A program made the translations under genes and the position numbers. From Acidobacteriaceae bacterium (lineage in GTDB: Bacteria; Acidobacteriota; Terriglobia; Terriglobales; Acidobacteriaceae): a stretch of DNA of 64,000 bases. Positions 1 through 64,000 of the stretch are shown here, one piece after another. A model generated the notes under the pieces. The model was not told the origin of the DNA, ran no database searches, and was given only the letters and a program-made list of their open reading frames with translations. The DNA is taken from positions 186,001 to 250,000 of the forward strand of contig JAOAPC010000024.1 of NCBI GenBank assembly GCA_025462735.1, given 5' to 3'. Position 1 is the first letter of the stretch. Every line of letters begins with the position of its first letter.

Positions 1-1085
1 CACAAATAGACTGCGAACATCAATGCTGCCCGCCACACGGGGGGACCTTCCTTCGTCAAAATCGCGTAAGCCAGAATCAAGACGATGGCGCAGCAGCTTG
101 CGGCAATCTCTCCGAGGCTGAGACGGCGCAGGCCCCACAGCGTGACCATCGCGAGAATGCTGACGTTCATTCCGGAGACGACGAGCACGTGATAAGTTCC
201 GGAGCGTTGGAAGTCCACCCGCGTGGGCCGCTCGATGAAGGTTTCTTCGCCGATAACGATGGCGTCCATCAGACCAGCCACTCGCTCGGGCCACAAAGCA
301 TGAATTGTTTCAATAACGCTACGGTGAACGCGAGAGCGCCATCGCTCGGCCCGGCTGCCAGCAAATCCTGGAAGAATCTCTACGCTGGCGTACTTAGCAG
401 ACGCCGTAGCCTCTATGCCGTTGTCGTGCAGGTATCCTGCGTAGTCAAAGGCACCCGGGTTGCGATAATTGCGCGGCGCAACCAGTGTTGCTGGAAATCG
501 AATGCGCTGACCGTAGGAGAGCGATCGCATTCTATTCTGTGTGTCTCGAGAATTGCCGCGATCAGTTTCGTAAATACTAAGCCTTATACCTTCTGCAATG
601 ACCTTCGTTTCCGCATCCGATTCAATCTTCTCGGTTTCGATATCAATACGTTGTCGAAAAGATCCCCCGCCCTCTGATTGAATATCGCCTTCCGAAATGA
701 CGTGCGCGGTAACCAGGACTTCACCGTCGCTGACAAAAAGGGATCGTTGAGATGCAGCGCTCCTGCGCAGTTGAATGGACAGAGCTCCCGCGATGAAGAG
801 GGCTGCAAAAACCAGGACGCTAGAGAAAAGAATTCTCTTCTTTACCAGATAAATCGCCGAAGCAACGAACACGGACGCGGCCAAGACCCACCAGCTCGGC
901 GGCCGCCATAGGTATTCACCCGAGCATATTCCGGCGCAAAACAACAGCGCAGCCCAGAAGAGTGGCTGCCGTGCTGATATTTGCGTTTTGCTTCGAGAGA
1001 CCGCGCTGGCTCGTCCAGTTTGACGGACGGGAGTCTGCTGACCCCACGACGTGAGCGGGGCTGCTGCAATATTTGCCGATGCCAA
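1..1085 (-). CDS. comEC: ComEC/Rec2-family DNA uptake channel protein (3' end outside window)
   Basis: This reading frame runs off the left edge. About 361 residues are visible. The N-terminal part has hydrophobic segments at about residues 41-58 and 66-80 and a DUF4131-like soluble domain with NYRNPGAFDYAGYL near residue 203. Near residue 296 it reads GTYHVLVVSGMNVSIL, the signature opening of the ComEC competence domain. ComEC forms the inner-membrane channel for single-stranded DNA uptake in natural transformation. A stop at 1128 limits the start. No ATG lies between it and the conserved region, so TTG at 1085 is the most upstream candidate, 17 nt after the rlmD stop, with no clear Shine-Dalgarno. 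A later GTG or TTG is possible. The family call is firm; the start is not. Confidence 0.85.
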   Translation of the reverse strand, partial: MASANIAAAPLTSWGQQTPVRQTGRASAVSRSKTQISARQPLFWAALLFCAGICSGEYLWRPPSWWVLAASVFVASAIYLVKKRILFSSVLVFAALFIAGALSIQLRRSAASQRSLFVSDGEVLVTAHVISEGDIQSEGGGSFRQRIDIETEKIESDAETKVIAEGIRLSIYETDRGNSRDTQNRMRSLSYGQRIRFPATLVAPRNYRNPGAFDYAGYLHDNGIEATASAKYASVEILPGFAGSRAERWRSRVHRSVIETIHALWPERVAGLMDAIVIGEETFIERPTRVDFQRSGTYHVLVVSGMNVSILAMVTLWGLRRLSLGEIAASCCAIVLILAYAILTKEGPPVWRAALMFAVYL

Positions 1086-1102
1086 GCTTAAGCAGCAGTT
1101 TT

Positions 1103-2395
1103 TTAGCGGGCCAAGTGAAAGACACTTTCAATGTGATAAGTCTGGGGGAAAAGATCGATTAAGTGTGCTCCCGAGACCCCGTAACCCAGACCAATCAACA
1201 TTCGCAAGTCGCGTGCCAGCGTCGATGGATCACATGACACATACGTGACCCTTGGCGCATCCAGCTTTGCCAGACCGCGAACAACGTTTTCACCTAGCCC
1301 GCCTCGTGGGGGATCGACTACGACCAGATCAGGGCGAATGCCGGAGGCTTGCCCCAGATACTGTTCCGTCGTGGCCAGGACTGCCTTTACCTCCTGGGGC
1401 GCATTGTGGCGCAAGTCAGCGTGTGAAGTCTGTGACGCCTCTACCGCGATTACCTGTGCAAAACTCTTAGCGAGGACGGTGGAGAAAAGTCCGACCCCGG
1501 CATAGAGATCGAGAGCCAATTTTCCTGAAGCTACGTCCGTCACGATGCTGACCAGCTCATCAATTAGAAAACGGTTCACTTGAAAAAACGCGCCGGCGCT
1601 CACACGGTAGCGGGCCAGCTTTGTTTCGTACACAAGCGCTGTCTCTCCGAAGCTGGCCACGCATTGCGGCTCGACAATCTGGTTAGCCGGTAGCTGTTCG
1701 AAAACGGAGACGCCCGCGACCTCGGGCAAAATATGAGCCAGCTTTTCAGCTATTTGTTGCGCACTCGCTCGCGCCGGGCCTGGTTGGCAATAAACCTCAA
1801 GAAGGAGCCGGTTGTTGGTGTGATCTGCAAACAGCTCAATCTCACGGACTTCAGTGGGGACATTTCCGGAGCGGCCCGCGGCCAAGATCTCCGCAATCGC
1901 GCGATTAATTAGAGGCGAACTGATGGGGCACTGCTCAATCGGCAGAAGTTCGTGCGATCGGAATTTGTAGTAGCCCAGCGCGAAATCGGGCCCGGTCTGC
2001 GCCTTCAGCCGTGTGCGGTTGCGATAGTTCCATTCGGGTGAGGGATGACTTTCCAGCTTGCAGGGCAGATCAATCTTTGCGGTCCGCTTGAGCGTCTCAA
2101 GGAGGATCGCCGATTTCGCCTCTATCTGGCGCGTGTACCTGACATGCTGATACTGGCAACCACCGCATCGTGAGAAATAGGGGCAGATTGGCTCGACCCG
2201 GTCGGGGGATGGATCCAGAATTCGCTTCGGACGCGCCCGCGCGAAGCCTCGCTTCTGCTCAATAATGTCCGCCTCAACTTGCTCGCCATCGATTGAAAAT
2301 GGCACAAATACCGCTTTGCCCGGACCGCTTTCGTCAGCGGGGAGACGGGCAAGTCCATCCCCGCCGTAAATGAGTTTTTCGATTTTGAGTTGCAT
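1103..2395 (-). CDS. rlmD: 23S rRNA (uracil-5)-methyltransferase, RlmD/TrmA family
   Basis: A 430-residue SAM-dependent RNA m5U methyltransferase. Residues 1-55 form a TRAM RNA-binding domain (IEKLIYGGDGLARL). Cysteines 71, 77 and 80 (C-x5-C-x2-C) plus a later cysteine in EQCPIS fit the 4Fe-4S site of RlmD. The Rossmann part has LDLYAGVGLFS, and the catalytic end has VVDPPRGGLGE and the nucleophile loop YVSCDPSTLARDL. I chose ATG 2395 because the TRAM domain starts directly after it; the upstream extension to GTG 2494 lies in repeat-like DNA. comEC follows closely on the same strand. RlmC, RlmD and TrmA are hard to separate by eye, but the Fe-S motif favours the RlmC/RlmD type. Confidence 0.88.
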   Translation of the reverse strand: MQLKIEKLIYGGDGLARLPADESGPGKAVFVPFSIDGEQVEADIIEQKRGFARARPKRILDPSPDRVEPICPYFSRCGGCQYQHVRYTRQIEAKSAILLETLKRTAKIDLPCKLESHPSPEWNYRNRTRLKAQTGPDFALGYYKFRSHELLPIEQCPISSPLINRAIAEILAAGRSGNVPTEVREIELFADHTNNRLLLEVYCQPGPARASAQQIAEKLAHILPEVAGVSVFEQLPANQIVEPQCVASFGETALVYETKLARYRVSAGAFFQVNRFLIDELVSIVTDVASGKLALDLYAGVGLFSTVLAKSFAQVIAVEASQTSHADLRHNAPQEVKAVLATTEQYLGQASGIRPDLVVVDPPRGGLGENVVRGLAKLDAPRVTYVSCDPSTLARDLRMLIGLGYGVSGAHLIDLFPQTYHIESVFHLAR

Positions 2396-2426
2396 TGAGT
2401 GCGATTGTAATTTGCAGAGCGTGACA

Positions 2427-2511
2427 AGTGGCGGGTGGTCAGTGGCTGGCGGTAAGGCGAAACCGCGGAATACTGGATACGAACCACTAACCACTGATCA
2501 CTAGCCACTCA
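2427..2511. repeat. Degenerate intergenic inverted repeat with CCACT units
   Basis: Upstream of rlmD, AGTGG/GGTGG-rich sequence at 2427-2452 faces CCACT-rich sequence at 2481-2511 (ACCACTAACCACTGATCACT). The two halves are roughly complementary, separated by a unique spacer. The layout resembles the other boundary repeats in this window at 7.5, 13.5 and 49.7 kb. Function unknown. Confidence 0.5.
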
Positions 2512-2571
2512 CTTTTGCGCGCGACAGCCAAGTCGCTCGATTCGAGCCTGCCGCGATAGACTGATTGACTC

Positions 2572-3654
2572 ATGAACTCACCTCCCAATTCGATCCTGCG
2601 CGGCTCGGCCGTCGGGCTGTTTCTGTTCGACGTGTGCGAAGAGGTAAAGCTGGACGAACTCCGCACAATTCTAGGTGCGCGACGCTTGGGGGAAGGATTA
2701 AAGCACGCCGCTGCTGAACAACTGTTCTTCGAAAGACCGCCGGTCGTCGAAAGTGTGCAGATCCCGGGTGATTCTCAAGCCCAGGTCCGGGTGAAATATT
2801 ACGACTACGGTGTAGTCAGCGTGCTGTTTGAGTTTCCGTTCGCCGGAGACTGGCCCGACCTGATTTCACTTTCCTCGCGCTGGATTTCGGGAACCGATCT
2901 GCCAACCCGCGCCGAGGAGATTGCCAAAGAAAGAGTCGCGCGAACACGTGCTGCGTTGGTGAAGCCTTACGATACCTGGCTCAGCGAAGATTATTTTATT
3001 TTTTTTATGAGAGAAATTGGCGGCAATCCAACTGCGCCCCAACTGCTGAACTCCTGCGGGATGCAGATTACGCAGGTAGTGCGCGGAGAGAACGCTGCGC
3101 TTTCCGATGACGAGCGACGCGAAGTTGTGCAGTCAGCAATGTCTTACTATCCGAATGATCTTGCCGTCCTGGGGTGGAACGCGGCTTTCGTGTACGATTC
3201 GCTGGCTGGCTCGGAAACGACTATGCAACTCCTCGAATATGCGAATTCGCAGTTGCTCGAATTCCGCCACTACGATGATCTGCTCACGCGCGAACTGGCC
3301 GGCGTTTATGATTCGCTGGAAAAGAACTCGAACTTTATCGGCCTGTGGAGGCTACCGCGCGAGGCATCACGCCTGCAGACTATGTTGCTGGACGTCACCG
3401 AGCTCACGGAGCGGGCCGATAATGCCATTAAATTTCTCAGCGATATGTTTTCCGCACGGCTTTACCGGCTGGCGGCAAATAAAGTCGGCGTGCATGACTA
3501 CAAGAGTTTGACAAAAGAAAAACTGCGCACAGCTGAAGATTTGTACCGCTTCCTGATCGACCAATTCCATCAATCGAGGACGTTCTGGCTGGAGTCGATG
3601 GTGGTGCTCATTCTTTTGATCGAACTCGTATATGTGTTCCACGGCAAGATGTGA
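2572..3654 (+). CDS. RMD1/DUF155 (YagE)-family protein
   Basis: A 360-residue protein of the RMD1/DUF155 family, shared by bacteria and mitochondria-associated eukaryotic proteins; the bacterial role is unknown. The features supporting this are a soluble body with the segment WLSEDYFIFFMREI near residue 140, a helical C-terminal half, and a single hydrophobic helix at the very C-terminus (SMVVLILLIELVYVF, about residues 342-356). That tail would anchor the protein in a membrane. The start ATG at 2572 gives a typical N-terminus. It stands alone between rlmD (opposite strand) and the kinase gene 138 nt downstream. Family call good; function not inferable. Confidence 0.75.
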   Translation: MNSPPNSILRGSAVGLFLFDVCEEVKLDELRTILGARRLGEGLKHAAAEQLFFERPPVVESVQIPGDSQAQVRVKYYDYGVVSVLFEFPFAGDWPDLISLSSRWISGTDLPTRAEEIAKERVARTRAALVKPYDTWLSEDYFIFFMREIGGNPTAPQLLNSCGMQITQVVRGENAALSDDERREVVQSAMSYYPNDLAVLGWNAAFVYDSLAGSETTMQLLEYANSQLLEFRHYDDLLTRELAGVYDSLEKNSNFIGLWRLPREASRLQTMLLDVTELTERADNAIKFLSDMFSARLYRLAANKVGVHDYKSLTKEKLRTAEDLYRFLIDQFHQSRTFWLESMVVLILLIELVYVFHGKM

Positions 3655-3792
3655 CCAGCCTTCCAATAGGTTTTTCGCGACAAATGGGCAATATTTGGCT
3701 TGCTTTTGCCCTATCTGCGGATAACAATTCTCGCAGCAGTTTGAGTTTGCCCGCGGCCAGTCTCAGCATCCCTTCCCCCCGAGGCGGGAAAA

Positions 3793-6375
3793 ATGCCTGC
3801 GAAACCAGCATTCGGTGAGGTCCTTGGTCATTACCGCCTTCTCGAGCGGGTCGGCCAGGGCGGCATGGGAGTCGTGTACCGCGCCCGCGACGAGCACTTG
3901 CAGCGCGAAGTTGCTCTCAAACTATTGCCCGACATTGTCACTCATGACCAATCCGCCCGGCGGCGTTTTCGGCAAGAAGCCCTGACCCTTGCCCGCTTAA
4001 ATCATTCCAACATTGAAACCCTCTATAGCTTTGAAAGTGACGGGGACAAAGACTTCCTGGTAATGGAGTACATTCGCGGGGTCACTCTGGCCAGCAAACT
4101 AGCAGCAGGCCCGTTGGGTGAACCGGAGCTTATCGAGTACGCGACTCAACTCGCGTTAGCGCTAGAGGAAGCCCACAGAGAAGGCGTGATTCATCGGGAC
4201 CTCAAGCCTTCCAATATCCTGATAACCCCCGGCGGACAATTGAAGATGCTGGATTTCGGCCTGGCGCGCCTGCTGACCGCCGACGGGCAGAGCACGACTG
4301 CCACCGACCGGCCCGGGATCTGTGGCACGCTGCCCTACGTTGCTCCCGAACATTTGTCGGAATCGCACAGTATAGATGCGCGTTCTGACCTGTATTCCTG
4401 CGGTGTCGTGATGTACGAGATGGCGACTGGCCGCCGTCCCTACACAGGAGATTCGGTAGCGTCACTACTTCGGGCCATCCTGGAAAGCGAGCCTGTCCCG
4501 GTACGGTCTTTGAATTCTGCGATCTCTCCTGAACTCGACGCGATCATCCGCAAAGCCATGGATAGAAGTCCGGGCCTGCGTTATCAAAGCGCACGCGAGT
4601 TGAAGGTCGATTTACAGCGTCTGGTTTCCGCCAGAAAAATTGACCGCATAGCAGCGCCGGCGCTGCGGTCGCGTCGAACGCATTGGCTGACGGTTCCGCT
4701 TTTGCTGGTGTTGGCGTTGTTCATAGGCGGAATGTTGCGCCGAATCTTCCGATCGTTAAATCCGGCAATGAGTCCACCGCGAGTGGTTGCGGTATTGCCG
4801 TTCGAAGCGGTTGGCGGAGCGAGCGACAACCAGATCCTCTGCCGCGGACTGACTGATCTGCTCACTACGCGGCTTACTCAGATCAGCAAGCAGTACGGTG
4901 TCGAAGTAGTTCCGGCCAGCGAGGTGCGCACCCAGGGCGTGAGTTCCATAAGTGACGCGCGGCAGAAATTAGGCGTGACCCTGGTCGTAGAAGGAAGCTG
5001 GGATTTTGCCGGCAGCCAAGTCATGTACAGCCTGGTTGACGCACGAAGCCGCCGCAACGTGAGTGCCGAGTTTGTCAAAGGCAACATCAGCGACCTCTTG
5101 TCAGTCGAGCACAAAGTCGCGGACAATCTGCTGAACATGGTGGCCGGCGAACTGCGCCCAAAGGACCAAACATCCAAGGTCACGAATTCCACTTTTCAGC
5201 CTGATGCGTATCAGTATTATGTGCGCGGAGTTGGTTATCTTCAGGAATATCAAAACGTCGGCAGCCTGAAGGCTGCCATTGCGTTGTTCCGTTCCGCGCT
5301 AGATCGAGATCCCTCTTTTGCGCCGGCATTGGCGGGCACTGGAGAGGCGTATTGGCGCTTGTTTCAGGAGACCAAGGACGAGAGCTTCATAACCAAGGCC
5401 CTCGAAGCATGCCATCGAGCGGCCAAACTGAATAACCAGCTTGCCTCCGTGCACAACACGCTCGGACTCATTGCTCACGGCCAAAGCAAATACGACGAAG
5501 CGGCGAAAGAGTTTCAGCGAGCAATCGCATTGGACGAGACCAGCGACGCGGCCTACCGCGGACTAGCCAGCTCCTACGAGGCGCTCGGAAAACCAGCAGA
5601 TGCGGAAAGCGCCTATCGCCGCGCCATAGAAATGCGCAAAGACTATTGGGGCGGGTATTCGGCCCTGGGAGCCTTCTATTACAAAACTGCACGCTATGCG
5701 GATGCTGCGGGCCAGTTCCGTCGTGTTATTGAATTGGCGCCCGAAAATGTGCGTGGTTACAGCAACCTTAGCGCGGCTTACGTGCAGCTCGGGAAACCCG
5801 ATCAGGCAGAAGAACTTTTGCGGAAGTCGTTGGCCATTCAACCGAGTTATCGCGCATACGCAAATTTGGCGACGATCTATTTTTCCCAATCCCGTTATTC
5901 CGAAGCGGCGCAGATGTATGAGAAGGCCATCCAGCTGAACGATCGAGATGGGCGGGTCTGGCGCAATCTGGGAGATGCGTATTATTGGGCGCCAAACGAG
6001 CGAGACAAGGCGGCTCCGGCATATCAGCACGCAACCGAGCTGCTGAAGGCGCAGCTCAAGATCAACCCGCAGGATCCTTCGCTGCTGACCGAACTCGCTC
6101 TGTGCCAATCGATGCTCGGAAAATCGGTAGAAGCAATTCAGCTGATGAGACGTGCGCGGGAGCTCTCTGCCTCTAATCCAGAAATATTTTTCCGCACCGC
6201 CGAAATTTATGAAGAGAGCGGGGATCATGCCGCTGCGCTGGAATGGTTATCACAGGCGGTGCAGAAGGGCTACCCTGCGCGTGAGATTCAGCGGGACCCA
6301 ACTTTTCAAAAACTTCGTGAAGATGCCCGGTACAAGCAGCTGCTACAAGGAACGGCGGCACAGCCGCCTCATTAA
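3793..6375 (+). CDS. Membrane Ser/Thr protein kinase with C-terminal TPR array
   Basis: An 860-residue eukaryotic-like kinase. Residues 14-275 form a complete PknB-type catalytic domain: glycine loop GQGGMG (21-26), VALK lysine 43, HRDLKPSN (134-141, Asp136 catalytic), DFG at 154-156 and APE at 184-186, so it should be active. A transmembrane helix spans about 297-315. Then comes a domain starting VVAVLPFEAVG (about 334-470), like the TolB-N/FlgO-type modules often found after kinase domains, and a TPR array from about 475 to 845. The kinase is predicted to be cytoplasmic with the TPRs outside the membrane. The next gene begins 12 nt downstream and is probably cotranscribed. The signal and substrates are unknown. 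Confidence 0.93.
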   Translation: MPAKPAFGEVLGHYRLLERVGQGGMGVVYRARDEHLQREVALKLLPDIVTHDQSARRRFRQEALTLARLNHSNIETLYSFESDGDKDFLVMEYIRGVTLASKLAAGPLGEPELIEYATQLALALEEAHREGVIHRDLKPSNILITPGGQLKMLDFGLARLLTADGQSTTATDRPGICGTLPYVAPEHLSESHSIDARSDLYSCGVVMYEMATGRRPYTGDSVASLLRAILESEPVPVRSLNSAISPELDAIIRKAMDRSPGLRYQSARELKVDLQRLVSARKIDRIAAPALRSRRTHWLTVPLLLVLALFIGGMLRRIFRSLNPAMSPPRVVAVLPFEAVGGASDNQILCRGLTDLLTTRLTQISKQYGVEVVPASEVRTQGVSSISDARQKLGVTLVVEGSWDFAGSQVMYSLVDARSRRNVSAEFVKGNISDLLSVEHKVADNLLNMVAGELRPKDQTSKVTNSTFQPDAYQYYVRGVGYLQEYQNVGSLKAAIALFRSALDRDPSFAPALAGTGEAYWRLFQETKDESFITKALEACHRAAKLNNQLASVHNTLGLIAHGQSKYDEAAKEFQRAIALDETSDAAYRGLASSYEALGKPADAESAYRRAIEMRKDYWGGYSALGAFYYKTARYADAAGQFRRVIELAPENVRGYSNLSAAYVQLGKPDQAEELLRKSLAIQPSYRAYANLATIYFSQSRYSEAAQMYEKAIQLNDRDGRVWRNLGDAYYWAPNERDKAAPAYQHATELLKAQLKINPQDPSLLTELALCQSMLGKSVEAIQLMRRARELSASNPEIFFRTAEIYEESGDHAAALEWLSQAVQKGYPAREIQRDPTFQKLREDARYKQLLQGTAAQPPH

Positions 6376-6387
6376 AGGAGGAAGAAA

Positions 6388-6777
6388 ATGGCTAAGAATG
6401 TATTGCATAAGATGTCGGCGCCCAAGATTGTGCAGGAAAGGACGTGGCGAGACGAGAAGATATTCATCTACTTTTCTCCACGCGGAACCGGCAAGTTTGC
6501 TTCGCATCCTGTTCCCGGAGATTGGGTCGTCGCAGCACTACGCAAACCTGTTTCCGTCGGCCAGGAAGTCACGTGGCAAGCCGTCGGCGATTGCCGCAAG
6601 CTAGAACTGGACCTGCCTGAGATATTCGAGGAACCGCGGCAGATAGTGGTTGAGGGAAATAGCGCCAGCGCAACGTTGAAAGACGATGTCGCTCCGGGCC
6701 TTTATCTATACGAGGCATACTGCAATGGTCAGCTTGCGACAGGCGGTTCGGCGCCGGGGTTGATAGTCGATCCGTAG
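6388..6777 (+). CDS. Small hypothetical protein following the kinase gene
   Basis: A 129-residue protein I do not recognise. A strong Shine-Dalgarno (AAAGGAGGAAG) directly precedes ATG 6388, and the gene lies 12 nt after the kinase stop, so they are likely one transcript. No signal peptide or membrane helix is visible. The pattern of short beta-type segments (IFIYFSPRG, VTWQAVGD, GLYLYEAYCNG, GGSAPGLIV) suggests a compact beta-sandwich, possibly cupredoxin-like or Ig-like, but the metal ligands of a cupredoxin are not evident. It may be a partner or substrate of the kinase; that is only context. Confidence 0.65.
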   Translation: MAKNVLHKMSAPKIVQERTWRDEKIFIYFSPRGTGKFASHPVPGDWVVAALRKPVSVGQEVTWQAVGDCRKLELDLPEIFEEPRQIVVEGNSASATLKDDVAPGLYLYEAYCNGQLATGGSAPGLIVDP

Positions 6778-6785
6778 CCGTTAAC

Positions 6786-7487
6786 TCACATGTAAAACAG
6801 ACTCAGCCGGGGCACGCCGTACTTCTCCAGCAGTTTCTTGTGCGCGTACTGCTTCCGCAGTTGCTCGATTTGCGCCACTGGCATTTTGCTGCGGTAAGGG
6901 GCGAGGTCACGGTCGGCTTGTGCGCGTACGGCTACGGCTTCGTCATCGGGCACAGCAGCTAGAAGAACTGCAAAGAGCTTTTCTTCAAGCACCGTGAGTT
7001 TTCGTTCAATGTCTTCGAGTCCTGAGCGAGGGGATTTGTTTTCGATTTCTGCCGCCATTTCGCGCAGGGCTGCGGAAATTTCCTGCGCCACTACTTCTGG
7101 CGAAATGCCAGTCCGCGAGGGTAGTTTTGCGGAGTCCAGCTTGTCCGAACTGAGACGCAGGAATTCAGCGATCTCGGCGGAGTCGAATCCTTTGTCAGTC
7201 TTCGTTTCCTTCGAGGTGCCCACCGCGGCTTCTTTCATGTCTTCGGCGGCAGCGAGCACTTCCTGAGAGCAGTACGCAAGACCGTTGACTCTTCTGCTCT
7301 TCGAAGGCCGCGCATTATATTTTTCAAATGTCGCGTCGATCCCGCGCAGGACGGCCTCGAGCGGAATCCCGGCGTCCTTCCAGGTTTCAATCAACGCCCA
7401 ATCGAGGGTCGAGAGCATCAGGATGGTCCCGCGCCCGCGCTGAAAATGCTCTTCGATTTCGGTGAAGTAGTTGAAGTAGTTTTCCAA
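6786..7487 (-). CDS. Conserved hypothetical protein, mostly helical
   Basis: A 233-residue soluble protein with no function I can name. It starts with TTG 7487 (MENYFNYFTEIEEHF). The N-terminal 70 residues contain LDWALIETWKDAGIPLEAVLRGID, which looks like a helical DNA-binding or protein-interaction segment. The middle is charged and low in complexity, and the C-terminal third is helical (LAPYRSKMPVAQIEQLRKQYAHKKLL). It ends with a short hydrophobic tail. It lies upstream of no obvious partner and converges with the small plus-strand gene ending 9 nt away. Its position near coaX, birA and nadC suggests a conserved neighbourhood, but I cannot tie it to cofactor metabolism. Confidence 0.7.
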   Translation of the reverse strand: MENYFNYFTEIEEHFQRGRGTILMLSTLDWALIETWKDAGIPLEAVLRGIDATFEKYNARPSKSRRVNGLAYCSQEVLAAAEDMKEAAVGTSKETKTDKGFDSAEIAEFLRLSSDKLDSAKLPSRTGISPEVVAQEISAALREMAAEIENKSPRSGLEDIERKLTVLEEKLFAVLLAAVPDDEAVAVRAQADRDLAPYRSKMPVAQIEQLRKQYAHKKLLEKYGVPRLSLFYM

Positions 7488-7489
7488 AA

Positions 7490-7612
7490 TCAGCTCTTGG
7501 GGCTTTAGCTCTTGGCTGTTAGCTTAATGCACGACGAGGGTGGGTAAGACCTACTCAGGGCGATCCGGAAACAATCGCACGATCACACTAAAAACTAACC
7601 GCTAAGAGCTGA
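7490..7612. repeat. Intergenic repeat with AGCTCTTGGC/TAAGAGCT units
   Basis: The spacer between the hypothetical gene and coaX carries repeated AGCTCTTGG-type units at its left end (7492-7525) and the complementary CTAACCGCTAAGAGCTGA at its right end (7594-7611), flanking unique sequence. This is the same arrangement as the other boundary inverted repeats here. No function visible. Confidence 0.5.
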
Positions 7613-8480
7613 TCTTCGAACGGTTCGCGTTACCGGGGCGGGGTTGTGAAGTGCGATCTTCGGCCTTTGCTTCGGGAACATTCTTGTCGGAAACATTTCT
7701 CTCCCACAAAATCCGCAGGCCGTCGAGGGTCAGAAATTCATCGACGTCTTGAATGTACTTCGATCCCGAGCCGATCAGAGGCGCCAAGCCGCCGGTCGCT
7801 ATTACTTTTGTGGATTTCCCCAGTTCGCCGAGCAATCGCTCGAGAATTCCATCCACCAGACCGAGATAACCGTAATAAAGCCCCGACTGCAGACTGCCCA
7901 CCGTGGTCGTGCCGATAATTCGCGCCGGTTTCCGGATATCGACACGTTGCAGCCGCGCCGTCCGGCTGAAAAGTGCGTCCGCGGAAATCCCGATTCCCGG
8001 ACTTATAACGCCGCCTTGATATTCACCTTTGGCGGTGACGCAATCGAAAGTGGTCGCAGTGCCAAAATCTACAATGACGCACGGGCCGCCATACTTCTCA
8101 AAAGCGGCGACGGAATTCACAATCCGGTCAGCGCCTACCTCTGCAGGATTGTCGTAGAGCACAGGCATCCCCGTCTTCACTCCCGGTTCAATAAACAAGG
8201 GCTTGCGTTCAAAGTAACGCTCGCACACGCGGCGCAGGGTGGAATCGAGCGGCGGCACCACCGAGGAGATCACGATCCCGCCAATGTCTTTTGGTTCCAA
8301 TCCCGCCATGGAGAATAGATTCCGAAAAAGCACTCCGTACTCATCAATGGTCTGTGCCGCTCGCGTGGTCACGCGCCAGTTCGCCGCCAGCTTCTCATAT
8401 TTCGCATGAGAATCTGACGCAGATCGAGTGAATACGCCGAGGACCGTGTTGGTGTTGCCGACATCGAGAACAAGAAGCAT
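7602..8480 (-). CDS. coaX: Type III pantothenate kinase
   Basis: A 292-residue CoaX, which phosphorylates pantothenate as the first step of coenzyme A synthesis. The ASKHA-fold motifs are clear: phosphate loop DVGNTNTVLGVF at the N-terminus, the Asp-containing DNPAEVGADRIVNS, DFGTATTFD, and GGVISPGIGIS. The last 25 residues (DKNVPEAKAEDRTSQPRPGN...) are polar and atypical and overlap the repeat-bearing spacer, so the C-terminus may be a recent extension. The start ATG 8480 leads directly into the conserved LLVLDVGNTNT. birA lies 88 nt upstream on the same strand; birA-coaX pairing is common because both serve cofactor metabolism. Confidence 0.95.
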   Translation of the reverse strand: MLLVLDVGNTNTVLGVFTRSASDSHAKYEKLAANWRVTTRAAQTIDEYGVLFRNLFSMAGLEPKDIGGIVISSVVPPLDSTLRRVCERYFERKPLFIEPGVKTGMPVLYDNPAEVGADRIVNSVAAFEKYGGPCVIVDFGTATTFDCVTAKGEYQGGVISPGIGISADALFSRTARLQRVDIRKPARIIGTTTVGSLQSGLYYGYLGLVDGILERLLGELGKSTKVIATGGLAPLIGSGSKYIQDVDEFLTLDGLRILWERNVSDKNVPEAKAEDRTSQPRPGNANRSKISS

Positions 8481-8501
8481 TGAGCTCCGAATTCCTTTGT
8501 G

Positions 8502-8564
8502 CGCCTCTGTGTCCTCTGTGGTTAAAAGATTTTCAAACCACAGAGGGCACAGAGATCACAGAGG
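8502..8564. repeat. Inverted repeat, CACAGAGG family
   Basis: CCTCTGTGTCCTCTGTGG (from 8505) is followed after a short AT-rich loop by AAACCACAGAGGGCACAGAG, giving two arms of about 20 nt between birA and coaX. The sequence type (ACCACAGAGG...CACAGAGG) is seen between genes in many bacterial genomes. On the minus strand it sits between the birA stop and the coaX start, so the RNA hairpin could act as an intergenic attenuator or processing site; this is inference. Confidence 0.7.
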
Positions 8565-8568
8565 TTAA

Positions 8569-9516
8569 TCACTTCACCCTCACCGTTCCACTGTACACAA
8601 TTCGCAAGCCATCATCCGTACCGACCTGCAGAAAGCCGCGCGGGTCAAGGCCTTCGGTGGTTCCCTCGAATCCCCCATTTTCTTCGACTCGCACTGTCTT
8701 GCCTCGCAGCATGGAGGATTGCTCTTCAAATCTGCGCAAAATATCCTCGTGAGCTTCGGTCTTCGCCAATAAGCTCTGGTATTCGCGGTCGAGCGATTTT
8801 AACAAAGCGGCGCACAGGTTAACTTTAGACCATTGCGTTCGCGTCTCCATAGACAATGATGTTGCAGTTTGCTGAAGCTCATCCGGAAACTGATTATGGT
8901 TCACATTGATGCCGATTCCCACCACGATGTGCCGGACGCGGGTCGCTTCCGCATTCATCTCAGTCAGAATTCCGCAGAATTTCTTGCCCTCAATTAAAAG
9001 ATCATTCGGCCACTTCAGGTCAGGCAACACCCGCGAATCGATCTCCTGCACTGCCGATCGCACCGCGAGTCCCGCCGCCAGTGATAGCACTAGAACGTCC
9101 GACGGAGGCAACGCAGGACGCAAAATTACCGAGCAATAAATCCCGGCAGATTGGGCCGAGTGCCACTGGTGGTTGCCACGTCCCCGGCCAGCAGTTTGCT
9201 GCTCGGCAAGAAAGACGCTGCCTTCTGGAGCGCCTGTGGTGGCGGCTTCCATGGCGAGGGTGTTGGTTGAACCGGCACGATAATAATGGTGAATATGTTC
9301 GTCGAAAATAGTTCCGCGCACGAGCGGTTGCAACATCTCCGGCAGAAGCAGGTCGGGAACGGCAGTCAGTTGATACCCACTAGAGGGATGGCCGGCGATT
9401 TCGACACCGAACGTCCGCAACTGCTGCACCAGTCGCCACACTTCAGAACGAGTTGTTCCGATTTCCTGCGCCAGCTTGGTTCCGCTGACCACCGTCGTCG
9501 AATAGTTCATCAGCAC
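8569..9516 (-). CDS. birA: Bifunctional biotin operon repressor / biotin-[acetyl-CoA-carboxylase] ligase
   Basis: About 315 residues. The N-terminal 50 residues form a winged-helix domain (SGTKLAQEIGTTRSEVWRLVQQLR, then SGYQL), so this is the repressor-type BirA. The ligase domain follows, with the biotinoyl-AMP loop GRGRGNHQW, then DLKWPNDLLIEGKKFCGILTE and VGIGINVNHN. A C-terminal SH3-like domain ends with DDGLRIVYSGTV. The start is uncertain: GTG 9516 begins inside the first helix of the winged helix. The frame stays open upstream to 9667 and reads plausibly (RLGRIIRVLMNYS) but has no ATG, GTG or TTG there, so a rare start codon or a trimmed domain is possible. It follows nadC by 150 nt. 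Confidence 0.93.
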   Translation of the reverse strand: MLMNYSTTVVSGTKLAQEIGTTRSEVWRLVQQLRTFGVEIAGHPSSGYQLTAVPDLLLPEMLQPLVRGTIFDEHIHHYYRAGSTNTLAMEAATTGAPEGSVFLAEQQTAGRGRGNHQWHSAQSAGIYCSVILRPALPPSDVLVLSLAAGLAVRSAVQEIDSRVLPDLKWPNDLLIEGKKFCGILTEMNAEATRVRHIVVGIGINVNHNQFPDELQQTATSLSMETRTQWSKVNLCAALLKSLDREYQSLLAKTEAHEDILRRFEEQSSMLRGKTVRVEENGGFEGTTEGLDPRGFLQVGTDDGLRIVYSGTVRVK

Positions 9517-9666
9517 GCGGATGATTCGTCCCAGACGAACGTCGGTCTGATGTTCCGTATCGTGCAGCGCGGAAGTTTTCGTCGCCCGCGAGTTCCGGAT
9601 TGAGGCTGCTTTGGTGATGCTGGAATTATGCGGGACAGAAGCTGTGACGGCAAATCTGTCCGCGGA

Positions 9667-10545
9667 CTAAGCAGAAACCATCCGTAGGCTCATATCCACC
9701 GCAGGAGCTGAGTGCGTCAGCGCGCCCACAGATATAAAGTTCACTCCAGTTTCGGCATACGCGCGAACATTTTCCAAATTGATCCCACCTGAACTCTCAA
9801 GTGGAATGCGGCGCTCCGATTTCGAACAGCGCTCCACGGCCGCGCGAGTTTCCGCCACCGGCATATTGTCGAGCAGGATGGCCTCCGCCCCGTACGTCAA
9901 CGCCTCTTCCAATTCAGCGAGATTGCGCACCTCGACTTCAATGATCTGCGTGCCGCGGCGGTTTCGGTGGGCGCGTTCGAGCGCGGTCTTGATTCCGCCT
10001 GCCAGCGCAATGTGGTTGTTCTTGATCAATACGCCGTCGGACAAATCCAGTCGATGGTTCTGGCCTCCGCCGCAACGCACCGCGTATTTGTCCAGAGGTC
10101 GCAGGCCGGGCGCGGTCTTTCGCGTATCAAGAATCTTCGCCTTGGTTCCGGTTACCTCGTCAACGAATTTTCGAGTGAGCGTGGCGATTCCGCTGAGGCG
10201 TTGCAGCAGATTCAGGATCACTCTCTCGCAGGAGAGAAGCACGCGAGCGTTGTGGCGAATGACCGCGACAGTCTGTCCTTTGCGCAAACGCACGCCATCG
10301 AAAATTTCCGGATGGCTCGTAACCTCGCAGTGCGAAACGACTGCGCCATCGAGAATGGCGTAAACATCGAGGATCCGCGCCACCGCGCCCAGTCCCGAAA
10401 GGATGCAATCCTGTTTAGCCAAGATCGTTCCTGCGGCGCGCTGGTTGGGATCGATGCAGGCGTAGCTGGTGGCATCGCGGGTAGCCCGGTCTTCGAGCAA
10501 CGCGTTTTCAAGGATCGCGGTAATGCGCCGGCTATTGAAGTCCAT
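9667..10545 (-). CDS. nadC: Nicotinate-nucleotide pyrophosphorylase (carboxylating)
   Basis: A 292-residue quinolinate phosphoribosyltransferase, which converts quinolinate and PRPP to nicotinate mononucleotide in de novo NAD synthesis. The evidence is LLNLLQRLSGIATLTRKFVD, the strongly conserved DTRKTAPGLRPLDKYAVRCGGGQNHRLDLSDGVLIK region (split here at residues 141-175), IEVEVRNLAELEEAL, and the C-terminal barrel motif LESSGGINLENVRAYAETGVNFISVGALTHS. Length is normal. ATG 10545 fits. nadA and nadB are not in the window. birA and coaX follow on the same strand, making a cofactor-related run. Confidence 0.96.
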   Translation of the reverse strand: MDFNSRRITAILENALLEDRATRDATSYACIDPNQRAAGTILAKQDCILSGLGAVARILDVYAILDGAVVSHCEVTSHPEIFDGVRLRKGQTVAVIRHNARVLLSCERVILNLLQRLSGIATLTRKFVDEVTGTKAKILDTRKTAPGLRPLDKYAVRCGGGQNHRLDLSDGVLIKNNHIALAGGIKTALERAHRNRRGTQIIEVEVRNLAELEEALTYGAEAILLDNMPVAETRAAVERCSKSERRIPLESSGGINLENVRAYAETGVNFISVGALTHSAPAVDMSLRMVSA

Positions 10546-10566
10546 AGTTGTGTGTGAGGCTGTTTG

Positions 10567-10594
10567 GGTGTGGGGCGGGCGCCCTCGCCCGCCA
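10567..10594. repeat. 28-bp GC-rich palindromic element, copy 1 (intergenic)
   Basis: Between valS and nadC. The core is a hairpin with 8-bp arms GGCGGGCG (10574-10581) and CGCCCGCC (10586-10593) around loop CCCT, preceded by GGTGTG. The whole 28-bp unit is identical to 27437-27464, which lies inside the purL coding sequence. Confidence 0.9.
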
Positions 10595-10616
10595 TCCTAA
10601 TAATGACTCCGCCACC

Positions 10617-13505
10617 CTAACCGCAGCCCAACTCGTGTAGCTTACTCCGAGTCTTCTGATGCATGACCGCGAGCTCCTGCTGCTGTTTTCGCAGGTTCTC
10701 CACAACTTGAGGAGGAGCCTTCGCCAGGAATTGCTCATTACCTAATTGGCGTTGTCCAGTGGTGATCCCCTTCTCGATCTTTTCCATTTCTTTCTTCAGC
10801 CGCTCACACTCGGCGGCAACATCGATCTTTTTTTCATAAATCAAACGGACGTCAAACCGGGCAGTGTGCCGCGCACCAGAAAGTTTGGCCATGGACTGTT
10901 CAACGAAACGTGCTTCCTCAACATTGGCGAGGCGTTCCAACGCGCTGGCATTTCTCTGAATTAGACTGCGGACAGCCGGCTCTTCCGCAAAAATCTCGAC
11001 AGGTACGCGCTGTTTCATCTCAACTTTAAGCTCGGCGCGCAAATTCCGCACACTTGCGATCAAGTCTTGCAGAATCGCCATCTCGGTTTCTGCTTTCGGA
11101 TCGATCTGCGATTCATCGGCCTGCGGATAGGCGGCCAACGCAAGCGATTTCAGCGGCGGATTACCGTCGTAAATAGCATGCCAAATTTCTTCGGTCATAA
11201 ACGGCATCACCGGATGCAGGAGGCGCAAAGATGCTTCGAACAATGCGACCAGGTTCCCGCACGTCGCGCGCGCAGTTTCTGACTCTGGCAAGAGGCGGGG
11301 CTTGATTAATTCAAGATACCAGTCGCAGAACTCACCCCAGAAAAAGTCGTAAATGGCATTTGCGGCTTCATCGAACCGATAAGCCCTGAGTGAATCGTTC
11401 ACGTTTTTCGTAACGCTGTTGAAACGCGAAAGGATCCAGCGGTCTTCGAGAGTTGTGGCCTGAAATCCAGAAATACCGGGCGTTCCGTGGGAGGCTTCGC
11501 GGGCGAGGGCATCCGCGCCACACATGCCCAAGCGGTCCACATTCATGAACATGAACCGCGCGGCATTCCAGATTTTGTTCGCGAATGCGCGATATCCTTC
11601 AGTCCGGCTCTCGTTGAAAGCGATATCTGTTCCCGGTGAAGACATCGCCGCCAGGGTGAAGCGCGTCGCATCGGTCCCGTACTTCTCAATTACCTGAATG
11701 GGATCGAGGACGTTGCCCTTGGTCTTCGACATCTTCTGGCGCTCGGCGTCGCGGACGAGGGCGTGGATGTAGACTTCGCGGAAGGGAACGCTGCTGCGAA
11801 GCTCGTCGTCTGTCAGTGCTGTTGATGTCCGCATAGGCCCGGCGGGCGAGCGTTGTTCGCCGAGGCTTGCTGCGCTAGCTGCGGCCGGGCGGGTCGGGGC
11901 ACCCGCCCCTACGTGTGCACTATTAGAGCGACGGGCGTCGCGCTCGTCCGCCCCAGGCTTCTCTGGCGGCGCCATGAACCAGCATCCCAGCATGATCATG
12001 CGCGCGACCCAGAAAAACAATATGTCGAAACCTGTGATCAGCAGCGAAGTCGGATAGAACACTTCGAGATCGCGTGTCGCATCCGGCCATCCCAGTGATG
12101 TAAACGGCAGCAAGCCGGAAGAAAACCAAGTGTCCAGAACATCCGGATCTTGCGTCAGTGCCGAGCCGCCGCACTTCGGACATTGTGTCCGCGCCTCGCG
12201 CGCGACGATGATTTCGCCACACTCGCAATGCCATGCTGGAATCCTGTGGCCCCACCATAACTGGCGCGAGATCGTCCAGTCGTGAATGTTGCGCATCCAG
12301 TTCAGATAAATCTGGCGATAGTTCGCCGGCGTAAAGCGAATGTAGTCTTTCTCGACCACTTCAATCGCTCGTTCCGCCAGCGGTTGAATTTTCACGAACC
12401 ACTGCGTCGAAAGCCTCGGCTCAACAACCGCTCCACAGCGATCGCATTTGCCGAGCGCGACCGTGTAGTCTTTTTCGCCTACAAGAAATTCCTGCGAGCG
12501 CAAGTCTTCCAACACGCGCTTCCGCGCTTCGTAGCGATCAAGGCCCGCGTACGGCCCGGCATTCTGGTTCATGCGGGCGTGCTCGTCCATGACTTCGATC
12601 TGCGGCAAGTTATGGCGCAGTCCAGCTTCAAAGTCATTCGCATCGTGCGCAGGAGTCACTTTCACCGCGCCGGTACCGAACTCTGGTTGCGCGAGTTCGT
12701 CAGTGATGATGGGAATCTCGCGGTTCATCAGCGGTAGCAGAACTTTCTTCCCGTGGAGATGTTTGTAGCGTTCGTCGCGCTCGTTTACGGCGACCGCTGT
12801 ATCCCCGAGCACGGTTTCAGGACGAGTTGTCGCAACTGTGATGAACTCATTGGTTCCGACCACCGGATACCGAATCTCCCATAGCTTGCCGGGAACTTCC
12901 TCGTGCTTCACTTCGAGATCGGAAATCGCAGTCACACAGCGTGGGCACCAGTTCACGATGTACTTGCCGCGATAGATCAGTCCTTGCTCATACAGGCGAA
13001 CGAACACTTCGCGCACCGCGCGCGAAAGGTTCTCGTCCATGGTGAAATACTCGCGGTCCCAATCGACCGACGCGCCCAGCCGCCGCATCTGGTCGAAAAT
13101 CGCACCGCCGTAGTGCTTCTTCCACTCCCAAACCCGCTCAATGAACTTCTCTCGCCCAAGGTCGGTGCGCTTCTTGCCTTCGCTGGCCAGTTGGCGCTCT
13201 ACCATCATTTGCGTGGCAATACCGGCGTGGTCCGTCCCAGGCAGCCACAGAGTCACGAAGCCGCGCATGCGGTGCCAGCGCACGATGATGTCCATCTGTG
13301 TCTGGTTGAGCATGTGCCCCATGTGGAGACGGCCAGTCACGTTCGGCGGCGGCAGCAGCAAGCAAAACACTGGACGCGTGTCGCCTACGGCTGGCGTGGC
13401 GACGGAAAAGAGCTTCTCCTTCACCCAAAATTCCGCCCATCGCGTCTCAATGGCCGAGGGCTCGTATGCCTTTGGCAATTCGGTTTTTGTTAGGTTCTCA
13501 GGCAT
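10617..13505 (-). CDS. valS: Valyl-tRNA synthetase with an in-frame insertion
   Basis: A 962-residue class I synthetase that charges tRNA-Val. HIGH-type motif [14 protein letters not shown], editing-domain region [17 protein letters not shown], a CxC...CxxC zinc site ([21 protein letters not shown]), and [12 protein letters not shown] are all present, and the C-terminal coiled-coil arm ([19 protein letters not shown]) is intact. Between GCWFMA and [13 protein letters not shown] (about residues 511-572), where other ValS proteins have only a few residues, there are about 60 extra, polar and Ala/Pro-rich. Their DNA (11787-11975) carries hairpins like the intergenic repeats. The frame is kept, so the enzyme is probably active. 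ATG 13505 is a good start. Confidence 0.96.
11835..11960. repeat. Composite palindromic insertion inside valS
   Basis: This stretch encodes the extra segment of ValS. It contains GTCGGGGC-ACCC-GCCCCTAC (11893-11912, arms of 8 with one mismatch), a weaker hairpin around GGCGAGCGTTGTTCGCC (about 11844-11861), and GAGCGACG...CGTCGCGCTC (about 11926-11947). It looks like two or three hairpin elements inserted in succession while keeping the reading frame. Confidence 0.65.
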
Positions 13506-13612
13506 GAAAAAACATTCAGCACTCAGCCATCAGCATTCGGCAAGCCAGCGGCGCAGCTGATCGTCAGACCTGCTCCGGTTGAATGCTGAGTGCTGAATGC
13601 TGAGTGCTGCTC
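13505..13612. repeat. Inverted repeat, CAGCACTCAGCATT family, upstream of valS
   Basis: ACATTCAGCACTCAGCCATC-type sequence at about 13509-13540 faces TTGAATGCTGAGTGCTGAATG and one further unit at about 13577-13609. The arms are complementary and each is built of short tandem TGCTGA units. It lies just upstream of the valS start. Function unknown. Confidence 0.65.
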
Positions 13613-14222
13613 TGATCTTACAGTCCGAAGAAAAATGGGGTCAAACGCGACTAGGGGTATATGGGGCTGAGGGGATTTTGCTACACCCCTACCTTGGGGT
13701 TGGTTTAGGCCGGGGCTCGCATCGCTCATGCGAAGGGCGAGTCGAGCGCGAGAGAGAGCTGGCGCGCGAGCGGGGTCAATGAGTGTAATCGCCTGTTCTG
13801 AAAAGTTACCCACTCCTCAAAACGGCTCTTCATGTGAGCTGGAGTCAGAGCATCTTCTTGGATTTCAGCTTGTGGACTGCGGCTGACGCATAGTTTCGGA
13901 CTGCCCGGGTCGAAAGCTTGTCTACGCAGTCCAACTCGGGTCCCAAGGGATATTCCTCTCTCTGCATGATGTGTGAGTCATGCAGCGTGATGTTTTTACC
14001 GGTCAGCGAGAGCACCGTGTAGGAAAAAGTGAAAGATCCTAGGAGGTCGATACAACGTGCCGCCTGACACCATAGTTATATTCGCCCTATGTGTAGCTCG
14101 ACTGCATTAAAGCTTATGGGCAGGATCCTTACAAAGAGATCGCGACCAGCGGGACCTGTTTAGCGCTCCCTTTTGTTAGCCATAATCGTGATATCCTTGC
14201 GCCTACTTTCCTTTAATTTTTT
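13613..14222. other. Long spacer between valS and the spermidine-synthase-like gene
   Basis: With the repeat before it, this forms a 717-nt gap. The left part has GC-rich sequence with TGAGGGGATTTTGCTACACC (13670-13689), whose near copy is at 19984-20003. The middle holds a possible small minus-strand reading frame (13845-14015, listed separately). The right end, before 14223, is AT-rich (TTTCCTTTAATTTTTT) and is where a plus-strand promoter would be expected. No RNA gene is recognisable. Confidence 0.5.
13845..14015 (-). CDS. Possible small basic protein or gene remnant
   Basis: A short minus-strand frame in the long gap upstream of valS. From GTG 14015 it encodes 56 residues, beginning VLSLTGKNITLHDSHIM and ending AVRNYASAAVHKLKSKKML. 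The composition looks protein-like: mixed, with a basic helical end and no low complexity. The frame continues upstream through GSFTFSYT to a TAA without an ATG, so this may be the end of a decayed gene rather than a live one. No Shine-Dalgarno is evident. I do not recognise the family. Confidence 0.3.
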   Translation of the reverse strand: MLSLTGKNITLHDSHIMQREEYPLGPELDCVDKLSTRAVRNYASAAVHKLKSKKML

Positions 14223-16487
14223 ATGATTTTGCGGCTCATAGGGGCTGTGCTAGCGGTGGCGACAATCGCCGCGTATTGTTTTCTTTCAAAAAGACGCTTC
14301 CCGTCGGCGGTGCCCGCTCCGGAGTGGTCGAGCACCTCTGCCTTATTCCTGGCAAGCGCGCTGACGCTGTTTGTCGAGTTAGCGCTCATCCGGTGGGTTG
14401 CCACAGAGGTCCGAATCTTCGCCTACGCGAAGAACTTAGCGCTGTTGCTTTGCTTCCTGGGCTTTGGGTTAGGCTGTGCACTGGCACGCGAGACGCCCCG
14501 ATGGAGAGCCACCGCTGGAACCTTGCTCGGCCTGATTCTGGTCGTACGCTTTCCCTGGTTCAGCGAGCAGCTGATGGAAAACCTGTCGCGATACCTGGGC
14601 GCGGGTAAGCACTTGGACATATGGGGGAGTGGTTCACAGCAACACTGGCAGTTATTTCTGCTCGGATCCGCAGTGTCGTTGCTTCTCTTTTTTCTCCTTA
14701 CTTACATCTTCATCCCTCTAGGACAAGAAGTAAGCCGGGAGATCGAACTCAGTGAACGCCCCTTGCTCGGCTATTCATGGAACCTCGCAGGCAGCCTGGT
14801 TGGAATTCTAGCTTTCTTCGCTGTTTCCTGGATGGCTCTTCCTCCCACAGTTTGGTTCGCGATGGTGCTCGCTGGTATCGCGGTCTTACAGCCGCCTGGC
14901 AAAGAAAGGACCCTGATCGGACTGGCGATCATTCCAGCCATTTTGCTCTTGCTAAGTCCTGCTACTGTGCACCATTTCAACCTCTGGACGCCCTATCAGC
15001 AGATTGAGGTGCAGGATGAATTCTTCCCCGACGGAGAGCTGAAGAGCAGCGAAATCCGGGTAAATCACACCGGCTACCAGGCTATGGTGAACCTCTCGGA
15101 CGATTTCATCGCTCGCCATCCCGGATTGCTGCAGCAGAATCCTGAATACATCCCCTACAACCTTCCGTTTCGCTTCGTTGCTGCCAAGCCTCGAGTGTTG
15201 ATCGTGGGATCGGGAACCGGCAACGACGTGGCAGCGGCATTACGAAACGGCAGCGCTTCCATAGATGCCGTGGAAATTGATCCGGCAATTCTTAAGCTGG
15301 GAGAACGGCACCCGGAACATCCTTACAGTGATCCCCGGGTTCACGCGCATCTCACCGATGCCCGCGCGTTTATGAAACGTGCTCATGGCCCTTATGACCT
15401 GATCCTGTTCGGCCTGCTCGACTCGCATACGCAAATGTCGGACTACTCGAACATGCGGATCGACAATTTTGTGTATACGGTGGAATCGTTTCGCGAAGCC
15501 AGGAAACTGCTGGCCCCGGACGGCGTTGTGTTTGTGAAATTTCAGGTCAATCACCGCTGGTTGGGAAAGCGCCTGGCACTCATGCTGGCCAAGACCTTCG
15601 GCAGCGCTCCCACCGTTTTTTTCGCGGACTCCAGCTACGGCGTAAGTGCCAGCTGCTTCGTCGTTTCCAATTCCGGAAAAGTAGCGACCGAGCTAAAAAA
15701 TCTGCCACTGCGACAGTTCATTGAATCCAAACGTTCCGCGTTCCTTGATTCCCCGCCGGTCCCGCTGACGACGGACAATTGGCCGTATTTGTATCAGGAC
15801 CGGCATACAATTCCAGCCGTCTTTCTTGTACTCAGTGTACTTGTCATCATCGTAGCTGCCGGTTTTTATCTTCGGATTCCGAACGCGCGGAGTCGCGTGC
15901 CCTCGCTATTTTTCTTCAGCATGGGAGTCGGATTTCTCCTGCTCGAAACACAAGTCGTCAGCCGACTCGCCTTGTATTTCGGAACGACGTGGCAGGTGAA
16001 CGGCATCGTGATCGCCGCGGTTCTGGTAGCGTTGCTCACCGCGAACTACGTTACCGAGCGACTGCGAAAACCACTACCACGTTCGTGGACACTTGCTTTG
16101 CTAGTCTTGGGTATTCTCTTCGCCTATCTGTTTCCGTTCCACCGAGTACCGGGACCGGCGGCCGCAGTTGGCACGCTCGCCGCCATCGTTTTCAGCGCCC
16201 CCGTGTTCTTTGCAGGGCTGCTGTTTTCCGCCGAATTCCGTCGGACCGATTCTCCTGCCGCTGCTCTGGGCGCAAACATGCTTGGAGCCGTGGTAGGAGG
16301 CCTGCTTGAAAATGCATCGCTAGTGTTCGGCATGAACGCGTTGCTCCTGATTGCTGCTTGCTTCTACCTGCTGGCGGGAATCGGGTTGCTGCGTCGGCGA
16401 ACTGCCGCTCTTTCCAATACGAACTTGACGCTCTCAACGAAGTCCTCGGCTGCAACTAGGCTGCGAAATTCAACCTTTACGGAGTGA
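14223..16487 (+). CDS. Polytopic membrane protein with spermidine-synthase-like methyltransferase domain
   Basis: A 754-residue protein with three parts. Residues 1-250 contain about seven hydrophobic helices (for example LALLLCFLGFGLGCALA and LLLFFLLTYIFIPLG). Residues 310-500 form a Rossmann domain of the spermidine synthase superfamily: RVLIVGSGTGNDVAAAL, IDAVEIDPAILKLG, and DLILFGLLDSHTQMSDYSNMRIDNFVYTVESFREARKLL. Residues 520-730 contain further helices. Such fused proteins are common in environmental bacteria and have no proven substrate. True aminopropyltransferases have a conserved Asp motif and no membrane domains, so a polyamine role should not be assumed. ATG 14223 lacks an obvious ribosome-binding site. 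Confidence 0.82.
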   Translation: MILRLIGAVLAVATIAAYCFLSKRRFPSAVPAPEWSSTSALFLASALTLFVELALIRWVATEVRIFAYAKNLALLLCFLGFGLGCALARETPRWRATAGTLLGLILVVRFPWFSEQLMENLSRYLGAGKHLDIWGSGSQQHWQLFLLGSAVSLLLFFLLTYIFIPLGQEVSREIELSERPLLGYSWNLAGSLVGILAFFAVSWMALPPTVWFAMVLAGIAVLQPPGKERTLIGLAIIPAILLLLSPATVHHFNLWTPYQQIEVQDEFFPDGELKSSEIRVNHTGYQAMVNLSDDFIARHPGLLQQNPEYIPYNLPFRFVAAKPRVLIVGSGTGNDVAAALRNGSASIDAVEIDPAILKLGERHPEHPYSDPRVHAHLTDARAFMKRAHGPYDLILFGLLDSHTQMSDYSNMRIDNFVYTVESFREARKLLAPDGVVFVKFQVNHRWLGKRLALMLAKTFGSAPTVFFADSSYGVSASCFVVSNSGKVATELKNLPLRQFIESKRSAFLDSPPVPLTTDNWPYLYQDRHTIPAVFLVLSVLVIIVAAGFYLRIPNARSRVPSLFFFSMGVGFLLLETQVVSRLALYFGTTWQVNGIVIAAVLVALLTANYVTERLRKPLPRSWTLALLVLGILFAYLFPFHRVPGPAAAVGTLAAIVFSAPVFFAGLLFSAEFRRTDSPAAALGANMLGAVVGGLLENASLVFGMNALLLIAACFYLLAGIGLLRRRTAALSNTNLTLSTKSSAATRLRNSTFTE

Positions 16488-16668
16488 AGCGCGGCAACTC
16501 TCAGCCCGTTCGACCCAGGGCTTTCGGTTGAAAGCTTGCACGCCTCAAAGGCCGTTTATCGCCGTCAAACGACGCAGGGTGGTGAGCGCTAACGGATTTG
16601 ATATGGGCCGAGTCTCACCCCAAAGTAAGCAAATCAGAACCAACCTAAGTAGACGTGGTGCATCTTAC

Positions 16669-17061
16669 ATGGCCATGAGTCAGTTTATGAAGTACTTACT
16701 GTTTTTGTTCGTGGCGCTGGTTGTTCTCGTAGGCTGCGGCGCAGGCCACGCAAATCTAACCAGCATCACGGTTAGCCCCCAATCCGCGACTGCTACTAGC
16801 CCGCAAGGCCAAGTCGGCTACACCGCCACTGGACATTTCGCCAACGGAAAGAGTCGGAGCCTGTCGCAGGTGGACGGTCTTTCATGGAAGACCAGTACAA
16901 CCTCTGCTACTATCGGCCCTACCGGTGAGGCCACATGCTCAGCGCCTGGAACCGTCACCGTTACCGCTAGTGCTCCCCAAAACCTACAGTTCACTGTAAA
17001 CAACGGAGTGCAGAACACGTCGGTTACGGTGACCGGTACGGCCACACTAATCTGTCAGTAA
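16669..17061 (+). CDS. Ig-like (Big2-type) lipoprotein
   Basis: About 130 residues. The signal peptide MKYLLFLFVALVVLVGCG ends in a lipobox (LVGC), so the mature protein is predicted to be lipid-anchored. The rest is one bacterial Ig-like domain: LTSITVSPQSATATSPQGQV, then a WKTSTTSATIGPTGEATCSAPGTV core, typical of Big_2-type domains. Start choice is ATG 16669 or ATG 16687; longer upstream starts would put about 47 non-signal residues ahead of the signal peptide. It follows the membrane protein gene but with a 180-nt gap. Role unknown. Confidence 0.75.
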   Translation: MAMSQFMKYLLFLFVALVVLVGCGAGHANLTSITVSPQSATATSPQGQVGYTATGHFANGKSRSLSQVDGLSWKTSTTSATIGPTGEATCSAPGTVTVTASAPQNLQFTVNNGVQNTSVTVTGTATLICQ

Positions 17062-17353
17062 CGACGCCCGACGTGTAAACATTCCGACAAATACCCCCTA
17101 CGGGGGAGCGGCTTAAGGCTCCATCAGGGTCGCGTTGTCGGCGGTATAATTTTGATCGCCAAATAAATCCACCGTTTGATGGCCTGCGCCGATCGACAGT
17201 TACAAATCCAGCACACTGATTGAGCAGAACTGTCGGAGGCCTCAAAATCGTGGCCTGATCTTTGGGACGACTACTTCCGTTACTCTCGGATGTACTGAGA
17301 ATCACCGAGAATATCGATAGCCCCGCCGCATACTCGAATTGAGGAGGCTTTCG

Positions 17354-17578
17354 GTGTTACTCAGGCTTGATTATTTGTCCTGCGCGCTTACAATCGCTTC
17401 TACTATCCTCGTGGGAAGGCGCTGCTGGAAAGGATGGGTCCTGGCGGCAATCAACAGCGTACTGGTTTGTATTATCGCCTTCCGGACTGCACAATTCGGC
17501 TTCATTCCGGCTAACGTGTTTTGCATTGGCCTCTACGCTGTAAATCTTCGTTCCTGGCGCAAATCGGACGCGCATTGA
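17354..17578 (+). CDS. Small inner-membrane protein, PnuC-like in appearance
   Basis: A 74-residue protein with two to three hydrophobic segments (YLSCALTIASTILV, WVLAAINSVLVCIIAF, FIPANVFCIGLYAVNL) and basic turns. The arrangement resembles small proteins related to the PnuC nicotinamide-riboside transporter family, but it is too short for a full transporter. GTG 17354 is preferred because AGGAGG sits at 17342-17347 with 6-nt spacing. The 17062-17353 spacer before it shows no convincing gene. Confidence 0.6.
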   Translation: MLLRLDYLSCALTIASTILVGRRCWKGWVLAAINSVLVCIIAFRTAQFGFIPANVFCIGLYAVNLRSWRKSDAH

Positions 17579-17733
17579 GCGAGTATCCACGCTCGCGCCC
17601 ATCGCTAAAACGGCAGAACACTTCGGGCTGCTCTAGCGAGGGGAACTAATGTTGCGCAGGGCAGGCGACCTTATTTGCAAGAAAACACAAAGAGTAAACA
17701 ATTTACGAGGTCTCCAACTTATAAGATTTCGGT

Positions 17734-18510
17734 ATGGAGCGCCTCACCCCGCCGCCGATTAGCGGCAGCGCAAGTCAGGCACAAAACGCGTTGCAGAAAA
17801 TCGCAGCAAAGCGTTTGTATCCTGCGCTAACTGATCCAAATTTCCTGGTGCTTCGGTCACGAAGACTGATTTTTCAGGACTGGATTGCGCAGCTGGCAGG
17901 TACGGAATTGAATATTCTTGACGTTGGGGGCAGGTACCAGCCTTACCGGCCACTGTTCAAGACTCGAGCGAGGCGCTATATATCCTGCGATATATTACGG
18001 ACAGAATTCGTGGATGTCGTTGGCAACGGCGAATGTTTGCCGTTCGCCAACGAAACCTTTGATTTGGTTATTGCAACTCAGGTTTTTGAGTGCTTCAGAG
18101 AACCACCTCGGGCTGCTCAGCAGATCCACGCGGTGTTAAAGCCTGGAGGCGTATTGCTGGCCAGCATACCTTTCATGGCGCCGAGGTTTACTGATGACGA
18201 GCACTGGCGATTTACTGCAAGTGGTATACGCTCGGTCCTTTCCATTTTCCGCGAAATAAGAATAGTTTCCGAACTGTCCAGTATCGGGGGAGTGCTCCGC
18301 AGCACAAACTTGGCATTGCAGAGCTTCGCCCCAAGCGCGATTCTGAAACGCATCATCAGGTGTACGCTCAGTCCATGCATAAACCTGATTGGATTGGGAC
18401 TAGAAGGGTTGAAGATCACGAGCAATGATCAGTTCGCGCCCAATTACAGCATATTGGCGATTAAACAAGAAGGCCATGAGCATACGGCAAGGGTGCGTCC
18501 TCTTGACTAA
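17734..18510 (+). CDS. Class I SAM-dependent methyltransferase
   Basis: A 258-residue cytoplasmic protein. Motif I is NILDVGGRYQPY near residue 68, followed by DILRTEFVDVVGNGECLPFANETFDLVIATQVFEC, which contains the motif II/III pattern of Methyltransf_11, then VLKPGGVLLASIPFM. The glycine-rich loop is DVGGR rather than DxGxG, as in methyltransferases found near sugar or lipid modification genes. No biosynthetic partner is adjacent; the flanking genes are a small membrane protein and a convergent phosphoesterase. Substrate unknown. Confidence 0.85.
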   Translation: MERLTPPPISGSASQAQNALQKIAAKRLYPALTDPNFLVLRSRRLIFQDWIAQLAGTELNILDVGGRYQPYRPLFKTRARRYISCDILRTEFVDVVGNGECLPFANETFDLVIATQVFECFREPPRAAQQIHAVLKPGGVLLASIPFMAPRFTDDEHWRFTASGIRSVLSIFREIRIVSELSSIGGVLRSTNLALQSFAPSAILKRIIRCTLSPCINLIGLGLEGLKITSNDQFAPNYSILAIKQEGHEHTARVRPLD

Positions 18511-18553
18511 CGGCGTCGCCGTTGCCCCAAGCTGCACCGGCGATTCAAGAAGA

Positions 18554-19771
18554 TTATTGGACCGTAATGTAGATGACTTGTTTGAAAGTGGTCCCGTCAA
18601 AAGCCTGCACTGCGAGGCGGTGTGTCCCTGAAGCCATGGCAAGTGAGGTATCGAGGGAGCTTGCGGAAACCTCATATTTTTTGACGCCGTCAATATAGAT
18701 TTGCATCAGGGTCACTGTTTTCGAGTCAGTTGTCAGCGCAACAATATGAACCGGTGAACTCACGGTTTGGCCGGCAGGCGGCGTGCATATAGTCACGGAA
18801 GGATTAACGCTGCTGGGCGCGCAGCCACTAGAGGAACTTCGGAATACATCCATGGGGGTAGCAGACTGCGCCGCCCCCGGCGCTCCGCTGATTCCCAGCG
18901 CCAGCAGCATGGTTTTTAACACGCTGGGATGCTGGTAAAAGATCGATGATTTGTATCCCATTCTTACCAAGGGGCTGATCACCAGTGTGGCAACTCGGCC
19001 ACCGCCGCCGTTTTCAGGCAAACTCGGACACGTTGCCAGAGGGCGGCAGTCTGAATCTACCGACTCATCGAATGTAATAAACAGTATGCCGTTGCCGCCC
19101 GCCTGAAAGAAGGGAGTGGCCAGTAAAGGCGCAATGTTGGTCTTCAGCCATGCGTCTGCAGTGGAAAGGCTACCGTTGTGACCGTCGTGTGCGCCATTAG
19201 GTTTAAGAAATGCATAGTTGGGAAGATTGTTGTTAGCAATATCAGTTGCCAGCTGAGTAAAAGGAACTATGTTTAATTTTCCAGAGCTGTTCACCACATC
19301 GGTAAAATACGAAAACGGATCGTGATTTTTTAGATAATTGCCTTGGGATGGGCCAACGTACCCCGCGTATGGCAGGCTTTCCTCATACGCCTTCCATGTC
19401 TTCCCGGCGGAATTTAAAAAACGGGTTACGTTATTTACGTCGAACTTCTGCGTGGTGTTGTCGCTGAGGGTTACATATGCGCCCGTGGTGACCCAGAAAT
19501 AATTAGGAATCGAGTAGTGGCTATTCGCGTCGTAGTTTGTGGCTACTGCATAAGATTTCGCTAGAGAATTTAAGTAAGGCATCGCGGAATTGCCGATTAC
19601 CTGCCCATAGCTGTGGTTTTCCTCCATCAGCACGAACACATGATCGGACTGCGGCACCTGGGCCTGGGAGTGAAGCGAGAGCCCCGCTACCAATAGAATA
19701 AAGGCCAGAGCATGTCTCTTACTTCGCGACTCTTTTAAAACAAAATTCGTGATAGAAAATTTCGAATGCAT
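18554..19771 (-). CDS. Secreted phosphoesterase (phospholipase C/acid phosphatase-like) with one Ig-like domain
   Basis: A 405-residue protein with a signal peptide (HALAFILLVAGLSLHSQA, about residues 19-37). The catalytic domain opens with HVFVLMEENHSY, the metal-ligand segment of the phosphoesterase/PLC family, and has LKPNGAHDGHNGSL and ILFITFDES for the second metal cluster. The last 80 residues form one Ig-like module (PAGQTVSSPVHIVALTTDSKTV...LMQIYIDG...YEVSASS). That module matches the units repeated four times in the gene at 41437. It is predicted to be extracytoplasmic, perhaps for phosphate scavenging. It is the first of three such enzymes in the window. Confidence 0.85.
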   Translation of the reverse strand: MHSKFSITNFVLKESRSKRHALAFILLVAGLSLHSQAQVPQSDHVFVLMEENHSYGQVIGNSAMPYLNSLAKSYAVATNYDANSHYSIPNYFWVTTGAYVTLSDNTTQKFDVNNVTRFLNSAGKTWKAYEESLPYAGYVGPSQGNYLKNHDPFSYFTDVVNSSGKLNIVPFTQLATDIANNNLPNYAFLKPNGAHDGHNGSLSTADAWLKTNIAPLLATPFFQAGGNGILFITFDESVDSDCRPLATCPSLPENGGGGRVATLVISPLVRMGYKSSIFYQHPSVLKTMLLALGISGAPGAAQSATPMDVFRSSSSGCAPSSVNPSVTICTPPAGQTVSSPVHIVALTTDSKTVTLMQIYIDGVKKYEVSASSLDTSLAMASGTHRLAVQAFDGTTFKQVIYITVQ

Positions 19772-20067
19772 TTAGACATTATTGGTGCATAACCCAACGA
19801 GTTCGGGGAGTGCTTTCATCCTCCCGATTAGAGTTCTGGTTGGAGTCGATCTTTTGCATCTTAATTGGCCGAAATTACCTGACCATCTCAGATGTTGTAC
19901 CAGCAGCAAAGGTTTGTATAAGGCGTTCGAAATGCGAGATGGGGCTACCTCACCCAGTGTTTTTGGGTTCGTGTTCTTCAAGGGTCTGAGGGGATTCTGA
20001 TACACCTGTTGACTTCGGATAGATCAGGGGGATGCGTGATGAAAATTCCGGCAACGATTGGGAACAG
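19772..20067. other. Spacer without a convincing gene
   Basis: About 296 nt between two minus-strand genes. It contains GAGGGGATTCTGATACACC at 19985-20003, nearly matching 13671-13689, and an AT-rich section (TTTGTATAAGGCG) that could carry the promoter of the phosphoesterase on the minus strand. Overlapping frames on both strands here look like chance. Confidence 0.4.
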
Positions 20068-20430
20068 TTAACGGTTCCCCACCAGCCTATTGACCGTGTC
20101 TAAGAGTTCCGGCACTTCAGTTGGCTTCTGAAGCCCCGCATCCGCTCCCTCGGCTTCCCATTTGTCGAGCAAATCAGGGAACCCGCTAATCACGAGAGTT
20201 GCAGGCTTTCTCTTCTGCTTTTGAGCAGCGCGAACAATCTCATAACCTTCGGTTGGCGTCTCCAGACTGAGATCCGTCACCACCAAATCGAACGTGGTCT
20301 CAGCGAGAACGGCTTTTGCCGCTTTGCCGGATGAGACTGAACGTACTTCGAACCCTTCTGATTTGAGGACCAGTGCGAGCGTTACTAAAATGTTAGGCTC
20401 ATCATCGACCACCAGAACTTTCAACGCCAT
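20068..20430 (-). CDS. Single-domain response regulator (CheY-like)
   Basis: A 120-residue stand-alone receiver domain. The acidic pair is VVDDEPN at the N-terminus, the phosphoacceptor is Asp53 in LVVTDLSLE, and LVISG and LQKPTEVPEL supply the Ser/Thr and Lys positions. It has no output domain, so it would act by protein contact or in a phosphorelay. ATG 20430 places the first beta strand immediately after the start; the longer start adds nine residues. No kinase gene is adjacent, so this is an orphan. Confidence 0.88.
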   Translation of the reverse strand: MALKVLVVDDEPNILVTLALVLKSEGFEVRSVSSGKAAKAVLAETTFDLVVTDLSLETPTEGYEIVRAAQKQKRKPATLVISGFPDLLDKWEAEGADAGLQKPTEVPELLDTVNRLVGNR

Positions 20431-20637
20431 TGCCAGGTTCTCATGAGGACGGCACATTCTAGCACCGACTTATTTGATCTCGGTGGAACAACCATCCTGA
20501 GTTGGTTCTGCATCGGACACTTCTAAAACTCAGTTCATGCAAGGCGTTGCCGGTTGGGAATCGTCGGGATACGATATCTTCCACGTTGGAGCAGGAAAGA
20601 CAGATTCGTCGTCGTAATCTCCACATTGCAAAATAGA

Positions 20638-20665
20638 AACTGGCCAGCCCCCGGGCTAGCCAGTT
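20638..20665 (-). terminator. Probable rho-independent terminator of the SYLF gene
   Basis: Arms AACTGGC-C-AGCCC and GGGCT-A-GCCAGTT form a 13-position stem with one internal mismatch and a CC loop. On the minus strand it is followed by TCTATTTTGC. It lies 27 nt past the stop of the SYLF gene at 20692. Confidence 0.7.
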
Positions 20666-20691
20666 CTCGTTAAAAGCTACTTTAGTAGTGC

Positions 20692-21348
20692 CTATTCGGC
20701 CGCAACCTTCTCAAGCGCCGACAGGAACTGCTGCGCGGCCTCCGGCGTTTTTGCCTGACCATTCAGGATCGACTGGATCGAAGCGCTTGGTCCGTACAGA
20801 TTGTGGTTTGCGTCCTGATCCAGATCAATCTTCGAACCCTGAAGATTAGCTCCCGCATAAGCTCCGCTAGAATGCGAGTAGGAGAGAACGGGCGCCTTCC
20901 AGCCGGTACTTTGGCTTTTACCTGCACTGTCGCCCGTAGGTCCGGCGGCAACCGCTTCCGCTCCAAGATCCCAATGTCCGTTTATCAGTTCCTGCTTACC
21001 CTGATTGTTCATCAGCAGCACGATTTCCTGATGCTCGCCGCCCGCCTGCAGACCTACGCTCCCGCCCGTAATGGTGATGAACGCGGGTGCGCTCCAACCA
21101 CTTGCCGTCCGGCAGCTTACCACGCCATTGCCGTGCTCACCTCCCACGATGAGTCCGGCTTTGGTCAATTTAGGGACAACGGCGATGCACTTTGCATCGC
21201 GTAGCAACGATGACGGAATCGGCTTAGCGCCAGTGGTCATGCTCCGAACGGTTTGAGTGGCAGCATCCAGAAGTTTGGAGTTGTCTACGGCCCACAGCGC
21301 CAGAGCACACAACGGAACAAGTACCATCATCGACAAAATTCTTCTCAT
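20692..21348 (-). CDS. SYLF (Ysc84-type) lipid-binding protein, exported
   Basis: A 218-residue protein. It has a signal peptide (RRILSMMVLVPLCALALWA) and then the SYLF/DUF500 domain: IPSSLLRDAKCIAVVPKLTKAGLIVGGEHGNGVVSCR (here split), GGSVGLQAGGEHQEIVLLMNNQG, LGAEAVAAGPTGDSAG, and VLSYSHSSGAYAGANLQGS. Eukaryotic SYLF proteins bind phosphoinositides; bacterial ones are uncharacterised envelope proteins. ATG 21348 has AGGAGAAGAC just upstream. A paralogue lies at 34614. A hairpin terminator follows at 20638. Confidence 0.85.
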   Translation of the reverse strand: MRRILSMMVLVPLCALALWAVDNSKLLDAATQTVRSMTTGAKPIPSSLLRDAKCIAVVPKLTKAGLIVGGEHGNGVVSCRTASGWSAPAFITITGGSVGLQAGGEHQEIVLLMNNQGKQELINGHWDLGAEAVAAGPTGDSAGKSQSTGWKAPVLSYSHSSGAYAGANLQGSKIDLDQDANHNLYGPSASIQSILNGQAKTPEAAQQFLSALEKVAAE

Positions 21349-21623
21349 AAGTCTTCTCCTTATAATCAATAGTGATCTCCATTTTTCATCTCCGACTGGC
21401 CGACGGCACACGTACGGTTCCAGTTTGGAGTCCCCACGCAAGGATTAATTACATTCTCGGCCACGCCGCCACGTGAGGTCTAGTCACAATTGCTCACTGT
21501 CGAGCCATTCAGCATTACTGGGTCACGCTTAACGAGCCGCGGCAACTCATGATGCGAGCGCGACTGCAATAAACAGACCGACGGGGATAGTGGCGTGTGT
21601 GCAGGCGAGTGAGAAAAGACTCC

Positions 21624-22001
21624 TCACCTCCTGCCGGAGAAGAGGATTGCAGATCGCACCTCGTTGATCATCTCTTTTGGACCTTCTAATTTGTGCAGAT
21701 AGTAGTCAGGAGGTTCGACCGGGTCGTGAAGAGTGGTCTCGCCCGAAAGCCTCATTATGGGCAGATTTGGGCTGAGCTGCCTGAGTTCTGTTACGAAGGC
21801 GTCCCCGGTTCCGGCACCCAGAAGGTGATCGGTTATCACAAGATTGATGGAGTTCGCCTTGAACACTTCCAAACCTTGGATCGCATTTGTCGCTGTAAAG
21901 ACGGAATAACCTGCGCTTTCCAAGACCTGCTTCCGGAGTGATAGCGCCAACTCCTCGTCGTCAATGCAGAGAATTGTCGAGTGGGCCAGCACTGTGGACA
22001 T
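21624..22001 (-). CDS. Single-domain response regulator (CheY-like)
   Basis: About 125 residues forming only a receiver domain: LCIDDEELALSLRKQVL with the acidic pair, Asp58 in LVITDHLLG as phosphoacceptor, IMRLSGE, and HKLEGPKEMINEV at the C-terminal Lys position. ATG 22001 is chosen from the start of the first strand. A purine-rich GAGGA lies directly against it with almost no spacing, so the start is uncertain and TTG 22043 is possible. Like the receiver at 20068 it has no neighbouring kinase. Confidence 0.83.
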   Translation of the reverse strand: MSTVLAHSTILCIDDEELALSLRKQVLESAGYSVFTATNAIQGLEVFKANSINLVITDHLLGAGTGDAFVTELRQLSPNLPIMRLSGETTLHDPVEPPDYYLHKLEGPKEMINEVRSAILFSGRR

Positions 22002-22167
22002 TCCTCGTAATTGTCGGCACGGAAAATCTGGCAGTCTGGTCAAAATTGCACACGTATGACAAAAATTGAGCAGAGTCCCGTTATGGGACTGTATGGTAGC
22101 GAACTGAAAAGATAGATTCGATACAGATGTTGCCCCGAATCTCTGCGATCTTTCTAGCAGTAAAAGT

Positions 22168-23421
22168 TCATCGTATGAAGCGAAGCCAGAGGACGCCGAG
22201 CGCTAGAGTTGCAAGTGTGACCGGAACACCGACCCGCAGATAATCCGCGAAAGTGATTTCCACTTCGGGACGTGCCTTTTCAATCACAATGATGTTCGCG
22301 ATGGAGCCGGTCACCGTCAGGTTTCCCGCCAGGGTGCTCGCCATGGCTAGCAGTAACCAGAACTGGGTCGCATTCTTAAATTGCGGGACCAGGCTCTTGA
22401 GCAGCATCACCGCGGGCACATTGCTGACTACGTTCGACAGCAGCGCCACCACGCCGGCAAAGATCCATGGGTTGTGCAGATTCAGACGCTCGGCCAGCGA
22501 TAGCATTTGTTGCGCAATGCCTGCCTGCTCGGCCGCGCCAATAATCAGAAACAGACCGACGAAAAACGCCATCAGCGGCCAATCTATTTCTTTATAGATC
22601 TCCTCAGGATGCGATGAACGACGAATCAGAAGCAAAGCTCCGCCCAGCGCCGCGACCAGAGGCGGGGAAATTCCAGCAAGGAACCCTGCAAGGACTAAGC
22701 AAAGAATTATGAGCGGGAACGCGAGCCGACGGCGATTGATGGCATGACCCTGAAAAGAAATGGTGACCGGCTTTGCTGCGGAGGACGCGGCGTCACGATT
22801 CCGATACAGCCAGTGCAGCACTAGCCAATCTATGAACAGGCCAATTATGGCGACTGGCGCTAGCGCCGAAAGAAAATAACGATATCCGATTCCGGAGACC
22901 GATCCAATAAGAATGTTTTGCGGATTTCCGGTAATCGTAGCCGTGCTGCCGATGTTCGAAGCCGTCGCCAGTGCCAGCAGGTATGGCATTGGCCGCTTCG
23001 AAAACTGTTGGCAAATTTTTAGAAGCAAAGGCGTCATCACCAGGCATACGACGTCGTTCACTAGAAATGCGGAGAGAATTCCGCTGGCGAAGATGACGCC
23101 CGGCAACAACTGAGATGGCGGCACAAATCTGACCACTAGCCCGGCAACCCACTCGAAGAACCCGGCAAAATGCAGGCTGGAAACAATCAGCATCATGGAA
23201 GCGAGCAGGACAATGGTCGCGAAGTCGATGCTGCGGATGCCCTCGGCCGGGCTGATTACCCGGAATGTGAACATCAGGGCCGCCCCAATGATGGCGGCGG
23301 CAGGCCGGTCGATCTTAGTGCCGGGAAAACGGCCGATAGCGAAGACCAAATAACTGGCGAGAAATATGCCGTAGGCGAAAAGGAGATGAACTCCGGAACT
23401 TGCGGCAGAAGCAGTGATCAA
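22168..23421 (-). CDS. Anion permease of the ArsB/NhaD/DASS superfamily
   Basis: A 417-residue inner-membrane transporter with about 11 hydrophobic helices in two halves. Family marks are FLVNDVVCLVMTPLLLKIC and LATASNIGSTATITGNPQNILIGSVSGI in the first half, and LLSNVVSNVPAVMLL with LAMASTLAGNLTVTGSIAN in the second. The two hairpin-loop repeats with SNxGSTATxTGNPQN and AGNLTVTGSIAN are substrate- and Na-binding signatures of the ion-transporter superfamily. The substrate may be dicarboxylate, arsenite or sodium; arsenic genes are absent. The start TTG 23421 is weak. It is a lone gene. Confidence 0.85.
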   Translation of the reverse strand: MITASAASSGVHLLFAYGIFLASYLVFAIGRFPGTKIDRPAAAIIGAALMFTFRVISPAEGIRSIDFATIVLLASMMLIVSSLHFAGFFEWVAGLVVRFVPPSQLLPGVIFASGILSAFLVNDVVCLVMTPLLLKICQQFSKRPMPYLLALATASNIGSTATITGNPQNILIGSVSGIGYRYFLSALAPVAIIGLFIDWLVLHWLYRNRDAASSAAKPVTISFQGHAINRRRLAFPLIILCLVLAGFLAGISPPLVAALGGALLLIRRSSHPEEIYKEIDWPLMAFFVGLFLIIGAAEQAGIAQQMLSLAERLNLHNPWIFAGVVALLSNVVSNVPAVMLLKSLVPQFKNATQFWLLLAMASTLAGNLTVTGSIANIIVIEKARPEVEITFADYLRVGVPVTLATLALGVLWLRFIR

Positions 23422-23688
23422 GCAGCGAACCCCAGACCTGTACCAGCGATTGAAATGAACATTTTCGACATTGGGTCACTTCGGTTGGTTACGGCCAGGA
23501 CTTCCCTCCTACCTGGTTCGACGATGCATATGACAGATTTTGTCATGTCCAAAGTGGGAAACTCCCCTAGCCGTTGAATCCATCCTTTGCAATCAAACAC
23601 TTGTTTCGTTCGTTATTCTGGCCAGACACATGCTACTACCAGAAGTGGCTGCACCAGTAGGCAGACCGCAAGTGACCAAGGAGTTGGT

Positions 23689-24057
23689 ATGGGATGGAAA
23701 CCGCGGCAACACGCAAGGTTCAAAGCTGCACTTCCAATCGAACTCCGTCCCAATGGCGTGACCACGCCGCTGAGGGGACAGACGGCGGATGTCTGCCTGG
23801 GTGGATGCTATGTCGAGATGATGTTCACCCAGGAAGTCTCAACCGTAGTCGATATCTCGATCTGGATTGGAGATTCGAAGATTTACGTCAAGGCCGAGGT
23901 GGTTAGCAAGCATCCGTCGTTTGGAAATGGATTTAAATTCGTCCAGCTCACGAAAGACAGCGCGACCAAGTTGAATGATTACCTTGAGTCGCTCAAGTCC
24001 CAGGGAGCGATGATGAATGATTCCCCATTCGCCGGACCACCCGCGCTGCAGACATAA
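23689..24057 (+). CDS. PilZ-domain protein
   Basis: A 122-residue single PilZ domain, a family that binds cyclic di-GMP. The N-terminal RQHAR matches the RxxxR motif. The second motif, normally D/NxSxxG, reads DVCLGG, with Cys in the Ser place, so nucleotide binding may be altered. FVQLTKDSATKLNDYLESL forms the terminal helix. ATG 23689 is preceded by AAGGAG (23678-23683) at 5 nt. No flagellar or pilus genes are adjacent. Confidence 0.8.
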   Translation: MGWKPRQHARFKAALPIELRPNGVTTPLRGQTADVCLGGCYVEMMFTQEVSTVVDISIWIGDSKIYVKAEVVSKHPSFGNGFKFVQLTKDSATKLNDYLESLKSQGAMMNDSPFAGPPALQT

Positions 24058-24159
24058 AGCAAGCAGACATAAAGCAATAGGCAGCCGGGATCTTCGCTTC
24101 TGCTACTCCAGTCCGCGCCATCGGTCTCCGCTCAATCCACTTCGCATCCAGTACAACAA

Positions 24160-24765
24160 TCAAGCAAAAGACTGAGATCTCTGCCCAGGCTGCGGAATTC
24201 TGACTGCCGCCATCCCTGCAGCTATTGCCGCCTGAATGCCCATGTCCGTGTCTTCAAAAACAAGACAGGTGTCCGGCGTCACTCCGAGTCTGGCAGCGGC
24301 GAGCAAATAGGCTTCTGGATCGGGCTTGCTCTTCTTGTAGTCTCCCGCACAAACCAAGGTGTCGAATCTGTCGAGGAGCTTCAACGAAGAGAGAGACGCG
24401 GTCACCGACTCCCTTGTGCTTCCTGACACGACGGCAAATGGAATCCGGCCGTGCTGTGCCTCAATGTGTTCCAAAACTTCGGGAACTACCTTGAGTTGCG
24501 GAAGCAGTTCTAAATAGAGGCCTTCCTTTCTACTTGACACTGTCTCCACTGGCATTGCGAGGCCATGCCTCACGTTTAGCGTGGATATGATCTCAATGAT
24601 CGGCATCCCGCCCCACGCGTAGAAAAGCGCTTCATCAAATTCGCAATTCCACTCTGCCAGCGCCTTCTTCCACGCAATGTAGTGAAGCGGCATCGAATCG
24701 GCAATTGTCCCGTCGCAATCAAATAAATATGCTCCGAATGATCCCTGAGGCACCTTCAGTTTCAT
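24160..24765 (-). CDS. HAD-superfamily phosphatase, beta-phosphoglucomutase-like
   Basis: A 201-residue cytoplasmic HAD enzyme. The nucleophile motif is LFDCDGTIADS (Asp16 and Asp18), followed by a small helical cap. Motif II is FAVVSGSTRESV, the Lys motif is AGDYKKSKPDPEAYLLAA, and motif IV is CLVFEDTDMGIQAA. This arrangement fits the beta-phosphoglucomutase or sugar-phosphatase subgroup. ATG 24765 is preferred: GGAGCAACG lies upstream and HAD motif I follows at once. Longer starts would overlap selB by 77 nt. It lies downstream of selB on the same strand. Confidence 0.88.
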   Translation of the reverse strand: MKLKVPQGSFGAYLFDCDGTIADSMPLHYIAWKKALAEWNCEFDEALFYAWGGMPIIEIISTLNVRHGLAMPVETVSSRKEGLYLELLPQLKVVPEVLEHIEAQHGRIPFAVVSGSTRESVTASLSSLKLLDRFDTLVCAGDYKKSKPDPEAYLLAAARLGVTPDTCLVFEDTDMGIQAAIAAGMAAVRIPQPGQRSQSFA

Positions 24766-24880
24766 AAACGTCGTTGCTCCTGCTTTCGTAAAATGGGATC
24801 GCGAGGTCTTCGCTCTTCTTACAAATGGCCACTTCAGCGCAACTGAACCGGCATGGGTTCGGCGCATGACTAGCAAATAC

Positions 24881-26776
24881 TCACAAAATTGTCCTTTGAT
24901 CGCCGTCCCGCCGTGTGACCCGCTCACGATCCAAATATTCAAGTAGGGGAATGGCATATTTCCGGCTGACGCCGGTTAAATCTTTAAATGTGCCCACGTC
25001 GATTTTTGGAGAGCGTGCCTTTTGCTTGGCCACGCTTTTGCGGAGCTCGTTCAACGCGGCTTCATGAAATACCAAATCGTCAGAGACTCTAATCAAGATC
25101 TTATCGCGGAGGAGCAGGGTGACAAGCTTCTGCGCGCGGGTCTTGTCGATTTTTAGTCCGGCGAGGACGTCTTTCAGCGCGGGAACTTTCAACCCGGCTG
25201 AAGCAAAGGCCTGCTCAATAATTCTTCTTGATTGGGATTCCTCGTCTTTCATCACTACGCCGCGGCCGCGGAGATGGACGAGGTCCGCGACGGCTTCCAC
25301 CTTGCCTTCGGTTACCAGCATGCTGACGATGGCAGAGAAAACATCGGAGCCTAGCGCGAACTTTTCCCGCAGGGTCTCTTGGCTCATGCCTGGCGCCAAC
25401 GGATTTTGAGCGTGAAACGCTTCCAACGCAGAAACCAGCGAAGTCTTACTGCCAGTAATCGCGGCAGAATCTAAAAACCGGGTGCCAAGTCTTGCGACGC
25501 TGCCGTCCTTGATCGACGCTGCCAGTTCTGCGCGAATTGCGTCTGCGCCCCAGCCGGTTTCACTCACCAGGCGCTCGATTGAAATTCCCGAAGTCGAGCG
25601 CCGCGCGATCCGCGCCAACAAAATCTTTTTGCGATCTCCGGCGGAGGTGACTTTCAACAAGTGGTTGCGAGCTTCGGCTTTGAGTTTCCGTATAGGGAAA
25701 GCGTCCAGCACCATGCCTCCGCCAATCGTCACCACCGGAGAGAATTGCCGGATGATAAATCGGTCGCCCGGGACGAGCAGAAGCGGAGCCCTCAAGCGCA
25801 ACTGGGCAAATGCTTCCGTTCGTGGCTGGAGCAGCTTGCCCTGGTGCAGCGCGACCGTTGCGATTGTTTCGGAAGCAAAGGCATGCAAGTGCACTCGCGC
25901 GCTGTTTTTTAAGGGCTTTGCGGAAGAAAGCAGGGAGAGTTTTACGTCGATTCGCGATGAGGTCTGAAGTAATCCCGGCGCAGAAAGCATCATGCCGCGT
26001 TCCAATTCAGATTTATCGATTCCCGCCAAATTGAGCGCGGTGCGTTCTCCTGCAACCGCCTTCTCCGCGATCTTTCCATGCACCTGAACTCCGCGAACCC
26101 GTAGCTTCTTTGCCGCGGGAAAAAGCTGCAGCTCATCTTCTTTATGAATTGTGCCGGCAACCAGCGTCCCTGTGACCACAGTACCGAAGCCTTTCATGGT
26201 AAAGACCCGATCAATGGGAAGGCGGGTGATCGCGTTCGAGTTACGTGCAGTTAGTTGACCGGCGATGCCGACAAGCTGGCGTTTCAGTTCATCAAGTCCG
26301 GTAGCTTTGAGAGCACTCGCCGGAATGATAGGCGAGTGCTCCAGAAAAGACCCGCGTAAAAAGTCCTCGACCTCCAGGCGCACAACTTCGAGAGTTTCTG
26401 GGTCAACCAGGTCGGCTTTGGTGAGCACAGCTATTCCGTGCTGGATTGCAAGCAGACGACAGATATCGAAATGTTCGCGGGTCTGCGGCTTGATTCCTTC
26501 GTCGGCGGCGATTACGAGCAGCACCAACTCAATGCCGCCAATCCCGGCCAGCATGTTGCGAACGAAACGCTCGTGCCCGGGAACATCCACGAAGCCAAAT
26601 CGCAGCAGTTCTCCGGAGGGGCCGGACAATTGCGTGTGGGCGAATCCGAGGTCAATGGTGATTCCGCGGCGCTTTTCCTCTTCCAGGCGGTCGGCATCGA
26701 TCCCTGTTAGCGCCTTGACCAGCGCGGTTTTCCCGTGATCGATATGGCCAGCCGTGCCAACAACGATGGACTTCAT
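24881..26776 (-). CDS. selB: Selenocysteine-specific elongation factor SelB
   Basis: A 631-residue GTPase that delivers Sec-tRNA to the ribosome at recoded UGA codons. The G domain has GHIDHGKT (residues 10-17), [13 protein letters not shown] and TKADLVD. The beta-barrel domains follow ([14 protein letters not shown]). The C-terminal third (about residues 400-631) has the winged-helix repeats typical of SelB, with [24 protein letters not shown] and [27 protein letters not shown]; these bind the SECIS element. The EF-Tu-like start and the winged helices rule out EF-Tu. selA, selC and selD are not in the window. Confidence 0.96.
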
Positions 26777-26810
26777 CGGACTCCAGTATATTCAGCCGAA
26801 ACTCATCATG

Positions 26811-26836
26811 TGGGGACATCCGCCCCCGGCTGTCCA
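26811..26836. repeat. Hairpin element of the GGACAGCCG family, copy 1
   Basis: Upstream of selB. Read on the minus strand it is GGACAGCCGGGGGCGGATG followed by TCCCCA. Only a few bases differ from the element at 29365-29388, which reads GGACAGCCGAGGGCGACTG and then TCCCCA. Confidence 0.75.
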
Positions 26837-26857
26837 TTCGCATCAACAGCAAAGCCT

Positions 26858-26948
26858 TTAACCGCCGAGTACGCAGAGGAGATTAAGAATTCGCTTCTCC
26901 GCGTTCTCCACGGTGAATAGGCCCTCTGCGAACTCTGCGGTTAAAAGC
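26858..26948. repeat. Inverted repeat upstream of purL
   Basis: CCTTTAACCGCCGAGTACGC followed by AGAGG, a spacer, and then CCTCTGCGAACTCTGCGG followed by TTAAA. The arms are about 23 nt and nearly complementary, and the middle has a partly paired CGCTTCTCCGCG/CACGGTG section. It is related in style to the CACAGAGG repeat at 8502. It sits between the divergent selB and purL starts. Confidence 0.7.
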
Positions 26949-27016
26949 TTTAAATTTCTACGAAGAAAAGCTCTATTCATGAGTATCCCAAAGATGCGAC
27001 AATAGACTTTCCCGGC

Positions 27017-29341
27017 ATGTCCACGGCGACCCTAGCCATTACACCTGAAGTCCTGCGCGGCCACGGACTGACTGCCGAGGAATACGCCCGCATTAAATCC
27101 CTGCTGGGCGGACGCGAACCGACGCTCACCGAACTCGGGATCTTCAGCGTGATGTGGAGCGAGCACTGCTCGTACAAATCATCGCGCGTACATTTAAAGC
27201 GGCTGCCGACTCGCAGCCGGCGCGTGCTACAAGGACCGGGAGAAAACGCCGGCATCGTTGATATCGGCGACGGCTGGGCATGCGCCTTCAAAATCGAATC
27301 TCATAATCATCCTTCATTCATTGAGCCGTTTCAGGGAGCCACGACCGGAGTAGGTGGAATCCTGCGCGACATTTTCACCATGGGCGCGCGCCCGGTGGCG
27401 GTAATGGATTCACTGAGATTCGGGCCGATCAGTGCTGGTGTGGGGCGGGCGCCCTCGCCCGCCAATTCCCATCGAGAGGATATTCGCCGCAACCATTCCA
27501 TACTCGAAGGCGTGGTCAGTGGCATCGCTTCTTATGGGAACTGCTTCGGAGTTCCCAATCTTGGCGGTGAAACCAAGTTCGAGCCTTGCTATTCCGGCAA
27601 TCCCTTGGTCAATGCATTTGCCTTGGGTCTAGTGCGCAAAGATCAAATCTTTTATGGGAAGGCCGCGGGTGAAGGCAATCCGGTAATTTACGTTGGCGCA
27701 AAAACCGGACGCGACGGCATTCACGGCGCGACCATGGCCAGCGAGGAATTCAGCGAGGAGTCGGAAGCCAAACGGCCCAACGTACAGGTCGGCGATCCAT
27801 TTCTAGAAAAGCTGTTGCTAGAAGCGTGCCTCGAAGCCATGCAAACCGGCGCCATTATTGGTATTCAGGATATGGGCGCCGCGGGGCTTACCTGCTCTAC
27901 TTGCGAAATGGGCGCGCGCGGTCACGTAGGGATCGAAATTGAGATGGACCGCGTGCCTCAGCGCGAGACCGGCATGAGCGCTTACGAAATTCTTTTGAGC
28001 GAATCGCAAGAGCGAATGTTGCTGGTCGCGCAAAAAGGCCGCGAGCAAGAAGTCTATCGCGTGTTCCGCAAGTGGGGGCTTGACGCGGTCGAAGTCGGTA
28101 AAGTGATCAGCGAAAACCGCATGCGTGTCCTGGAGCACGGTAAAGTTGTTGCCGAAATTCCGAATACCGCGCTTACCGACGATGCTCCGGTTTATCAACG
28201 TCCACTGAAGCGCTGGGAGCCGCCGGTGCCGGGCGGGATGCCAGACCACATAAAGCTCGGAAGCAAGGCTGATTTCACGGATGACCTGAAGCGCCTGCTG
28301 GGCAGCCCGAACATTTGCAGCAAGCGTTGGATTTATCAGCAATACGATTCCATGGTGCAGACCAACACGGTCGAGGGCCCGGGAGCCGGCGATGGCGGTG
28401 TGATTCGCATAAAAGGCTCGCAGCGGGGACTGTCGATGGCGCTCGATGGCAACAGCCGCTGGTGCTATCTCGACCCCAAACTCGGCGCGATGCACGCGGT
28501 TGCCGAGGCAGCCCGCAATGTGGCATGTTCGGGAGCAACTTCGGTTGGCGCCACGAATTGCTTGAATTTTGGCAATCCCGAAAAACCGCAGATCATGTGG
28601 CAGTTCTCGCAAGCGATTGATGGCATCACCAAAGCTTGCGAGGAATTAGAGATTCCAATCACTGGCGGAAATGTCAGCTTCTATAACGAAACCCTCGGCG
28701 AGGCGATTTATCCCACGCCAGTTCTTGGAGTGGTCGGAATTCTTGAAGATGTAGGCAAGGCTACATTTCCGCACTTCCGCGAACCAGGACACGCTGTAGT
28801 TTTGTTGCGCGGGTCAGAACCAGGAGACGCCACCGATGCCGAGGTCGAATTTGGCTCGTCCGAATACGCCAAAGAAATTCTCGGCGAGCTGTGGGGATTT
28901 CCTCCTGCGCTGGAACTTGAGAAAGAAGCCGCGCTGCAGAAGGCAATCGTCGAACTGATCGAGGCCGGATTGATTGACTCGGCCCATGATTGCTCGGAAG
29001 GGGGGCTGGCGGTGGCTTTGGCCCGGGCGTCATTCGCAAAGAGCATTGGTTGCAGCATCGAGTTGAGCGCCAACGACCTTGCACCAGAATTTGTGCTTTT
29101 TGGCGAAGATGCCAGTCGGATCGTGATCTCCTGCGACCCCGGCAATGTGGCGCGAATCAAACAAGTAGCGCAGAAACATGGGATTTTTGCCGATCAATTG
29201 GGGGAGACAGTTCCTGAGACAATAGATATTAGGTTGGACGGTCGTATGGTCATTTCGGCTACTGTCTCCGAATTGAACGACGAGCACGAAGGTGCGCTGG
29301 AACGTATGTTGCGGAGTGAACCTGCGGTAATGGCAGATTGA
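27017..29341 (+). CDS. purL: Phosphoribosylformylglycinamidine synthase subunit PurL, with small insertion
   Basis: A 774-residue PurL of the multi-subunit type (FGAM synthetase, step 4 of purine synthesis). Key segments are [19 protein letters not shown], the ATP-binding [61 protein letters not shown], and [11 protein letters not shown]. After DSLRFGPI there are about 13 extra residues ([13 protein letters not shown]) before the conserved [17 protein letters not shown]. Their DNA includes a 28-bp palindromic element identical to one in the nadC-valS spacer. Frame and all motifs are intact. purF follows 102 nt downstream; purQ and purS are not adjacent. Confidence 0.96.
27437..27464. repeat. 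28-bp GC-rich palindromic element, copy 2 (inside purL)
   Basis: Identical over all 28 positions to 10567-10594. It is read as GVGRAPSPA in PurL. Arms GGCGGGCG and CGCCCGCC surround loop CCCT. Flanking bases differ from copy 1 on both sides, which defines the element ends. Confidence 0.9.
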
Positions 29342-29346
29342 GGTTA

Positions 29347-29393
29347 GCCGAGCTTAGCTCGGCAGGACAGCCGAGGGCGACTGTCCCCACAGG
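29347..29393. repeat. Two adjacent hairpins between purL and purF
   Basis: GCCGAGC-TTA-GCTCGGC (29347-29363) is followed one base later by GGACAGCCGAGGGCGACTG and TCC (29365-29386). The second is a copy of the element at 26811-26836. In the mRNA both would form strong hairpins between purL and purF and could protect or end the purL message; no T-tract follows. Confidence 0.75.
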
Positions 29394-29405
29394 GCTTAGT
29401 AATAG

Positions 29406-29446
29406 CACAACTGGGTTTGCTGAAGGCTGACGACTGAGGGCTGATG
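29406..29446. repeat. GGCTGA-unit repeat overlapping the purF start
   Basis: Imperfect units GCTGAAGGCTGACGACTG, AGGGCTGATGGCT run into the purF start codon: the ATG at 29444 is part of the repeat. This is the same class of short-unit boundary repeat as those upstream of valS and rlmD. Confidence 0.55.
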
Positions 29447-30874
29447 GCTAAAAACGACAAATTTCGCGACGAGTGCGGGGTGGTGGCGGTCTACTCACAT
29501 CCTGAGGCGGAAACGCTCGCCTACCTTGGCTTGCATGCGCTGCAACATCGCGGGCAGGAATCAGCCGGAATCGTGACCTCGGACGGCATGTCCCTGCACA
29601 TTCATAAGGCGATGGGCCTGGTCGCTGACATCTTCACAGAAAAGAGACTCTCGACGCTGCGAGGAACGCTCGCCATCGGCCACACCCGTTATTCCACGAC
29701 CGGCGATTCCGCTCTGCTGAACGCACAGCCAATCCTGGTGCAATCGAACAAGGGCATGGTTGCGCTGGCGCACAACGGCAACCTGACCAACGCCGGAGAA
29801 ATTCGTGCCCGCATGGAAGCGCAGGGGTCGATTTTTCAGACCAGCAGCGACACTGAAGTGATCGTCCACTTAATTGCGCAATCCCGCGAGCACACTTTGC
29901 CTGAGGCCATTGCGGACGCTCTTCGCCGGGTAGAAGGCGCGTTCTCTCTGGTGATGATCAGTCCTGACCGCATTTTCGCCGCGCGTGATCCACGCGGATT
30001 TCGTCCGCTGGCCATGGGAAGGATTCCTGCGCAAGGCGATCGGCACCAAGACACCATTGTTTTTGCCTCTGAGACCTGCGCCTTTGATCTGATCGGCGCA
30101 ACCTACGAGCGTGAGGTAAAGCCGGGAGAGCTGATCATTGTCGGGCCGGAGGGCATCAAGTCACGCTCTTACTCGCCTGCCATGTCGCAGTCGAGCTGCA
30201 TCTTCGAGCATGTGTATTTTTCGCGTCCCGATAGCCGCGTCTTCGGGCGCCCGGTACAGGAAAGCCGCGAGCAGCTTGGCCGCCAGCTCGCAATCGAAGC
30301 CCCTGCCGATGCCGATCTGATTGTTCCGGTCCCCGACTCCGGTGTGACTGCCGCGATGGGCTATGCCGCCGAAAGCGGTATCCCGTTGCGCTTTGGGCTG
30401 ATTCGTAACCACTATGTGGGGCGCACCTTCATTGAGCCGCAGCAATCCGTGCGCGATTTCGGCGTGAAACTAAAGTTGAACCCGGTCCGCAGCCTGCTCG
30501 AAGGAAAGCGCGTGGTGCTGATTGACGACTCCATCGTGCGCGGAACCACCAGCAAGAAAATTGTTCGCATGGTGCGCAGTGCCGGAGCGAAGGAAGTACA
30601 CCTGCGAATCTCCTGCCCGCCGACAATTTCTCCGTGCTTCTACGGCGTGGATACTCCGCGCAAAAAAGAACTGATCGCCGCCAACAACACCGTCGAAGAA
30701 ATTCGCAAATACATCGGCGCAGATTCTCTGGCCTATCTTTCGCTGGATGGCTTGAAAAAAGCCTGCCGCGACGGCGAGAAAACGACCTACTGCACCGCCT
30801 GCTACACGGGACGCTATCCCACCAATCTGGTGGATGTAGAAGAAATCCAGCCGGCCACGGTCGAGAAACGCTAA
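29444..30874 (+). CDS. purF: Amidophosphoribosyltransferase
   Basis: A 476-residue enzyme catalysing the first committed step of purine synthesis (PRPP to phosphoribosylamine). After a ten-residue propeptide (MAKNDKFRDE) comes the catalytic Cys11 of CGVVAVY, so this is a processed N-terminal nucleophile amidotransferase. The PRTase loop is VVLIDDSIVRGTTSKK. Four cysteines in SCPPTISPC and CRDGEKTTYCTAC fit the 4Fe-4S cluster of the Bacillus-type enzyme. It follows purL. The start codon lies within a short repeat. Confidence 0.97.
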   Translation: MAKNDKFRDECGVVAVYSHPEAETLAYLGLHALQHRGQESAGIVTSDGMSLHIHKAMGLVADIFTEKRLSTLRGTLAIGHTRYSTTGDSALLNAQPILVQSNKGMVALAHNGNLTNAGEIRARMEAQGSIFQTSSDTEVIVHLIAQSREHTLPEAIADALRRVEGAFSLVMISPDRIFAARDPRGFRPLAMGRIPAQGDRHQDTIVFASETCAFDLIGATYEREVKPGELIIVGPEGIKSRSYSPAMSQSSCIFEHVYFSRPDSRVFGRPVQESREQLGRQLAIEAPADADLIVPVPDSGVTAAMGYAAESGIPLRFGLIRNHYVGRTFIEPQQSVRDFGVKLKLNPVRSLLEGKRVVLIDDSIVRGTTSKKIVRMVRSAGAKEVHLRISCPPTISPCFYGVDTPRKKELIAANNTVEEIRKYIGADSLAYLSLDGLKKACRDGEKTTYCTACYTGRYPTNLVDVEEIQPATVEKR

Positions 30875-30875
30875 A

Positions 30876-31310
30876 CGTGTCGCGGTCGTTGGTTGTCTCG
30901 CTATCCTTCTCTCGGGGATTTACGTCAGAAGCACTCCAGCGACAGTATGCCCGGCCGCTGAGTCTCAGCGGGCACAATCGGAAGCCGACACGCTTCGCAC
31001 TTGGAATGCTCTGTACAAATCATTCAAATCGTATGGTCAATGCGACGACGGGGCCATTTCAGAAGGCTACAGTGAGTCTGTCGTGCGCATACTCGTGGAT
31101 CACTGGAATACGCTGCCTGAATTGGCTCACCTCGTGCGCAAAGATGCTGAATTTGGACGCTTCGTTCTAAAGCACATTGACGCGACGCTCGATGCTAGTG
31201 ACATCCAGAAGATTGGTACGAAAGCATCAGCACAATGTCCCGCTGGGTCACGACATATTTGTAATGACCTACGCAAGCAAGCGGACGTGGCAGTAAAAGA
31301 AGTCCACTAG
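30876..31310 (+). CDS. Small exported hypothetical protein lacking a standard start codon
   Basis: A frame open from 30840 to the TAG at 31310 encodes about 144 residues that look genuine. Its N-terminus is signal-like (KRVAVVGCLAILLSGIYVRSTPA). A conserved-looking body follows: ALYKSFKSYGQCDDGAISEGYSES (split), RILVDHWNTLPELAHLVRKD, FVLKHIDATLDASDIQKI, and a CxxN-type tail with cysteines in SAQCPAGSRHICNDL. No ATG, GTG or TTG occurs before GTG 31083, which would remove the signal peptide. The sequence GCTAAACGTGTC at 30870-30881 could be a mutated ATGAAACGTGTC. Either a rare start codon is used or the gene is losing its start. Family function unknown. Confidence 0.55.
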   Translation, partial: RVAVVGCLAILLSGIYVRSTPATVCPAAESQRAQSEADTLRTWNALYKSFKSYGQCDDGAISEGYSESVVRILVDHWNTLPELAHLVRKDAEFGRFVLKHIDATLDASDIQKIGTKASAQCPAGSRHICNDLRKQADVAVKEVH

Positions 31311-31336
31311 AACAAAGCGAACCTTTGGGTTTGGAG

Positions 31337-31386
31337 GTACGGGCGTCTCGCCCGTACTCACCATTTGACGGGCGAGGACGCCCGTC
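31337..31386. repeat. Pair of GC-rich hairpins
   Basis: GTACGGGCG-TCT-CGCCCGTAC (31337-31357) and GACGGGCG-AGGA-CGCCCGTC (31367-31386), both perfect stems, are separated by nine bases. They share the arm length and loop size of the elements inside purL and prmC. Confidence 0.8.
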
Positions 31387-31424
31387 ACTCCACATCATTC
31401 TTTACTCCTTCGAAACAATATTGA

Positions 31425-31535
31425 TGTCATTCCGAGGGGATTTATCCCCGAGGAATCTGCTGTTCCCAAGGGAAAGCGGATTCCTCGACTCCGCTTCTGA
31501 TTCGCAACGGATCAGCATGCTCGCTCGGAATGACA
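31425..31535. repeat. Nested inverted repeat with TGTCATTCCGAG ends
   Basis: Outer arms TGTCATTCCGAG (31425-31436) and CTCGGAATGACA (31524-31535) are exact complements. Inner arms GAGGAATC (31450-31457) and GATTCCTC (31479-31486) are also exact. GTCATTCCGAG...GAGGAATC repeats of this type are found between genes in many bacteria. It may be a small non-autonomous element. Confidence 0.75.
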
Positions 31536-31557
31536 GCGGAAAAGCAGGGAACGAAAT

Positions 31558-32463
31558 CTATGGCTTCTGCGCCGCCGCCACTCGCGCAATTCCTTGCAGA
31601 TCGTTTGTGATCCGAACGTTCTCCCACGCCGTCAACAATTCTTTGACTCGGGACGCGATCGTCCCGCTGATCTCCATGACTAGCCAGCCGCCGGGTTTGA
31701 GTACGCCAGACGCTTGTGGAACAAGCCGTTCGATGACCTCCAAACCAGTCGGCCCGGCAAATACCGCGTTACGCGGTTCGAACTTCCGCACTTCCATCTG
31801 AACTTGATCTTCCTCCGATTCGCCGACGTAGGGAGGATTGGAGACTACAAAATCAAAGTAATTTTTCTCGATTCCGGCCAGCAAATCGGTTTCGTGAAAT
31901 TGAATTCGTTTTTCAAGCTGGTGCCGCGCAGCGTTGGCGCGAGCGATCTCTAATGCGGCGGATGAAATCTCTGTAGCGTGGATTTCGGCCCGCGGCAGCT
32001 CTTTGGCGAGCGCCAGCGCAATGGAACCGGAGCCGGTACCGACGTCAACGATGCGCGAGCCCTCTGCCGACCTCTTCTGACTTGAGGAATTGGAGAGGGA
32101 CTGGTCGGACAGGAATGTCCGACCCACACGGCCTGTGCTGATACGAGCCAGCACCTCCTCGACCACGTGCTCCGTCTCGGGCCTAGGAATCAGCACTGCC
32201 GGGGAAACGATTAGATCCATGCCCCAGAACTCCTGGTGCCCTGTGATGTATTGCGCAGGAATGCCTTTTGAGCGCTGAACGAGGGCGTTTTTGTATATCG
32301 ATTCTTCGTCTCTGGTCAGTTCGCGTTCGGGATGTCCGTAGAGATAAGCTCGATCGCAACGAAGAGCAAACATGAGCAGCAGCTCGGCATTCAGTCGAGG
32401 AGAGGGTACCTGAGAAGATGTCAGGCGGTGGATCGCGGACTTCAACACATCGCCAAGCAGCAC
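31558..32463 (-). CDS. prmC: Peptide chain release factor N5-glutamine methyltransferase, with insertion
   Basis: A 301-residue PrmC/HemK, which methylates the GGQ glutamine of release factors. The helical N-terminal domain includes PAQYITGHQEFWGMDL and VLIPRPETEHVVEE. The SAM site is IVDVGTGSGSIALALA (138-153), and the catalytic NPPY is at 209-212 in VSNPPYVGES. Residues 111-135, between VLARIS and the SAM site, are about 23 extra residues (with GRTFLSDQSLSNSSS) whose DNA holds a perfect hairpin at 32104-32123. ATG 32463 is a good start. prfA, the usual neighbour, is not here. Confidence 0.94.
   Translation of the reverse strand: MLLGDVLKSAIHRLTSSQVPSPRLNAELLLMFALRCDRAYLYGHPERELTRDEESIYKNALVQRSKGIPAQYITGHQEFWGMDLIVSPAVLIPRPETEHVVEEVLARISTGRVGRTFLSDQSLSNSSSQKRSAEGSRIVDVGTGSGSIALALAKELPRAEIHATEISSAALEIARANAARHQLEKRIQFHETDLLAGIEKNYFDFVVSNPPYVGESEEDQVQMEVRKFEPRNAVFAGPTGLEVIERLVPQASGVLKPGGWLVMEISGTIASRVKELLTAWENVRITNDLQGIARVAAAQKP
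32104..32123. repeat. Palindromic element inside prmC
   Basis: GTCGGACA-GGAA-TGTCCGAC is a perfect 8-bp stem with a 4-nt loop, followed by CCCACAC. It encodes the VGRTFLSD part of the extra segment in PrmC. GTCGGACATTCCTGTCCGAC-type palindromes also occur between genes in related genomes (from memory). Confidence 0.8.
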
Positions 32464-32532
32464 ACGGCTATTTCAACACAGAGAGAGACAAACGCAGACA
32501 ATGCGCCGCCGACTCGCGTCCGCCGCTCGTGC

Positions 32533-33297
32533 TTACTGCGGCGGCTGGCCAGGCGCGCCCGGAGGCCCGGCTTGGTTTTGCTGCTGCTGTTGTTGTTGCT
32601 GCTGCAATTCTCGCAGTAACTGCTCGGGAGTCTTAACCACCGGTCCGTTTTGCTGCTGGTCAGCTTGGTCGGGCTGGGGTTCTTCCTGGATCTGCGGCTC
32701 CTGCATGTTCGGTGTAGCTTCACCCGCGTTCTCATCCGGGTTTTCGCTTTCGACCTCGGGCACCGCTTGCAGGTTTTCATTGCCTGGTTGTTGCTGATTG
32801 GCTTGTACCTGAGAAGAAGGCGGCTCAGGACCCCTGGCCTTAGTCATCAGCATGATTTTATTCAGCGCACCGGGATCGGCAGGCGACCCCAAAAGCACAT
32901 AGTCGTAGTGCGACCCGTTGAGCAACTGCGCCATTACGTCGCGCGGCGCCCCGGGTCCGAACTGCCCGACCACACGTTCACTGGAACCGGCAGGCATGTC
33001 CACGTTAGCGCCAGTCCTCTGCCTCACGGCGTTCAGGACGTCGCTCATGGTGGAATTTCGGGCCACGATGGTGAGCTGTCCACGCTGGAAGCTGACGTCC
33101 GGCGGCGAAGACGGGCCGTGTTCCGGGGTCACTGGGGCGGCAGGGATTTGCTGCAACTGAGGCGCTGCCTCCGGCTGTGCAGCGGCTGGTTTCGCCAAGA
33201 CCTTACGGGGCCTCATCCGGTGCGGCGTCTGGGCTACGGCAGGCGTAACTCCGCACAGCAGGAATACCCAAAAAAGATAAGTAGAAGCACGAACCAT
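32533..33297 (-). CDS. Exported protein with STN-like domain and Gln-rich tail
   Basis: A 254-residue protein with a signal peptide (STYLFWVFLLCGVTPAVAQ). After a Pro/Ala linker comes VSFQRGQLTIVARNSTMSDVLNAVRQRTG and DYVLLGSPADPGALNKIMLM, which resemble the STN/secretin N-terminal fold used in TonB receptors and secretins. The rest is acidic and Gln/Pro-rich, with a run of nine glutamines near the C-terminus and PPGAPGQPP at the end. No secretin domain follows, so it may bind a partner in the periplasm. It lies 69 nt upstream of prmC. Confidence 0.75.
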   Translation of the reverse strand: MVRASTYLFWVFLLCGVTPAVAQTPHRMRPRKVLAKPAAAQPEAAPQLQQIPAAPVTPEHGPSSPPDVSFQRGQLTIVARNSTMSDVLNAVRQRTGANVDMPAGSSERVVGQFGPGAPRDVMAQLLNGSHYDYVLLGSPADPGALNKIMLMTKARGPEPPSSQVQANQQQPGNENLQAVPEVESENPDENAGEATPNMQEPQIQEEPQPDQADQQQNGPVVKTPEQLLRELQQQQQQQQQNQAGPPGAPGQPPQ

Positions 33298-33387
33298 GTC
33301 TTTAAAATCCTAATCGGCGAGCAATGATCATCGCAGACTGATCATTCATTAGATGCGATTTTAACACCCAGGACGAAGCAGATCAGA

Positions 33388-34362
33388 TTACTGCTGGGGG
33401 GCAAAGTAACCCTTGCGGGCGCGAATCTGGAGGTCCTTTTTTAAGGAGGTAATTTCGATGGAGCGGAAACGCCCGTCAGGGTCGAAATCGGCGGGGTGAT
33501 AAGAAATTATGTACTGGCTGCGCAACTCATCTTCAATGGCTGAAAATGAGGTCTTGATGTCCTTCATCTTGAAGGGGAAAAAGGCGCGGCCGCCTGTAGA
33601 ATCCGCGATCTGTTCGAGGATCTTGTCGCCGCGGAGAATCAAACCGCTGTCATCGGTAGAGATTGTATAAACAATGACCCCGGCCCGTTCGGCCATGTAG
33701 ATGGCCTGGCCTAGCGTGTGCTCGCTTTGGTTGTCTTCGCCATCACTGACGACGATCAATGCCCGCCGCACCGGCCGGTCGGAATCATCCTTCAACATCT
33801 TCTCTTTGCAAGAGGAGTAAATGGCATCGAAAAGCGCGGTCCCTCCGCCATCTTGCATGCGCTGAATGCCGGCAGCCAACAGGGTCACATTGTCCGTAAA
33901 GTCCTGAACTACCTTGCCCTTGGCGCTGAATCCCATTGCGAAGGCATGGTCGTAGTGCGGCCGGAGCGTGTGCTGAAGAAAGCCGATTGCCGCATCTTGC
34001 TCGAATTGAAAGCGTGCATGTACCGAGCCACTGGTATCGATCAAAAGACCAATTTGCAAAGGCAAGTCGGTTTGCTGCGAAAACCGCACGATTTGTTGGG
34101 GCGGTTTGTGGTCATCCAGAATGCTAAAGTCGTCTTTGTTCAAATCGCGCACGAACTTGCCGTGCTTGTTCATGGCAATGAACAGTACGTTCACTTCATT
34201 GACGCGTGACTTGATGGTAACGACAGAATTCGGCTCAGTAGAATCAATGCTAGGCGAAGAAACCGCGAGCCCGCTAGGCGCCACATAGGCGTTCTGCGCG
34301 TGCAGCGGCAGCGAGGCCAGGAAAGTTAGAGCGATACAAAATCCCCGATGTGTGTACTTCAT
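33388..34362 (-). CDS. VWFA-domain protein of the Acidobacteria-type family
   Basis: A 324-residue exported protein. The signal peptide is FCIALTFLASLPLHA. A short beta domain (VNVLFIAMNKHGKFVRDLNKDDFSILDDHK) precedes the von Willebrand A domain, with MIDAS residues in LLIDTSGSV (DxSxS), GGTALFDAI and VVSDGEDNQS. The C-terminus has RSIEITSLKKDLQIRARKGYFAP, typical of the VWFA-related family expanded in Acidobacteria. It probably binds a protein ligand through a metal ion. ATG 34362 is chosen over the longer start because the signal peptide starts there. Confidence 0.9.
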   Translation of the reverse strand: MKYTHRGFCIALTFLASLPLHAQNAYVAPSGLAVSSPSIDSTEPNSVVTIKSRVNEVNVLFIAMNKHGKFVRDLNKDDFSILDDHKPPQQIVRFSQQTDLPLQIGLLIDTSGSVHARFQFEQDAAIGFLQHTLRPHYDHAFAMGFSAKGKVVQDFTDNVTLLAAGIQRMQDGGGTALFDAIYSSCKEKMLKDDSDRPVRRALIVVSDGEDNQSEHTLGQAIYMAERAGVIVYTISTDDSGLILRGDKILEQIADSTGGRAFFPFKMKDIKTSFSAIEDELRSQYIISYHPADFDPDGRFRSIEITSLKKDLQIRARKGYFAPQQ

Positions 34363-34613
34363 TCCTAGTCCGCCTAAAAATTGCACGAATAGCCACGGCC
34401 AGAGGCTACCTCACTTGTTTAGATGCACGTCACTTGCCGAAGGAGTGCGCTTGGTAACCCGACCGTTCGCTTGACTTTAGGCCACTGGCGCGGGCTACGC
34501 CAAGTTACAAAAGGAGCACTCAAAGGGTCACTATCAAGCAAGATTTGCTTATCCTAAAACCTGAGCTGCGGAAGTTAAAATGCTAAGTATCCACTCTCAA
34601 TTGAGGTCAAAGA

Positions 34614-35324
34614 ATGAAACAGCTGATTGCATTTTTTCTAGCGCTCGCCTCCACTCCTCTAGGTCTCGCTGCTGGAAGTCAAAAAGAAGCCGACCGGATT
34701 AAGGATGCTGGCGTAGTGCTCAAAGAAATTCTTAATATCCCTGACGACATTCCCAAGGACTTGCTGGATCGCGCGGAATGCGTAATCGTTCTTCCGTCGG
34801 TCAAGAAGTTCGCCATTGGCATCGGCGGGGATTATGGCCGCGGGGTCATGGTGTGCCGTACTGGCGAGCACTTCACCGGGCCGTGGGGAGTCCCAGCAAT
34901 GTACGCTCTGGAAGGCGGAAACTTTGGCTTTCAGCTTGGCGGCCAGGCAACTGACTTTGTTCTGCTGGTAATGAACCCACGGGGAGCTGAGTCGCTTATG
35001 GGCAGCAAGATCAAATTAGGCGCTGACGCAGCTGCCGCGGCAGGTCCTAAGGGCCGCACCACCGCCGCCTCCACCGACATTGCCATGCGAGCAGAAATTC
35101 TTTCCTATTCGCGCTCTCGTGGCCTTTTCGCAGGAGTCTCTTTAGAGGGGTCGACCCTGCGCCCGGACAATGGCGCCAACGAGAAAGTTTATGGAAGAAG
35201 GCTCACGGCCAAGCAGATCCTGCGTGAAGGCAGGGCATCGGCTCCTGCCGCCGCTCACTTACTAGACGCCGAACTCCAAAAAGCTTCGCCCAAGAACCGG
35301 TCCGATCCTAAATCTCTACAGTAG
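34614..35324 (+). CDS. SYLF (Ysc84-type) lipid-binding protein, exported
   Basis: A 236-residue paralogue of the protein at 20692. Signal peptide KQLIAFFLALASTPLGLAAG is followed by the SYLF domain: IPKDLLDRAECVIVLPSVKKFAIGIGGDYGRGVMVCR (split), GGNFGFQLGGQATDFVLLVMN, KLGADAAAAAGPKGR, and AEILSYSRSRGLFAGVSLEGS. The tail RASAPAAAHLLDAELQKASP corresponds to the same tail in the paralogue. Start ATG 34614 gives a clean signal peptide. A long hairpin lies downstream at 35367. Confidence 0.87.
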   Translation: MKQLIAFFLALASTPLGLAAGSQKEADRIKDAGVVLKEILNIPDDIPKDLLDRAECVIVLPSVKKFAIGIGGDYGRGVMVCRTGEHFTGPWGVPAMYALEGGNFGFQLGGQATDFVLLVMNPRGAESLMGSKIKLGADAAAAAGPKGRTTAASTDIAMRAEILSYSRSRGLFAGVSLEGSTLRPDNGANEKVYGRRLTAKQILREGRASAPAAAHLLDAELQKASPKNRSDPKSLQ

Positions 35325-35662
35325 TAACCGCTACGCACTTAGTCTTAGGCGGGCCTACGACGTTAAGCGAAGTGCCCTTCGGCGGAGTGATTACTGATAA
35401 TCACCACGAAGGGCACTTCAGCGTATGAAGCTTCGTCAAAGCTGCGTCGATGAGAAGATTCGACGCCATCGTCCCGTCTGCGCCTCCGTACCCGCCTTTC
35501 GCTTCACATTAAAACCTCTCACAATTCACGCAATGTTCAAAATTCATTCATCCGTTGTTAACTAAGCGGAATCTAGGATGTAGTACTCACACTGCGGAAC
35601 TTTTAGGGATGTTCCCCGATCTTCCATTTTGGCAGTTTTACTTTTGATTAGGAGAAGAGAAA
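35325..35662. other. Spacer with a long hairpin upstream of the porin gene
   Basis: A hairpin spans 35367-35419: outer arms GAAGTGCCCTTCG and CGAAGGGCACTTC and inner arms GTGATTA and TAATCAC around loop CTGA, with small bulges. It could end SYLF transcription, but no T-run follows. The rest (35425-35640) holds AT-rich sequence where the porin promoter would be expected. AGGAGAAG lies just upstream of the porin start. Confidence 0.6.
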
Positions 35663-37510
35663 ATGAAGCGAGTCATGGCTTTGGCGCTCACGTTTATGCT
35701 GTCGGCATTGGCAGCGCAAGCCCAGCAAAGCACGGCAACTGCTACCGCTGGCACATCGAGGAGAAGGGCGGCCCCGCGGACCGACCCGGCCATTGCAAAC
35801 CAATTGAGTGAACTCAAGCAGGCCATCGATGCTCAACAGCAACAGATCAGACAGCTAAGCCAGCAGATCCAAAGCCGCGATCAGCAGCTCCAGCAACTCC
35901 AGCAGAAGCTAGACCAGAGCCAGTCAGCGACGGCTCAAGCCGAGTCCAAAGCAGATGCCGCTGCCTCGCAGTCCTCAGAGCAGCAGCAAACGGTGACGTC
36001 ACTCAAGAGCGATGTCGCGGACTTGAAGTCCAACACCACCAACTCAGCATTGACTCTGCAGGAAACGCAAAAGCTCATCCACGAAGCCGAGAGCCCGGTT
36101 GCACTTCACTATAAGGGCGTCAACATAACGCCAGTCGGCTTTTTGGCGGCAGAAACGGTATGGCGCCAGCGTGCACTTGGATCAGACATCAATACCCCAT
36201 TCAACACCATTTCGATGCCAGGGGCGGATGCAGCTCATCTGAGTGAATTTTTTGGTTCCGGGCGCCAGTCTCGGGTGGGAATGCTGGTCGAAGGCAAGCT
36301 GAGCACGGCCAAGCTAGCTGGCTACGTGGAAGCTGACTTCCTTTCCGCCGGCATTACCTCGAACAACAACCAGAGCAATAGCTATTCGCTTCGGCAACGG
36401 CAGGCCTGGGCACAGGCGGCGCTTAACGACGGCCTGACCTTCACCGGCGGCCAGATGTGGAGCCTGGTGACGGAGACCAAGAAAGGCATGGATAACCGCA
36501 CCGAAGCCTTGCCGATGACTATCGATCCGCAGTACAACGTCGGCTTCAGCTGGGCGCGACAGTTCGGGTTCCGGGTTACGAAAAATTTCGCCAATAAATT
36601 CTGGCTTGGTGCTTCAGTTGAAAATGCGCAGGCTCTCTTTTCTGCCAGCGGCCAGGCGCAGAATTTTCTGCTTGGTTCAGCCGGTACCAGCGGCGGACTT
36701 TACAATCCTTCCGCAACTTACAGCTTCAATCCTTCGCCTGACTTCGTCTTCAAAGCGGCGGCTGAACCGGGGTTTGGACACTTCGAGGTCTTCGGCGTAG
36801 TGCGCCGCTTCCGCGACCGGGTTTACCCGGCTGCAAACGCTACAACGCCGTCAGCCGCCGGAGCTTATGACTTCTCCACGACTACCGCTGGCGTGGGCGC
36901 TAATGCCCGTGTTTCTCTCTTGAAGAAGCACATTGATATTGGCGGGCATTTCTTTGGCGGCGATGGTATGGGGCGCTACGGAAGTTCGACGCTCCCCGAT
37001 GTCACAGTGAACCCGAATGGCACGCTCGCTCTTCTGAAGAGCGCGCAGGGCCTGGCGACGCTCGAGTATCACGCTTCCAAGCTTGATGTTTACTTCAACG
37101 CGGGCGCTGAGTTTGTTGGACGGCATTATCAGTTCAACGCCAAGGGCACCACCGTGGGGTATGGTTCCCCAACCGCAAACAACGCCGGCTGCTTCACGGA
37201 GCCGGTTCCGGGGACTCCAACGAGTGGTCAGTTTCCGACTTCCTCCAGCGGGTTCCTGCCCAGCAGCCCCTCCAATTGCACGGCAAACACCCGCAACGTA
37301 ATCGAAGGAACAGCGGGGTTCTGGTACCGCTTCTACAAGGGGCCAAAGGGAACGCTACAGTGGGGGCCACAGTACTCCTACTTCATGCGTAATACATGGG
37401 CGGCTTGCGGCAACGCGGCCTTGACGGGTCCATGCCCGGTTTTCCATTTGACCGCGCCGCACGGCAACGAGAACATGTTCCTCACATCGTTCCGCTACTA
37501 CCTGCCTTAA
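35663..37510 (+). CDS. Outer-membrane porin, DcaP-like, with N-terminal coiled coil
   Basis: A 615-residue outer-membrane protein. Signal peptide KRVMALALTFMLSALAAQA is followed by a Gln-rich coiled coil at about residues 45-130 (LKQAIDAQQQQIRQLSQQIQ and so on), as in trimeric DcaP-type porins, where it may span the periplasm or trimerise. From about residue 155 the sequence alternates as a beta barrel (NITPVGFLAAETVWR, RQSRVGMLVEGKLSTAKLAGYVEADF, WAQAALNDGLTFTGGQMWSLVTET) and it ends with an aromatic strand (MFLTSFRYYLP). The substrate is unknown, perhaps small anions or oligosaccharides. A terminator follows at 37530. Confidence 0.85.
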   Translation: MKRVMALALTFMLSALAAQAQQSTATATAGTSRRRAAPRTDPAIANQLSELKQAIDAQQQQIRQLSQQIQSRDQQLQQLQQKLDQSQSATAQAESKADAAASQSSEQQQTVTSLKSDVADLKSNTTNSALTLQETQKLIHEAESPVALHYKGVNITPVGFLAAETVWRQRALGSDINTPFNTISMPGADAAHLSEFFGSGRQSRVGMLVEGKLSTAKLAGYVEADFLSAGITSNNNQSNSYSLRQRQAWAQAALNDGLTFTGGQMWSLVTETKKGMDNRTEALPMTIDPQYNVGFSWARQFGFRVTKNFANKFWLGASVENAQALFSASGQAQNFLLGSAGTSGGLYNPSATYSFNPSPDFVFKAAAEPGFGHFEVFGVVRRFRDRVYPAANATTPSAAGAYDFSTTTAGVGANARVSLLKKHIDIGGHFFGGDGMGRYGSSTLPDVTVNPNGTLALLKSAQGLATLEYHASKLDVYFNAGAEFVGRHYQFNAKGTTVGYGSPTANNAGCFTEPVPGTPTSGQFPTSSSGFLPSSPSNCTANTRNVIEGTAGFWYRFYKGPKGTLQWGPQYSYFMRNTWAACGNAALTGPCPVFHLTAPHGNENMFLTSFRYYLP

Positions 37511-37529
37511 GTTGCTATTGCTGCAAACG

Positions 37530-37568
37530 TATGGCTTCGGCGAACACCGCCGAAGCCATTTTCGTTTC
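37530..37568 (+). terminator. Rho-independent terminator of the porin gene
   Basis: ATGGCTTCGGCG-AACAC-CGCCGAAGCCAT followed by TTTCGTTT. A perfect stem of about 11 bp with a T-rich tail, 20 nt after the porin stop. Confidence 0.85.
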
Positions 37569-37592
37569 CCTGTGATTTCACAGGAACGCCTC

Positions 37593-37629
37593 CAACAAGG
37601 AAGCCCGTATAGGACAGGAGGGCGCGGCC
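37593..37629. repeat. 37-bp direct repeat, left copy
   Basis: Contains CAAGCCCGTATAGGACA-type sequence (here GGAAGCCCGTATAGGACAGG) and GAGGGCGC. It matches 39421-39457 at 34 of 37 positions. The two copies bracket the AlbA_2/ATPase regulator genes. Confidence 0.85.
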
Positions 37630-37736
37630 ATGGCCCTCAAGGCGAGGCGATACGCTGTGGATGCCATCACAGGGCTTCCAGATATCACATTTGCGTGACC
37701 ATGTACCGTCGAGAGAAAAAAAACTGGTAACTACCT

Positions 37737-38480
37737 ATGATTCAGCGAGATAATGACACCCCTCGAGGGTTCCCTCAGGGGCTAAACCATGCAGATAATC
37801 CGCCGCCAGAGCCACACATTGACCAATACGAAATTGACTGGCCAAAACCAGAGGGTCTGCGGCTTCTCACGCCTGACGAGATTTACGCAAAGGGAGATGT
37901 TGATCTTCTCGCGTCAGTCAAAGAAGATCGCCGGATTGAAAAGAAGCCAATCGCTTATCAATGCCGCGCCCTAAGTGAATACTTTTCAATGTGGGCAAAT
38001 ACTCCTCCAGATGGAGGGCTGATCGTTCTTGGAATGGAGAACGACGGTTCTGTCATTCGCGGATGTGAAAGTATTCCGCAATCCAGAGTCAATGAACTCG
38101 AATGCACTGGAGGAACGTTCTGCCCAGATGCTCGCCACGAATTTAAGAAGCTCCAACTTAAACGCAAAGATGGGGTCAATGATTCGGTTCTCGTTTTCCG
38201 CGTTTTTTACAACAAAGACAAGGTTGTGACAACGACGGCGGGCAAGGCATTTAGGCGACGAGGGGAATCGAAGTATGAAATCCCTCTCAAGGAAGTAACA
38301 GAACTCCAGCACGAAAAGGGAGAAGTAGATTTTGAGCAAGAACCAGTCGATCTTAAATTTCCAGACGATTTCAATATGGAGTTAGTAAACGCATTTTGCG
38401 AGAGATTACGGGAGGCAACCAATCTCACTCAGTTCCATCCCGCCGAGGAAATCTCGTCAAGAGGCGCTTGGGAATCATGA
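37737..38480 (+). CDS. AlbA_2 (Schlafen-type) DNA-binding regulator, N-terminal part of a split gene
   Basis: 247 residues. Residues 50-180 match the AlbA_2/Schlafen domain: LASVKEDRRIEKKPIAYQCRALSEYFSMWANTPPDGGLIVLGME (split) and the C-terminal strand region VLVFRVFYNKDKVVTTTAGKAFRRRGESKYEIP. The domain binds nucleic acid in predicted transcriptional regulators. The frame ends in an unnatural tail (SSRGAWES). The continuation lies in another frame from about 38453: adding one base after GAGGAAATC joins HPAEEI to LVKRRLG, which carries on the family sequence. So this looks like the front half of one 550-residue gene broken by a one-base deletion. The segment is AT-richer than its surroundings. 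Confidence 0.75.
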   Translation: MIQRDNDTPRGFPQGLNHADNPPPEPHIDQYEIDWPKPEGLRLLTPDEIYAKGDVDLLASVKEDRRIEKKPIAYQCRALSEYFSMWANTPPDGGLIVLGMENDGSVIRGCESIPQSRVNELECTGGTFCPDARHEFKKLQLKRKDGVNDSVLVFRVFYNKDKVVTTTAGKAFRRRGESKYEIPLKEVTELQHEKGEVDFEQEPVDLKFPDDFNMELVNAFCERLREATNLTQFHPAEEISSRGAWES

Positions 38481-39391
38481 CCACAAAGGGATTTCAGCCG
38501 AATGTAGCATGCACGTTGCTTTTTGCTAGAGATCCACTAAGAAAATTTCCCGGATGCAAGACCAGATTGCTGCGGTTCGAGGGTGAACACGAGCACACTG
38601 GCAGCACGCTAAACGCCGTCAAGGATGTCACGTTCGAGGGCCCGGTGCCAATGCTGATTGTGGAAACCGCTAAAATCGTAGAAACACAACTTCGTACATT
38701 TTCGAAGCTGGGGACTGATGGGAAGTTCTATACAGACCCCGAGTATCCATATGGCGCATGGTATGAGGCTATTGTGAATGCATGTGTCCACCGTTCATAC
38801 AGCATGAAAAACCAAAACATTTTTATCAGAATGTTTGATGATCGCTTAATTATTGAAAGTCCTGGCGGCTTTCCTCCCTTTGTCTCGCCAGAAAACATCT
38901 ACGAGTTCAGCCATCCTAGAAATCCTCACCTAATGTCGGCAATGCAGTTCTTGGATTACGTCAAGGCAATGAACGAGGGAACTCGCAGAATGCGCGACAG
39001 CATGAATCGGATGAGACTGCCGAACCCGGAGTTTAAGGAGGGTGAAGTCAGCTTTAATACCTACGTAAGAGTTGTGTTGAGAAATAATGTGAAGCAGCGT
39101 CGTGCATGGGTTGTCGCCGATGTCAGCAGCATCGTGGGAGAAGACCTTGCCAGACAGCTCAGTGAGCACGAGCGAATGATAGTTAATCGCATCTCCGATA
39201 ACGGACGCATAAACGTTAGCGAGGTCCAACGACTGACACAGCGTGAATGGAGTTCCGCTAAGACCTTGCTGCAAAAAATGGTCAAAAAGGAGATTCTCGT
39301 CTGGCACCATCGCAAGGATATAGAACGCGATTCGGGCGCCTACTACACCCTAAAAAAGTCCATACAGAAAACTGCCAAAATCAAAGAATAA
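38477..39391 (+). CDS. ATPase-like regulator with winged helix, C-terminal part of a split gene
   Basis: 304 residues from ATG 38477, whose ATGA overlaps the stop of the upstream half; the frame itself is open from 38396. It contains YGAWYEAIVNACVHRSYSMKNQNIFIRMFDDRLIIESPGGFPP (split), the divergent HATPase module found C-terminal to AlbA_2 in COG2865-type regulators. A winged-helix region follows (LSEHERMIVNRISDNGRINVSEVQRLTQ). The upstream half ends abnormally, so the pair is most simply one frameshifted gene. The ATGA overlap would still allow coupled translation. G plus C is only 23 of 60 at 38821-38880, low for this window, which suggests transfer. Confidence 0.75.
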   Translation: MTTKGFQPNVACTLLFARDPLRKFPGCKTRLLRFEGEHEHTGSTLNAVKDVTFEGPVPMLIVETAKIVETQLRTFSKLGTDGKFYTDPEYPYGAWYEAIVNACVHRSYSMKNQNIFIRMFDDRLIIESPGGFPPFVSPENIYEFSHPRNPHLMSAMQFLDYVKAMNEGTRRMRDSMNRMRLPNPEFKEGEVSFNTYVRVVLRNNVKQRRAWVVADVSSIVGEDLARQLSEHERMIVNRISDNGRINVSEVQRLTQREWSSAKTLLQKMVKKEILVWHHRKDIERDSGAYYTLKKSIQKTAKIKE

Positions 39392-39420
39392 GAGGCAGGA
39401 GTTCTCCATACTAAAATCCA

Positions 39421-39457
39421 CAACAAGCAAGCCCGTATAGGACAAGAGGGCGCAGCC
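39421..39457. repeat. 37-bp direct repeat, right copy
   Basis: GCAAGCCCGTATAGGACAAG with flanking CAACAA and GAGGGCGC. Matches 37593-37629 with three differences. It starts 29 nt after the stop of the split regulator. Confidence 0.85.
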
Positions 39458-39512
39458 CGTGCCGCGCCCTGTTAGCCCCGCTGCCAGTCAGCAATCGCCT
39501 GGCCGATCCGAC

Positions 39513-41051
39513 TCACGGCCGCGGGGGCGTGCAATCGTTGATTGGTGGCAACGCTTGTCCAACCGGGGTGTTCAGCGATGGCGAATGCGTGAAGTCGAAC
39601 ATGTCTACCAGAGGGTTCGCGTATTCGTCCCGCTTGGTCAGGTAGTACCTTACGCCGTTGATTGTCAGGAACCGGCGCTCGATCAATGCCAGCATCGAGG
39701 TGTGATCGCCAACCGCATGCGAAACGTAATGCTGTTTCGAGAACGGAGAGACGGCAATGAACGGAATACGAATTCCCAGTTGATTGAAATTCGCGCACTG
39801 CGCGGGATACGGCCGGGTAGGATCCGAAGCCAACGCAGGGCATAACTGTTCCGCATCAGCCACGCTGGTGTCAGTGGTGCTCACAAAGTTGTACGAGCAC
39901 TCTGCGCCGCCGCCAGGCTGTTCGCTGGCTGGAGGGTTGGAGAGGTCTTCGCACTGTCCTGGATTGATTCCATCAGGATTCAAAGCTCCGCCTTGCGGGG
40001 CTTTCGGCGATTTGGCGTGATCATAGAAGCCGCCGTGTTCGTCATGGGTAATAAATATGATGGAATCCTTCCAGTAAGGACCGTTGCGGACAGCATTTAT
40101 CACCTGCGAAATGTGGGCCTCGCCGCGCTGGATATCCACAGGCGGGTGCTCGTCATCTTCGGCGGCTGTTCCCTCCAAACCGAAATCGGGATCAACCAAG
40201 GAGACAGATGGAAGCGTGCCGACTCCCGCAGCTTGTGCCAGGAATGCCGAGAGCGGAAGGAAATGGGAATCAGAAGTAGAGAGAAAGCTGCCAGCCTGCG
40301 GAGCATCCTCGAAGTAATCGGCCCACGAGACTCCGAAGCGGTTTAGCAAGTCGAAAATAGTTCCCGTAATGGGCTTGTAACCTTGTCCCGGAGGAAATGT
40401 GTCGCTGGTTGTGAGATGGCCAAACGAGGTCGCGGCCATTAAATAAGAGCGATTGGGAAAAGTCGGACCGAGCACCGAAGCGAAGTGACGGTCGCTGACC
40501 GCGAATTTCTGCGCCAGTTCGTAGTAAAACGGAATGTCGATCTGATTGTAAAAGCCAATGGTCTGGTCGTCAGTAGGGCTTTCGACCCCATTGTCCAGTT
40601 GTTCGGTCAGATCATTCACTCGCACGAAGCCATCGCTCAGAAAACTCGAAAGTGTGCTATTGGGATTTAAAAAGTTCCCCTCTTTGTGGGTGCTGACCCA
40701 CGAGTGGTCTAGGTCGGGTACAACGCAGCGGCTGAGTTCGTGAAATGCCTTCACCGTCAAACCATTGTCGTCGAGATTCGAGTTTGAGCAACTCACGTTG
40801 CCGGATGGATCTGCGCTGCAGGTCAGGCCGTCCACGCATAGATGGTCGCTTGCCGAGCACGTGCCATTACCGTTGTGGTAGGGACTGCCGGGTGCGTAAG
40901 CAAGGGCGCCAAAGTAGTTGTCGAAGGAATGGTTCTCCTGCATCACGATGATTATGTGGTTGACCTTGTGTAGATTGCCGTCTGCCACGGCCGCAAAGGG
41001 CGCTAGAGAAGTTAGGACAAGAACCGTAGCCGCAAAAAAAACTCGCCGCAT
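39513..41051 (-). CDS. Secreted phospholipase C-family phosphoesterase
   Basis: A 512-residue protein with signal peptide RRVFFAATVLVLTSLAPFAAVA. The catalytic domain has IIIVMQENHSFDNYFG (metal and nucleophile region), DLDHSWVSTHKEGN, FPNRSYLMAATSFG, and IFITHDEHGGFYDHAKSP near the C-terminal metal site, all marks of the bacterial non-haemolytic PLC/acid phosphatase family. It has several cysteines in SDHLCVDGLTCSADPSGNVSC that probably form disulfides outside the cell. It lacks the Ig-like tail of its neighbours. It diverges from the phosphoesterase at 41437. Confidence 0.9.
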   Translation of the reverse strand: MRRVFFAATVLVLTSLAPFAAVADGNLHKVNHIIIVMQENHSFDNYFGALAYAPGSPYHNGNGTCSASDHLCVDGLTCSADPSGNVSCSNSNLDDNGLTVKAFHELSRCVVPDLDHSWVSTHKEGNFLNPNSTLSSFLSDGFVRVNDLTEQLDNGVESPTDDQTIGFYNQIDIPFYYELAQKFAVSDRHFASVLGPTFPNRSYLMAATSFGHLTTSDTFPPGQGYKPITGTIFDLLNRFGVSWADYFEDAPQAGSFLSTSDSHFLPLSAFLAQAAGVGTLPSVSLVDPDFGLEGTAAEDDEHPPVDIQRGEAHISQVINAVRNGPYWKDSIIFITHDEHGGFYDHAKSPKAPQGGALNPDGINPGQCEDLSNPPASEQPGGGAECSYNFVSTTDTSVADAEQLCPALASDPTRPYPAQCANFNQLGIRIPFIAVSPFSKQHYVSHAVGDHTSMLALIERRFLTINGVRYYLTKRDEYANPLVDMFDFTHSPSLNTPVGQALPPINDCTPPRP

Positions 41052-41436
41052 GATGATGCCTCCTTATGGGCCCCAACCCGAAGGAGTCTCACAAGTACAT
41101 AGTCAATATGCCAGACCGAAAGCGACCGCCCGATGAATTGTTGATTAATTCGTGCCGCAGTGAACGCGTCGTTCGACACGCACGGGTACATAACAGATTC
41201 ACTGCGAACCCACGTGCAGCCTTCACATAGGCCGGACGGAGTTTTCCAGAGCTTTCGTACATGTACTTCTGTGATCCGATTTACACATGCGACTAAGGTA
41301 TTCGTCGGATTGTTGATATCAGGCAACATTTGTACTTTGCCCTAGGGCCCTTCTACATTCTTGAATTTTTAAAAAACACCCCGGGTGCGGGGATGCGCAT
41401 TCGCGTGCGCAATCGCAGGAGAATTTAGGAGGAGCA
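41052..41436. other. Divergent promoter region between two phosphoesterase genes
   Basis: 385 nt separate the two starts. Near 41437 there are two small hairpins, CACCCCGGGTG (41377-41387) and GCGCA-TTCGCG-TGCGC (41395-41410), then AGGAGG at 41427-41432. On the other side AGGAGGCATCATC lies upstream of 41051 on the minus strand. Sequence between is unremarkable; PhoB-like boxes were not evident by eye. Confidence 0.5.
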
Positions 41437-43320
41437 ATGAAGTTTGCAGCGTTGGGGCTATTTTTGTTGAGCACGATTGCATGGGCACAAGTTCCACAAT
41501 CTAAGCATGTTTGGGTTCTCACTGAGGAAAATCACAGTTATGAGGCCGTGATCGACAATTCTGCCATGCCCTATTTCAATTCCCTGGCGGCCAAATACAG
41601 CTTGGCCACCCAGTATTATGCCGAGCAGCACAATTCGATCTCGGCACTGATGTGGCTGGTGGCGGGCCAACCGATTACTTCCAATAACTCGACCACAAGC
41701 TGCTACGGCGTGAACAACATCGCGCGGCAGTTGATCTCCCAGGGTTATAAGTGGCGCTCATACCAGGAGGACTTGCCGTATCCGGGATTCACCGGAATCA
41801 GCAACCTGCATTACGTGCGCCGGCACAATCCGATTATCGACTTCACGGACACTTGTGCGTCCAGCCAGAAATACAATTCCGTGCCGTACACGCAATTGGC
41901 GACAGATATCGCGAACCACGCGACTCCGAATTACGCTTACCTAACACCAAGCGTGGCTAATGATGCGCACGACGGACCTCTGACAACAGCGGATTCATGG
42001 CTCGCACAGCATGTTCCTGCAATCCTTGCATTGCCAGAATTCCAGCCTGGAGGAGATGGCATTCTGTTCATTGTGTGGGATGAAGCAGATCTTGGAAATG
42101 ACAACCGCTGCAGCTCGAGGATTTCAGGCGGCTGCGGAGGACGGGTGGCAACACTCGTGATTGGGCCTCAGGTAAAACGCGGATATAAGTCGTCCATCCG
42201 CTATGACCATGGGAACCTGTTGAGTACGGTGTGCGCGGTCATGGGGCTTTCGTCTTGCCCGGGGGCTGGCTCGGTACAGCTTCCGATGAGCGACGTATTC
42301 AATACAGTCAACATTGCCACCCCGTTTCCAAATGCTGCAGTAGCTTCGCCGGTCCGCATTCAGGCAACCACTTCGAACAGTTCGCCCGTTACCGCGATGC
42401 AGGTATATGTGGACAGTACCCTGAAGTATCAGGTCAGTGGCAATGCGGTGAATACAACATTGCCCATCAGCACGGGCCAGCACTACATCGTGGTTCAGTC
42501 TTGGGACGCTTCAGGCGGCATCCACAAGCGCGGAGTTACCGTGAATGTGCAATCACAGGCAGTCGTTGTGACCAATCCTGCCCCGCAGTCTTTGGTCGGC
42601 ACCCCGCTTCAGGTGGGAGCGATCGCCGGCGGGCAAACTCCAGTCACCAAGATGCAGCTCTACGTCGATGGCAGTTCGCAATACCAGGCCAGCGGCAATA
42701 CGCTGAACGCTTCGGTTTCGCTTTCCTCAGGAACCCATATGCTCGCGGTCGAGGCCGCGGACACTTCAGGAAACTTGGCTACGAATAAGTTCTCGGTAAC
42801 TTCGGCCAGCCCGAACATAAACATTCTGTCTCCGGCAGCCAACACCAGCTTCTACTCTCCTATGTATGTCTCCGCTTTGGCCATTGACCCGACGCCAGTG
42901 AAAGCCGTCGAGGTTTACATGGACGGTAGCCTGCTATATGAGGTGACCGGTACTGGCGTTCAGAACAGCATCCCCGTTTCGATCGGGAAGCATTCGGTAG
43001 TTGTGCAGGAATGGAACAGTTCAGGCGCAACTTACAAACGGACCATCAATGTAAATGTCGTCGGAGTCCCGATCACCATCTCATCTCCGAAGGCGAATGC
43101 CACGGTGGGCTCGACCGTCACAGTTGCAGCGTCGGCCCCAACCAGCAGTCCCGTCCAGACCATGCAGATTTACATAGACAATAATATGGTCTACCAGGTC
43201 GGTGGTCAGTCGGTAAGCCACTCGTTCACACTGGCGCTCGGCCAGCACAAAATCGTCGCTAAAGGCTGGGATGGCGCCGGAAACAATTGGTTCACCACGG
43301 AATACATCACAGTCAACTAG
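41437..43320 (+). CDS. Secreted phosphoesterase with four tandem Ig-like domains
   Basis: A 627-residue protein with signal peptide KFAALGLFLLSTIAWAQ. The catalytic domain (about 20-290) has HVWVLTEENHSYEAVIDNSAMPYFNSLA (split), PSVANDAHDGPL, and ILFIVWDEADLG, as in the paralogue at 18554. From about residue 295 to the end are four Ig-like units of about 78-86 residues (near 295-379, 380-456, 457-542, 543-627). Each has the pattern P(V/M)xxMQ(V/I)Y(V/M)D...YxVxG...G(Q/K)H. A strong AGGAGG precedes ATG 41437. The tail may bind a surface or polymer. Confidence 0.88.
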   Translation: MKFAALGLFLLSTIAWAQVPQSKHVWVLTEENHSYEAVIDNSAMPYFNSLAAKYSLATQYYAEQHNSISALMWLVAGQPITSNNSTTSCYGVNNIARQLISQGYKWRSYQEDLPYPGFTGISNLHYVRRHNPIIDFTDTCASSQKYNSVPYTQLATDIANHATPNYAYLTPSVANDAHDGPLTTADSWLAQHVPAILALPEFQPGGDGILFIVWDEADLGNDNRCSSRISGGCGGRVATLVIGPQVKRGYKSSIRYDHGNLLSTVCAVMGLSSCPGAGSVQLPMSDVFNTVNIATPFPNAAVASPVRIQATTSNSSPVTAMQVYVDSTLKYQVSGNAVNTTLPISTGQHYIVVQSWDASGGIHKRGVTVNVQSQAVVVTNPAPQSLVGTPLQVGAIAGGQTPVTKMQLYVDGSSQYQASGNTLNASVSLSSGTHMLAVEAADTSGNLATNKFSVTSASPNINILSPAANTSFYSPMYVSALAIDPTPVKAVEVYMDGSLLYEVTGTGVQNSIPVSIGKHSVVVQEWNSSGATYKRTINVNVVGVPITISSPKANATVGSTVTVAASAPTSSPVQTMQIYIDNNMVYQVGGQSVSHSFTLALGQHKIVAKGWDGAGNNWFTTEYITVN

Positions 43321-43434
43321 CTGATCAGGGCAGGGCATTTCCCAACCCTGGGGGATGACCTGCCTTCTTTTCTTGGAGGCTGGCAGAGAGAGCGGGATCT
43401 TTCGCGCGTGGTTTTTTGTGATCTAATTGTCAGC

Positions 43435-43986
43435 ATGGAACAGGCTGGAATTAATCCGCGCCCAGTGGTTGGAGCGATCATCGTGGTCAGCGGCCTGGCG
43501 GTTTCATTCCTGCTGTGGTTGCTGTACATACATCATGCTTCGGCTGATTTTGCCGGGCGCTGGATGTTTTTGCCCGCCCTCAACGCACTTCTGAACGGAT
43601 TGTGCGCGATTACGCTTTGCGTGGGATTGTATTTCATCAAGCATCACAACATCGCAGCGCATCGCGCGAGCATGCTGGTGGCCTTCGCGTTCTCTTCCGC
43701 TTTCCTCGTCAGCTACATCGTGAACCATGCACTGCACGGCGACACAATTTTTCCCGGCCACGGCGCGGTGCGCACGCTGTACCTTTCAATTTTGGCCAGC
43801 CACGTGATCCTTTCTATCGTTGCGCTGCCCATGGTGCTCACAACCTTCTTTTTCTCCCTGACAGGCCGGTTCGCGATCCACCGCCGAATCGCACGCTTCA
43901 CGTTTCCCATCTGGCTCTACGTCTCGATCACTGGCGTGGTCGTTTTCGTCTTCCTCAAGGCGTACGCCTACCAAGCCCGGTATTGA
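43435..43986 (+). CDS. DUF420 family membrane protein
   Basis: A 183-residue integral membrane protein with five hydrophobic helices (VVGAIIVVSGLAVSFLLWLLYI, LNALLNGLCAITLCVGLYFI, MLVAFAFSSAFLVSYIVNH, LSILASHVILSIVALPMVLTTF, FTFPIWLYVSITGVVVFVFL). Conserved histidines occur in HHNIAAHRASML, LASHVILS and IHRRIARF. DUF420 proteins occur near cytochrome c oxidase genes and are linked to its assembly (CtaM-like), but no oxidase genes are here. ATG 43435 is chosen over the upstream start since it precedes the first helix by eleven residues. Confidence 0.83.
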   Translation: MEQAGINPRPVVGAIIVVSGLAVSFLLWLLYIHHASADFAGRWMFLPALNALLNGLCAITLCVGLYFIKHHNIAAHRASMLVAFAFSSAFLVSYIVNHALHGDTIFPGHGAVRTLYLSILASHVILSIVALPMVLTTFFFSLTGRFAIHRRIARFTFPIWLYVSITGVVVFVFLKAYAYQARY

Positions 43987-44256
43987 TCCGGCCTGCTTTG
44001 AGAAGCTATGGGCCACATGGTTGCCGAAGCCCTGGCCTGCGCGACCCGGAACAGTCCTTTAAACGGTCAATGACCTCATCCTGAAGCTACGGCGATAGTT
44101 GGAAGGCACTCCCTCGATCCCGTCTCACTTTTCTCACAATGCACGGTGTCCTGCTATAAGTGCGTGCCTGGACAGTAACTCCTGGAATAAAGCATGTGCT
44201 ATTTCGGTTTCATCAGTAACAAAGGAAAACAGCATGTTTGTCCCGGAGCCGATTAA

Positions 44257-44961
44257 ATGAGCCCAGATTCAGCGCATGTCATCACGTTAAGCTTGGCGGA
44301 AGACGCGGAGCTTGTTTTAGCCAGCAAGGCAGGAGATATTGCCGCGTTCGACCAGCTCGTGACTCGCTATAACTGCAAACTCCTGCGAATTGCGCAACAT
44401 ATTACTCATAACTTCGATGACGCGCAGGATGCGGTCCAGGAAACGTTTCTCAAGGCGTTTCAAAAACTCGGCGAATTCCGGGGAGATTCGAAATTCTCGA
44501 CCTGGTTATTTCGTATCGCCGTCAACCAGTCACTCATGGGACTGAGAAAGCAACGCACAAAGCAGCGCGCTGGAGCCGAGTTCCCCATAAATATCGACGA
44601 AGAGGGCAGGCTTCCGATCGACTTTTCAGACTGGCGGCCGAATCCTGAGGAAATGTACAAAACGTCAGAGTTGAGAGAATTGCTTACCATTGCCTTGCAG
44701 GAGCTGCGCCCGGCATTGAGAGTGGTTTTTGTTCTGCACGACGTAGAGGGACACACCTTGCGAGAAACTGCAGAGGCGCTCGACTTAACTTTGGCGGCTG
44801 TTAAAACGCGGTCGTTACGAGCCAGGCTCATTCTTCGAGAACGACTGAGCACATATTTCAAAATCGAAATGAGCGGAAAAACGAAAGCTGGACCAGAATC
44901 TGCGGTGAACTGTTGGCAATCGCCGCCCAACCTGGTCCGCGCTGCTACCGCCGCGATTTGA
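44257..44961 (+). CDS. ECF-type RNA polymerase sigma factor
   Basis: A 234-residue sigma-70 family factor. Region 2 is FDQLVTRYNCKLLRIAQHITHNFDDAQDAVQETFLKAFQ (split) with FSTWLFRIAVNQSLMGLRKQ. Region 4 is LRPALRVVFVLHDVEGHTLRETAEALDLTLAAVKTRSLRARLILR (split), a complete helix-turn-helix for the -35 element. A 40-residue C-terminal tail (KTKAGPESAVNCWQSPPN) is unusual. No anti-sigma gene is adjacent; the next gene runs the other way. It is one of three ECF factors in the window. Confidence 0.92.
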   Translation: MSPDSAHVITLSLAEDAELVLASKAGDIAAFDQLVTRYNCKLLRIAQHITHNFDDAQDAVQETFLKAFQKLGEFRGDSKFSTWLFRIAVNQSLMGLRKQRTKQRAGAEFPINIDEEGRLPIDFSDWRPNPEEMYKTSELRELLTIALQELRPALRVVFVLHDVEGHTLRETAEALDLTLAAVKTRSLRARLILRERLSTYFKIEMSGKTKAGPESAVNCWQSPPNLVRAATAAI

Positions 44962-45066
44962 GAGCTACGCGGCCTGACCAGTTGTGGTACCGCAGGCTCT
45001 GACAGAAATCGGCAGATAGTCTTAGCCAGTGTTGGTCGAAAGGGACACGCCGCGAGGATGGCGACG

Positions 45067-46191
45067 CTATTTCGGCACGGCTTCGATGATGCTCTGGGGA
45101 GCCATGGTTGGAATGATTCTGGTGACTCTGTAATCAGCGGCACTAAACAGAGCATGAAACTCAGCTTTCGTCCGCTCTCGCCCTCCAGTCATAACCATCA
45201 TGTTCAGATCAAGAAGTTTGCTGAAAGAGGCGGAATTCGTTTCCGGAACGATCATGTCGACTATCAGCACCCTGCCGTCACCTGTCATTGCTTTGCGGCA
45301 ATTTGAAAGGATCTTGATGGCTGGATCGTCATCCCAATCGTGTATGACCCCGCAAAGTAGATAGGCGTGGGCTCCTTCTGGGACCGAATCGAAGAAGTTT
45401 CCGATGACGTGCGAGCACCGGGCTGCAACAGTGGGAGCGAGATTATTTGATTCAACGGCGTCGGGCAAGTCCAAGACGACACCTGTCATCTCTGGATTCA
45501 ACTCCAGAATCTTTCGCAGGAGTTCGCCTTCGCCTCCTCCGACATCGACGATCGAAGGTATTCCCGAAAAGTCGTAAGCCAGCAGAGCGGCGTGGGCCAG
45601 TAATGACGAAAGATTCGTCATGCCTCGATTGAATGCTTCGGACGCGTCAGTGTTCTGTTGAAGATAGTCGAATAAGTTCGTTCCAAATACTTTTGTAAAC
45701 GCGGGCTTTCCAGTCTGAACGCTGTGAAGGAGTTCTCCACATGCCTGGTAGTGGATCTCACCGACTGTGATCAATATATCTCTGAGAGATCCAGGGACAT
45801 CGCTCCGAAGCGCCTCGGCAGAGCGAGTCAGAGCAAAGCAGTCTTTGCCTTGCTGTGAAAACACGCCGACACTCGATAGAGCGCGCAATAGACGGAACAG
45901 TGAGGAAGGCTCTGACCGGGTCGCGGCTGCGAGCGCGACGGAAGATTGTGGACCATCCACTAAGAAGTCCGCAACGCCAAGTTTGGCAGCCACATAGATT
46001 GCCTGCGATACCCAGTAAGAGGTTGCCATCTGGAACAGAGCAGGAGGGGGCGGATTTTGGTCTTTCGATCGGGTTGCCGTTGCAGGGAGTAATCGATCTC
46101 TCAGAAGGAGTTTCAGTTCCGCCCACGAGCGCGTCCTCCTCGTTCCATTGAGAACGCGGAGCAGCGGCCAAAATGCCATCCGAGCTACCAT
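45067..46191 (-). CDS. O-methyltransferase paired with a type III polyketide synthase
   Basis: A 374-residue class I methyltransferase of the plant-type O-methyltransferase family. A winged-helix dimerisation domain spans about residues 50-130 (ALFQMATSYWVSQAIYVAAKLGVADFLVDGP). The SAM site is IVDVGGGEGELLRKIL, followed by VVLDLPDAVE, then IHDWDDDPAIKIL and TGGRERTKAEF, which includes the catalytic His region. Its ATG overlaps the stop of the type III PKS by 7 nt (ATGGTAG), so translation should be coupled. It probably methylates a hydroxyl on the polyketide product; the product itself is unknown. Confidence 0.9.
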   Translation of the reverse strand: MVARMAFWPLLRVLNGTRRTRSWAELKLLLRDRLLPATATRSKDQNPPPPALFQMATSYWVSQAIYVAAKLGVADFLVDGPQSSVALAAATRSEPSSLFRLLRALSSVGVFSQQGKDCFALTRSAEALRSDVPGSLRDILITVGEIHYQACGELLHSVQTGKPAFTKVFGTNLFDYLQQNTDASEAFNRGMTNLSSLLAHAALLAYDFSGIPSIVDVGGGEGELLRKILELNPEMTGVVLDLPDAVESNNLAPTVAARCSHVIGNFFDSVPEGAHAYLLCGVIHDWDDDPAIKILSNCRKAMTGDGRVLIVDMIVPETNSASFSKLLDLNMMVMTGGRERTKAEFHALFSAADYRVTRIIPTMAPQSIIEAVPK

Positions 46192-47219
46192 TTCAGCAGC
46201 GCGACCTCAGCAGCCATTCCGGGACCCAAGGCGATCATTACTCCCCAGTCGTCTGGCCGCGGATCGCCGTTACGCGCTACTTCATCCAGAACAAACATTA
46301 CCGTAGGTGATGACATGTTTCCGTAATTGCGCAATACAGACCGCGAGAATCGCAACTGATCATCGGTCATGCCGAAGTGCTTTTGGACATTGTCGATTAC
46401 TTTGCGCCCGCCAGGATGAACCACCCAAAAGCGAATATCAGATTGAGCAAGTCCATGTCTTCTTAGCAACTGCTGGAGCGCAGTTTCGATCATAGGACCC
46501 GCGAGATGCTGGATCGACGCTCCGAGCACGATCCGCAACTTGCCCTCTTTGTGTTGGAGCCCCACTTCTTCGATCTGCTCCGTATCCAGGAAAGTCTCGA
46601 AGTCAATAATTTGTGGATAGGTACAATTGGCTTGTGGTTCTGCTCCGAGCAGAAAGGCAGCCGCGCCGTCGCCGCAAATCGCATTGCCGATAACTGTCTC
46701 GAGGGTGTTATCGATGTAGTAGCAGGCGGAGCAAATTTCGACAGCCAGCATTAGCGCTTTGCGGCCCGGATTCGCTCGAACGAAATCTGACGCCCGCTGC
46801 AAAGCGGGAAGCGCGCCAGCGCAGCCAAGACCGGCGACGGAAGCTCTCTGCACGTTTTTTCTGAAGCCCATGTGCGCGATCAGACGACTACCGACATCTG
46901 GGCATACGTAGCCTGTGCACGTGCAGACCGCCAGGAAATCCACATCCTTCACGCTGGCCCCGGCCGATTCCACGCAATTCAAGATCGCGCGGCAGCCGGT
47001 TTTTATCGCGCCGGAAAGATAGCGCTCATTTTGTTGATCAGAGGTTTCCTGAAGGTTCGGGGTGCCTCCAAAATAAAAGTGACGGTAATCGATGTCGCTA
47101 TTCAAAAAAATCTTCCGGATACGTTCGGTTTCGTACCCGGCAGCGTGGAAGCTTTGCTCTTGCGTGAGACGAATCGGAGGATTCGCTGTTCCAACACCGA
47201 GGATGCGCGGATGGTTCAC
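46185..47219 (-). CDS. Type III polyketide synthase (chalcone/stilbene synthase family)
   Basis: A 344-residue homodimeric ketosynthase that condenses malonyl-CoA onto an acyl-CoA starter. The catalytic triad is visible: Cys133 in VAGLGCAGALPAL, His268 in WVVHPGGRKVID, and Asn301 in RNYGNMSSPTVMFVLDE. GDGAAAFLLG and CTCTGYVCPDVG are other family marks. Length is slightly short for the usual 350-390. GTG 47219 overlaps the stop of the tatB-like gene by 4 nt, and the 3' end overlaps the methyltransferase. The starter unit and chain length cannot be read from the sequence; alkylresorcinol or alkylpyrone-type products are plausible. Confidence 0.93.
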   Translation of the reverse strand: MNHPRILGVGTANPPIRLTQEQSFHAAGYETERIRKIFLNSDIDYRHFYFGGTPNLQETSDQQNERYLSGAIKTGCRAILNCVESAGASVKDVDFLAVCTCTGYVCPDVGSRLIAHMGFRKNVQRASVAGLGCAGALPALQRASDFVRANPGRKALMLAVEICSACYYIDNTLETVIGNAICGDGAAAFLLGAEPQANCTYPQIIDFETFLDTEQIEEVGLQHKEGKLRIVLGASIQHLAGPMIETALQQLLRRHGLAQSDIRFWVVHPGGRKVIDNVQKHFGMTDDQLRFSRSVLRNYGNMSSPTVMFVLDEVARNGDPRPDDWGVMIALGPGMAAEVALLKW

Positions 47220-47431
47220 TGTGTCCCCGCCGCATTCCGTGAAGGGCCCACTTCGCCACTGTCATGTTGGCCTTCGAGTTCCGCCTGCAGTTGAGACTTG
47301 AAACTGCGCGTTGCGCCCTCGAACTGCGCCTTGGCCCGCGCTATATGTCCCAGGATCGTGGGCAGCCGCTTTGGTCCCAACAGCAGCAATCCGAGCACCA
47401 GCATGAATAGAATTTCCGTTCCAAACCCCAC
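47216..47431 (-). CDS. TatA/TatB-like Sec-independent translocase protein
   Basis: A 71-residue protein with one N-terminal membrane helix (ILFMLVLGLLLLGP) followed by the KRLPTILGHIARAKAQFEGATRSF amphipathic helix typical of TatA/B. The Glu at position 5 before the helix and the GPKRLP hinge follow the family pattern. It is the second of two tat genes, 3 nt after the first, and its stop overlaps the type III PKS start by 4 nt. Compared with the first protein it has the more TatB-like helix, but TatA versus TatB cannot be settled by eye. Confidence 0.85.
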   Translation of the reverse strand: MGFGTEILFMLVLGLLLLGPKRLPTILGHIARAKAQFEGATRSFKSQLQAELEGQHDSGEVGPSRNAAGTQ

Positions 47432-47434
47432 GAC

Positions 47435-47635
47435 TTACTCCTTGACCAGGCTCTGATCGTTAACGATGGACGCGGCGGCTGGCTTTGCTTCTTCAGCTTT
47501 CATCGCTGACTTAAAGCCGCGAATTCCTTCGCCGATCCCTTTGCCGAGCTCCGGAAGCTTCTTAGGCCCGAATACGAGTAAGGCAATCCCGAAAATAACC
47601 AGCAGATGCATAGGTTGGAACAGTCCTTCAAACAT
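47435..47635 (-). CDS. tatA: TatA-like Sec-independent translocase protein
   Basis: A 66-residue TatA: short N-terminus MFEGLFQPMH, membrane helix LLVIFGIALLVFG, hinge PKKLPELGKGIGEGIRGFKSAM, and a polar tail. TatA multimers form the pore that exports folded proteins with RR signal peptides. ATG 47635 has AAGGAGAACC directly upstream, so the longer start is rejected. The next tat gene starts 3 nt after its stop. A Tat-signal ferritin-like protein is encoded 173 nt upstream. Confidence 0.92.
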   Translation of the reverse strand: MFEGLFQPMHLLVIFGIALLVFGPKKLPELGKGIGEGIRGFKSAMKAEEAKPAAASIVNDQSLVKE

Positions 47636-47807
47636 AGGTTCTCCTTGACTCGCGATGGCGAGGCTAGTTTGCGTGGTCAAAAAATGCAGGTGCCGTGACT
47701 TGCACTACCGTCACAACACCTGCCAGTGACGCAGGTGAGAGAGACTTGAAAACAGTTGATTAACGTGTCTCTTATCTGGACACTCTTCTCGGCGTGGAAA
47801 TAAGTGT

Positions 47808-49040
47808 TTAGCTGACCCCCCGCTTAGCATCGTCCGCCTCTTGCGCAAGCCGAGTCACGAACGAAAAGAATGCCTTTGACTGTCCAGCGAAAATGTTCAT
47901 ATTTACGAAACCTTGCAGGGCGGCCATGGCAGCTCCTTTGGTCGCGGTTGGACGGATAATCGAACAAACTGGTAATTGCCGGCTGAGGAACGCAGTCGGC
48001 TCCGGCATGATCAGGTTGGACTGCAAATCCTCACCCACAGCCGGAACAGCCGCGGCTGTCAGGTCGGGGAAAGTTACACTGACACCCGTTACCGGGTCCT
48101 TCACATTCGTCAGCGGGATCGCGTTGCCAGCCTTGTCGTGCCAGGTCTGGAAGTGCGCGATCTCGGTTCCTCCAATGCTGAGCAGGATGCGTAGGACCTC
48201 TACGTTTGATACCCGCTGCGCAAGTCCGGGGTACATGCTCGATCCACCCACTTCGATATCGGCAAAGTGAAAACCCGCGGTGTTGGCAATGGCCTGCAAG
48301 AAGTTCGAGTCGTTCAAGTCATCGTCGGTCCGAGGAATTCCAGGATGCGTGCCAACGACTAGACTCGGAACCGCTGGCGCAAAGCTGTCGCCTAGATCGG
48401 GATTACCGGTGCGGCTGCGATAGCGCGTCCACCACGTCGTGTCCACTGTGAGTTTTCTCAGATCAGTGAGCCTTGGGATCCGGTTGGCGCCGGTTGCTCT
48501 GCTGCTGCTGTCCAATGTACGAAACTGCTCCAGGCTCACAGGCGGCGCGCCTTTTGAGACCAGGAAAGCGTTAATGAAAGTTTCGTGGGTCAGTTCGTCT
48601 TCGGTGTTGTCGTGAATGTACTGCGCCATGTCGCCGTCGAGCTGTGAAACGGCGTTGGTGTATGGCGCATTGCCGCCGGTGGGACTTGCGGGATACCCAG
48701 GAATTTGCTGACTGGCGATTGTGGACACTTTATTGTCTTGGGTGCCTGCCAGTTCCTGGTACTGTAGCCAAAGGTCGGTTTCGATGATTTCTGCCGCCGC
48801 CAGCCAGCGCAGGATGGCCGCATCGCCGCGTGTCAGGTGGCCGTTGCCCTGCTCCGCCAGCGCCGACGGGACATTCTCCAAAATCGCAGCGCCTGCGGTT
48901 ACGGCAGCTCCGGCTACGACGCTGTTCCTCAGAAACGAACGCCGGTTAAAGGCTTTCTTCGCCGAGAAGGAGGAACTATCCTCTCCGTTAGTTTGGTTTA
49001 AATTTGAGAGTGTTAGATCTACTAGGCTTCGGGACTTCAT
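47808..49040 (-). CDS. Ferritin-like protein with Tat signal
   Basis: About 410 residues. The N-terminus has 30 polar residues, then a Tat signal NRRSFLRNSVVAGAAVTAGAAIL ending near LPSALAEQ (split; twin Arg at about 34-35). The mature part begins GDAAILRWLAAAEIIETDLWLQYQELAG, a ferritin-like helix with Glu and His ligands, followed by NTEDELTHETFINAFLVSKG and LSIGGTEIAHFQTWHDKAGN, which carry the ExxH-type metal ligands. This fits the ferritin-like/rubrerythrin-type family exported folded with its cofactor. ATG 49040 has AAAGGAAG upstream. The adjacent tatA genes make a direct export link plausible. Confidence 0.87.
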   Translation of the reverse strand: MKSRSLVDLTLSNLNQTNGEDSSSFSAKKAFNRRSFLRNSVVAGAAVTAGAAILENVPSALAEQGNGHLTRGDAAILRWLAAAEIIETDLWLQYQELAGTQDNKVSTIASQQIPGYPASPTGGNAPYTNAVSQLDGDMAQYIHDNTEDELTHETFINAFLVSKGAPPVSLEQFRTLDSSSRATGANRIPRLTDLRKLTVDTTWWTRYRSRTGNPDLGDSFAPAVPSLVVGTHPGIPRTDDDLNDSNFLQAIANTAGFHFADIEVGGSSMYPGLAQRVSNVEVLRILLSIGGTEIAHFQTWHDKAGNAIPLTNVKDPVTGVSVTFPDLTAAAVPAVGEDLQSNLIMPEPTAFLSRQLPVCSIIRPTATKGAAMAALQGFVNMNIFAGQSKAFFSFVTRLAQEADDAKRGVS

Positions 49041-49259
49041 GTTACTCACTTCCTTTGCTGATTAGGATTGGTGGTGAGACCTGACTCACCTGTGTGCACT
49101 CTAGGCGCGGGTTTCGTGTCAAGTGTCATGCTCGTGTCAGAGTTAAATCAAAGGTTCGTAAGATATTCGTCGCGATTTCTGTTCCGAGTTCCGGCGTGCG
49201 CTGAATGCGAACGGCTTGCAGCACGCGCATTTTCCGCACACCCCACGATCGTTGATCCC

Positions 49260-49703
49260 TCATGTGTTGACTCCGCTTAAGAACCCGCCGAGATGCGCGG
49301 TAAGTCCGATAGCGGCCACTCCGAGCAATTCGACGGGAATTCGGTATCGCGGCAGGGGCATCGGCGTTTTTCGAGTCCGCCAGTGCACCCACCATGACGT
49401 GATCACCAACAACGTGGCAGTTGAAGCTGCGATGAGATGCAACAGCAAGAGACCTTTGATTTTTTGGTCCTCAAGAGCGAAGTGCCAAGCCAGCCAACCG
49501 GTCAGCACTGTGGGAATCACAGTCGCCGCCGCGAACGACAGATTCCAATATGCAGCGCTGGCAAATTGGGAGTCGCGTTTGCCGCGCGATAGCATGTCTA
49601 ATCCGACTCCGGTCATGAACAACGCGATCGGAAAATGGATCAGCACGACGTGCTGTGCGTGCTTTGCCAGCAAAACCGTTCGTAGATCGAAAGGGTGCAC
49701 CAT
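49260..49703 (-). CDS. DUF2231 family membrane protein
   Basis: A 147-residue protein with four hydrophobic helices (VVLIHFPIALFMTGVGLDML, SFAAATVIPTVLTGWLAWHF, LLLLHLIAASTATLLVITSW, LLGVAAIGLTAHLGGFL). Conserved HVVLIHFPIAL, LLHLIAA and LTAHLGG place histidines at helix ends, typical of DUF2231, which may bind haem or metal; the function is unproven. It lies between the ferritin-like and cupredoxin genes on the same strand, so a shared metal or redox theme is likely. Confidence 0.85.
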   Translation of the reverse strand: MVHPFDLRTVLLAKHAQHVVLIHFPIALFMTGVGLDMLSRGKRDSQFASAAYWNLSFAAATVIPTVLTGWLAWHFALEDQKIKGLLLLHLIAASTATLLVITSWWVHWRTRKTPMPLPRYRIPVELLGVAAIGLTAHLGGFLSGVNT

Positions 49704-49741
49704 ATCGTCTTTGGTCCAGTCTGTTAATGCCGCTCACTAAC

Positions 49742-49801
49742 AATGGTTGTGTTACTTACACCTGAGTTGCTGACACTCGAGTTATTGAACACGCCCTTAC
49801 T
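49742..49801. repeat. Four imperfect 15-bp tandem units
   Basis: Units AATGGTTGTGTTACT, TACACCTGAGTTGCT, GACACTCGAGTTATT and GAACACGCCCTTACT in phase from 49742 to 49801. The last unit contains the stop codon of the cupredoxin gene. It is a short-unit repeat in a spacer, similar in style to those at 2.4 and 13.5 kb. Confidence 0.65.
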
Positions 49802-50153
49802 GAACAATGATCTTCCCCACCATCTTCGGGTGAATACTGCAGTAGTAGGCGTAAGTGCCGGCTTTGCTGAAGGTGTAGGAGTACTTGTCGTCCGTGTCCA
49901 ACGCCTTGGATTTGAACACTCCGTCATCGCTGGCGATCACGTGCGGAAGATCGTCCTTATTGATCCAGGTCACCGTGCTGTTCACCGGCACCGTGAGGGT
50001 GGCCGGGCCAAAGGTAAAGTTATCCACACGCACTTCGGTGGGCGACGCTGCGGCCTCGCTCTTCGCTCGTGTCGGATGCATGATTAATACAGTGGCCAGG
50101 GCCAGTGGGAGCGTTAGGGCAAAGCTGCCAAACAACAATTTTCTTTTCGTCAT
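49797..50153 (-). CDS. Exported cupredoxin (plastocyanin-like blue copper protein)
   Basis: A 118-residue exported protein. A hydrophobic signal (LLFGSFALTLPLALATVLIM) precedes one cupredoxin domain with TFGPATLTVPVNSTVTWINKDDLPH. The type 1 copper ligands are visible: His71 in DLPHVI, Cys105 and His108 in YYCSIHPKM, and Met111. It should carry a single electron in the periplasm. AAGGAGAAATGGA lies upstream of ATG 50153. It lies between the metallophosphoesterase and DUF2231 genes on one strand. Confidence 0.93.
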   Translation of the reverse strand: MTKRKLLFGSFALTLPLALATVLIMHPTRAKSEAAASPTEVRVDNFTFGPATLTVPVNSTVTWINKDDLPHVIASDDGVFKSKALDTDDKYSYTFSKAGTYAYYCSIHPKMVGKIIVQ

Positions 50154-50202
50154 TCCATTTCTCCTTGTAATGTTTTTGAAAAATTAACGAGCACCCGCGT
50201 TC

Positions 50203-51189
50203 TTACGCGAGTGTTGAGTCCACCACCGCCAACGCGTGTCGGCCCTGCACATAATTGACATCGGTAATGCCAAGAATGCTGCGCAGTTGCTCGGCGGGAA
50301 CCTTCATTGGTCCAGGGCCTTCACCTTGGCCGGGCGCGGGTTGGGGAAACGCTGTTGAAAAGGCGGTGTGGAAGGTTATATTGCCTTCGACCTTCTGCAT
50401 AGTCTGATGAATGTGTCCATTGAGGACTGTCACCGAACCGAACTTCTTGAGATAAGAAAGCGCCTGTCCACTGTCGTCAGTTCCCCATCCCCACTGCGGA
50501 TACACCGACCAGAGCGGAATATGAGCAAAGACAACGATTGGCGTACTGGATTTCAGGTGCTTGACGTCATCTTCCATCCATTCGAGTTGCTCGTTACCGA
50601 GCGTCCCCAGGCCACCGGCCTTGAGGTTCATCACATTGACCAACCCAATAAAGTGGACTCCGTTCTTGTCGAAGCTGTACCAGCCTTGTCCTTTGGAGTT
50701 CTTTCCGTAACGCTCGCGGAACATGACTCCTTCATCGTTCAGAACATCGTGCTCTCCGGGAACAAAGAAAATCTCTTTGTTAGTGGCCTTCAGAATTTGG
50801 TCCACGTTGTCGAACTCTGAGGGCTTCGAAAGATGGCTGATGTCGCCGGTGTGCAAAATAAACTCCGGCTTTTCGGGAAGAGCGTTGATTTTGTCCACTG
50901 CGGCTTGCAGGGTGGCGATCACGTCGGGATTAGCCGGTTTATTGAATCCCATGTGGCTATCGCTGATCTGCACAAAGCTCAACTCGCCCATCTTGTGGGA
51001 CTTCATCTCCGAGCCCATCTGTGAGGCAAGAGCATGAGATTTGAGTACTCCACCCTCAATCACACAGAGCGCGCCCGTGCCGGCCCAGGCCATGCATTTC
51101 AGAAAACCTCGGCGGTCAATTCCGTCATTATTGTGGTCGTGCTCGATGAAGCCATTGGCATTCGGGTCTAACAAGTTCTTTTTCGCCAT
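50203..51189 (-). CDS. Tat-exported metallophosphoesterase (calcineurin-like)
   Basis: A 328-residue protein. The N-terminus has a twin-arginine signal DRRGFLKCMAWAGTGALCVI after about 24 polar residues. The calcineurin-like phosphoesterase domain has all metal motifs: QISDSHMGF, ILHTGDISH, VPGEHDVL, VVFAHIPLWS and LNGHIHQT. Two metal ions are bound after folding, which explains Tat export. ATG 51189 is selected because GGAGG lies 8 nt upstream (GGAGGAACGACGAATG). The gene faces a divergent ECF sigma factor gene at 51405. Confidence 0.9.
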   Translation of the reverse strand: MAKKNLLDPNANGFIEHDHNNDGIDRRGFLKCMAWAGTGALCVIEGGVLKSHALASQMGSEMKSHKMGELSFVQISDSHMGFNKPANPDVIATLQAAVDKINALPEKPEFILHTGDISHLSKPSEFDNVDQILKATNKEIFFVPGEHDVLNDEGVMFRERYGKNSKGQGWYSFDKNGVHFIGLVNVMNLKAGGLGTLGNEQLEWMEDDVKHLKSSTPIVVFAHIPLWSVYPQWGWGTDDSGQALSYLKKFGSVTVLNGHIHQTMQKVEGNITFHTAFSTAFPQPAPGQGEGPGPMKVPAEQLRSILGITDVNYVQGRHALAVVDSTLA

Positions 51190-51404
51190 TCGTCGTTCCT
51201 CCAATTCAGAGATGTAGTCCGCCACATCGGCTGGCGACGGCGACGCAAACCATCAGGGTCGTGGGTTGTGGCTCGCGCCGCCTGCCAGGACGTGTTACAC
51301 CTGCATAGACCAGCGGCGGTCAGGTTTTATTCCATCGGGATCACTTTTGTGTGGTGCTGCTCTGCGGAATTACCTTTGCGCGGTGCCGCGTCTGCTGGAA
51401 TAAA

Positions 51405-51986
51405 ATGCCAGCGACGACAGTTAATACATTTGAGACCTGGGAGACTAGTGACGTGCTAGACCCGCAGGACAGAATTCGATTTGAGCAACTGGTGTTGCCG
51501 CATTTGGACAGCGCCGCAAATCTGGCTCGATGGATGCTTCGAAATCGCGCCGATTCCGACGACGTGGTCCAGGAGGCTACGTTGCGGGCTTATCGTTTTT
51601 TCGAGCGTTTCCACGGAGGAGACGCACGCGCCTGGTTGCTGCAGATTGTGCGAAATACTTGCTACACCTGGCTGCAGAAGAATCGACCCTCGGAATTGAT
51701 GACCGAGTTCGATGAAGAAGTGCATCTACGTCCCGCCGCAAATCCTGAGACCCTGGCGACCCAGGCGGATGATCGGCAGCGGTTGATGATGGCATTGGAA
51801 TCGTTGTCCCCGCGCTTCAGAGAGGTGCTCGTGCTTAGGGAATTGGAAGGCTGTTCCTACAAAGAGATTGGCGAGATTACCGGGATTCCCATTGGTACGG
51901 TAATGTCCACGTTGTCCCGGGCGCGCGAGCGTTTGCGGCAAACTCTGACTGGAGCCGCCGGAGCTGCCGCGAAGGAGGTCTCTTGA
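51405..51986 (+). CDS. ECF sigma factor with cognate anti-sigma gene
   Basis: About 193 residues. Region 2 is LVLPHLDSAANLARWMLRNRADSDDVVQEATLRAYRFFE (split) with ARAWLLQIVRNTCYTWLQKN. Region 4 is LSPRFREVLVLRELEGCSYKEIGEITGIPIGTVMSTLSRARERLRQTL (split). The stop overlaps the anti-sigma start (TTGA), and AAGGAGG for the latter lies inside this gene, so the two are coupled. ATG 51405 fits the family better than the longer start; GTG 51450 is another option. The gene diverges from the metallophosphoesterase cluster, a likely target. Confidence 0.92.
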   Translation: MPATTVNTFETWETSDVLDPQDRIRFEQLVLPHLDSAANLARWMLRNRADSDDVVQEATLRAYRFFERFHGGDARAWLLQIVRNTCYTWLQKNRPSELMTEFDEEVHLRPAANPETLATQADDRQRLMMALESLSPRFREVLVLRELEGCSYKEIGEITGIPIGTVMSTLSRARERLRQTLTGAAGAAAKEVS

Positions 51987-52738
51987 ACTGCGAACTGGCA
52001 CAAACCACAATTCATGGTTATTTTGACGGCGAGCTGGATGCGGTGCGGTCGACTGAATTCGAGCGCCATCTGGAGCACTGCCACGAATGCCAATCTGTCC
52101 TCGAAAGCATCGAGTCTTTACGCACGCAGCTTCAACAGAGCGACTTGTACGAGCACGCCTCACCCCAGTTGCGTGAAAAAGTTCGTAAACAGCTCGCGCA
52201 GGCGGCGGGTACGGGACGTCTTAGCGCCGGTCACTGGAGGAGATGGTTCCTTGTGCCCACGTTCGGTGCCATGGCGGCGGCAGCGGCGGTGATCGCAATC
52301 ATTCTGTTCGTCGTGCCGTCGCGCACGCAATCGCCACTTTCTGCCGAACTCATCGACGCCCACGTGCGTTCGCTGCAGCCTGGACACTTGATGGATGTAG
52401 AGTCGACCGACCAGCATACGGTGAAGCCATGGTTCGACGGCAAACTCGATTTTGTCCCGCCTGTCTCTGACTACGCTGCGCAAGGCTTTCCGCTGGTCGG
52501 CGGACGACTGGATGTCGTCGACGGACACAACGTCGCAGCCCTGGTTTATTCCCGTCGCAAGCACTACATCAATGTCTTTGTCTGGCCTTACCGCGAAAAG
52601 GAACCTGGTTTTGTCAGCTCGGGTTCGCGCCAAGGTTACAACTGGGTAGCATGGCAATCTGGGGACATGCGGTTCTGCGTAGTGTCCGACGCCGCGCTCT
52701 CTGACCTTCGCGAACTGAAAGACCTCATACATCCATAA
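51983..52738 (+). CDS. Anti-sigma factor, zinc-finger ZAS type, with a membrane helix
   Basis: A 251-residue protein with an N-terminal anti-sigma zinc finger: LHGYFDGEL-type helix (IHGYFDGELDAV) and HLEHCHEC (H-x3-C-x2-C), the redox-sensitive ZAS motif. A membrane helix follows (FGAMAAAAAVIAIILFVV, about 94-112). The C-terminal part (about 115-251) is outside the membrane and resembles the sensing domain of RsiW-type anti-sigma factors (VPPVSDYAAQGFPLVGGRLDVVDGHNVAALVYSRRKHYINVFVWP, split). TTG 51983 is preceded by AAGGAGG. It probably releases the sigma factor under oxidative or envelope stress. Confidence 0.9.
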   Translation: MNCELAQTTIHGYFDGELDAVRSTEFERHLEHCHECQSVLESIESLRTQLQQSDLYEHASPQLREKVRKQLAQAAGTGRLSAGHWRRWFLVPTFGAMAAAAAVIAIILFVVPSRTQSPLSAELIDAHVRSLQPGHLMDVESTDQHTVKPWFDGKLDFVPPVSDYAAQGFPLVGGRLDVVDGHNVAALVYSRRKHYINVFVWPYREKEPGFVSSGSRQGYNWVAWQSGDMRFCVVSDAALSDLRELKDLIHP

Positions 52739-52862
52739 CCGCCGCCGCACATCCGTTTTGGCAGAGATTCCCTGAAATGCCATCGGTTGATACCACACCT
52801 GACGCCCGGATTCCGTTACAATTCGACTGGTTGAACTTCAACTTTTCGAACGAGAGGGATAA

Positions 52863-53132
52863 ATGGCAAAAGCAGCAGGTAATGCCAAGAAGACTAGTGC
52901 CTTTATGAAACCAATGCAGCCTTCAGAGCACCTAGCCAAAGTTGTCGGCGCAGAGCCGCTTCCTCGCAGTGAGGTCACGAAGAAGATTTGGGCGTACATC
53001 AAGAAGCACAAACTCCAGAATCCACAGAATAAGCGGGAGATCCTCGCCGACGACAAGTTACAGCCTATCTTTGGCAGCAAGAAATTAGACATGTTTCAGA
53101 TGACCAAGGCGGTCAATAAACACCTGAAATAA
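52863..53132 (+). CDS. SWIB/MDM2-domain protein
   Basis: An 89-residue basic protein, mostly one SWIB/MDM2 fold: MKPMQPSEHLAKVVGAEPLPRSEVTKKIWAYIKKHKLQNPQNKREI (split), DDKLQPIFGSKKLDMFQMTKAVNKHL. In eukaryotes this domain is found in chromatin remodelling complexes and MDM2; in bacteria it occurs alone and in chlamydial topoisomerase, probably as a DNA-associated protein. GAGAGGG lies upstream of ATG 52863. Function in this organism is unknown. Confidence 0.92.
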   Translation: MAKAAGNAKKTSAFMKPMQPSEHLAKVVGAEPLPRSEVTKKIWAYIKKHKLQNPQNKREILADDKLQPIFGSKKLDMFQMTKAVNKHLK

Positions 53133-53149
53133 TCCTTGTCGTTACAACG

Positions 53150-53473
53150 TTACAAAACCGACGCTCCGTTTCGCTGAAGCTCGAGGAGAATGCGTATTCC
53201 CCGATAGAAATTCTCTTTGTTATAGGCTGTCTCCCACTGGCTCAGCGCGGTTTTAAATTTCTTGGTCGCGTTTTTTAACGCGACTTTTGCTCGCGGCCGA
53301 TTTCGCTGAATGTTCTTCACGGAGCGCAGTGCTTTAACGATCTCTGGCTCGATCCGCTTCCGTGACTGCTGAGCATTCCTAATCCATCGAGGTGGGATGT
53401 TTGCCCGGAACTTGAAGAATCCGCGTACAGCCGAACCGGAACTGGACAAAAAGAGCTTGGCTTCTCTTGGCAT
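53150..53473 (-). CDS. Small basic hypothetical protein
   Basis: A 107-residue, strongly basic protein. A good AGGAGG with 7-nt spacing precedes ATG 53473, which supports translation. The middle (RIEPEIVKALRSVKNIQRNRPRAKVALKNATKKFKTALSQW, split) is a string of Lys/Arg-rich helices, which suggests nucleic-acid binding. It ends with YNKENFYRGIRILLELQRNG. It converges with the SWIB gene 17 nt away. I do not recognise the family. Confidence 0.65.
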   Translation of the reverse strand: MPREAKLFLSSSGSAVRGFFKFRANIPPRWIRNAQQSRKRIEPEIVKALRSVKNIQRNRPRAKVALKNATKKFKTALSQWETAYNKENFYRGIRILLELQRNGASVL

Positions 53474-53645
53474 TGCAGCCTCCTCGTTTCCAACACTAGG
53501 CCGGCAGACCAGCCTTCCCAGCCAGGCCTTACATCTACATTACATACTGCAATTGCTCTAAGATGGAAGCAAATCTTACACATCTGCTGACAAACCTCTT
53601 GCCCTACGATCCCTTCTTCAGACCGCAACTAACTACGCGCCAATA

Positions 53646-53852
53646 GTGTTTCGACACATAGAACGTTTGGCAGACGTTTTGCAAGATGGAAGGCGCGAGG
53701 GAGTTAAGGATATGGAGTCTGTGGTCAATTCTGAGGTACGCGAATTGGGTGAAGCGGTTTCGCAAGAAGAGGATTCTGAGCGGCTGAAGAGCCTTTTGGA
53801 CGAGCTGCTTAGCGCATTGGAGGAGCGTCAACTGGTGGCGTCGTTATTGTAA
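53646..53852 (+). CDS. Possible small helical protein
   Basis: A 68-residue acidic frame starting at GTG 53646, or 46 residues from ATG 53712. The tail SERLKSLLDELLSALEERQL reads as an amphipathic coiled helix. No strong Shine-Dalgarno precedes GTG; ATG 53712 has weak AAGGAT directly before it. It could be a real small protein or chance. Confidence 0.35.
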   Translation: MFRHIERLADVLQDGRREGVKDMESVVNSEVRELGEAVSQEEDSERLKSLLDELLSALEERQLVASLL

Positions 53853-53912
53853 ACAGTTGTTGCCCCATAACGTCAGCTCACCCGTTGCGCTAAGCAATTC
53901 GCAGCACTGGTT

Positions 53913-54599
53913 TCAATCGGACAATTCGCATGGAATCTCTTCTCGGTTAAAAATATTTCTTCGTCGTGCTTGGCCACGCGTTGCGGCTCGAGATGCATGA
54001 GGTTTTGGGTCGACCCCGCGGCGCATCAGCTTTGTAAGCTTCGCGCGTGCCCGTGCCAGCTGAGCTTTCACGGTTCCATCTGCTACTCCTAGAAGGCGCG
54101 CTGCTTCGCTCGTGGTCAGGCCATCCAACTCGCGCAACTGAAATGTCTTGCGGAGCGGAGGCGAGAGCTGCGGCAGCAGGTCTCGCAGGCGAGCGCTCAG
54201 TTCTGAGCTCCGACACTCCTCCTCGGGGTTTGGTGCGCGGTCTGCCAATTGTTCTGACAAGGTGTATTCGCGATCTTCCGCGATCGGCTCGTCTAGCGAT
54301 ATGTGTATGTGGCGTGGACGTCTTCGCAATTGCATGAGCGCGGAATTCGACACAATGGCGGTTAACCAAGTCGAGATCTGTGCCTGTCCTCTGAATTGGT
54401 CCAGATGCTTGTAAGCGGACAAGAGCGCATCCTGAACTGCGTCCTCTGCGTCGGCCTCGTTGCCCAGGTACCGATACGCTCTCCTGTAAAACAATGGCAG
54501 ATGTCGCGAAACGACATCCCGGAGTTCCCGAGTTTGTTCTTCGCGGATCTGGACTTCGTGACCTTGTTCGCTGCCGAGGTATACCTCTTGGGCCTGCAT
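53913..54599 (-). CDS. ECF-type RNA polymerase sigma factor
   Basis: A 228-residue sigma-70 family factor. Region 2 is LPLFYRRAYRYLGNEADAEDAVQDALLSAYKHLDQFRG (split) with ISTWLTAIVSNSALMQLRRR. Region 4 is LSPPLRKTFQLRELDGLTTSEAARLLGVADGTVKAQLARARAKL (split). The C-terminal 35 residues are basic. AAGGAGACAAAGACAAC lies upstream of ATG 54599, and TGTCCAGATAAG just before that matches a segment upstream of tatA. No anti-sigma gene is adjacent. Confidence 0.92.
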   Translation of the reverse strand: MQAQEVYLGSEQGHEVQIREEQTRELRDVVSRHLPLFYRRAYRYLGNEADAEDAVQDALLSAYKHLDQFRGQAQISTWLTAIVSNSALMQLRRRPRHIHISLDEPIAEDREYTLSEQLADRAPNPEEECRSSELSARLRDLLPQLSPPLRKTFQLRELDGLTTSEAARLLGVADGTVKAQLARARAKLTKLMRRGVDPKPHASRAATRGQARRRNIFNREEIPCELSD

Positions 54600-55003
54600 G
54601 TTGTCTTTGTCTCCTTATCTGGACAGCAAATGCACGCCGCATTCCACATGTGCGAACTAGGCTAGCGCCCGTGTTTTCAGCGGATCAGAGCACTCTGTCA
54701 GCTGAGAATGCCTTTGTGAATCGGGTGACGCGTCTGGCGATTGACACAACCGTCGACATTTCGACTTACGCGGCACTTCGATGGCGCGCCTTTCTCAAAA
54801 CAGCGTTCAAATGAGTAAGACATCGCAACGTCGACATGCGGACGCTGAGTCAATGAGTCGACGGCGGCGAGCATCCTTGCCTTCCGAATCCTCAGCAGGA
54901 CGAACTCCTAAAGCTTTGCGCCAGAACGTCAAATGCAGTTGTTCTGAGTGCAAAGGTGTTTGGAAATGCGAATGCATTCCTGATATGCGAAAAGGAGGCT
55001 CAC
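54600..55003. other. Spacer upstream of the DUF4136 gene
   Basis: 404 nt between a minus-strand sigma gene and a plus-strand exported-protein gene, so it must hold two divergent promoters. TGTCCAGATAAG (minus strand, 54614-54625) lies near the sigma gene. A plus-strand frame with CSCSECKGVWKCEC over 54781-55092 overlaps the DUF4136 start in another frame and is probably chance. Otherwise unremarkable. Confidence 0.4.
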
Positions 55004-55540
55004 ATGAAGCCGATAGGCCGTATAGCAGTTTGCACCGCACTCTTCCTGGTTGCGCTGGCCGCATTTGCGCAGCAGGTCAAAACCGATTTTGATCATCAAG
55101 CTAATTTCTCTCAGTACAAGACTTACTCCTGGCAGGAAATCAAGCCAGCAAATTCCCTCTGGGACGCCCGAATCAAGAATGCTGTCGATGCCCAACTGAC
55201 CGCCAAAGGCTGGACTCAGGTGCCTAGCGGTGGCGACGTGGCCCTCGTAGCGATTAAGGCTACCGAAACCCAGAGATCCCTGCAGACGTTCTATGACGGC
55301 TTTGGTGGCGGATGGGGCTGGAGAGGATTCGGAGGAATGGGCCAAGCTACCACCACCGAGCAGGACTACAAGGAAGGAACCCTGGTTGTTGACATGTACG
55401 ATGCAAAAACCAAGCAGTTGATTTGGCGCGGCAGCACTGAGGACGCTCTGTCCAACAAGGCCGAGAAAAATGAAAAGAACTTGGACAAAGGCGTTGCGAA
55501 GATGTTCAAGAAGTTTCCGCCGGAGTCGGGAAAAAGCTAA
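55004..55540 (+). CDS. DUF4136 exported protein
   Basis: A 178-residue protein with a signal peptide (GRIAVCTALFLVALAAFAQ). The DUF4136 domain has VKTDFDHQANFSQYKTYSWQE at the start, then a Gly-rich WGWRGFGGMG patch, and EGTLVVDMYDAKTKQLIWRGSTEDAL before KGVAKMFKKFPP. Members are often lipoproteins; here no lipobox Cys is at the cleavage site. AAAGGAGG lies upstream of ATG 55004. Function unknown; envelope-located. Confidence 0.88.
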   Translation: MKPIGRIAVCTALFLVALAAFAQQVKTDFDHQANFSQYKTYSWQEIKPANSLWDARIKNAVDAQLTAKGWTQVPSGGDVALVAIKATETQRSLQTFYDGFGGGWGWRGFGGMGQATTTEQDYKEGTLVVDMYDAKTKQLIWRGSTEDALSNKAEKNEKNLDKGVAKMFKKFPPESGKS

Positions 55541-55591
55541 TTACAAGAGTGAAGGGAAAATGCAGCAACTGGACCTTACGGCACAGAAATA

Positions 55592-55631
55592 CCCGGGGCG
55601 CAGGTCGCCTGTCATTGGCGGCGGCCCCGGG
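55592..55631. repeat. Inverted repeat between the DUF4136 and DUF302 genes
   Basis: Arms CCCGGGGC (55592-55599) and GCCCCGGG (55624-55631) are exact complements with a 24-nt loop that is itself GC-rich. No T-run follows, so a terminator role is uncertain. Confidence 0.55.
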
Positions 55632-55693
55632 GTCCAAAGCATAGCGTGGCGGCCGACGGCCTGGAAGTCCAGAACGAAGGGAGAAGATGCAGT

Positions 55694-56197
55694 ATGGCAA
55701 CCAAAGAGATCAAAGTGCAGCGATTCAGCCTGACTTCTTCAAAGGGTTTCGACGATGTCGTGGCTACGTTCGAGGCGGGTATTGGGCATCCCGACATGGG
55801 TTCGTTCAGCAAGAATATCGCTGCCTCAAAAACGTTTGCAGAAGTGGAAAGGATCGTTCAGGAAGCCACTGGCCCGTCAGAACTAATGGAGTTCACGCGC
55901 ATGGACCTCGGCAAAGTGCTGCAGAAGCGAAACGGAGCACAAGCTCGACGGAGTCTGCGATTCGTCGTAGGGAATCCGGTGACCATGAGTGCAATGGTTC
56001 AGTACGTGCCGGACGGAGGCTCGTACGCGCCGGTGACGATTCTCATCGACGAGCGTGCAGATGGAGTTCATCTTTCGTACGACAGAATGGTGAGTTTCCT
56101 CGCGACCTATGGAAGTTCCGAAGCTCTAAAAGTCGCTCACGATCTGGATACGAAGGTCGAGACTTTGCTGGCGGCGGCGGCTGGGGCGGCGCGGTGA
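55694..56197 (+). CDS. DUF302 family protein
   Basis: A 167-residue cytoplasmic protein. It has the DUF302 layout: RFSLTSSKGFDDVVATFEAGIGHPD near the start, FTRMDLGKVLQKRNG in the middle, and FVVGNPVTMSAMVQYVPDGGSYAPVTILIDE (split), then VHLSYDRMVSFLATYG. The domain is of unknown function. ATG 55694 fits the family start. The gene follows DUF4136 on the same strand and converges with the sigma-54 regulator. Confidence 0.82.
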   Translation: MATKEIKVQRFSLTSSKGFDDVVATFEAGIGHPDMGSFSKNIAASKTFAEVERIVQEATGPSELMEFTRMDLGKVLQKRNGAQARRSLRFVVGNPVTMSAMVQYVPDGGSYAPVTILIDERADGVHLSYDRMVSFLATYGSSEALKVAHDLDTKVETLLAAAAGAAR

Positions 56198-56215
56198 ACA
56201 TACTCGGGATCGGCA

Positions 56216-57256
56216 CTACTGCTCTTGTGTCGCTTCCGCGGCTCGCGCGATCACATCTGGGTCACTTTCAAGAGCAGGACGGGCGATCCCCAGCTTTTGC
56301 ATTTTGTGGATCAGCGTAGTGCGCTTCAAGCCAAGTTTGGCGGCTGCGCCTTTTTGGCCGCCGATCACCCAGCCCACAGCTTCAAGCGTGCGCAAAATCA
56401 GAACGCGTTCTGAGTCCCTTAGAGTAGTTGGGGGAGGAGAAGTAGCGACACTCCGAGTCTCCGCCGTAGGCAGAGGGTTGGGAAGCACGCCATCGTTTGA
56501 AAGGATCACGGCACGCTCAATCAGGTTCTGCAGTTCGCGGATATTGCCGGGCCACTGGTACGACGCAAATGCACCCATCGTTGCCGACGGAATGTGTTCG
56601 ATGTGGCGACTCATGCGGCGGCCATAGATCTCGACGAAGTGGGCCACCAGGGCCGGAATGTCTTCGCGACGTTCGCGCAAAGGTGGCAACAGAACCGGAA
56701 ATACGTTCAAGCGGTAGTAGAGATCGCTGCGAAACTCACCCCGGTTCGCCATATCGGTAAGATCACGGTGTGTAGCCGCAACCAGCCGAACATCCACTTT
56801 GTGGGTACGAGCACTGCCCAATCGCTCGAATTCCTGTTCCTGCAGAACCCGCAGCAATTTCGGCTGTAACCCCGGGGGAATATCGCCGACCTCGTCCAGA
56901 AAGAGTGTGCCTTTGTCGGCGAGCTCGAAACGGCCAATCTTTTGCGCGATGGCTCCAGTGAACGCGCCTTTCTCGTGGCCAAAAAGTTCGCTCTCCAGAA
57001 GATCCAGTGGAATGGCAGCGCAATTCAACCTTACAAAGGGACGTCCGCAACGCGAGCTGATGTTGTGAATGGCGTGCGCAATCAATTCCTTCCCAGTGCC
57101 TGTTTCTCCCTGGATAAGGACCGTGGAGTCCGTAGGTGCGACACGTTCGACTTGTTCGAGCACCGATTCCAGAGCAGGACTATCACCTATGATCCGCTCG
57201 AATCTGCGCTCTCGCCATTCCTGTTGGCTAGGCCCGAATTGTTGCAAAACTCCCAC
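56216..57256 (-). CDS. Sigma-54-dependent transcriptional activator without receiver domain
   Basis: About 346 residues. The AAA+ domain (about 20-265) has Walker A GETGTGKE, the sigma-54 contact loop GAFTGA, Walker B LFLDEVGD, and arginine-finger region [24 protein letters not shown]-terminal Fis-type helix-turn-helix is [21 protein letters not shown]. No N-terminal sensory or receiver domain is present, so activity may be controlled by the neighbouring lone receiver at 57296 or by level. GTG 57256 is favoured because AGGAGG lies 6 nt upstream; GTG 57274 would put that site inside the gene. Confidence 0.92.
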
Positions 57257-57295
57257 AGAGGACCTCCTGGGCACGGCTGCAAACTATCTACAAGC

Positions 57296-57673
57296 TCAAC
57301 TCTCCATGGCGGCTCGAACATTCTCGAGCAAAACCTCATCGTCGAAGGGTTTCGTTAGGAACTCCGTCGCGCCGGCCCGCAACGCCTGCATCCGCATTTT
57401 GGCGTCGCCGTGTGCGGTGATGAAGATGGTCGGTATGCTGAAATGCTCTGCGATCAGCTTGGCTTGCAATTCCAAACCGGACATTCCGGGCATCCGGATA
57501 TCCGCGATCAGACATGCAGTTTCGCGCTGTAAGCCGGACTTCAAGAATTCTTCCGCCGAAGCAAAGGCTTGCGCCGGCAATCCCACCGCCTTCAGCAGGC
57601 CTTGTAAGGCGCCGCGCATCAAGTCATCGTCATCGACGATCGCGACCATTTTAGTGTTTGCCTGAGTGCCCAT
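57296..57673 (-). CDS. Stand-alone response regulator receiver (FixJ/NtrC-type)
   Basis: A 125-residue receiver domain. The acidic cluster is AIVDDDDLM, the phosphoacceptor is Asp58 in LIADIRMPGMSG, and IFITAHGD and FLTKPFDDE supply Thr and Lys positions. There is no output domain. It lies 39 nt upstream of the sigma-54 activator, which lacks a receiver, and downstream of the PAS histidine kinase on the same strand. The three may act as one split NtrB-NtrC-like unit. Confidence 0.92.
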   Translation of the reverse strand: MGTQANTKMVAIVDDDDLMRGALQGLLKAVGLPAQAFASAEEFLKSGLQRETACLIADIRMPGMSGLELQAKLIAEHFSIPTIFITAHGDAKMRMQALRAGATEFLTKPFDDEVLLENVRAAMES

Positions 57674-57749
57674 ACTAGAAACTTAGACGTTCGCGAACAG
57701 GGGCGCAATTATATCTTGGTATAAGGAAGCTAATGCCGCGCGACGCGCG

Positions 57750-59306
57750 TCATTCGTGTGGCACGGCTTGGATAGGTAAGGTGAGGTGAAAGCTTGCACC
57801 GCGCGGGAAGTTATCGGCCGCCCACAATCGGCCGCCGTGCGATTCAATGATAGAGCGGCTGATCCGAAGTCCCATGCCGGTCCCATGGGCCTTCGTTGTA
57901 AAAAACGCATTAAAGATCTGGTCCGCTTGCTGAGGAGGAAGTCCAAGTCCGGTATCGCTAACTGACACCTGGAGTTCCCCGTTCTCTCCTCGCTGCGACT
58001 TGACGGCAAGCTCGCGCGTTCCGCCGTCTACATCCCTCATCGCATCCAGGCTATTCACCATGAGATTCATCAATACCTGCTGTAATTGCACTCGATCTCC
58101 CGTGATCTGGGGAATATCTTCAGCGAGGTCTGTTCGGATTGAGATAGAGTGCAGGGTCAGCTCGCTGCGCATCAAAGCCACCATCTCTCGAACAATTTCA
58201 TTGATATCAACCAATTCCCAACGCTGAGTTCCCTTCTTGAAAAGCAGGCGGATTCGGCTGATGATTTCAGCCGCACGAGTGGCGTCTTTGACGACTCTCG
58301 AAGCCGCCTCGCGCGCCTCTTCCACATCGGGTTGATCGCGTTTGAGCCAGCGCAAGCAGGTGTTGGCGTCTGTGATGGCCGCGGCAATCGGTTGATTGAC
58401 TTCGTGCGCAAGCGAGGCGGTCAGCTCTCCCATCGTAGTAACGCGGCTGATGCGCGCGAGATCCGCGTATGCTTGGCGCAAAGCTTCTTCGGCCTGCTTG
58501 CGCTCAGTGATGTCGGTAGAGCTACCAACGAATTGAATCAAATTCCCAGACGCGTCCAAAACAGGATGCCCAACACTATGGACGTGTTTTACATTGCCAT
58601 CTGGAAGAAGAATTCGGAATTCCACTTCGTACTCCGTCTGTTCACTTATTGCTCGATCGATCGTTTCCTGCCACCTGTTTCGATCATCCGGATAAATACG
58701 CTGCAGCCGTTTGTCCCAAGCCGGCATGCCCTCGTCCGGATCGAAACCATATATGCGATACCATTCCTCGGATAGATGCAGGGCGCCTCTTCCAGAAGCT
58801 TCCCAAACCCAACTGCCGGTATGCGTAAGCTTCTGCGCCTCCGCTAAATAGGCCTCGCTCTGCCGCAGCTTCTCTTCAGCACGAGTGCGCTCGGCAATCT
58901 CAAGGCTTAGCTCCTCATTGGCGCGAGTCAGGTCTGCGGTTCGCTGCGCAACTCTGACTTCAAGCTCACTTCGCCGTCGCCTCACTCCTATCATTAGCAG
59001 GGCAAAGATGAGAAACGCAATGTTATAGCCGACCCGAGACACAATACCGATGTCATGTTCGAAAAAGGAATTACGAATTACGATTGACAGCACTGCCGCT
59101 AGAGTGCCGGGCTTTGCACCGCCGTACCAGAACGTGATTGCGATTGCGGACATCGCAAACGACGTAAACGGCTGAGGTAAATGGAAATATAAGAATGCGC
59201 GCGCCAAGCCGAGTGCGGCTGTGACCGAGACAAAAGCTAACCCGTAGCGCAGAACGACAGATTCTGTCGCGGGCGCAGTCCATTTCTGCTGGTTCGGATA
59301 GCTCAT
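57750..59306 (-). CDS. Membrane histidine kinase with PAS domain
   Basis: A 518-residue sensor kinase. The N-terminus has three to four membrane helices (about 20-107, including SAIAITFWYGGAKPGTLAAVLSIVI). A coiled linker (about 110-150) leads to a PAS/PAC domain at about 150-270 (WVWEASGRGALHLSEEWYRIYGF...EYEVEFRILLPDG...DITERKQAEE). HisKA has the phosphoacceptor His301 in ASLAHEVNQPIAAA, and the HATPase domain has VLMNLMVNSLDAM and DTGLGLPP. The HEVNQPI type is frequent with FixJ-type regulators, as encoded at 59322. Confidence 0.94.
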   Translation of the reverse strand: MSYPNQQKWTAPATESVVLRYGLAFVSVTAALGLARAFLYFHLPQPFTSFAMSAIAITFWYGGAKPGTLAAVLSIVIRNSFFEHDIGIVSRVGYNIAFLIFALLMIGVRRRRSELEVRVAQRTADLTRANEELSLEIAERTRAEEKLRQSEAYLAEAQKLTHTGSWVWEASGRGALHLSEEWYRIYGFDPDEGMPAWDKRLQRIYPDDRNRWQETIDRAISEQTEYEVEFRILLPDGNVKHVHSVGHPVLDASGNLIQFVGSSTDITERKQAEEALRQAYADLARISRVTTMGELTASLAHEVNQPIAAAITDANTCLRWLKRDQPDVEEAREAASRVVKDATRAAEIISRIRLLFKKGTQRWELVDINEIVREMVALMRSELTLHSISIRTDLAEDIPQITGDRVQLQQVLMNLMVNSLDAMRDVDGGTRELAVKSQRGENGELQVSVSDTGLGLPPQQADQIFNAFFTTKAHGTGMGLRISRSIIESHGGRLWAADNFPRGASFHLTLPIQAVPHE

Positions 59307-59321
59307 TCTCAGGAGCCTAAA

Positions 59322-59957
59322 CTACTTCTTACTTGGTAGAGGCTCAAGCTTTGCTGCCATTCTGACTAACTCGGCAAGTGATTCAGCCTGCATCTTGTTC
59401 ATCACATGCCCGCGATGGATTTTAACCGTGATTTCACTGGTCCCAAGCGCAGAAGCGATTTGCTTATTAAGCATCCCCGACACTACCAGGTCCATGACTT
59501 CGCGTTCGCGTGGGGTAAGCGAATCGTGGAGCTTGCGCAACTGAGCGAGCTCGCTCTGCTGTTGGCGCGTGACTCGATCGCGATCCAAAGCCTGGTGGAC
59601 CGCATCCAGCAAGTCCTGGTCTCGGAAGGGCTTGGTCAGGAACTCCACCGCACCGGATTTCATGGCCTTCACGGTCATCGGGATGTCTCCATGACCGGTA
59701 ATAAAAATAATTGGAATGCGTATCCCCGAGTCGGCCAATTCGCGCTGAAAGTCCAGACCGCTGACTCCAGGCAGCCTCACGTCCAAAACCAGGCAACTGG
59801 GCCCGTCCGGACGCTTGCTGCGCAAGAAGTCTTGCGGCGTCCCGAAGGTCTCGGAACGCAAGCCAACCGATTTAAGCATGCCCTGGATTGCAGCCCGCAC
59901 CAAGTCATCATCGTCAATCACGAACACCGTGGGAATAGCTGCCGGGATCATCCACAC
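59322..59957 (-). CDS. FixJ/NarL-type response regulator with LuxR HTH
   Basis: A 211-residue regulator. The receiver domain has FVIDDDDLV, phosphoacceptor Asp59 in [22 protein letters not shown] and [10 protein letters not shown]. The LuxR-type helix-turn-helix is [40 protein letters not shown] (split). It is a transcription factor activated by phosphorylation, most likely by the kinase encoded 15 nt downstream (59306). Start GTG 59957; ATG 59951 is also possible. Confidence 0.95.
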
Positions 59958-60047
59958 GCCTCGAGTTAGGTGAGTAGAGTGATGATTTTACCCTCATTCT
60001 GCGCCTAGACGCAGAGCGGGACACGAACCTTTCCGATCAAAATGTAA

Positions 60048-60069
60048 GCCCGGGTTCGAGAACCCGGGC
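60048..60069. repeat. Perfect GC-rich hairpin
   Basis: GCCCGGGTT-CGAG-AACCCGGGC, a 9-bp perfect stem with a 4-nt loop followed by CCCCAC. It has the same architecture as the elements inside valS, purL and prmC. It lies between the FixJ-type regulator and a secreted protein gene; no T-tract follows. Confidence 0.8.
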
Positions 60070-60096
60070 CCCACGAGCGAATGCCAGGCCATGCAC

Positions 60097-60555
60097 TTAG
60101 TTAGAGCCACCAGCCTCGGAATCGGTGGCTACAACCGTTTGCTGCCGATCTTGAGCTATCTGCTTCTCTAACTGGTTTGAGTACACGAACTCGTGACCCG
60201 TTTCGTCTCCGGGGTAAAACCAATTCAGCAGGACATCTGGTTTCCCGGCTCCCTGGTCTGCCAACGCGACAGTGACGTCCCCAGTTACTTGACCACGGTC
60301 GGTTGAAACTGTCTCGAGAGTCGCATACAGGTGGGTTCTATCGGAGCTGAATATCTGCACGATATTCGGCTCGTCGCTGTTAACTAACTTGAATAAATAG
60401 GTGCCGGCCGGCAGTACCTGGCCGGGAACCTGTATGGGTTGACTGAAGGTTATCTTTGTTGATTGATCTGCCTCGCCGGCGTGAGCAGCGAGTTCAAACA
60501 ACAGCGTAAAAGCAATGATCATTCCGACTGCGATATAACTCTTATGGATTTTCAT
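60097..60555 (-). CDS. Exported hypothetical protein
   Basis: A 152-residue protein with a signal peptide (SYIAVGMIIAFTLLFELAAHA). The mature part has ITFSQPIQVPGQVLPAGTYLFKLVNSDEPNIVQIFSSDRTHLYATL (split), a beta-rich pattern seen in acidobacterial secreted proteins. The tail is Gln/Asp-rich. AAGGAGATAAACG lies before ATG 60555. The family is familiar from this phylum but has no known function. Confidence 0.78.
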   Translation of the reverse strand: MKIHKSYIAVGMIIAFTLLFELAAHAGEADQSTKITFSQPIQVPGQVLPAGTYLFKLVNSDEPNIVQIFSSDRTHLYATLETVSTDRGQVTGDVTVALADQGAGKPDVLLNWFYPGDETGHEFVYSNQLEKQIAQDRQQTVVATDSEAGGSN

Positions 60556-60589
60556 TTCGTTTATCTCCTTGAATAATGTTTACTTCTCT

Positions 60590-60766
60590 TTAGAAAAGAA
60601 ACTTCACAATCGCTTTCCCTGTCTTGCCAGTTTCTTTCGCTGAGACCTTCGCGGCTTTGTAAGAGTCCTTGCCAGCGACCTTAGCGGAATGACCGACAAC
60701 ATTGGCTCCGAACGACGGGGCCGCCATACACAGAGAAAGAACAACCAGAGCAAAAACCTTCTTCAT
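60590..60766 (-). CDS. Very small secreted basic protein
   Basis: 58 residues: signal peptide KKVFALVVLSLCMAAPSFGA then a 38-residue Lys/Ala-rich mature part (NVVGHSAKVAGKDSYKAAKVSAKETGKTGK). AAAGGAGGAAAT precedes ATG 60766, a strong site. It is likely real despite its size. The mature part could be a DNA- or membrane-binding peptide; function unknown. Confidence 0.7.
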   Translation of the reverse strand: MKKVFALVVLSLCMAAPSFGANVVGHSAKVAGKDSYKAAKVSAKETGKTGKAIVKFLF

Positions 60767-61201
60767 ATTTCCTCCTTTGTTTTTGTTGCTGTACGTGTCG
60801 TACTTCTTCTCGAGAGAGGAACTAGTTCTCAATCAAGTTTCGTAAGCCACGCATCAGCACCGTGCTTTTCTTTTCACACTTTCGATAAGGCACGGCTCTT
60901 GCCAAACTTCGAAAAAGACTCGCGAAGATCATCAACCCAATAGATCTGCTCACTTAGAGACTTTGGATCTTGCAATCTCGCGCTCGTAGTTCGTTTGGAC
61001 ACGGGGGTCGCCTCGACACATGTCCAAATGTCGACGCGGCTATTGCGATCTGGACACTACAGAACCGTTCACCGGCGGCAACATCGTGCAAAATGTTGTG
61101 CCGTCTGGAGTTGGCGTTTGGAGATTTGCATGCAATCACTGAAGAGCCGCATCGCTATGGTGATCGGAAATGTGAGTAAAACTGGAAAGGACAGAATTGT
61201 A
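60767..61201. other. Spacer upstream of the metallothionein gene
   Basis: 435 nt between divergent genes. It contains TGTCCAAATGTC (61021-61032) and GATCTGGACAC (61047-61057), facing copies related to TGTCCAGAT. The rest is AT-richer toward 60800. Frames over 60954-61179 on both strands look like chance. No RNA gene recognised. Confidence 0.4.
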
Positions 61202-61399
61202 ATGGCCCATCAAAAGGCAAAAAAGTGCGCGCACATACCTTGCTTGTGCGATGTACCAGATGGAAAAGAATACTGCGGAAACTCTTGTCGTGACGCGGGA
61301 AGCGAAGGCGTTGAAATCGCGTGTCAATGCGACCACATGGAGTGTCCGCTGCCAATTCGGCAGTTTGCGCCTCGCAGTGCAGCTGGCCTGGCGAACTGA
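61202..61399 (+). CDS. Bacterial metallothionein
   Basis: A 65-residue Cys-rich cytoplasmic protein. The pattern CAHIPCLC...YCGNSCRDAG...IACQCDHMEC (eight Cys at 9, 14, 16, 25, 29, 41, 43, 48, and His 11 and 45) matches the SmtA/BmtA family, which binds Zn, Cd or Cu in a cluster. The extended C-terminus LPIRQFAPRSAAGLAN is unusual and free of Cys. ATG 61202 follows AAAGGA by about 12 nt. No SmtB-type repressor gene is visible, so its control is unknown. Confidence 0.85.
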   Translation: MAHQKAKKCAHIPCLCDVPDGKEYCGNSCRDAGSEGVEIACQCDHMECPLPIRQFAPRSAAGLAN

Positions 61400-61498
61400 T
61401 GACGAGGGTTCTCGCCCGAGTTACAGGAGTGGAGTGGGGTGTGGTTCGCCGCTGTTCGCTAAAGGCGTGATACAGGGCAGCACCCAGGAGAGTTGATT

Positions 61499-62539
61499 AT
61501 GAAATTTCTAAAACCAAGTTTGTCGCTTGTTCTTTCTTGCTGCCTTGTATTGGTCACCGCGCCGGTCGGGTTCGCTGATCAAGGGGACCAACCAGACCAA
61601 ACCACCTCGCAACCTCCGGTTCAGGCCGCTCAACAAACCCCGGAACAGTTGCAACAACTGGTGGCGCCAATCGCCCTGTATCCGGATGCCTTGGTGGCGC
61701 AAGTTTTGGCAGCAGCTACGTACCCCGATCAGATCGTGGAAGCGGACCGCTGGATGCAGCAGCATCCCGGTCTCCAGGGGGAGCAACTTGGCCAGGAAGT
61801 CGATAAGCAACCTTGGGATCCGAGTGTGAAGGCGCTCACCGAATTTCCTTCGGTGCTCGCCAATATGGATAAGAACTTATCCTGGACTTCATCGCTCGGC
61901 GATGCTTACGTCAACCAGCAGCAGGATGTGATGAGTGCTGTCCAAGTAATGCGTAAGGATGCGGAGAACGCGGGGAATTTAAAAAGCACTTCGCAAGAAA
62001 AAGTTAGCGATCACGGAAGCACTATCGTGATCGAACCAGCCGACCCTCAGGTTGTTTACGTGCCTGAGTATGACCCTTGGCTCGTTTATGGAGCGCCGAT
62101 CGGGGTGTGGCCGGGCTGGTATTCGTATCCTGGACTTTATATCGGAGGGCCGGGGATTGCTTTTGGCTTGGGTTTTGGAATCGGCTTCTTTGGCGGCTTC
62201 GGTTGGGGCTGGCACCACTGGGGATCTGATTGGCATCACGGTGTCCAATTCGACCACCACGGGTTCGTGTCCCACAGCCGAGTGTTCGCCAACAGAGGTG
62301 GATTCAATCGTGGCGGCGGCTTTCATGGGGGTGGAGCGAGAGGATTCGGGGGTGGCCAGCATGGATTCGCGGCACCGCATGCCCAAGGGGGCACCCACTC
62401 TGGCGCGTTCAGCGGCTTCAATCATGGAGGGGCCACTCGAGGCTTCTCGGGACGTGGACAGTCGAGCTTCGGTGGTGGCCACGGAGGTGGAGGCTTTCAC
62501 GGAGGTGGCGGTGGTCACGGGGGCGGCGGTCACCGGTGA
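61499..62539 (+). CDS. DUF3300 exported protein with Gly/His-rich tail
   Basis: A 346-residue protein. Signal peptide LSLVLSCCLVLVTAPVGFA leads to the DUF3300 domain (about 45-195): LVAPIALYPDALVAQVLAAATYPDQIVEADRWM, then WDPSVKALTEFPSVLANMDKNLSWTSSLGDAY (split) and VVYVPEYDPWLVYG. After a hydrophobic Gly-rich stretch with WPGWYSYPGLYIGG the last 110 residues are Gly/His-rich (HHGFVSHSRVF and repeated GGGHGG). CAGGAGAG lies upstream of ATG 61499. It pairs with the DUF2950 gene 48 nt downstream, a conserved pair of unknown role. Confidence 0.92.
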   Translation: MKFLKPSLSLVLSCCLVLVTAPVGFADQGDQPDQTTSQPPVQAAQQTPEQLQQLVAPIALYPDALVAQVLAAATYPDQIVEADRWMQQHPGLQGEQLGQEVDKQPWDPSVKALTEFPSVLANMDKNLSWTSSLGDAYVNQQQDVMSAVQVMRKDAENAGNLKSTSQEKVSDHGSTIVIEPADPQVVYVPEYDPWLVYGAPIGVWPGWYSYPGLYIGGPGIAFGLGFGIGFFGGFGWGWHHWGSDWHHGVQFDHHGFVSHSRVFANRGGFNRGGGFHGGGARGFGGGQHGFAAPHAQGGTHSGAFSGFNHGGATRGFSGRGQSSFGGGHGGGGFHGGGGGHGGGGHR

Positions 62540-62587
62540 TTCGAGTCCACTTTTACAAAGGCAAGTTAGAACACGGAGAACAAAATC

Positions 62588-63445
62588 ATGCGCATTACGA
62601 ATCTGAAATCCACGATATTCCCCGGACGGCGGTTTAGCTGGATTGCTGCGCTGGCCTTTACTCTGCTGGTAATCGGACATGCTCGATTGAGTATCGGTCA
62701 GACGACACAACCCAAGTCGCAACCAAAGACCTTCGCGTCCGCCGGAGAAGCTTGTACCGCTCTCTATCAAGCTGTCGAGAAGGACGATGAGCAGGCGGTG
62801 GGAGCGATCCTGGGAGCAGGCGAAGACGTGACTTCGTCAAGCGACGAGGTCGAGGACAAACTGGAACACGAGCAGTTCAGTAAGAAATATGAGCAAATGC
62901 ATCGTCTGGTTCGTGAACCCGATGGACGCACCATGCTGTACATCGGCGCAGAAAACTGGCCTTTCCCCATTCCGTTGGTCTCCAAGAATGGTAAATGGTA
63001 CTTCGATTCTGATAGTGGCAAGCAGGAAATCCTGTTCCGCAGAATTGGAGAAAACGAGGCGACCGCAATTCAAGTGTGCGAGGAATTCGCCATGGCAAAG
63101 AATGACGCGGGCGCAAAGGCAACTAGCGAAGACCCGATCACCCGATTCGCCGAAAACCTGGCCGCTGCCGGCGCGACAAATACCGACAATCAGGAGCCGA
63201 ATTTATTTCATGGGTACTACTTTCGAATTGTCAGGCCGAATTCTACGGCGGGAGCAAGTAACAGCAAAGGGATGGGAGGCTTGACGTTGGTCGCGTATCC
63301 AGCGGAGTACCGCGGATCGGGAGTCATGACCTTCGTAGTCACCCAGCATGGGGCCGTGTACGAAAAGAACCTTGGGCCCAAAACAGCCACGGTCGCACCA
63401 CGAATTAAGGGCCGTGCCGGTTCGAGTTGGCACCCGGCGGCATGA
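62588..63445 (+). CDS. DUF2950 exported protein
   Basis: A 285-residue protein with signal peptide FSWIAALAFTLLVIGHARLSIG. The DUF2950 domain has DVTSSSDEVEDKLEHEQFSKKY, NWPFPIPLVSKNGKWYFDSDSGKQEILFRRIGENEATAIQVC (split), a central gap shorter than usual, and YPAEYRGSGVMTFVVTQHGAVYEKNLG. It is probably periplasmic and coupled with DUF3300. Most relatives are longer; here the middle (about residues 180-215) seems trimmed. Confidence 0.92.
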   Translation: MRITNLKSTIFPGRRFSWIAALAFTLLVIGHARLSIGQTTQPKSQPKTFASAGEACTALYQAVEKDDEQAVGAILGAGEDVTSSSDEVEDKLEHEQFSKKYEQMHRLVREPDGRTMLYIGAENWPFPIPLVSKNGKWYFDSDSGKQEILFRRIGENEATAIQVCEEFAMAKNDAGAKATSEDPITRFAENLAAAGATNTDNQEPNLFHGYYFRIVRPNSTAGASNSKGMGGLTLVAYPAEYRGSGVMTFVVTQHGAVYEKNLGPKTATVAPRIKGRAGSSWHPAA

Positions 63446-63502
63446 CGCTAAACAAACGGGTCCGCGATCACGCTTTGGCCTGAACTTTTTTCTCCCAGGT
63501 GA

Positions 63503-64000
63503 ATGCTAACAGTGCGCGAGGATATTTTGCTTGAGAACGATGTGACCACGGAAAATCAGACTATACGGAAACAGACGGAGGCCCCGCTATTTCCTTTTTG
63601 GATCGAAGATCGGGGATTAAGCTTCTTCCTCGCGTTTCTCGTTCTCGTGACTGTTTTTGTTCCCATGGTTACCTTGTCACGCTATGGACGAATCGGACTC
63701 GGCCTAATTTTTGCACTCATGCTCTTCTCAGGGGCGGTCGCTACCATTCGCAAGAGAGTCCTGATGTATCTGATCATCGCGCTGACTGTCCTTGAGTTCA
63801 CAGCGGACTTGATCGTGGAATTCAATCCGTCGTTCGGCCACCAGGGCTGGGATACGGCGCTCAAGATATCCGGCCTCACCATTCTGGTGGTCATGACCTT
63901 GAGGCAAACGTTTCGTCCAGGGCCCGTTAATGTACACCGGGTGATGGGTGGGGTCGCTGCCTACCTGCTGATCGGAGTTACCTGGGCTTTCGCATATAAG
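63503..64000 (+). CDS. Membrane protein, ion-channel-like (3' end outside window)
   Basis: The frame from ATG 63503 is open to the right edge and shows 166 residues. After about 30 polar residues (ENDVTTENQTIRKQTEAP) come several hydrophobic helices (LSFFLAFLVLVTVFVPMVTL, IGLGLIFALMLFSGAVATI, RVLMYLIIALTVLEFTADLIV, ALKISGLTILVVMTL, VNVHRVMGGVAAYLLIGVTWAFAY). The order and the last helix resemble two-pore-type K+ channel proteins, whose pore loop would follow just outside the window. The family is therefore tentative. Confidence 0.6.
   Translation, partial: MLTVREDILLENDVTTENQTIRKQTEAPLFPFWIEDRGLSFFLAFLVLVTVFVPMVTLSRYGRIGLGLIFALMLFSGAVATIRKRVLMYLIIALTVLEFTADLIVEFNPSFGHQGWDTALKISGLTILVVMTLRQTFRPGPVNVHRVMGGVAAYLLIGVTWAFAYK

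Follow-up and report, generated by a model that had tools for sequence, protein, structure and literature searches.

The window, a stretch of 64,000 nucleotides from an acidobacterial genome, contains the gene purL on the forward strand (27017–29341). It encodes an FGAM synthase II of 774 amino acids, as assigned by the Pfam domains AIRS, AIRS_C and FGAR-AT_linker and by PDB homologues. Within this gene, positions 27437–27464 are identical over 28 of 28 bases to positions 10567–10594 on the same strand, which lie in the spacer that separates the 3' end of valS from the 5' end of an ORF of 292 amino acids, putatively labelled nadC in the initial annotation. The flanks of the two copies differ, and the identity between an intergenic spacer and purL reported in that annotation was confirmed by a repeat comparison within the 64-kb window. 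The 28 identical bases had been described as a palindrome of the same length, but the perfect palindrome, GGCGGGCG-CCCT-CGCCCGCC, spans only 20 bp (10574–10593 and 27444–27463) with an 8-bp stem and a CCCT loop. The other bases of the 28-mer belong mainly to a foot on the 5' side, GTGTGG (27438–27443 in purL), which is common to other copies. The hairpins fold strongly (−19 to −21 kcal/mol), with modest z-scores of −1.1 to −2.7.

The purL copy is read in frame, residues 141–149 of PurL being GVGRAPSPA. It is annotated here as a REP on the basis of its identity to the intergenic copy, its fold, a gap in a homologue, and an equal element at the equal purL position, with different flanks, in another species of the same genus (G004). 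The presence of the element in the purL of G004 excludes an assembly error as the source of the 28-bp match. When the 20-mer core was searched with up to three mismatches, three matches were found in the window, compared to a mean of 0.03 in shuffled sequences and none of 100 shuffles reaching three, so a chance match was set aside. A terminator was set aside as well, since no T-run follows either hairpin.

Two further genes of the window, both on the reverse strand, host elements of this type. The gene valS (10617–13505, 962 amino acids) contains two inserts. The first is a REP with two mismatches (11498–11523, reverse strand), read as CGADALAR and located at an eight-residue gap in the ValRS of 1gax. 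The second is a composite insert of 61 residues (11787–11969, reverse strand; residues 513–573), where the ValRS of 1gax has two residues. It includes a GTAG-type REP at 11887–11912 and, judged by eye, a hairpin resembling the TGGAGG class at 11926–11948. Just upstream of valS, at 13513–13599, an inverted repeat with CAGCACTCAGC units was observed. The gene prmC (31558–32463, 301 amino acids) hosts one REP of the GGACA subfamily (32103–32129, reverse strand), read in frame as VGRTFLSD, and the insert region comprises 27 residues compared to four in HemK of 2b3t. Outside prmC, two class-2 REP hairpins face opposite ways at 31337–31390 (31337–31357 on the forward and 31366–31390 on the reverse strand), a stretch also covered by a putative ORF of 158 amino acids with a TTG start on the forward strand.

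The 28-mer belongs to a population of REPs whose unit, of about 27–30 nt, combines a G-rich foot with an 8-bp hairpin and occurs singly or as an inverted pair. The genome belongs to the Acidobacteriota and comprises 4.36 Mb on 24 contigs. Among the matches listed, from which records of the genome itself are possibly absent, its nearest named PurL relative is an Acidobacteria gp1 assembly with 81% identity. The exact 24-mer is present in four copies, and 29 copies are found within three mismatches. A degenerate REP pattern gave 95 matches compared to 10 in the reversed control, the many dispersed copies typical of REPs. Seventy stretches were taken around the 95 matches, leaving aside chance-looking ones, and 82 distinct elements resulted. 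Of these, 48 start with GTGG (36 having the exact GTGTGG foot) and 26 contain TGGAG (24 being exactly TGGAGG). Seven or eight of eight stem positions are paired in 76 of the 82, although the search pattern itself favours pairing. An exact GTGTGG or TGGAGG foot is combined with at least seven of eight stem pairs in 55 distinct elements, corresponding to the foot and palindrome of a REP unit of 20–40 nt. The outer flanks of the 82 elements show no conservation. The main families lack the GTAG foot and have GTGG or GAGG instead; a GTAG unit is present in valS and beside the C23 Y1_Tnp gene. Six inverted pairs have a spacing of 38–121 bp and another one of 214 bp, in addition to one self-overlap, which is the arrangement of REPINs and BIMEs. 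In total, 11 pairs of any kind (one a self-overlap) lie within 250 bp, compared to 0.5 expected. An inverted pair is also found inside the LeuRS of this genome (G000) and of G003. The 24-mer pattern occurs in 25 of 61 related genomes, this one included, and the reversed control gave three matches, in three genomes outside the ten whose purL palindromes are assigned to dispersed sets below.

Of 28 element-bearing ORFs that were scanned, 23 have Pfam matches. The firm set consists of 21 elements in 19 Pfam-supported genes, and 20 of the 21 belong to the 82 pattern elements. The host genes encode an ABC exporter, LeuRS (three elements), ThrRS, UbiD, a MacB/FtsX protein, DnaE, ribonucleotide reductase, MoeA, an HD-domain phosphohydrolase, a molybdopterin oxidoreductase, PolA, MetH, TldD, an ABC ATPase, LigA, LipB, a peptidyl-arginine deiminase family protein, TrmFO (GIDA in Pfam, TrmFO in the PDB), and PurL. 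The 21 elements were chosen and their frames assigned by hand, and ValS and PrmC were found later and stand outside them. Copies are therefore found inside 21 genes of this genome, three of which (PurL, ValS and PrmC) lie in the window. Also outside the frame count are a second element in ribonucleotide reductase (L059), those in M56 (L228), ParB (L217), a Cys/Met enzyme (L220), PALP (L060), and SCO1 (L196), and five ORFs that have no Pfam match (L229, L050, L048, L034, and L194). More REP-like peptides were noticed by eye in the inserts of LigA, LipB, MetH, and L226, and these are likewise not part of the 21. Coding copies occur in both orientations, and their reading frames place them in frame within host proteins, as in Rickettsia palindromic elements (RPEs).

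For LeuRS, PurL, DnaE, LigA, LipB, TrmFO, ValS, and PrmC, homologues in the PDB show gaps that coincide with the element or adjoin it. The gap is exactly ten residues long in DnaE. The gaps in LeuRS lie beside and partly within the REP peptides, with no clean overlap. In ThrRS, the two blocks flanking the element follow each other directly in the homologue, although the first of them is weak, and in PolA the element region is unaligned. Ten element-bearing ORFs from other genomes were scanned as well. Six are clear cases, namely AlaRS, a ClpA/B-type ATPase, TrmD, UvrC, a radical SAM protein, and HemD; two of the remaining four have mainly TPR-type matches and two have none.

Filled and empty sites were found among close relatives. 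For dnaE, 30 loci were fetched and 22 were scripted (eight were left out), of which 11 were readable and 11 were missed by the regular expression and are thus unread. Two readable loci are filled, those of G000 and G003, and nine are empty (G001, G002, G021, G013, G016, G012, G025, G034, and G032). The site reads RKE-LAGEGAHATQV-GRF in G000, and at the same site G003 carries one REP and half of another. Relative to the sister species, the filled site shows a gain of 30 nt, and full-length dnaE matches in the other listed genomes of the family span 720–738 nt, compared to 750 nt in G000 and 762 nt in G003. For leuS, 19 of 30 loci were readable and the 11 missed by the regular expression are unread, including that of G001, which was later found to be filled. 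The editing-domain loop of LeuRS contains one or two REPs in G000, G002, and G003, one in G001, and another palindrome in G004, and no palindrome was seen in 15 of the 19 readable loci.

The loop following DSLRFGPI in PurL is a recurrent landing site that is filled by different REP families in different lineages. The initial annotation had assumed that homologues have no extra residues at this position. This holds for the T. thermophilus PurL of 3viu, which has a 16-residue gap around the element. Within the phylum, by contrast, the site is already a longer and variable loop, because acidobacterial DSL...E segments without a recognised insert mostly have 22–30 residues (two have 17–18). The segment was readable in 58 of 80 named PurL loci, and most non-acidobacterial ones have 18 residues. 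Altogether, 89 distinct PurL loops were read from a sample enriched for long loops, as split matches were chosen from among the matches listed. In the loops read, the extra residues go together with the DNA repeat, in line with the initial annotation, and a perfect stem of at least 7 bp is present in 21 of 45 long loops compared to 1 of 44 short ones.

Several families were recognised in this loop by eye. The GTGTGG class is present in the forward orientation in G000, G004, G016, and G021 and in the reverse orientation in G305 and G099. A TGGAGG-like unit occurs in G001, the GGACA subfamily in reverse in G002, an ACGGGGC pair in G191 and G285 with a related form in G174, and GGACAGCCG in G152, G276, and G283. 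In ten genomes (G000, G004, G021, G191, G285, G174, G152, G276, G283, and G002), the purL palindrome belongs to the dispersed set of the host genome itself, and the specific patterns gave no reversed-control match in any of them. The purL copies of G089, G136, G253, G011, G013, and G310 were not matched by the dispersed-family patterns tried. Specifically, the pattern matching the set of G002 has 11 copies in G013, none of them in its purL, and none in G011 and G310. The pattern of the G191, G285, and G174 sets is absent from G013 and has four copies in G253, none in its purL, and that of the G152, G276, and G283 sets has five copies in G089 and two in G136, leaving the purL palindromes unmatched. 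Other palindromic or repeat-like stretches, CCTTTCCGCG...CGCGGAAAGG and CTTCGACAAGCTCAGGGC, were seen in the purL loops L178 and L179 of G310 and G268. In G008 the loop (L110) is filled by a AGTCAGCAATCAGC stretch resembling the units upstream of valS, and a second, non-REP repeat family may thus also enter it.

Species within the genera g1, g7, and g28 carry different PurL-loop elements or none, and the loop has thus been hit repeatedly. The PurL tree has too few firm nodes for a count of gains, although each distinct element implies an event of its own. The structure prediction gives residues 141–150 a mean pLDDT of 50 compared to 87.7 overall, a low value that is partly expected for residues lacking in aligned sequences. 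They are located between a strand (125–135) and a helix (149–177), and residues 145–147 are the only internal run of at least three residues below a pLDDT of 50.

The coding copies show a reading-frame bias. None of five consensus REP units contains a stop codon in any of the six frames. A single frame, yielding peptides of the AGEGARAT, ADKSVRAT or TGEDARAS type, accounts for 13 of the 21 firm elements (P = 4e-6; 2.4e-5 after correction for six frames). When CGADALAR of ValS and the PrmC element are added, the count is 13 of 23 (corrected P = 9.9e-5). Four of the six clear cases in relatives are in the preferred frame, and the radical SAM protein (L009) and HemD (L014) are in other frames. 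The arginine-rich frame with tryptophan near its start is used by none of the 21. This bias is consistent with random insertion followed by selection that removes harmful peptides, and tolerance alone could account for it.

The Y1 HUH enzymes known as RAYTs cleave REPs in single-stranded form close to the foot. As far as the accessible part of the source goes, the foot is GTAG "most often", not always, and one RAYT still cuts a substrate in which GTGG replaces GTAG (PMC8266576). The genome contains 12 Y1_Tnp genes, and such genes are present in 50 of 61 related genomes, with the restriction that PF01797 cannot tell RAYTs from IS200-type transposases. G005 and G006, the two genomes of the same genus that lack the 24-mer, have no Y1_Tnp match either, which is an observation on two incomplete genomes and not a test. 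Downstream of the C23 Y1_Tnp gene lies an array of REPs with a GTAG foot and a CCCT loop, and upstream only a remnant was seen by eye. The composite ValS insert aligns to this array with a score of 90, compared to a maximum of 59 in 200 shuffles. This match ties such an array to a coding insertion; it is no proof that the C23 enzyme moves the GTGTGG family. An exact GTGTGG REP lies about 340 bp downstream of the C17 Y1_Tnp gene, but the gene itself is bracketed by the GGCACGACT family, and several Y1_Tnp genes of G000 lie between other palindromes. Because of these other palindromes, and because none of 41 Y1_Tnp loci is flanked on both sides by a GTGTGG-type REP within 600 bp, the cognate enzyme is not proven, and a RAYT for the GTGTGG family is suggested as a candidate only. 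In this genome, L236 and L241 are Y1_Tnp genes bracketed on both sides by another family, GAAG-GGCACGACT..AGTCGTGCC, and related GGCACG palindromes are found on both sides of L237 and L240. A textbook REPtron layout is seen at L070 (G051) and L075 (G025), where inverted GTAG-CCCACAGCG..CTGTGGG hairpins stand on either side of the Y1_Tnp gene.

The elements are very probably REPs and REPINs mobilised by RAYTs, whose in-frame insertions survive in disordered loops. A resident RAYT, an HUH Y1 transposase, most likely copies REPs about the genome by acting on single-stranded DNA. An insertion that keeps the frame in a disordered surface loop would be translated into about 9–10 extra residues and tolerated, because the consensus units are free of stops in six frames. 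Insertions elsewhere would be purged, and the added peptides are presumably neutral, with the host proteins made and active. The PurL loop would act as a harbour, refilled in separate lineages by whichever REP family is active there. The suggestion of a mobile or copied palindrome that entered an essential enzyme in frame is upheld by the dispersed copies, the in-frame position in PurL, and the site in G004. In relatives of this soil bacterium as in the bacterium itself, very small mobile hairpins have repeatedly entered loops of essential enzymes such as PurL in frame, and the selfish DNA would be translated into a few extra amino acids.

A more far-reaching proposal, which we regard as tentative and rather doubtful, is that the REPs of this acidobacterial family are adapted to intragenic life. 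The stop-free unit of 27 nt (nine codons), the benign AGEGARAT-like frame, and a few shared safe-harbour loops of essential enzymes, PurL first among them, in which unrelated families replace each other would be parts of this adaptation. If true, harbour loops would be a readable fossil record of the REP/RAYT family active in each lineage.

Alternatively, the copies could owe their spread to gene conversion or slippage, with recombination or a switch of template from one hairpin to another, and no RAYT would then be needed. The lack of an examined Y1_Tnp gene with GTGTGG-type REPs on both sides is compatible with this, and the stem variants at one PurL site (GG..CC in G000 and G004, CG..CG in G021) are what conversion between resident copies could give. 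Nevertheless, this route is unlikely, as dnaE gained 30 nt relative to the sister species and the flanks of the copies are unconserved. The frequency of Y1_Tnp in relatives, the joint absence of 24-mer and Y1_Tnp in G005 and G006, and the match between the array beside the C23 gene and the ValS coding insert speak against it as well.

Domestication of the coding copies, with an mRNA hairpin or the peptide controlling how the host enzyme is translated or how active it is, and with selection retaining the copies, is considered very improbable. Same-genus orthologues have no copies or unrelated ones, and insertion in both orientations does not favour such a role. The strong folding of the hairpins is consistent with it, but the fold z-scores are modest, and the preference for one frame is open to the explanation by tolerance given above. 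Several tRNA synthetases and DNA enzymes are among the hosts, a parallel to the intragenic REPs of PMC3733652 as far as the accessible part of that report shows. Ordinary indel drift in GC-rich DNA with a coincidental 28-mer match has practically no chance of being correct. In its favour, the hypervariability extends to loops without palindromes, 24 of the 45 long ones lacking a perfect stem of at least 7 bp. The shuffle expectation of 0.03, the dispersal of the family in the same genome, and the absence of control matches refute it for the ten genomes above.

RPEs are the classic case of in-frame palindromic selfish DNA in proteins. The likeness to them drawn in the initial annotation stands insofar as palindromes are inserted in frame in unrelated proteins. 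The elements described here are otherwise REP-like, with foot and hairpin, inverted pairs, Y1/RAYT-type genes, and a length of about 27–30 nt in Acidobacteriota. In contrast, RPEs are described in the accessible part of the source as about 150 bp long and belong to an obligate intracellular genus (PMC10969869), a distinction by description and not by sequence. With REPs, REPINs and BIMEs and their RAYTs (TnpA-REP), the elements share the 20–40 nt unit of foot and hairpin, dispersed copies, inverted pairs, and Y1 genes in the genome. They differ in the foot, GTGTGG or TGGAGG instead of GTAG, in the many intragenic copies, and in that the cognate RAYT is only suggested.

Intragenic REPs were reported in 2013 for Proteobacteria, Opitutus, and Rickettsia. 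The accessible part of that report describes GTAG/CGTC REPs and REP dimers within genes for DNA repair, polymerases, and tRNA synthetases from several species, as well as two different REPs at about one recB site in two Xanthomonas species, and mentions Acidobacteria just for TIR-flanked transposases (PMC3733652). Unlike in that part of the report, a single PurL loop is hit here by several REP families across one bacterial family, relatives have empty sites, and the frame bias was measured. For the class 3 TnpA-Y1 of Solibacter, about 600 associated secondary structures with a CnGA foot were described in one genome (PMC6006769). These are likewise transposase-associated structures of Acidobacteria, but they differ in the foot, and intragenic copies are unmentioned in the accessible part of the paper. 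No report of intragenic REPs in Acidobacteria was found in the article listings and text passages searched. Intragenic REPs and RPEs are thus known as such; the lineage, the frame bias, and the targeting of one loop by unrelated REP families appear to be new.

REPs are usually treated as extragenic, yet they look like a regular source of new sequence in core enzymes of Acidobacteriota, namely tRNA synthetases, the replicative polymerase, ligase, and purine synthesis, with filled and empty sites in close relatives. Such sites make target choice, length, frame, and loop tolerance directly measurable. For users of structures and alignments, some acidobacterial protein loops may be translated mobile DNA.

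The window also contains other repeats. A 37-nt direct repeat (37593–37629 and 39421–39457) is 92% identical between copies 1.8 kb apart, and strong hairpins with stems of 12 bp and 9 bp, lacking a REP foot, are located at 37531–37559 and 60048–60069.
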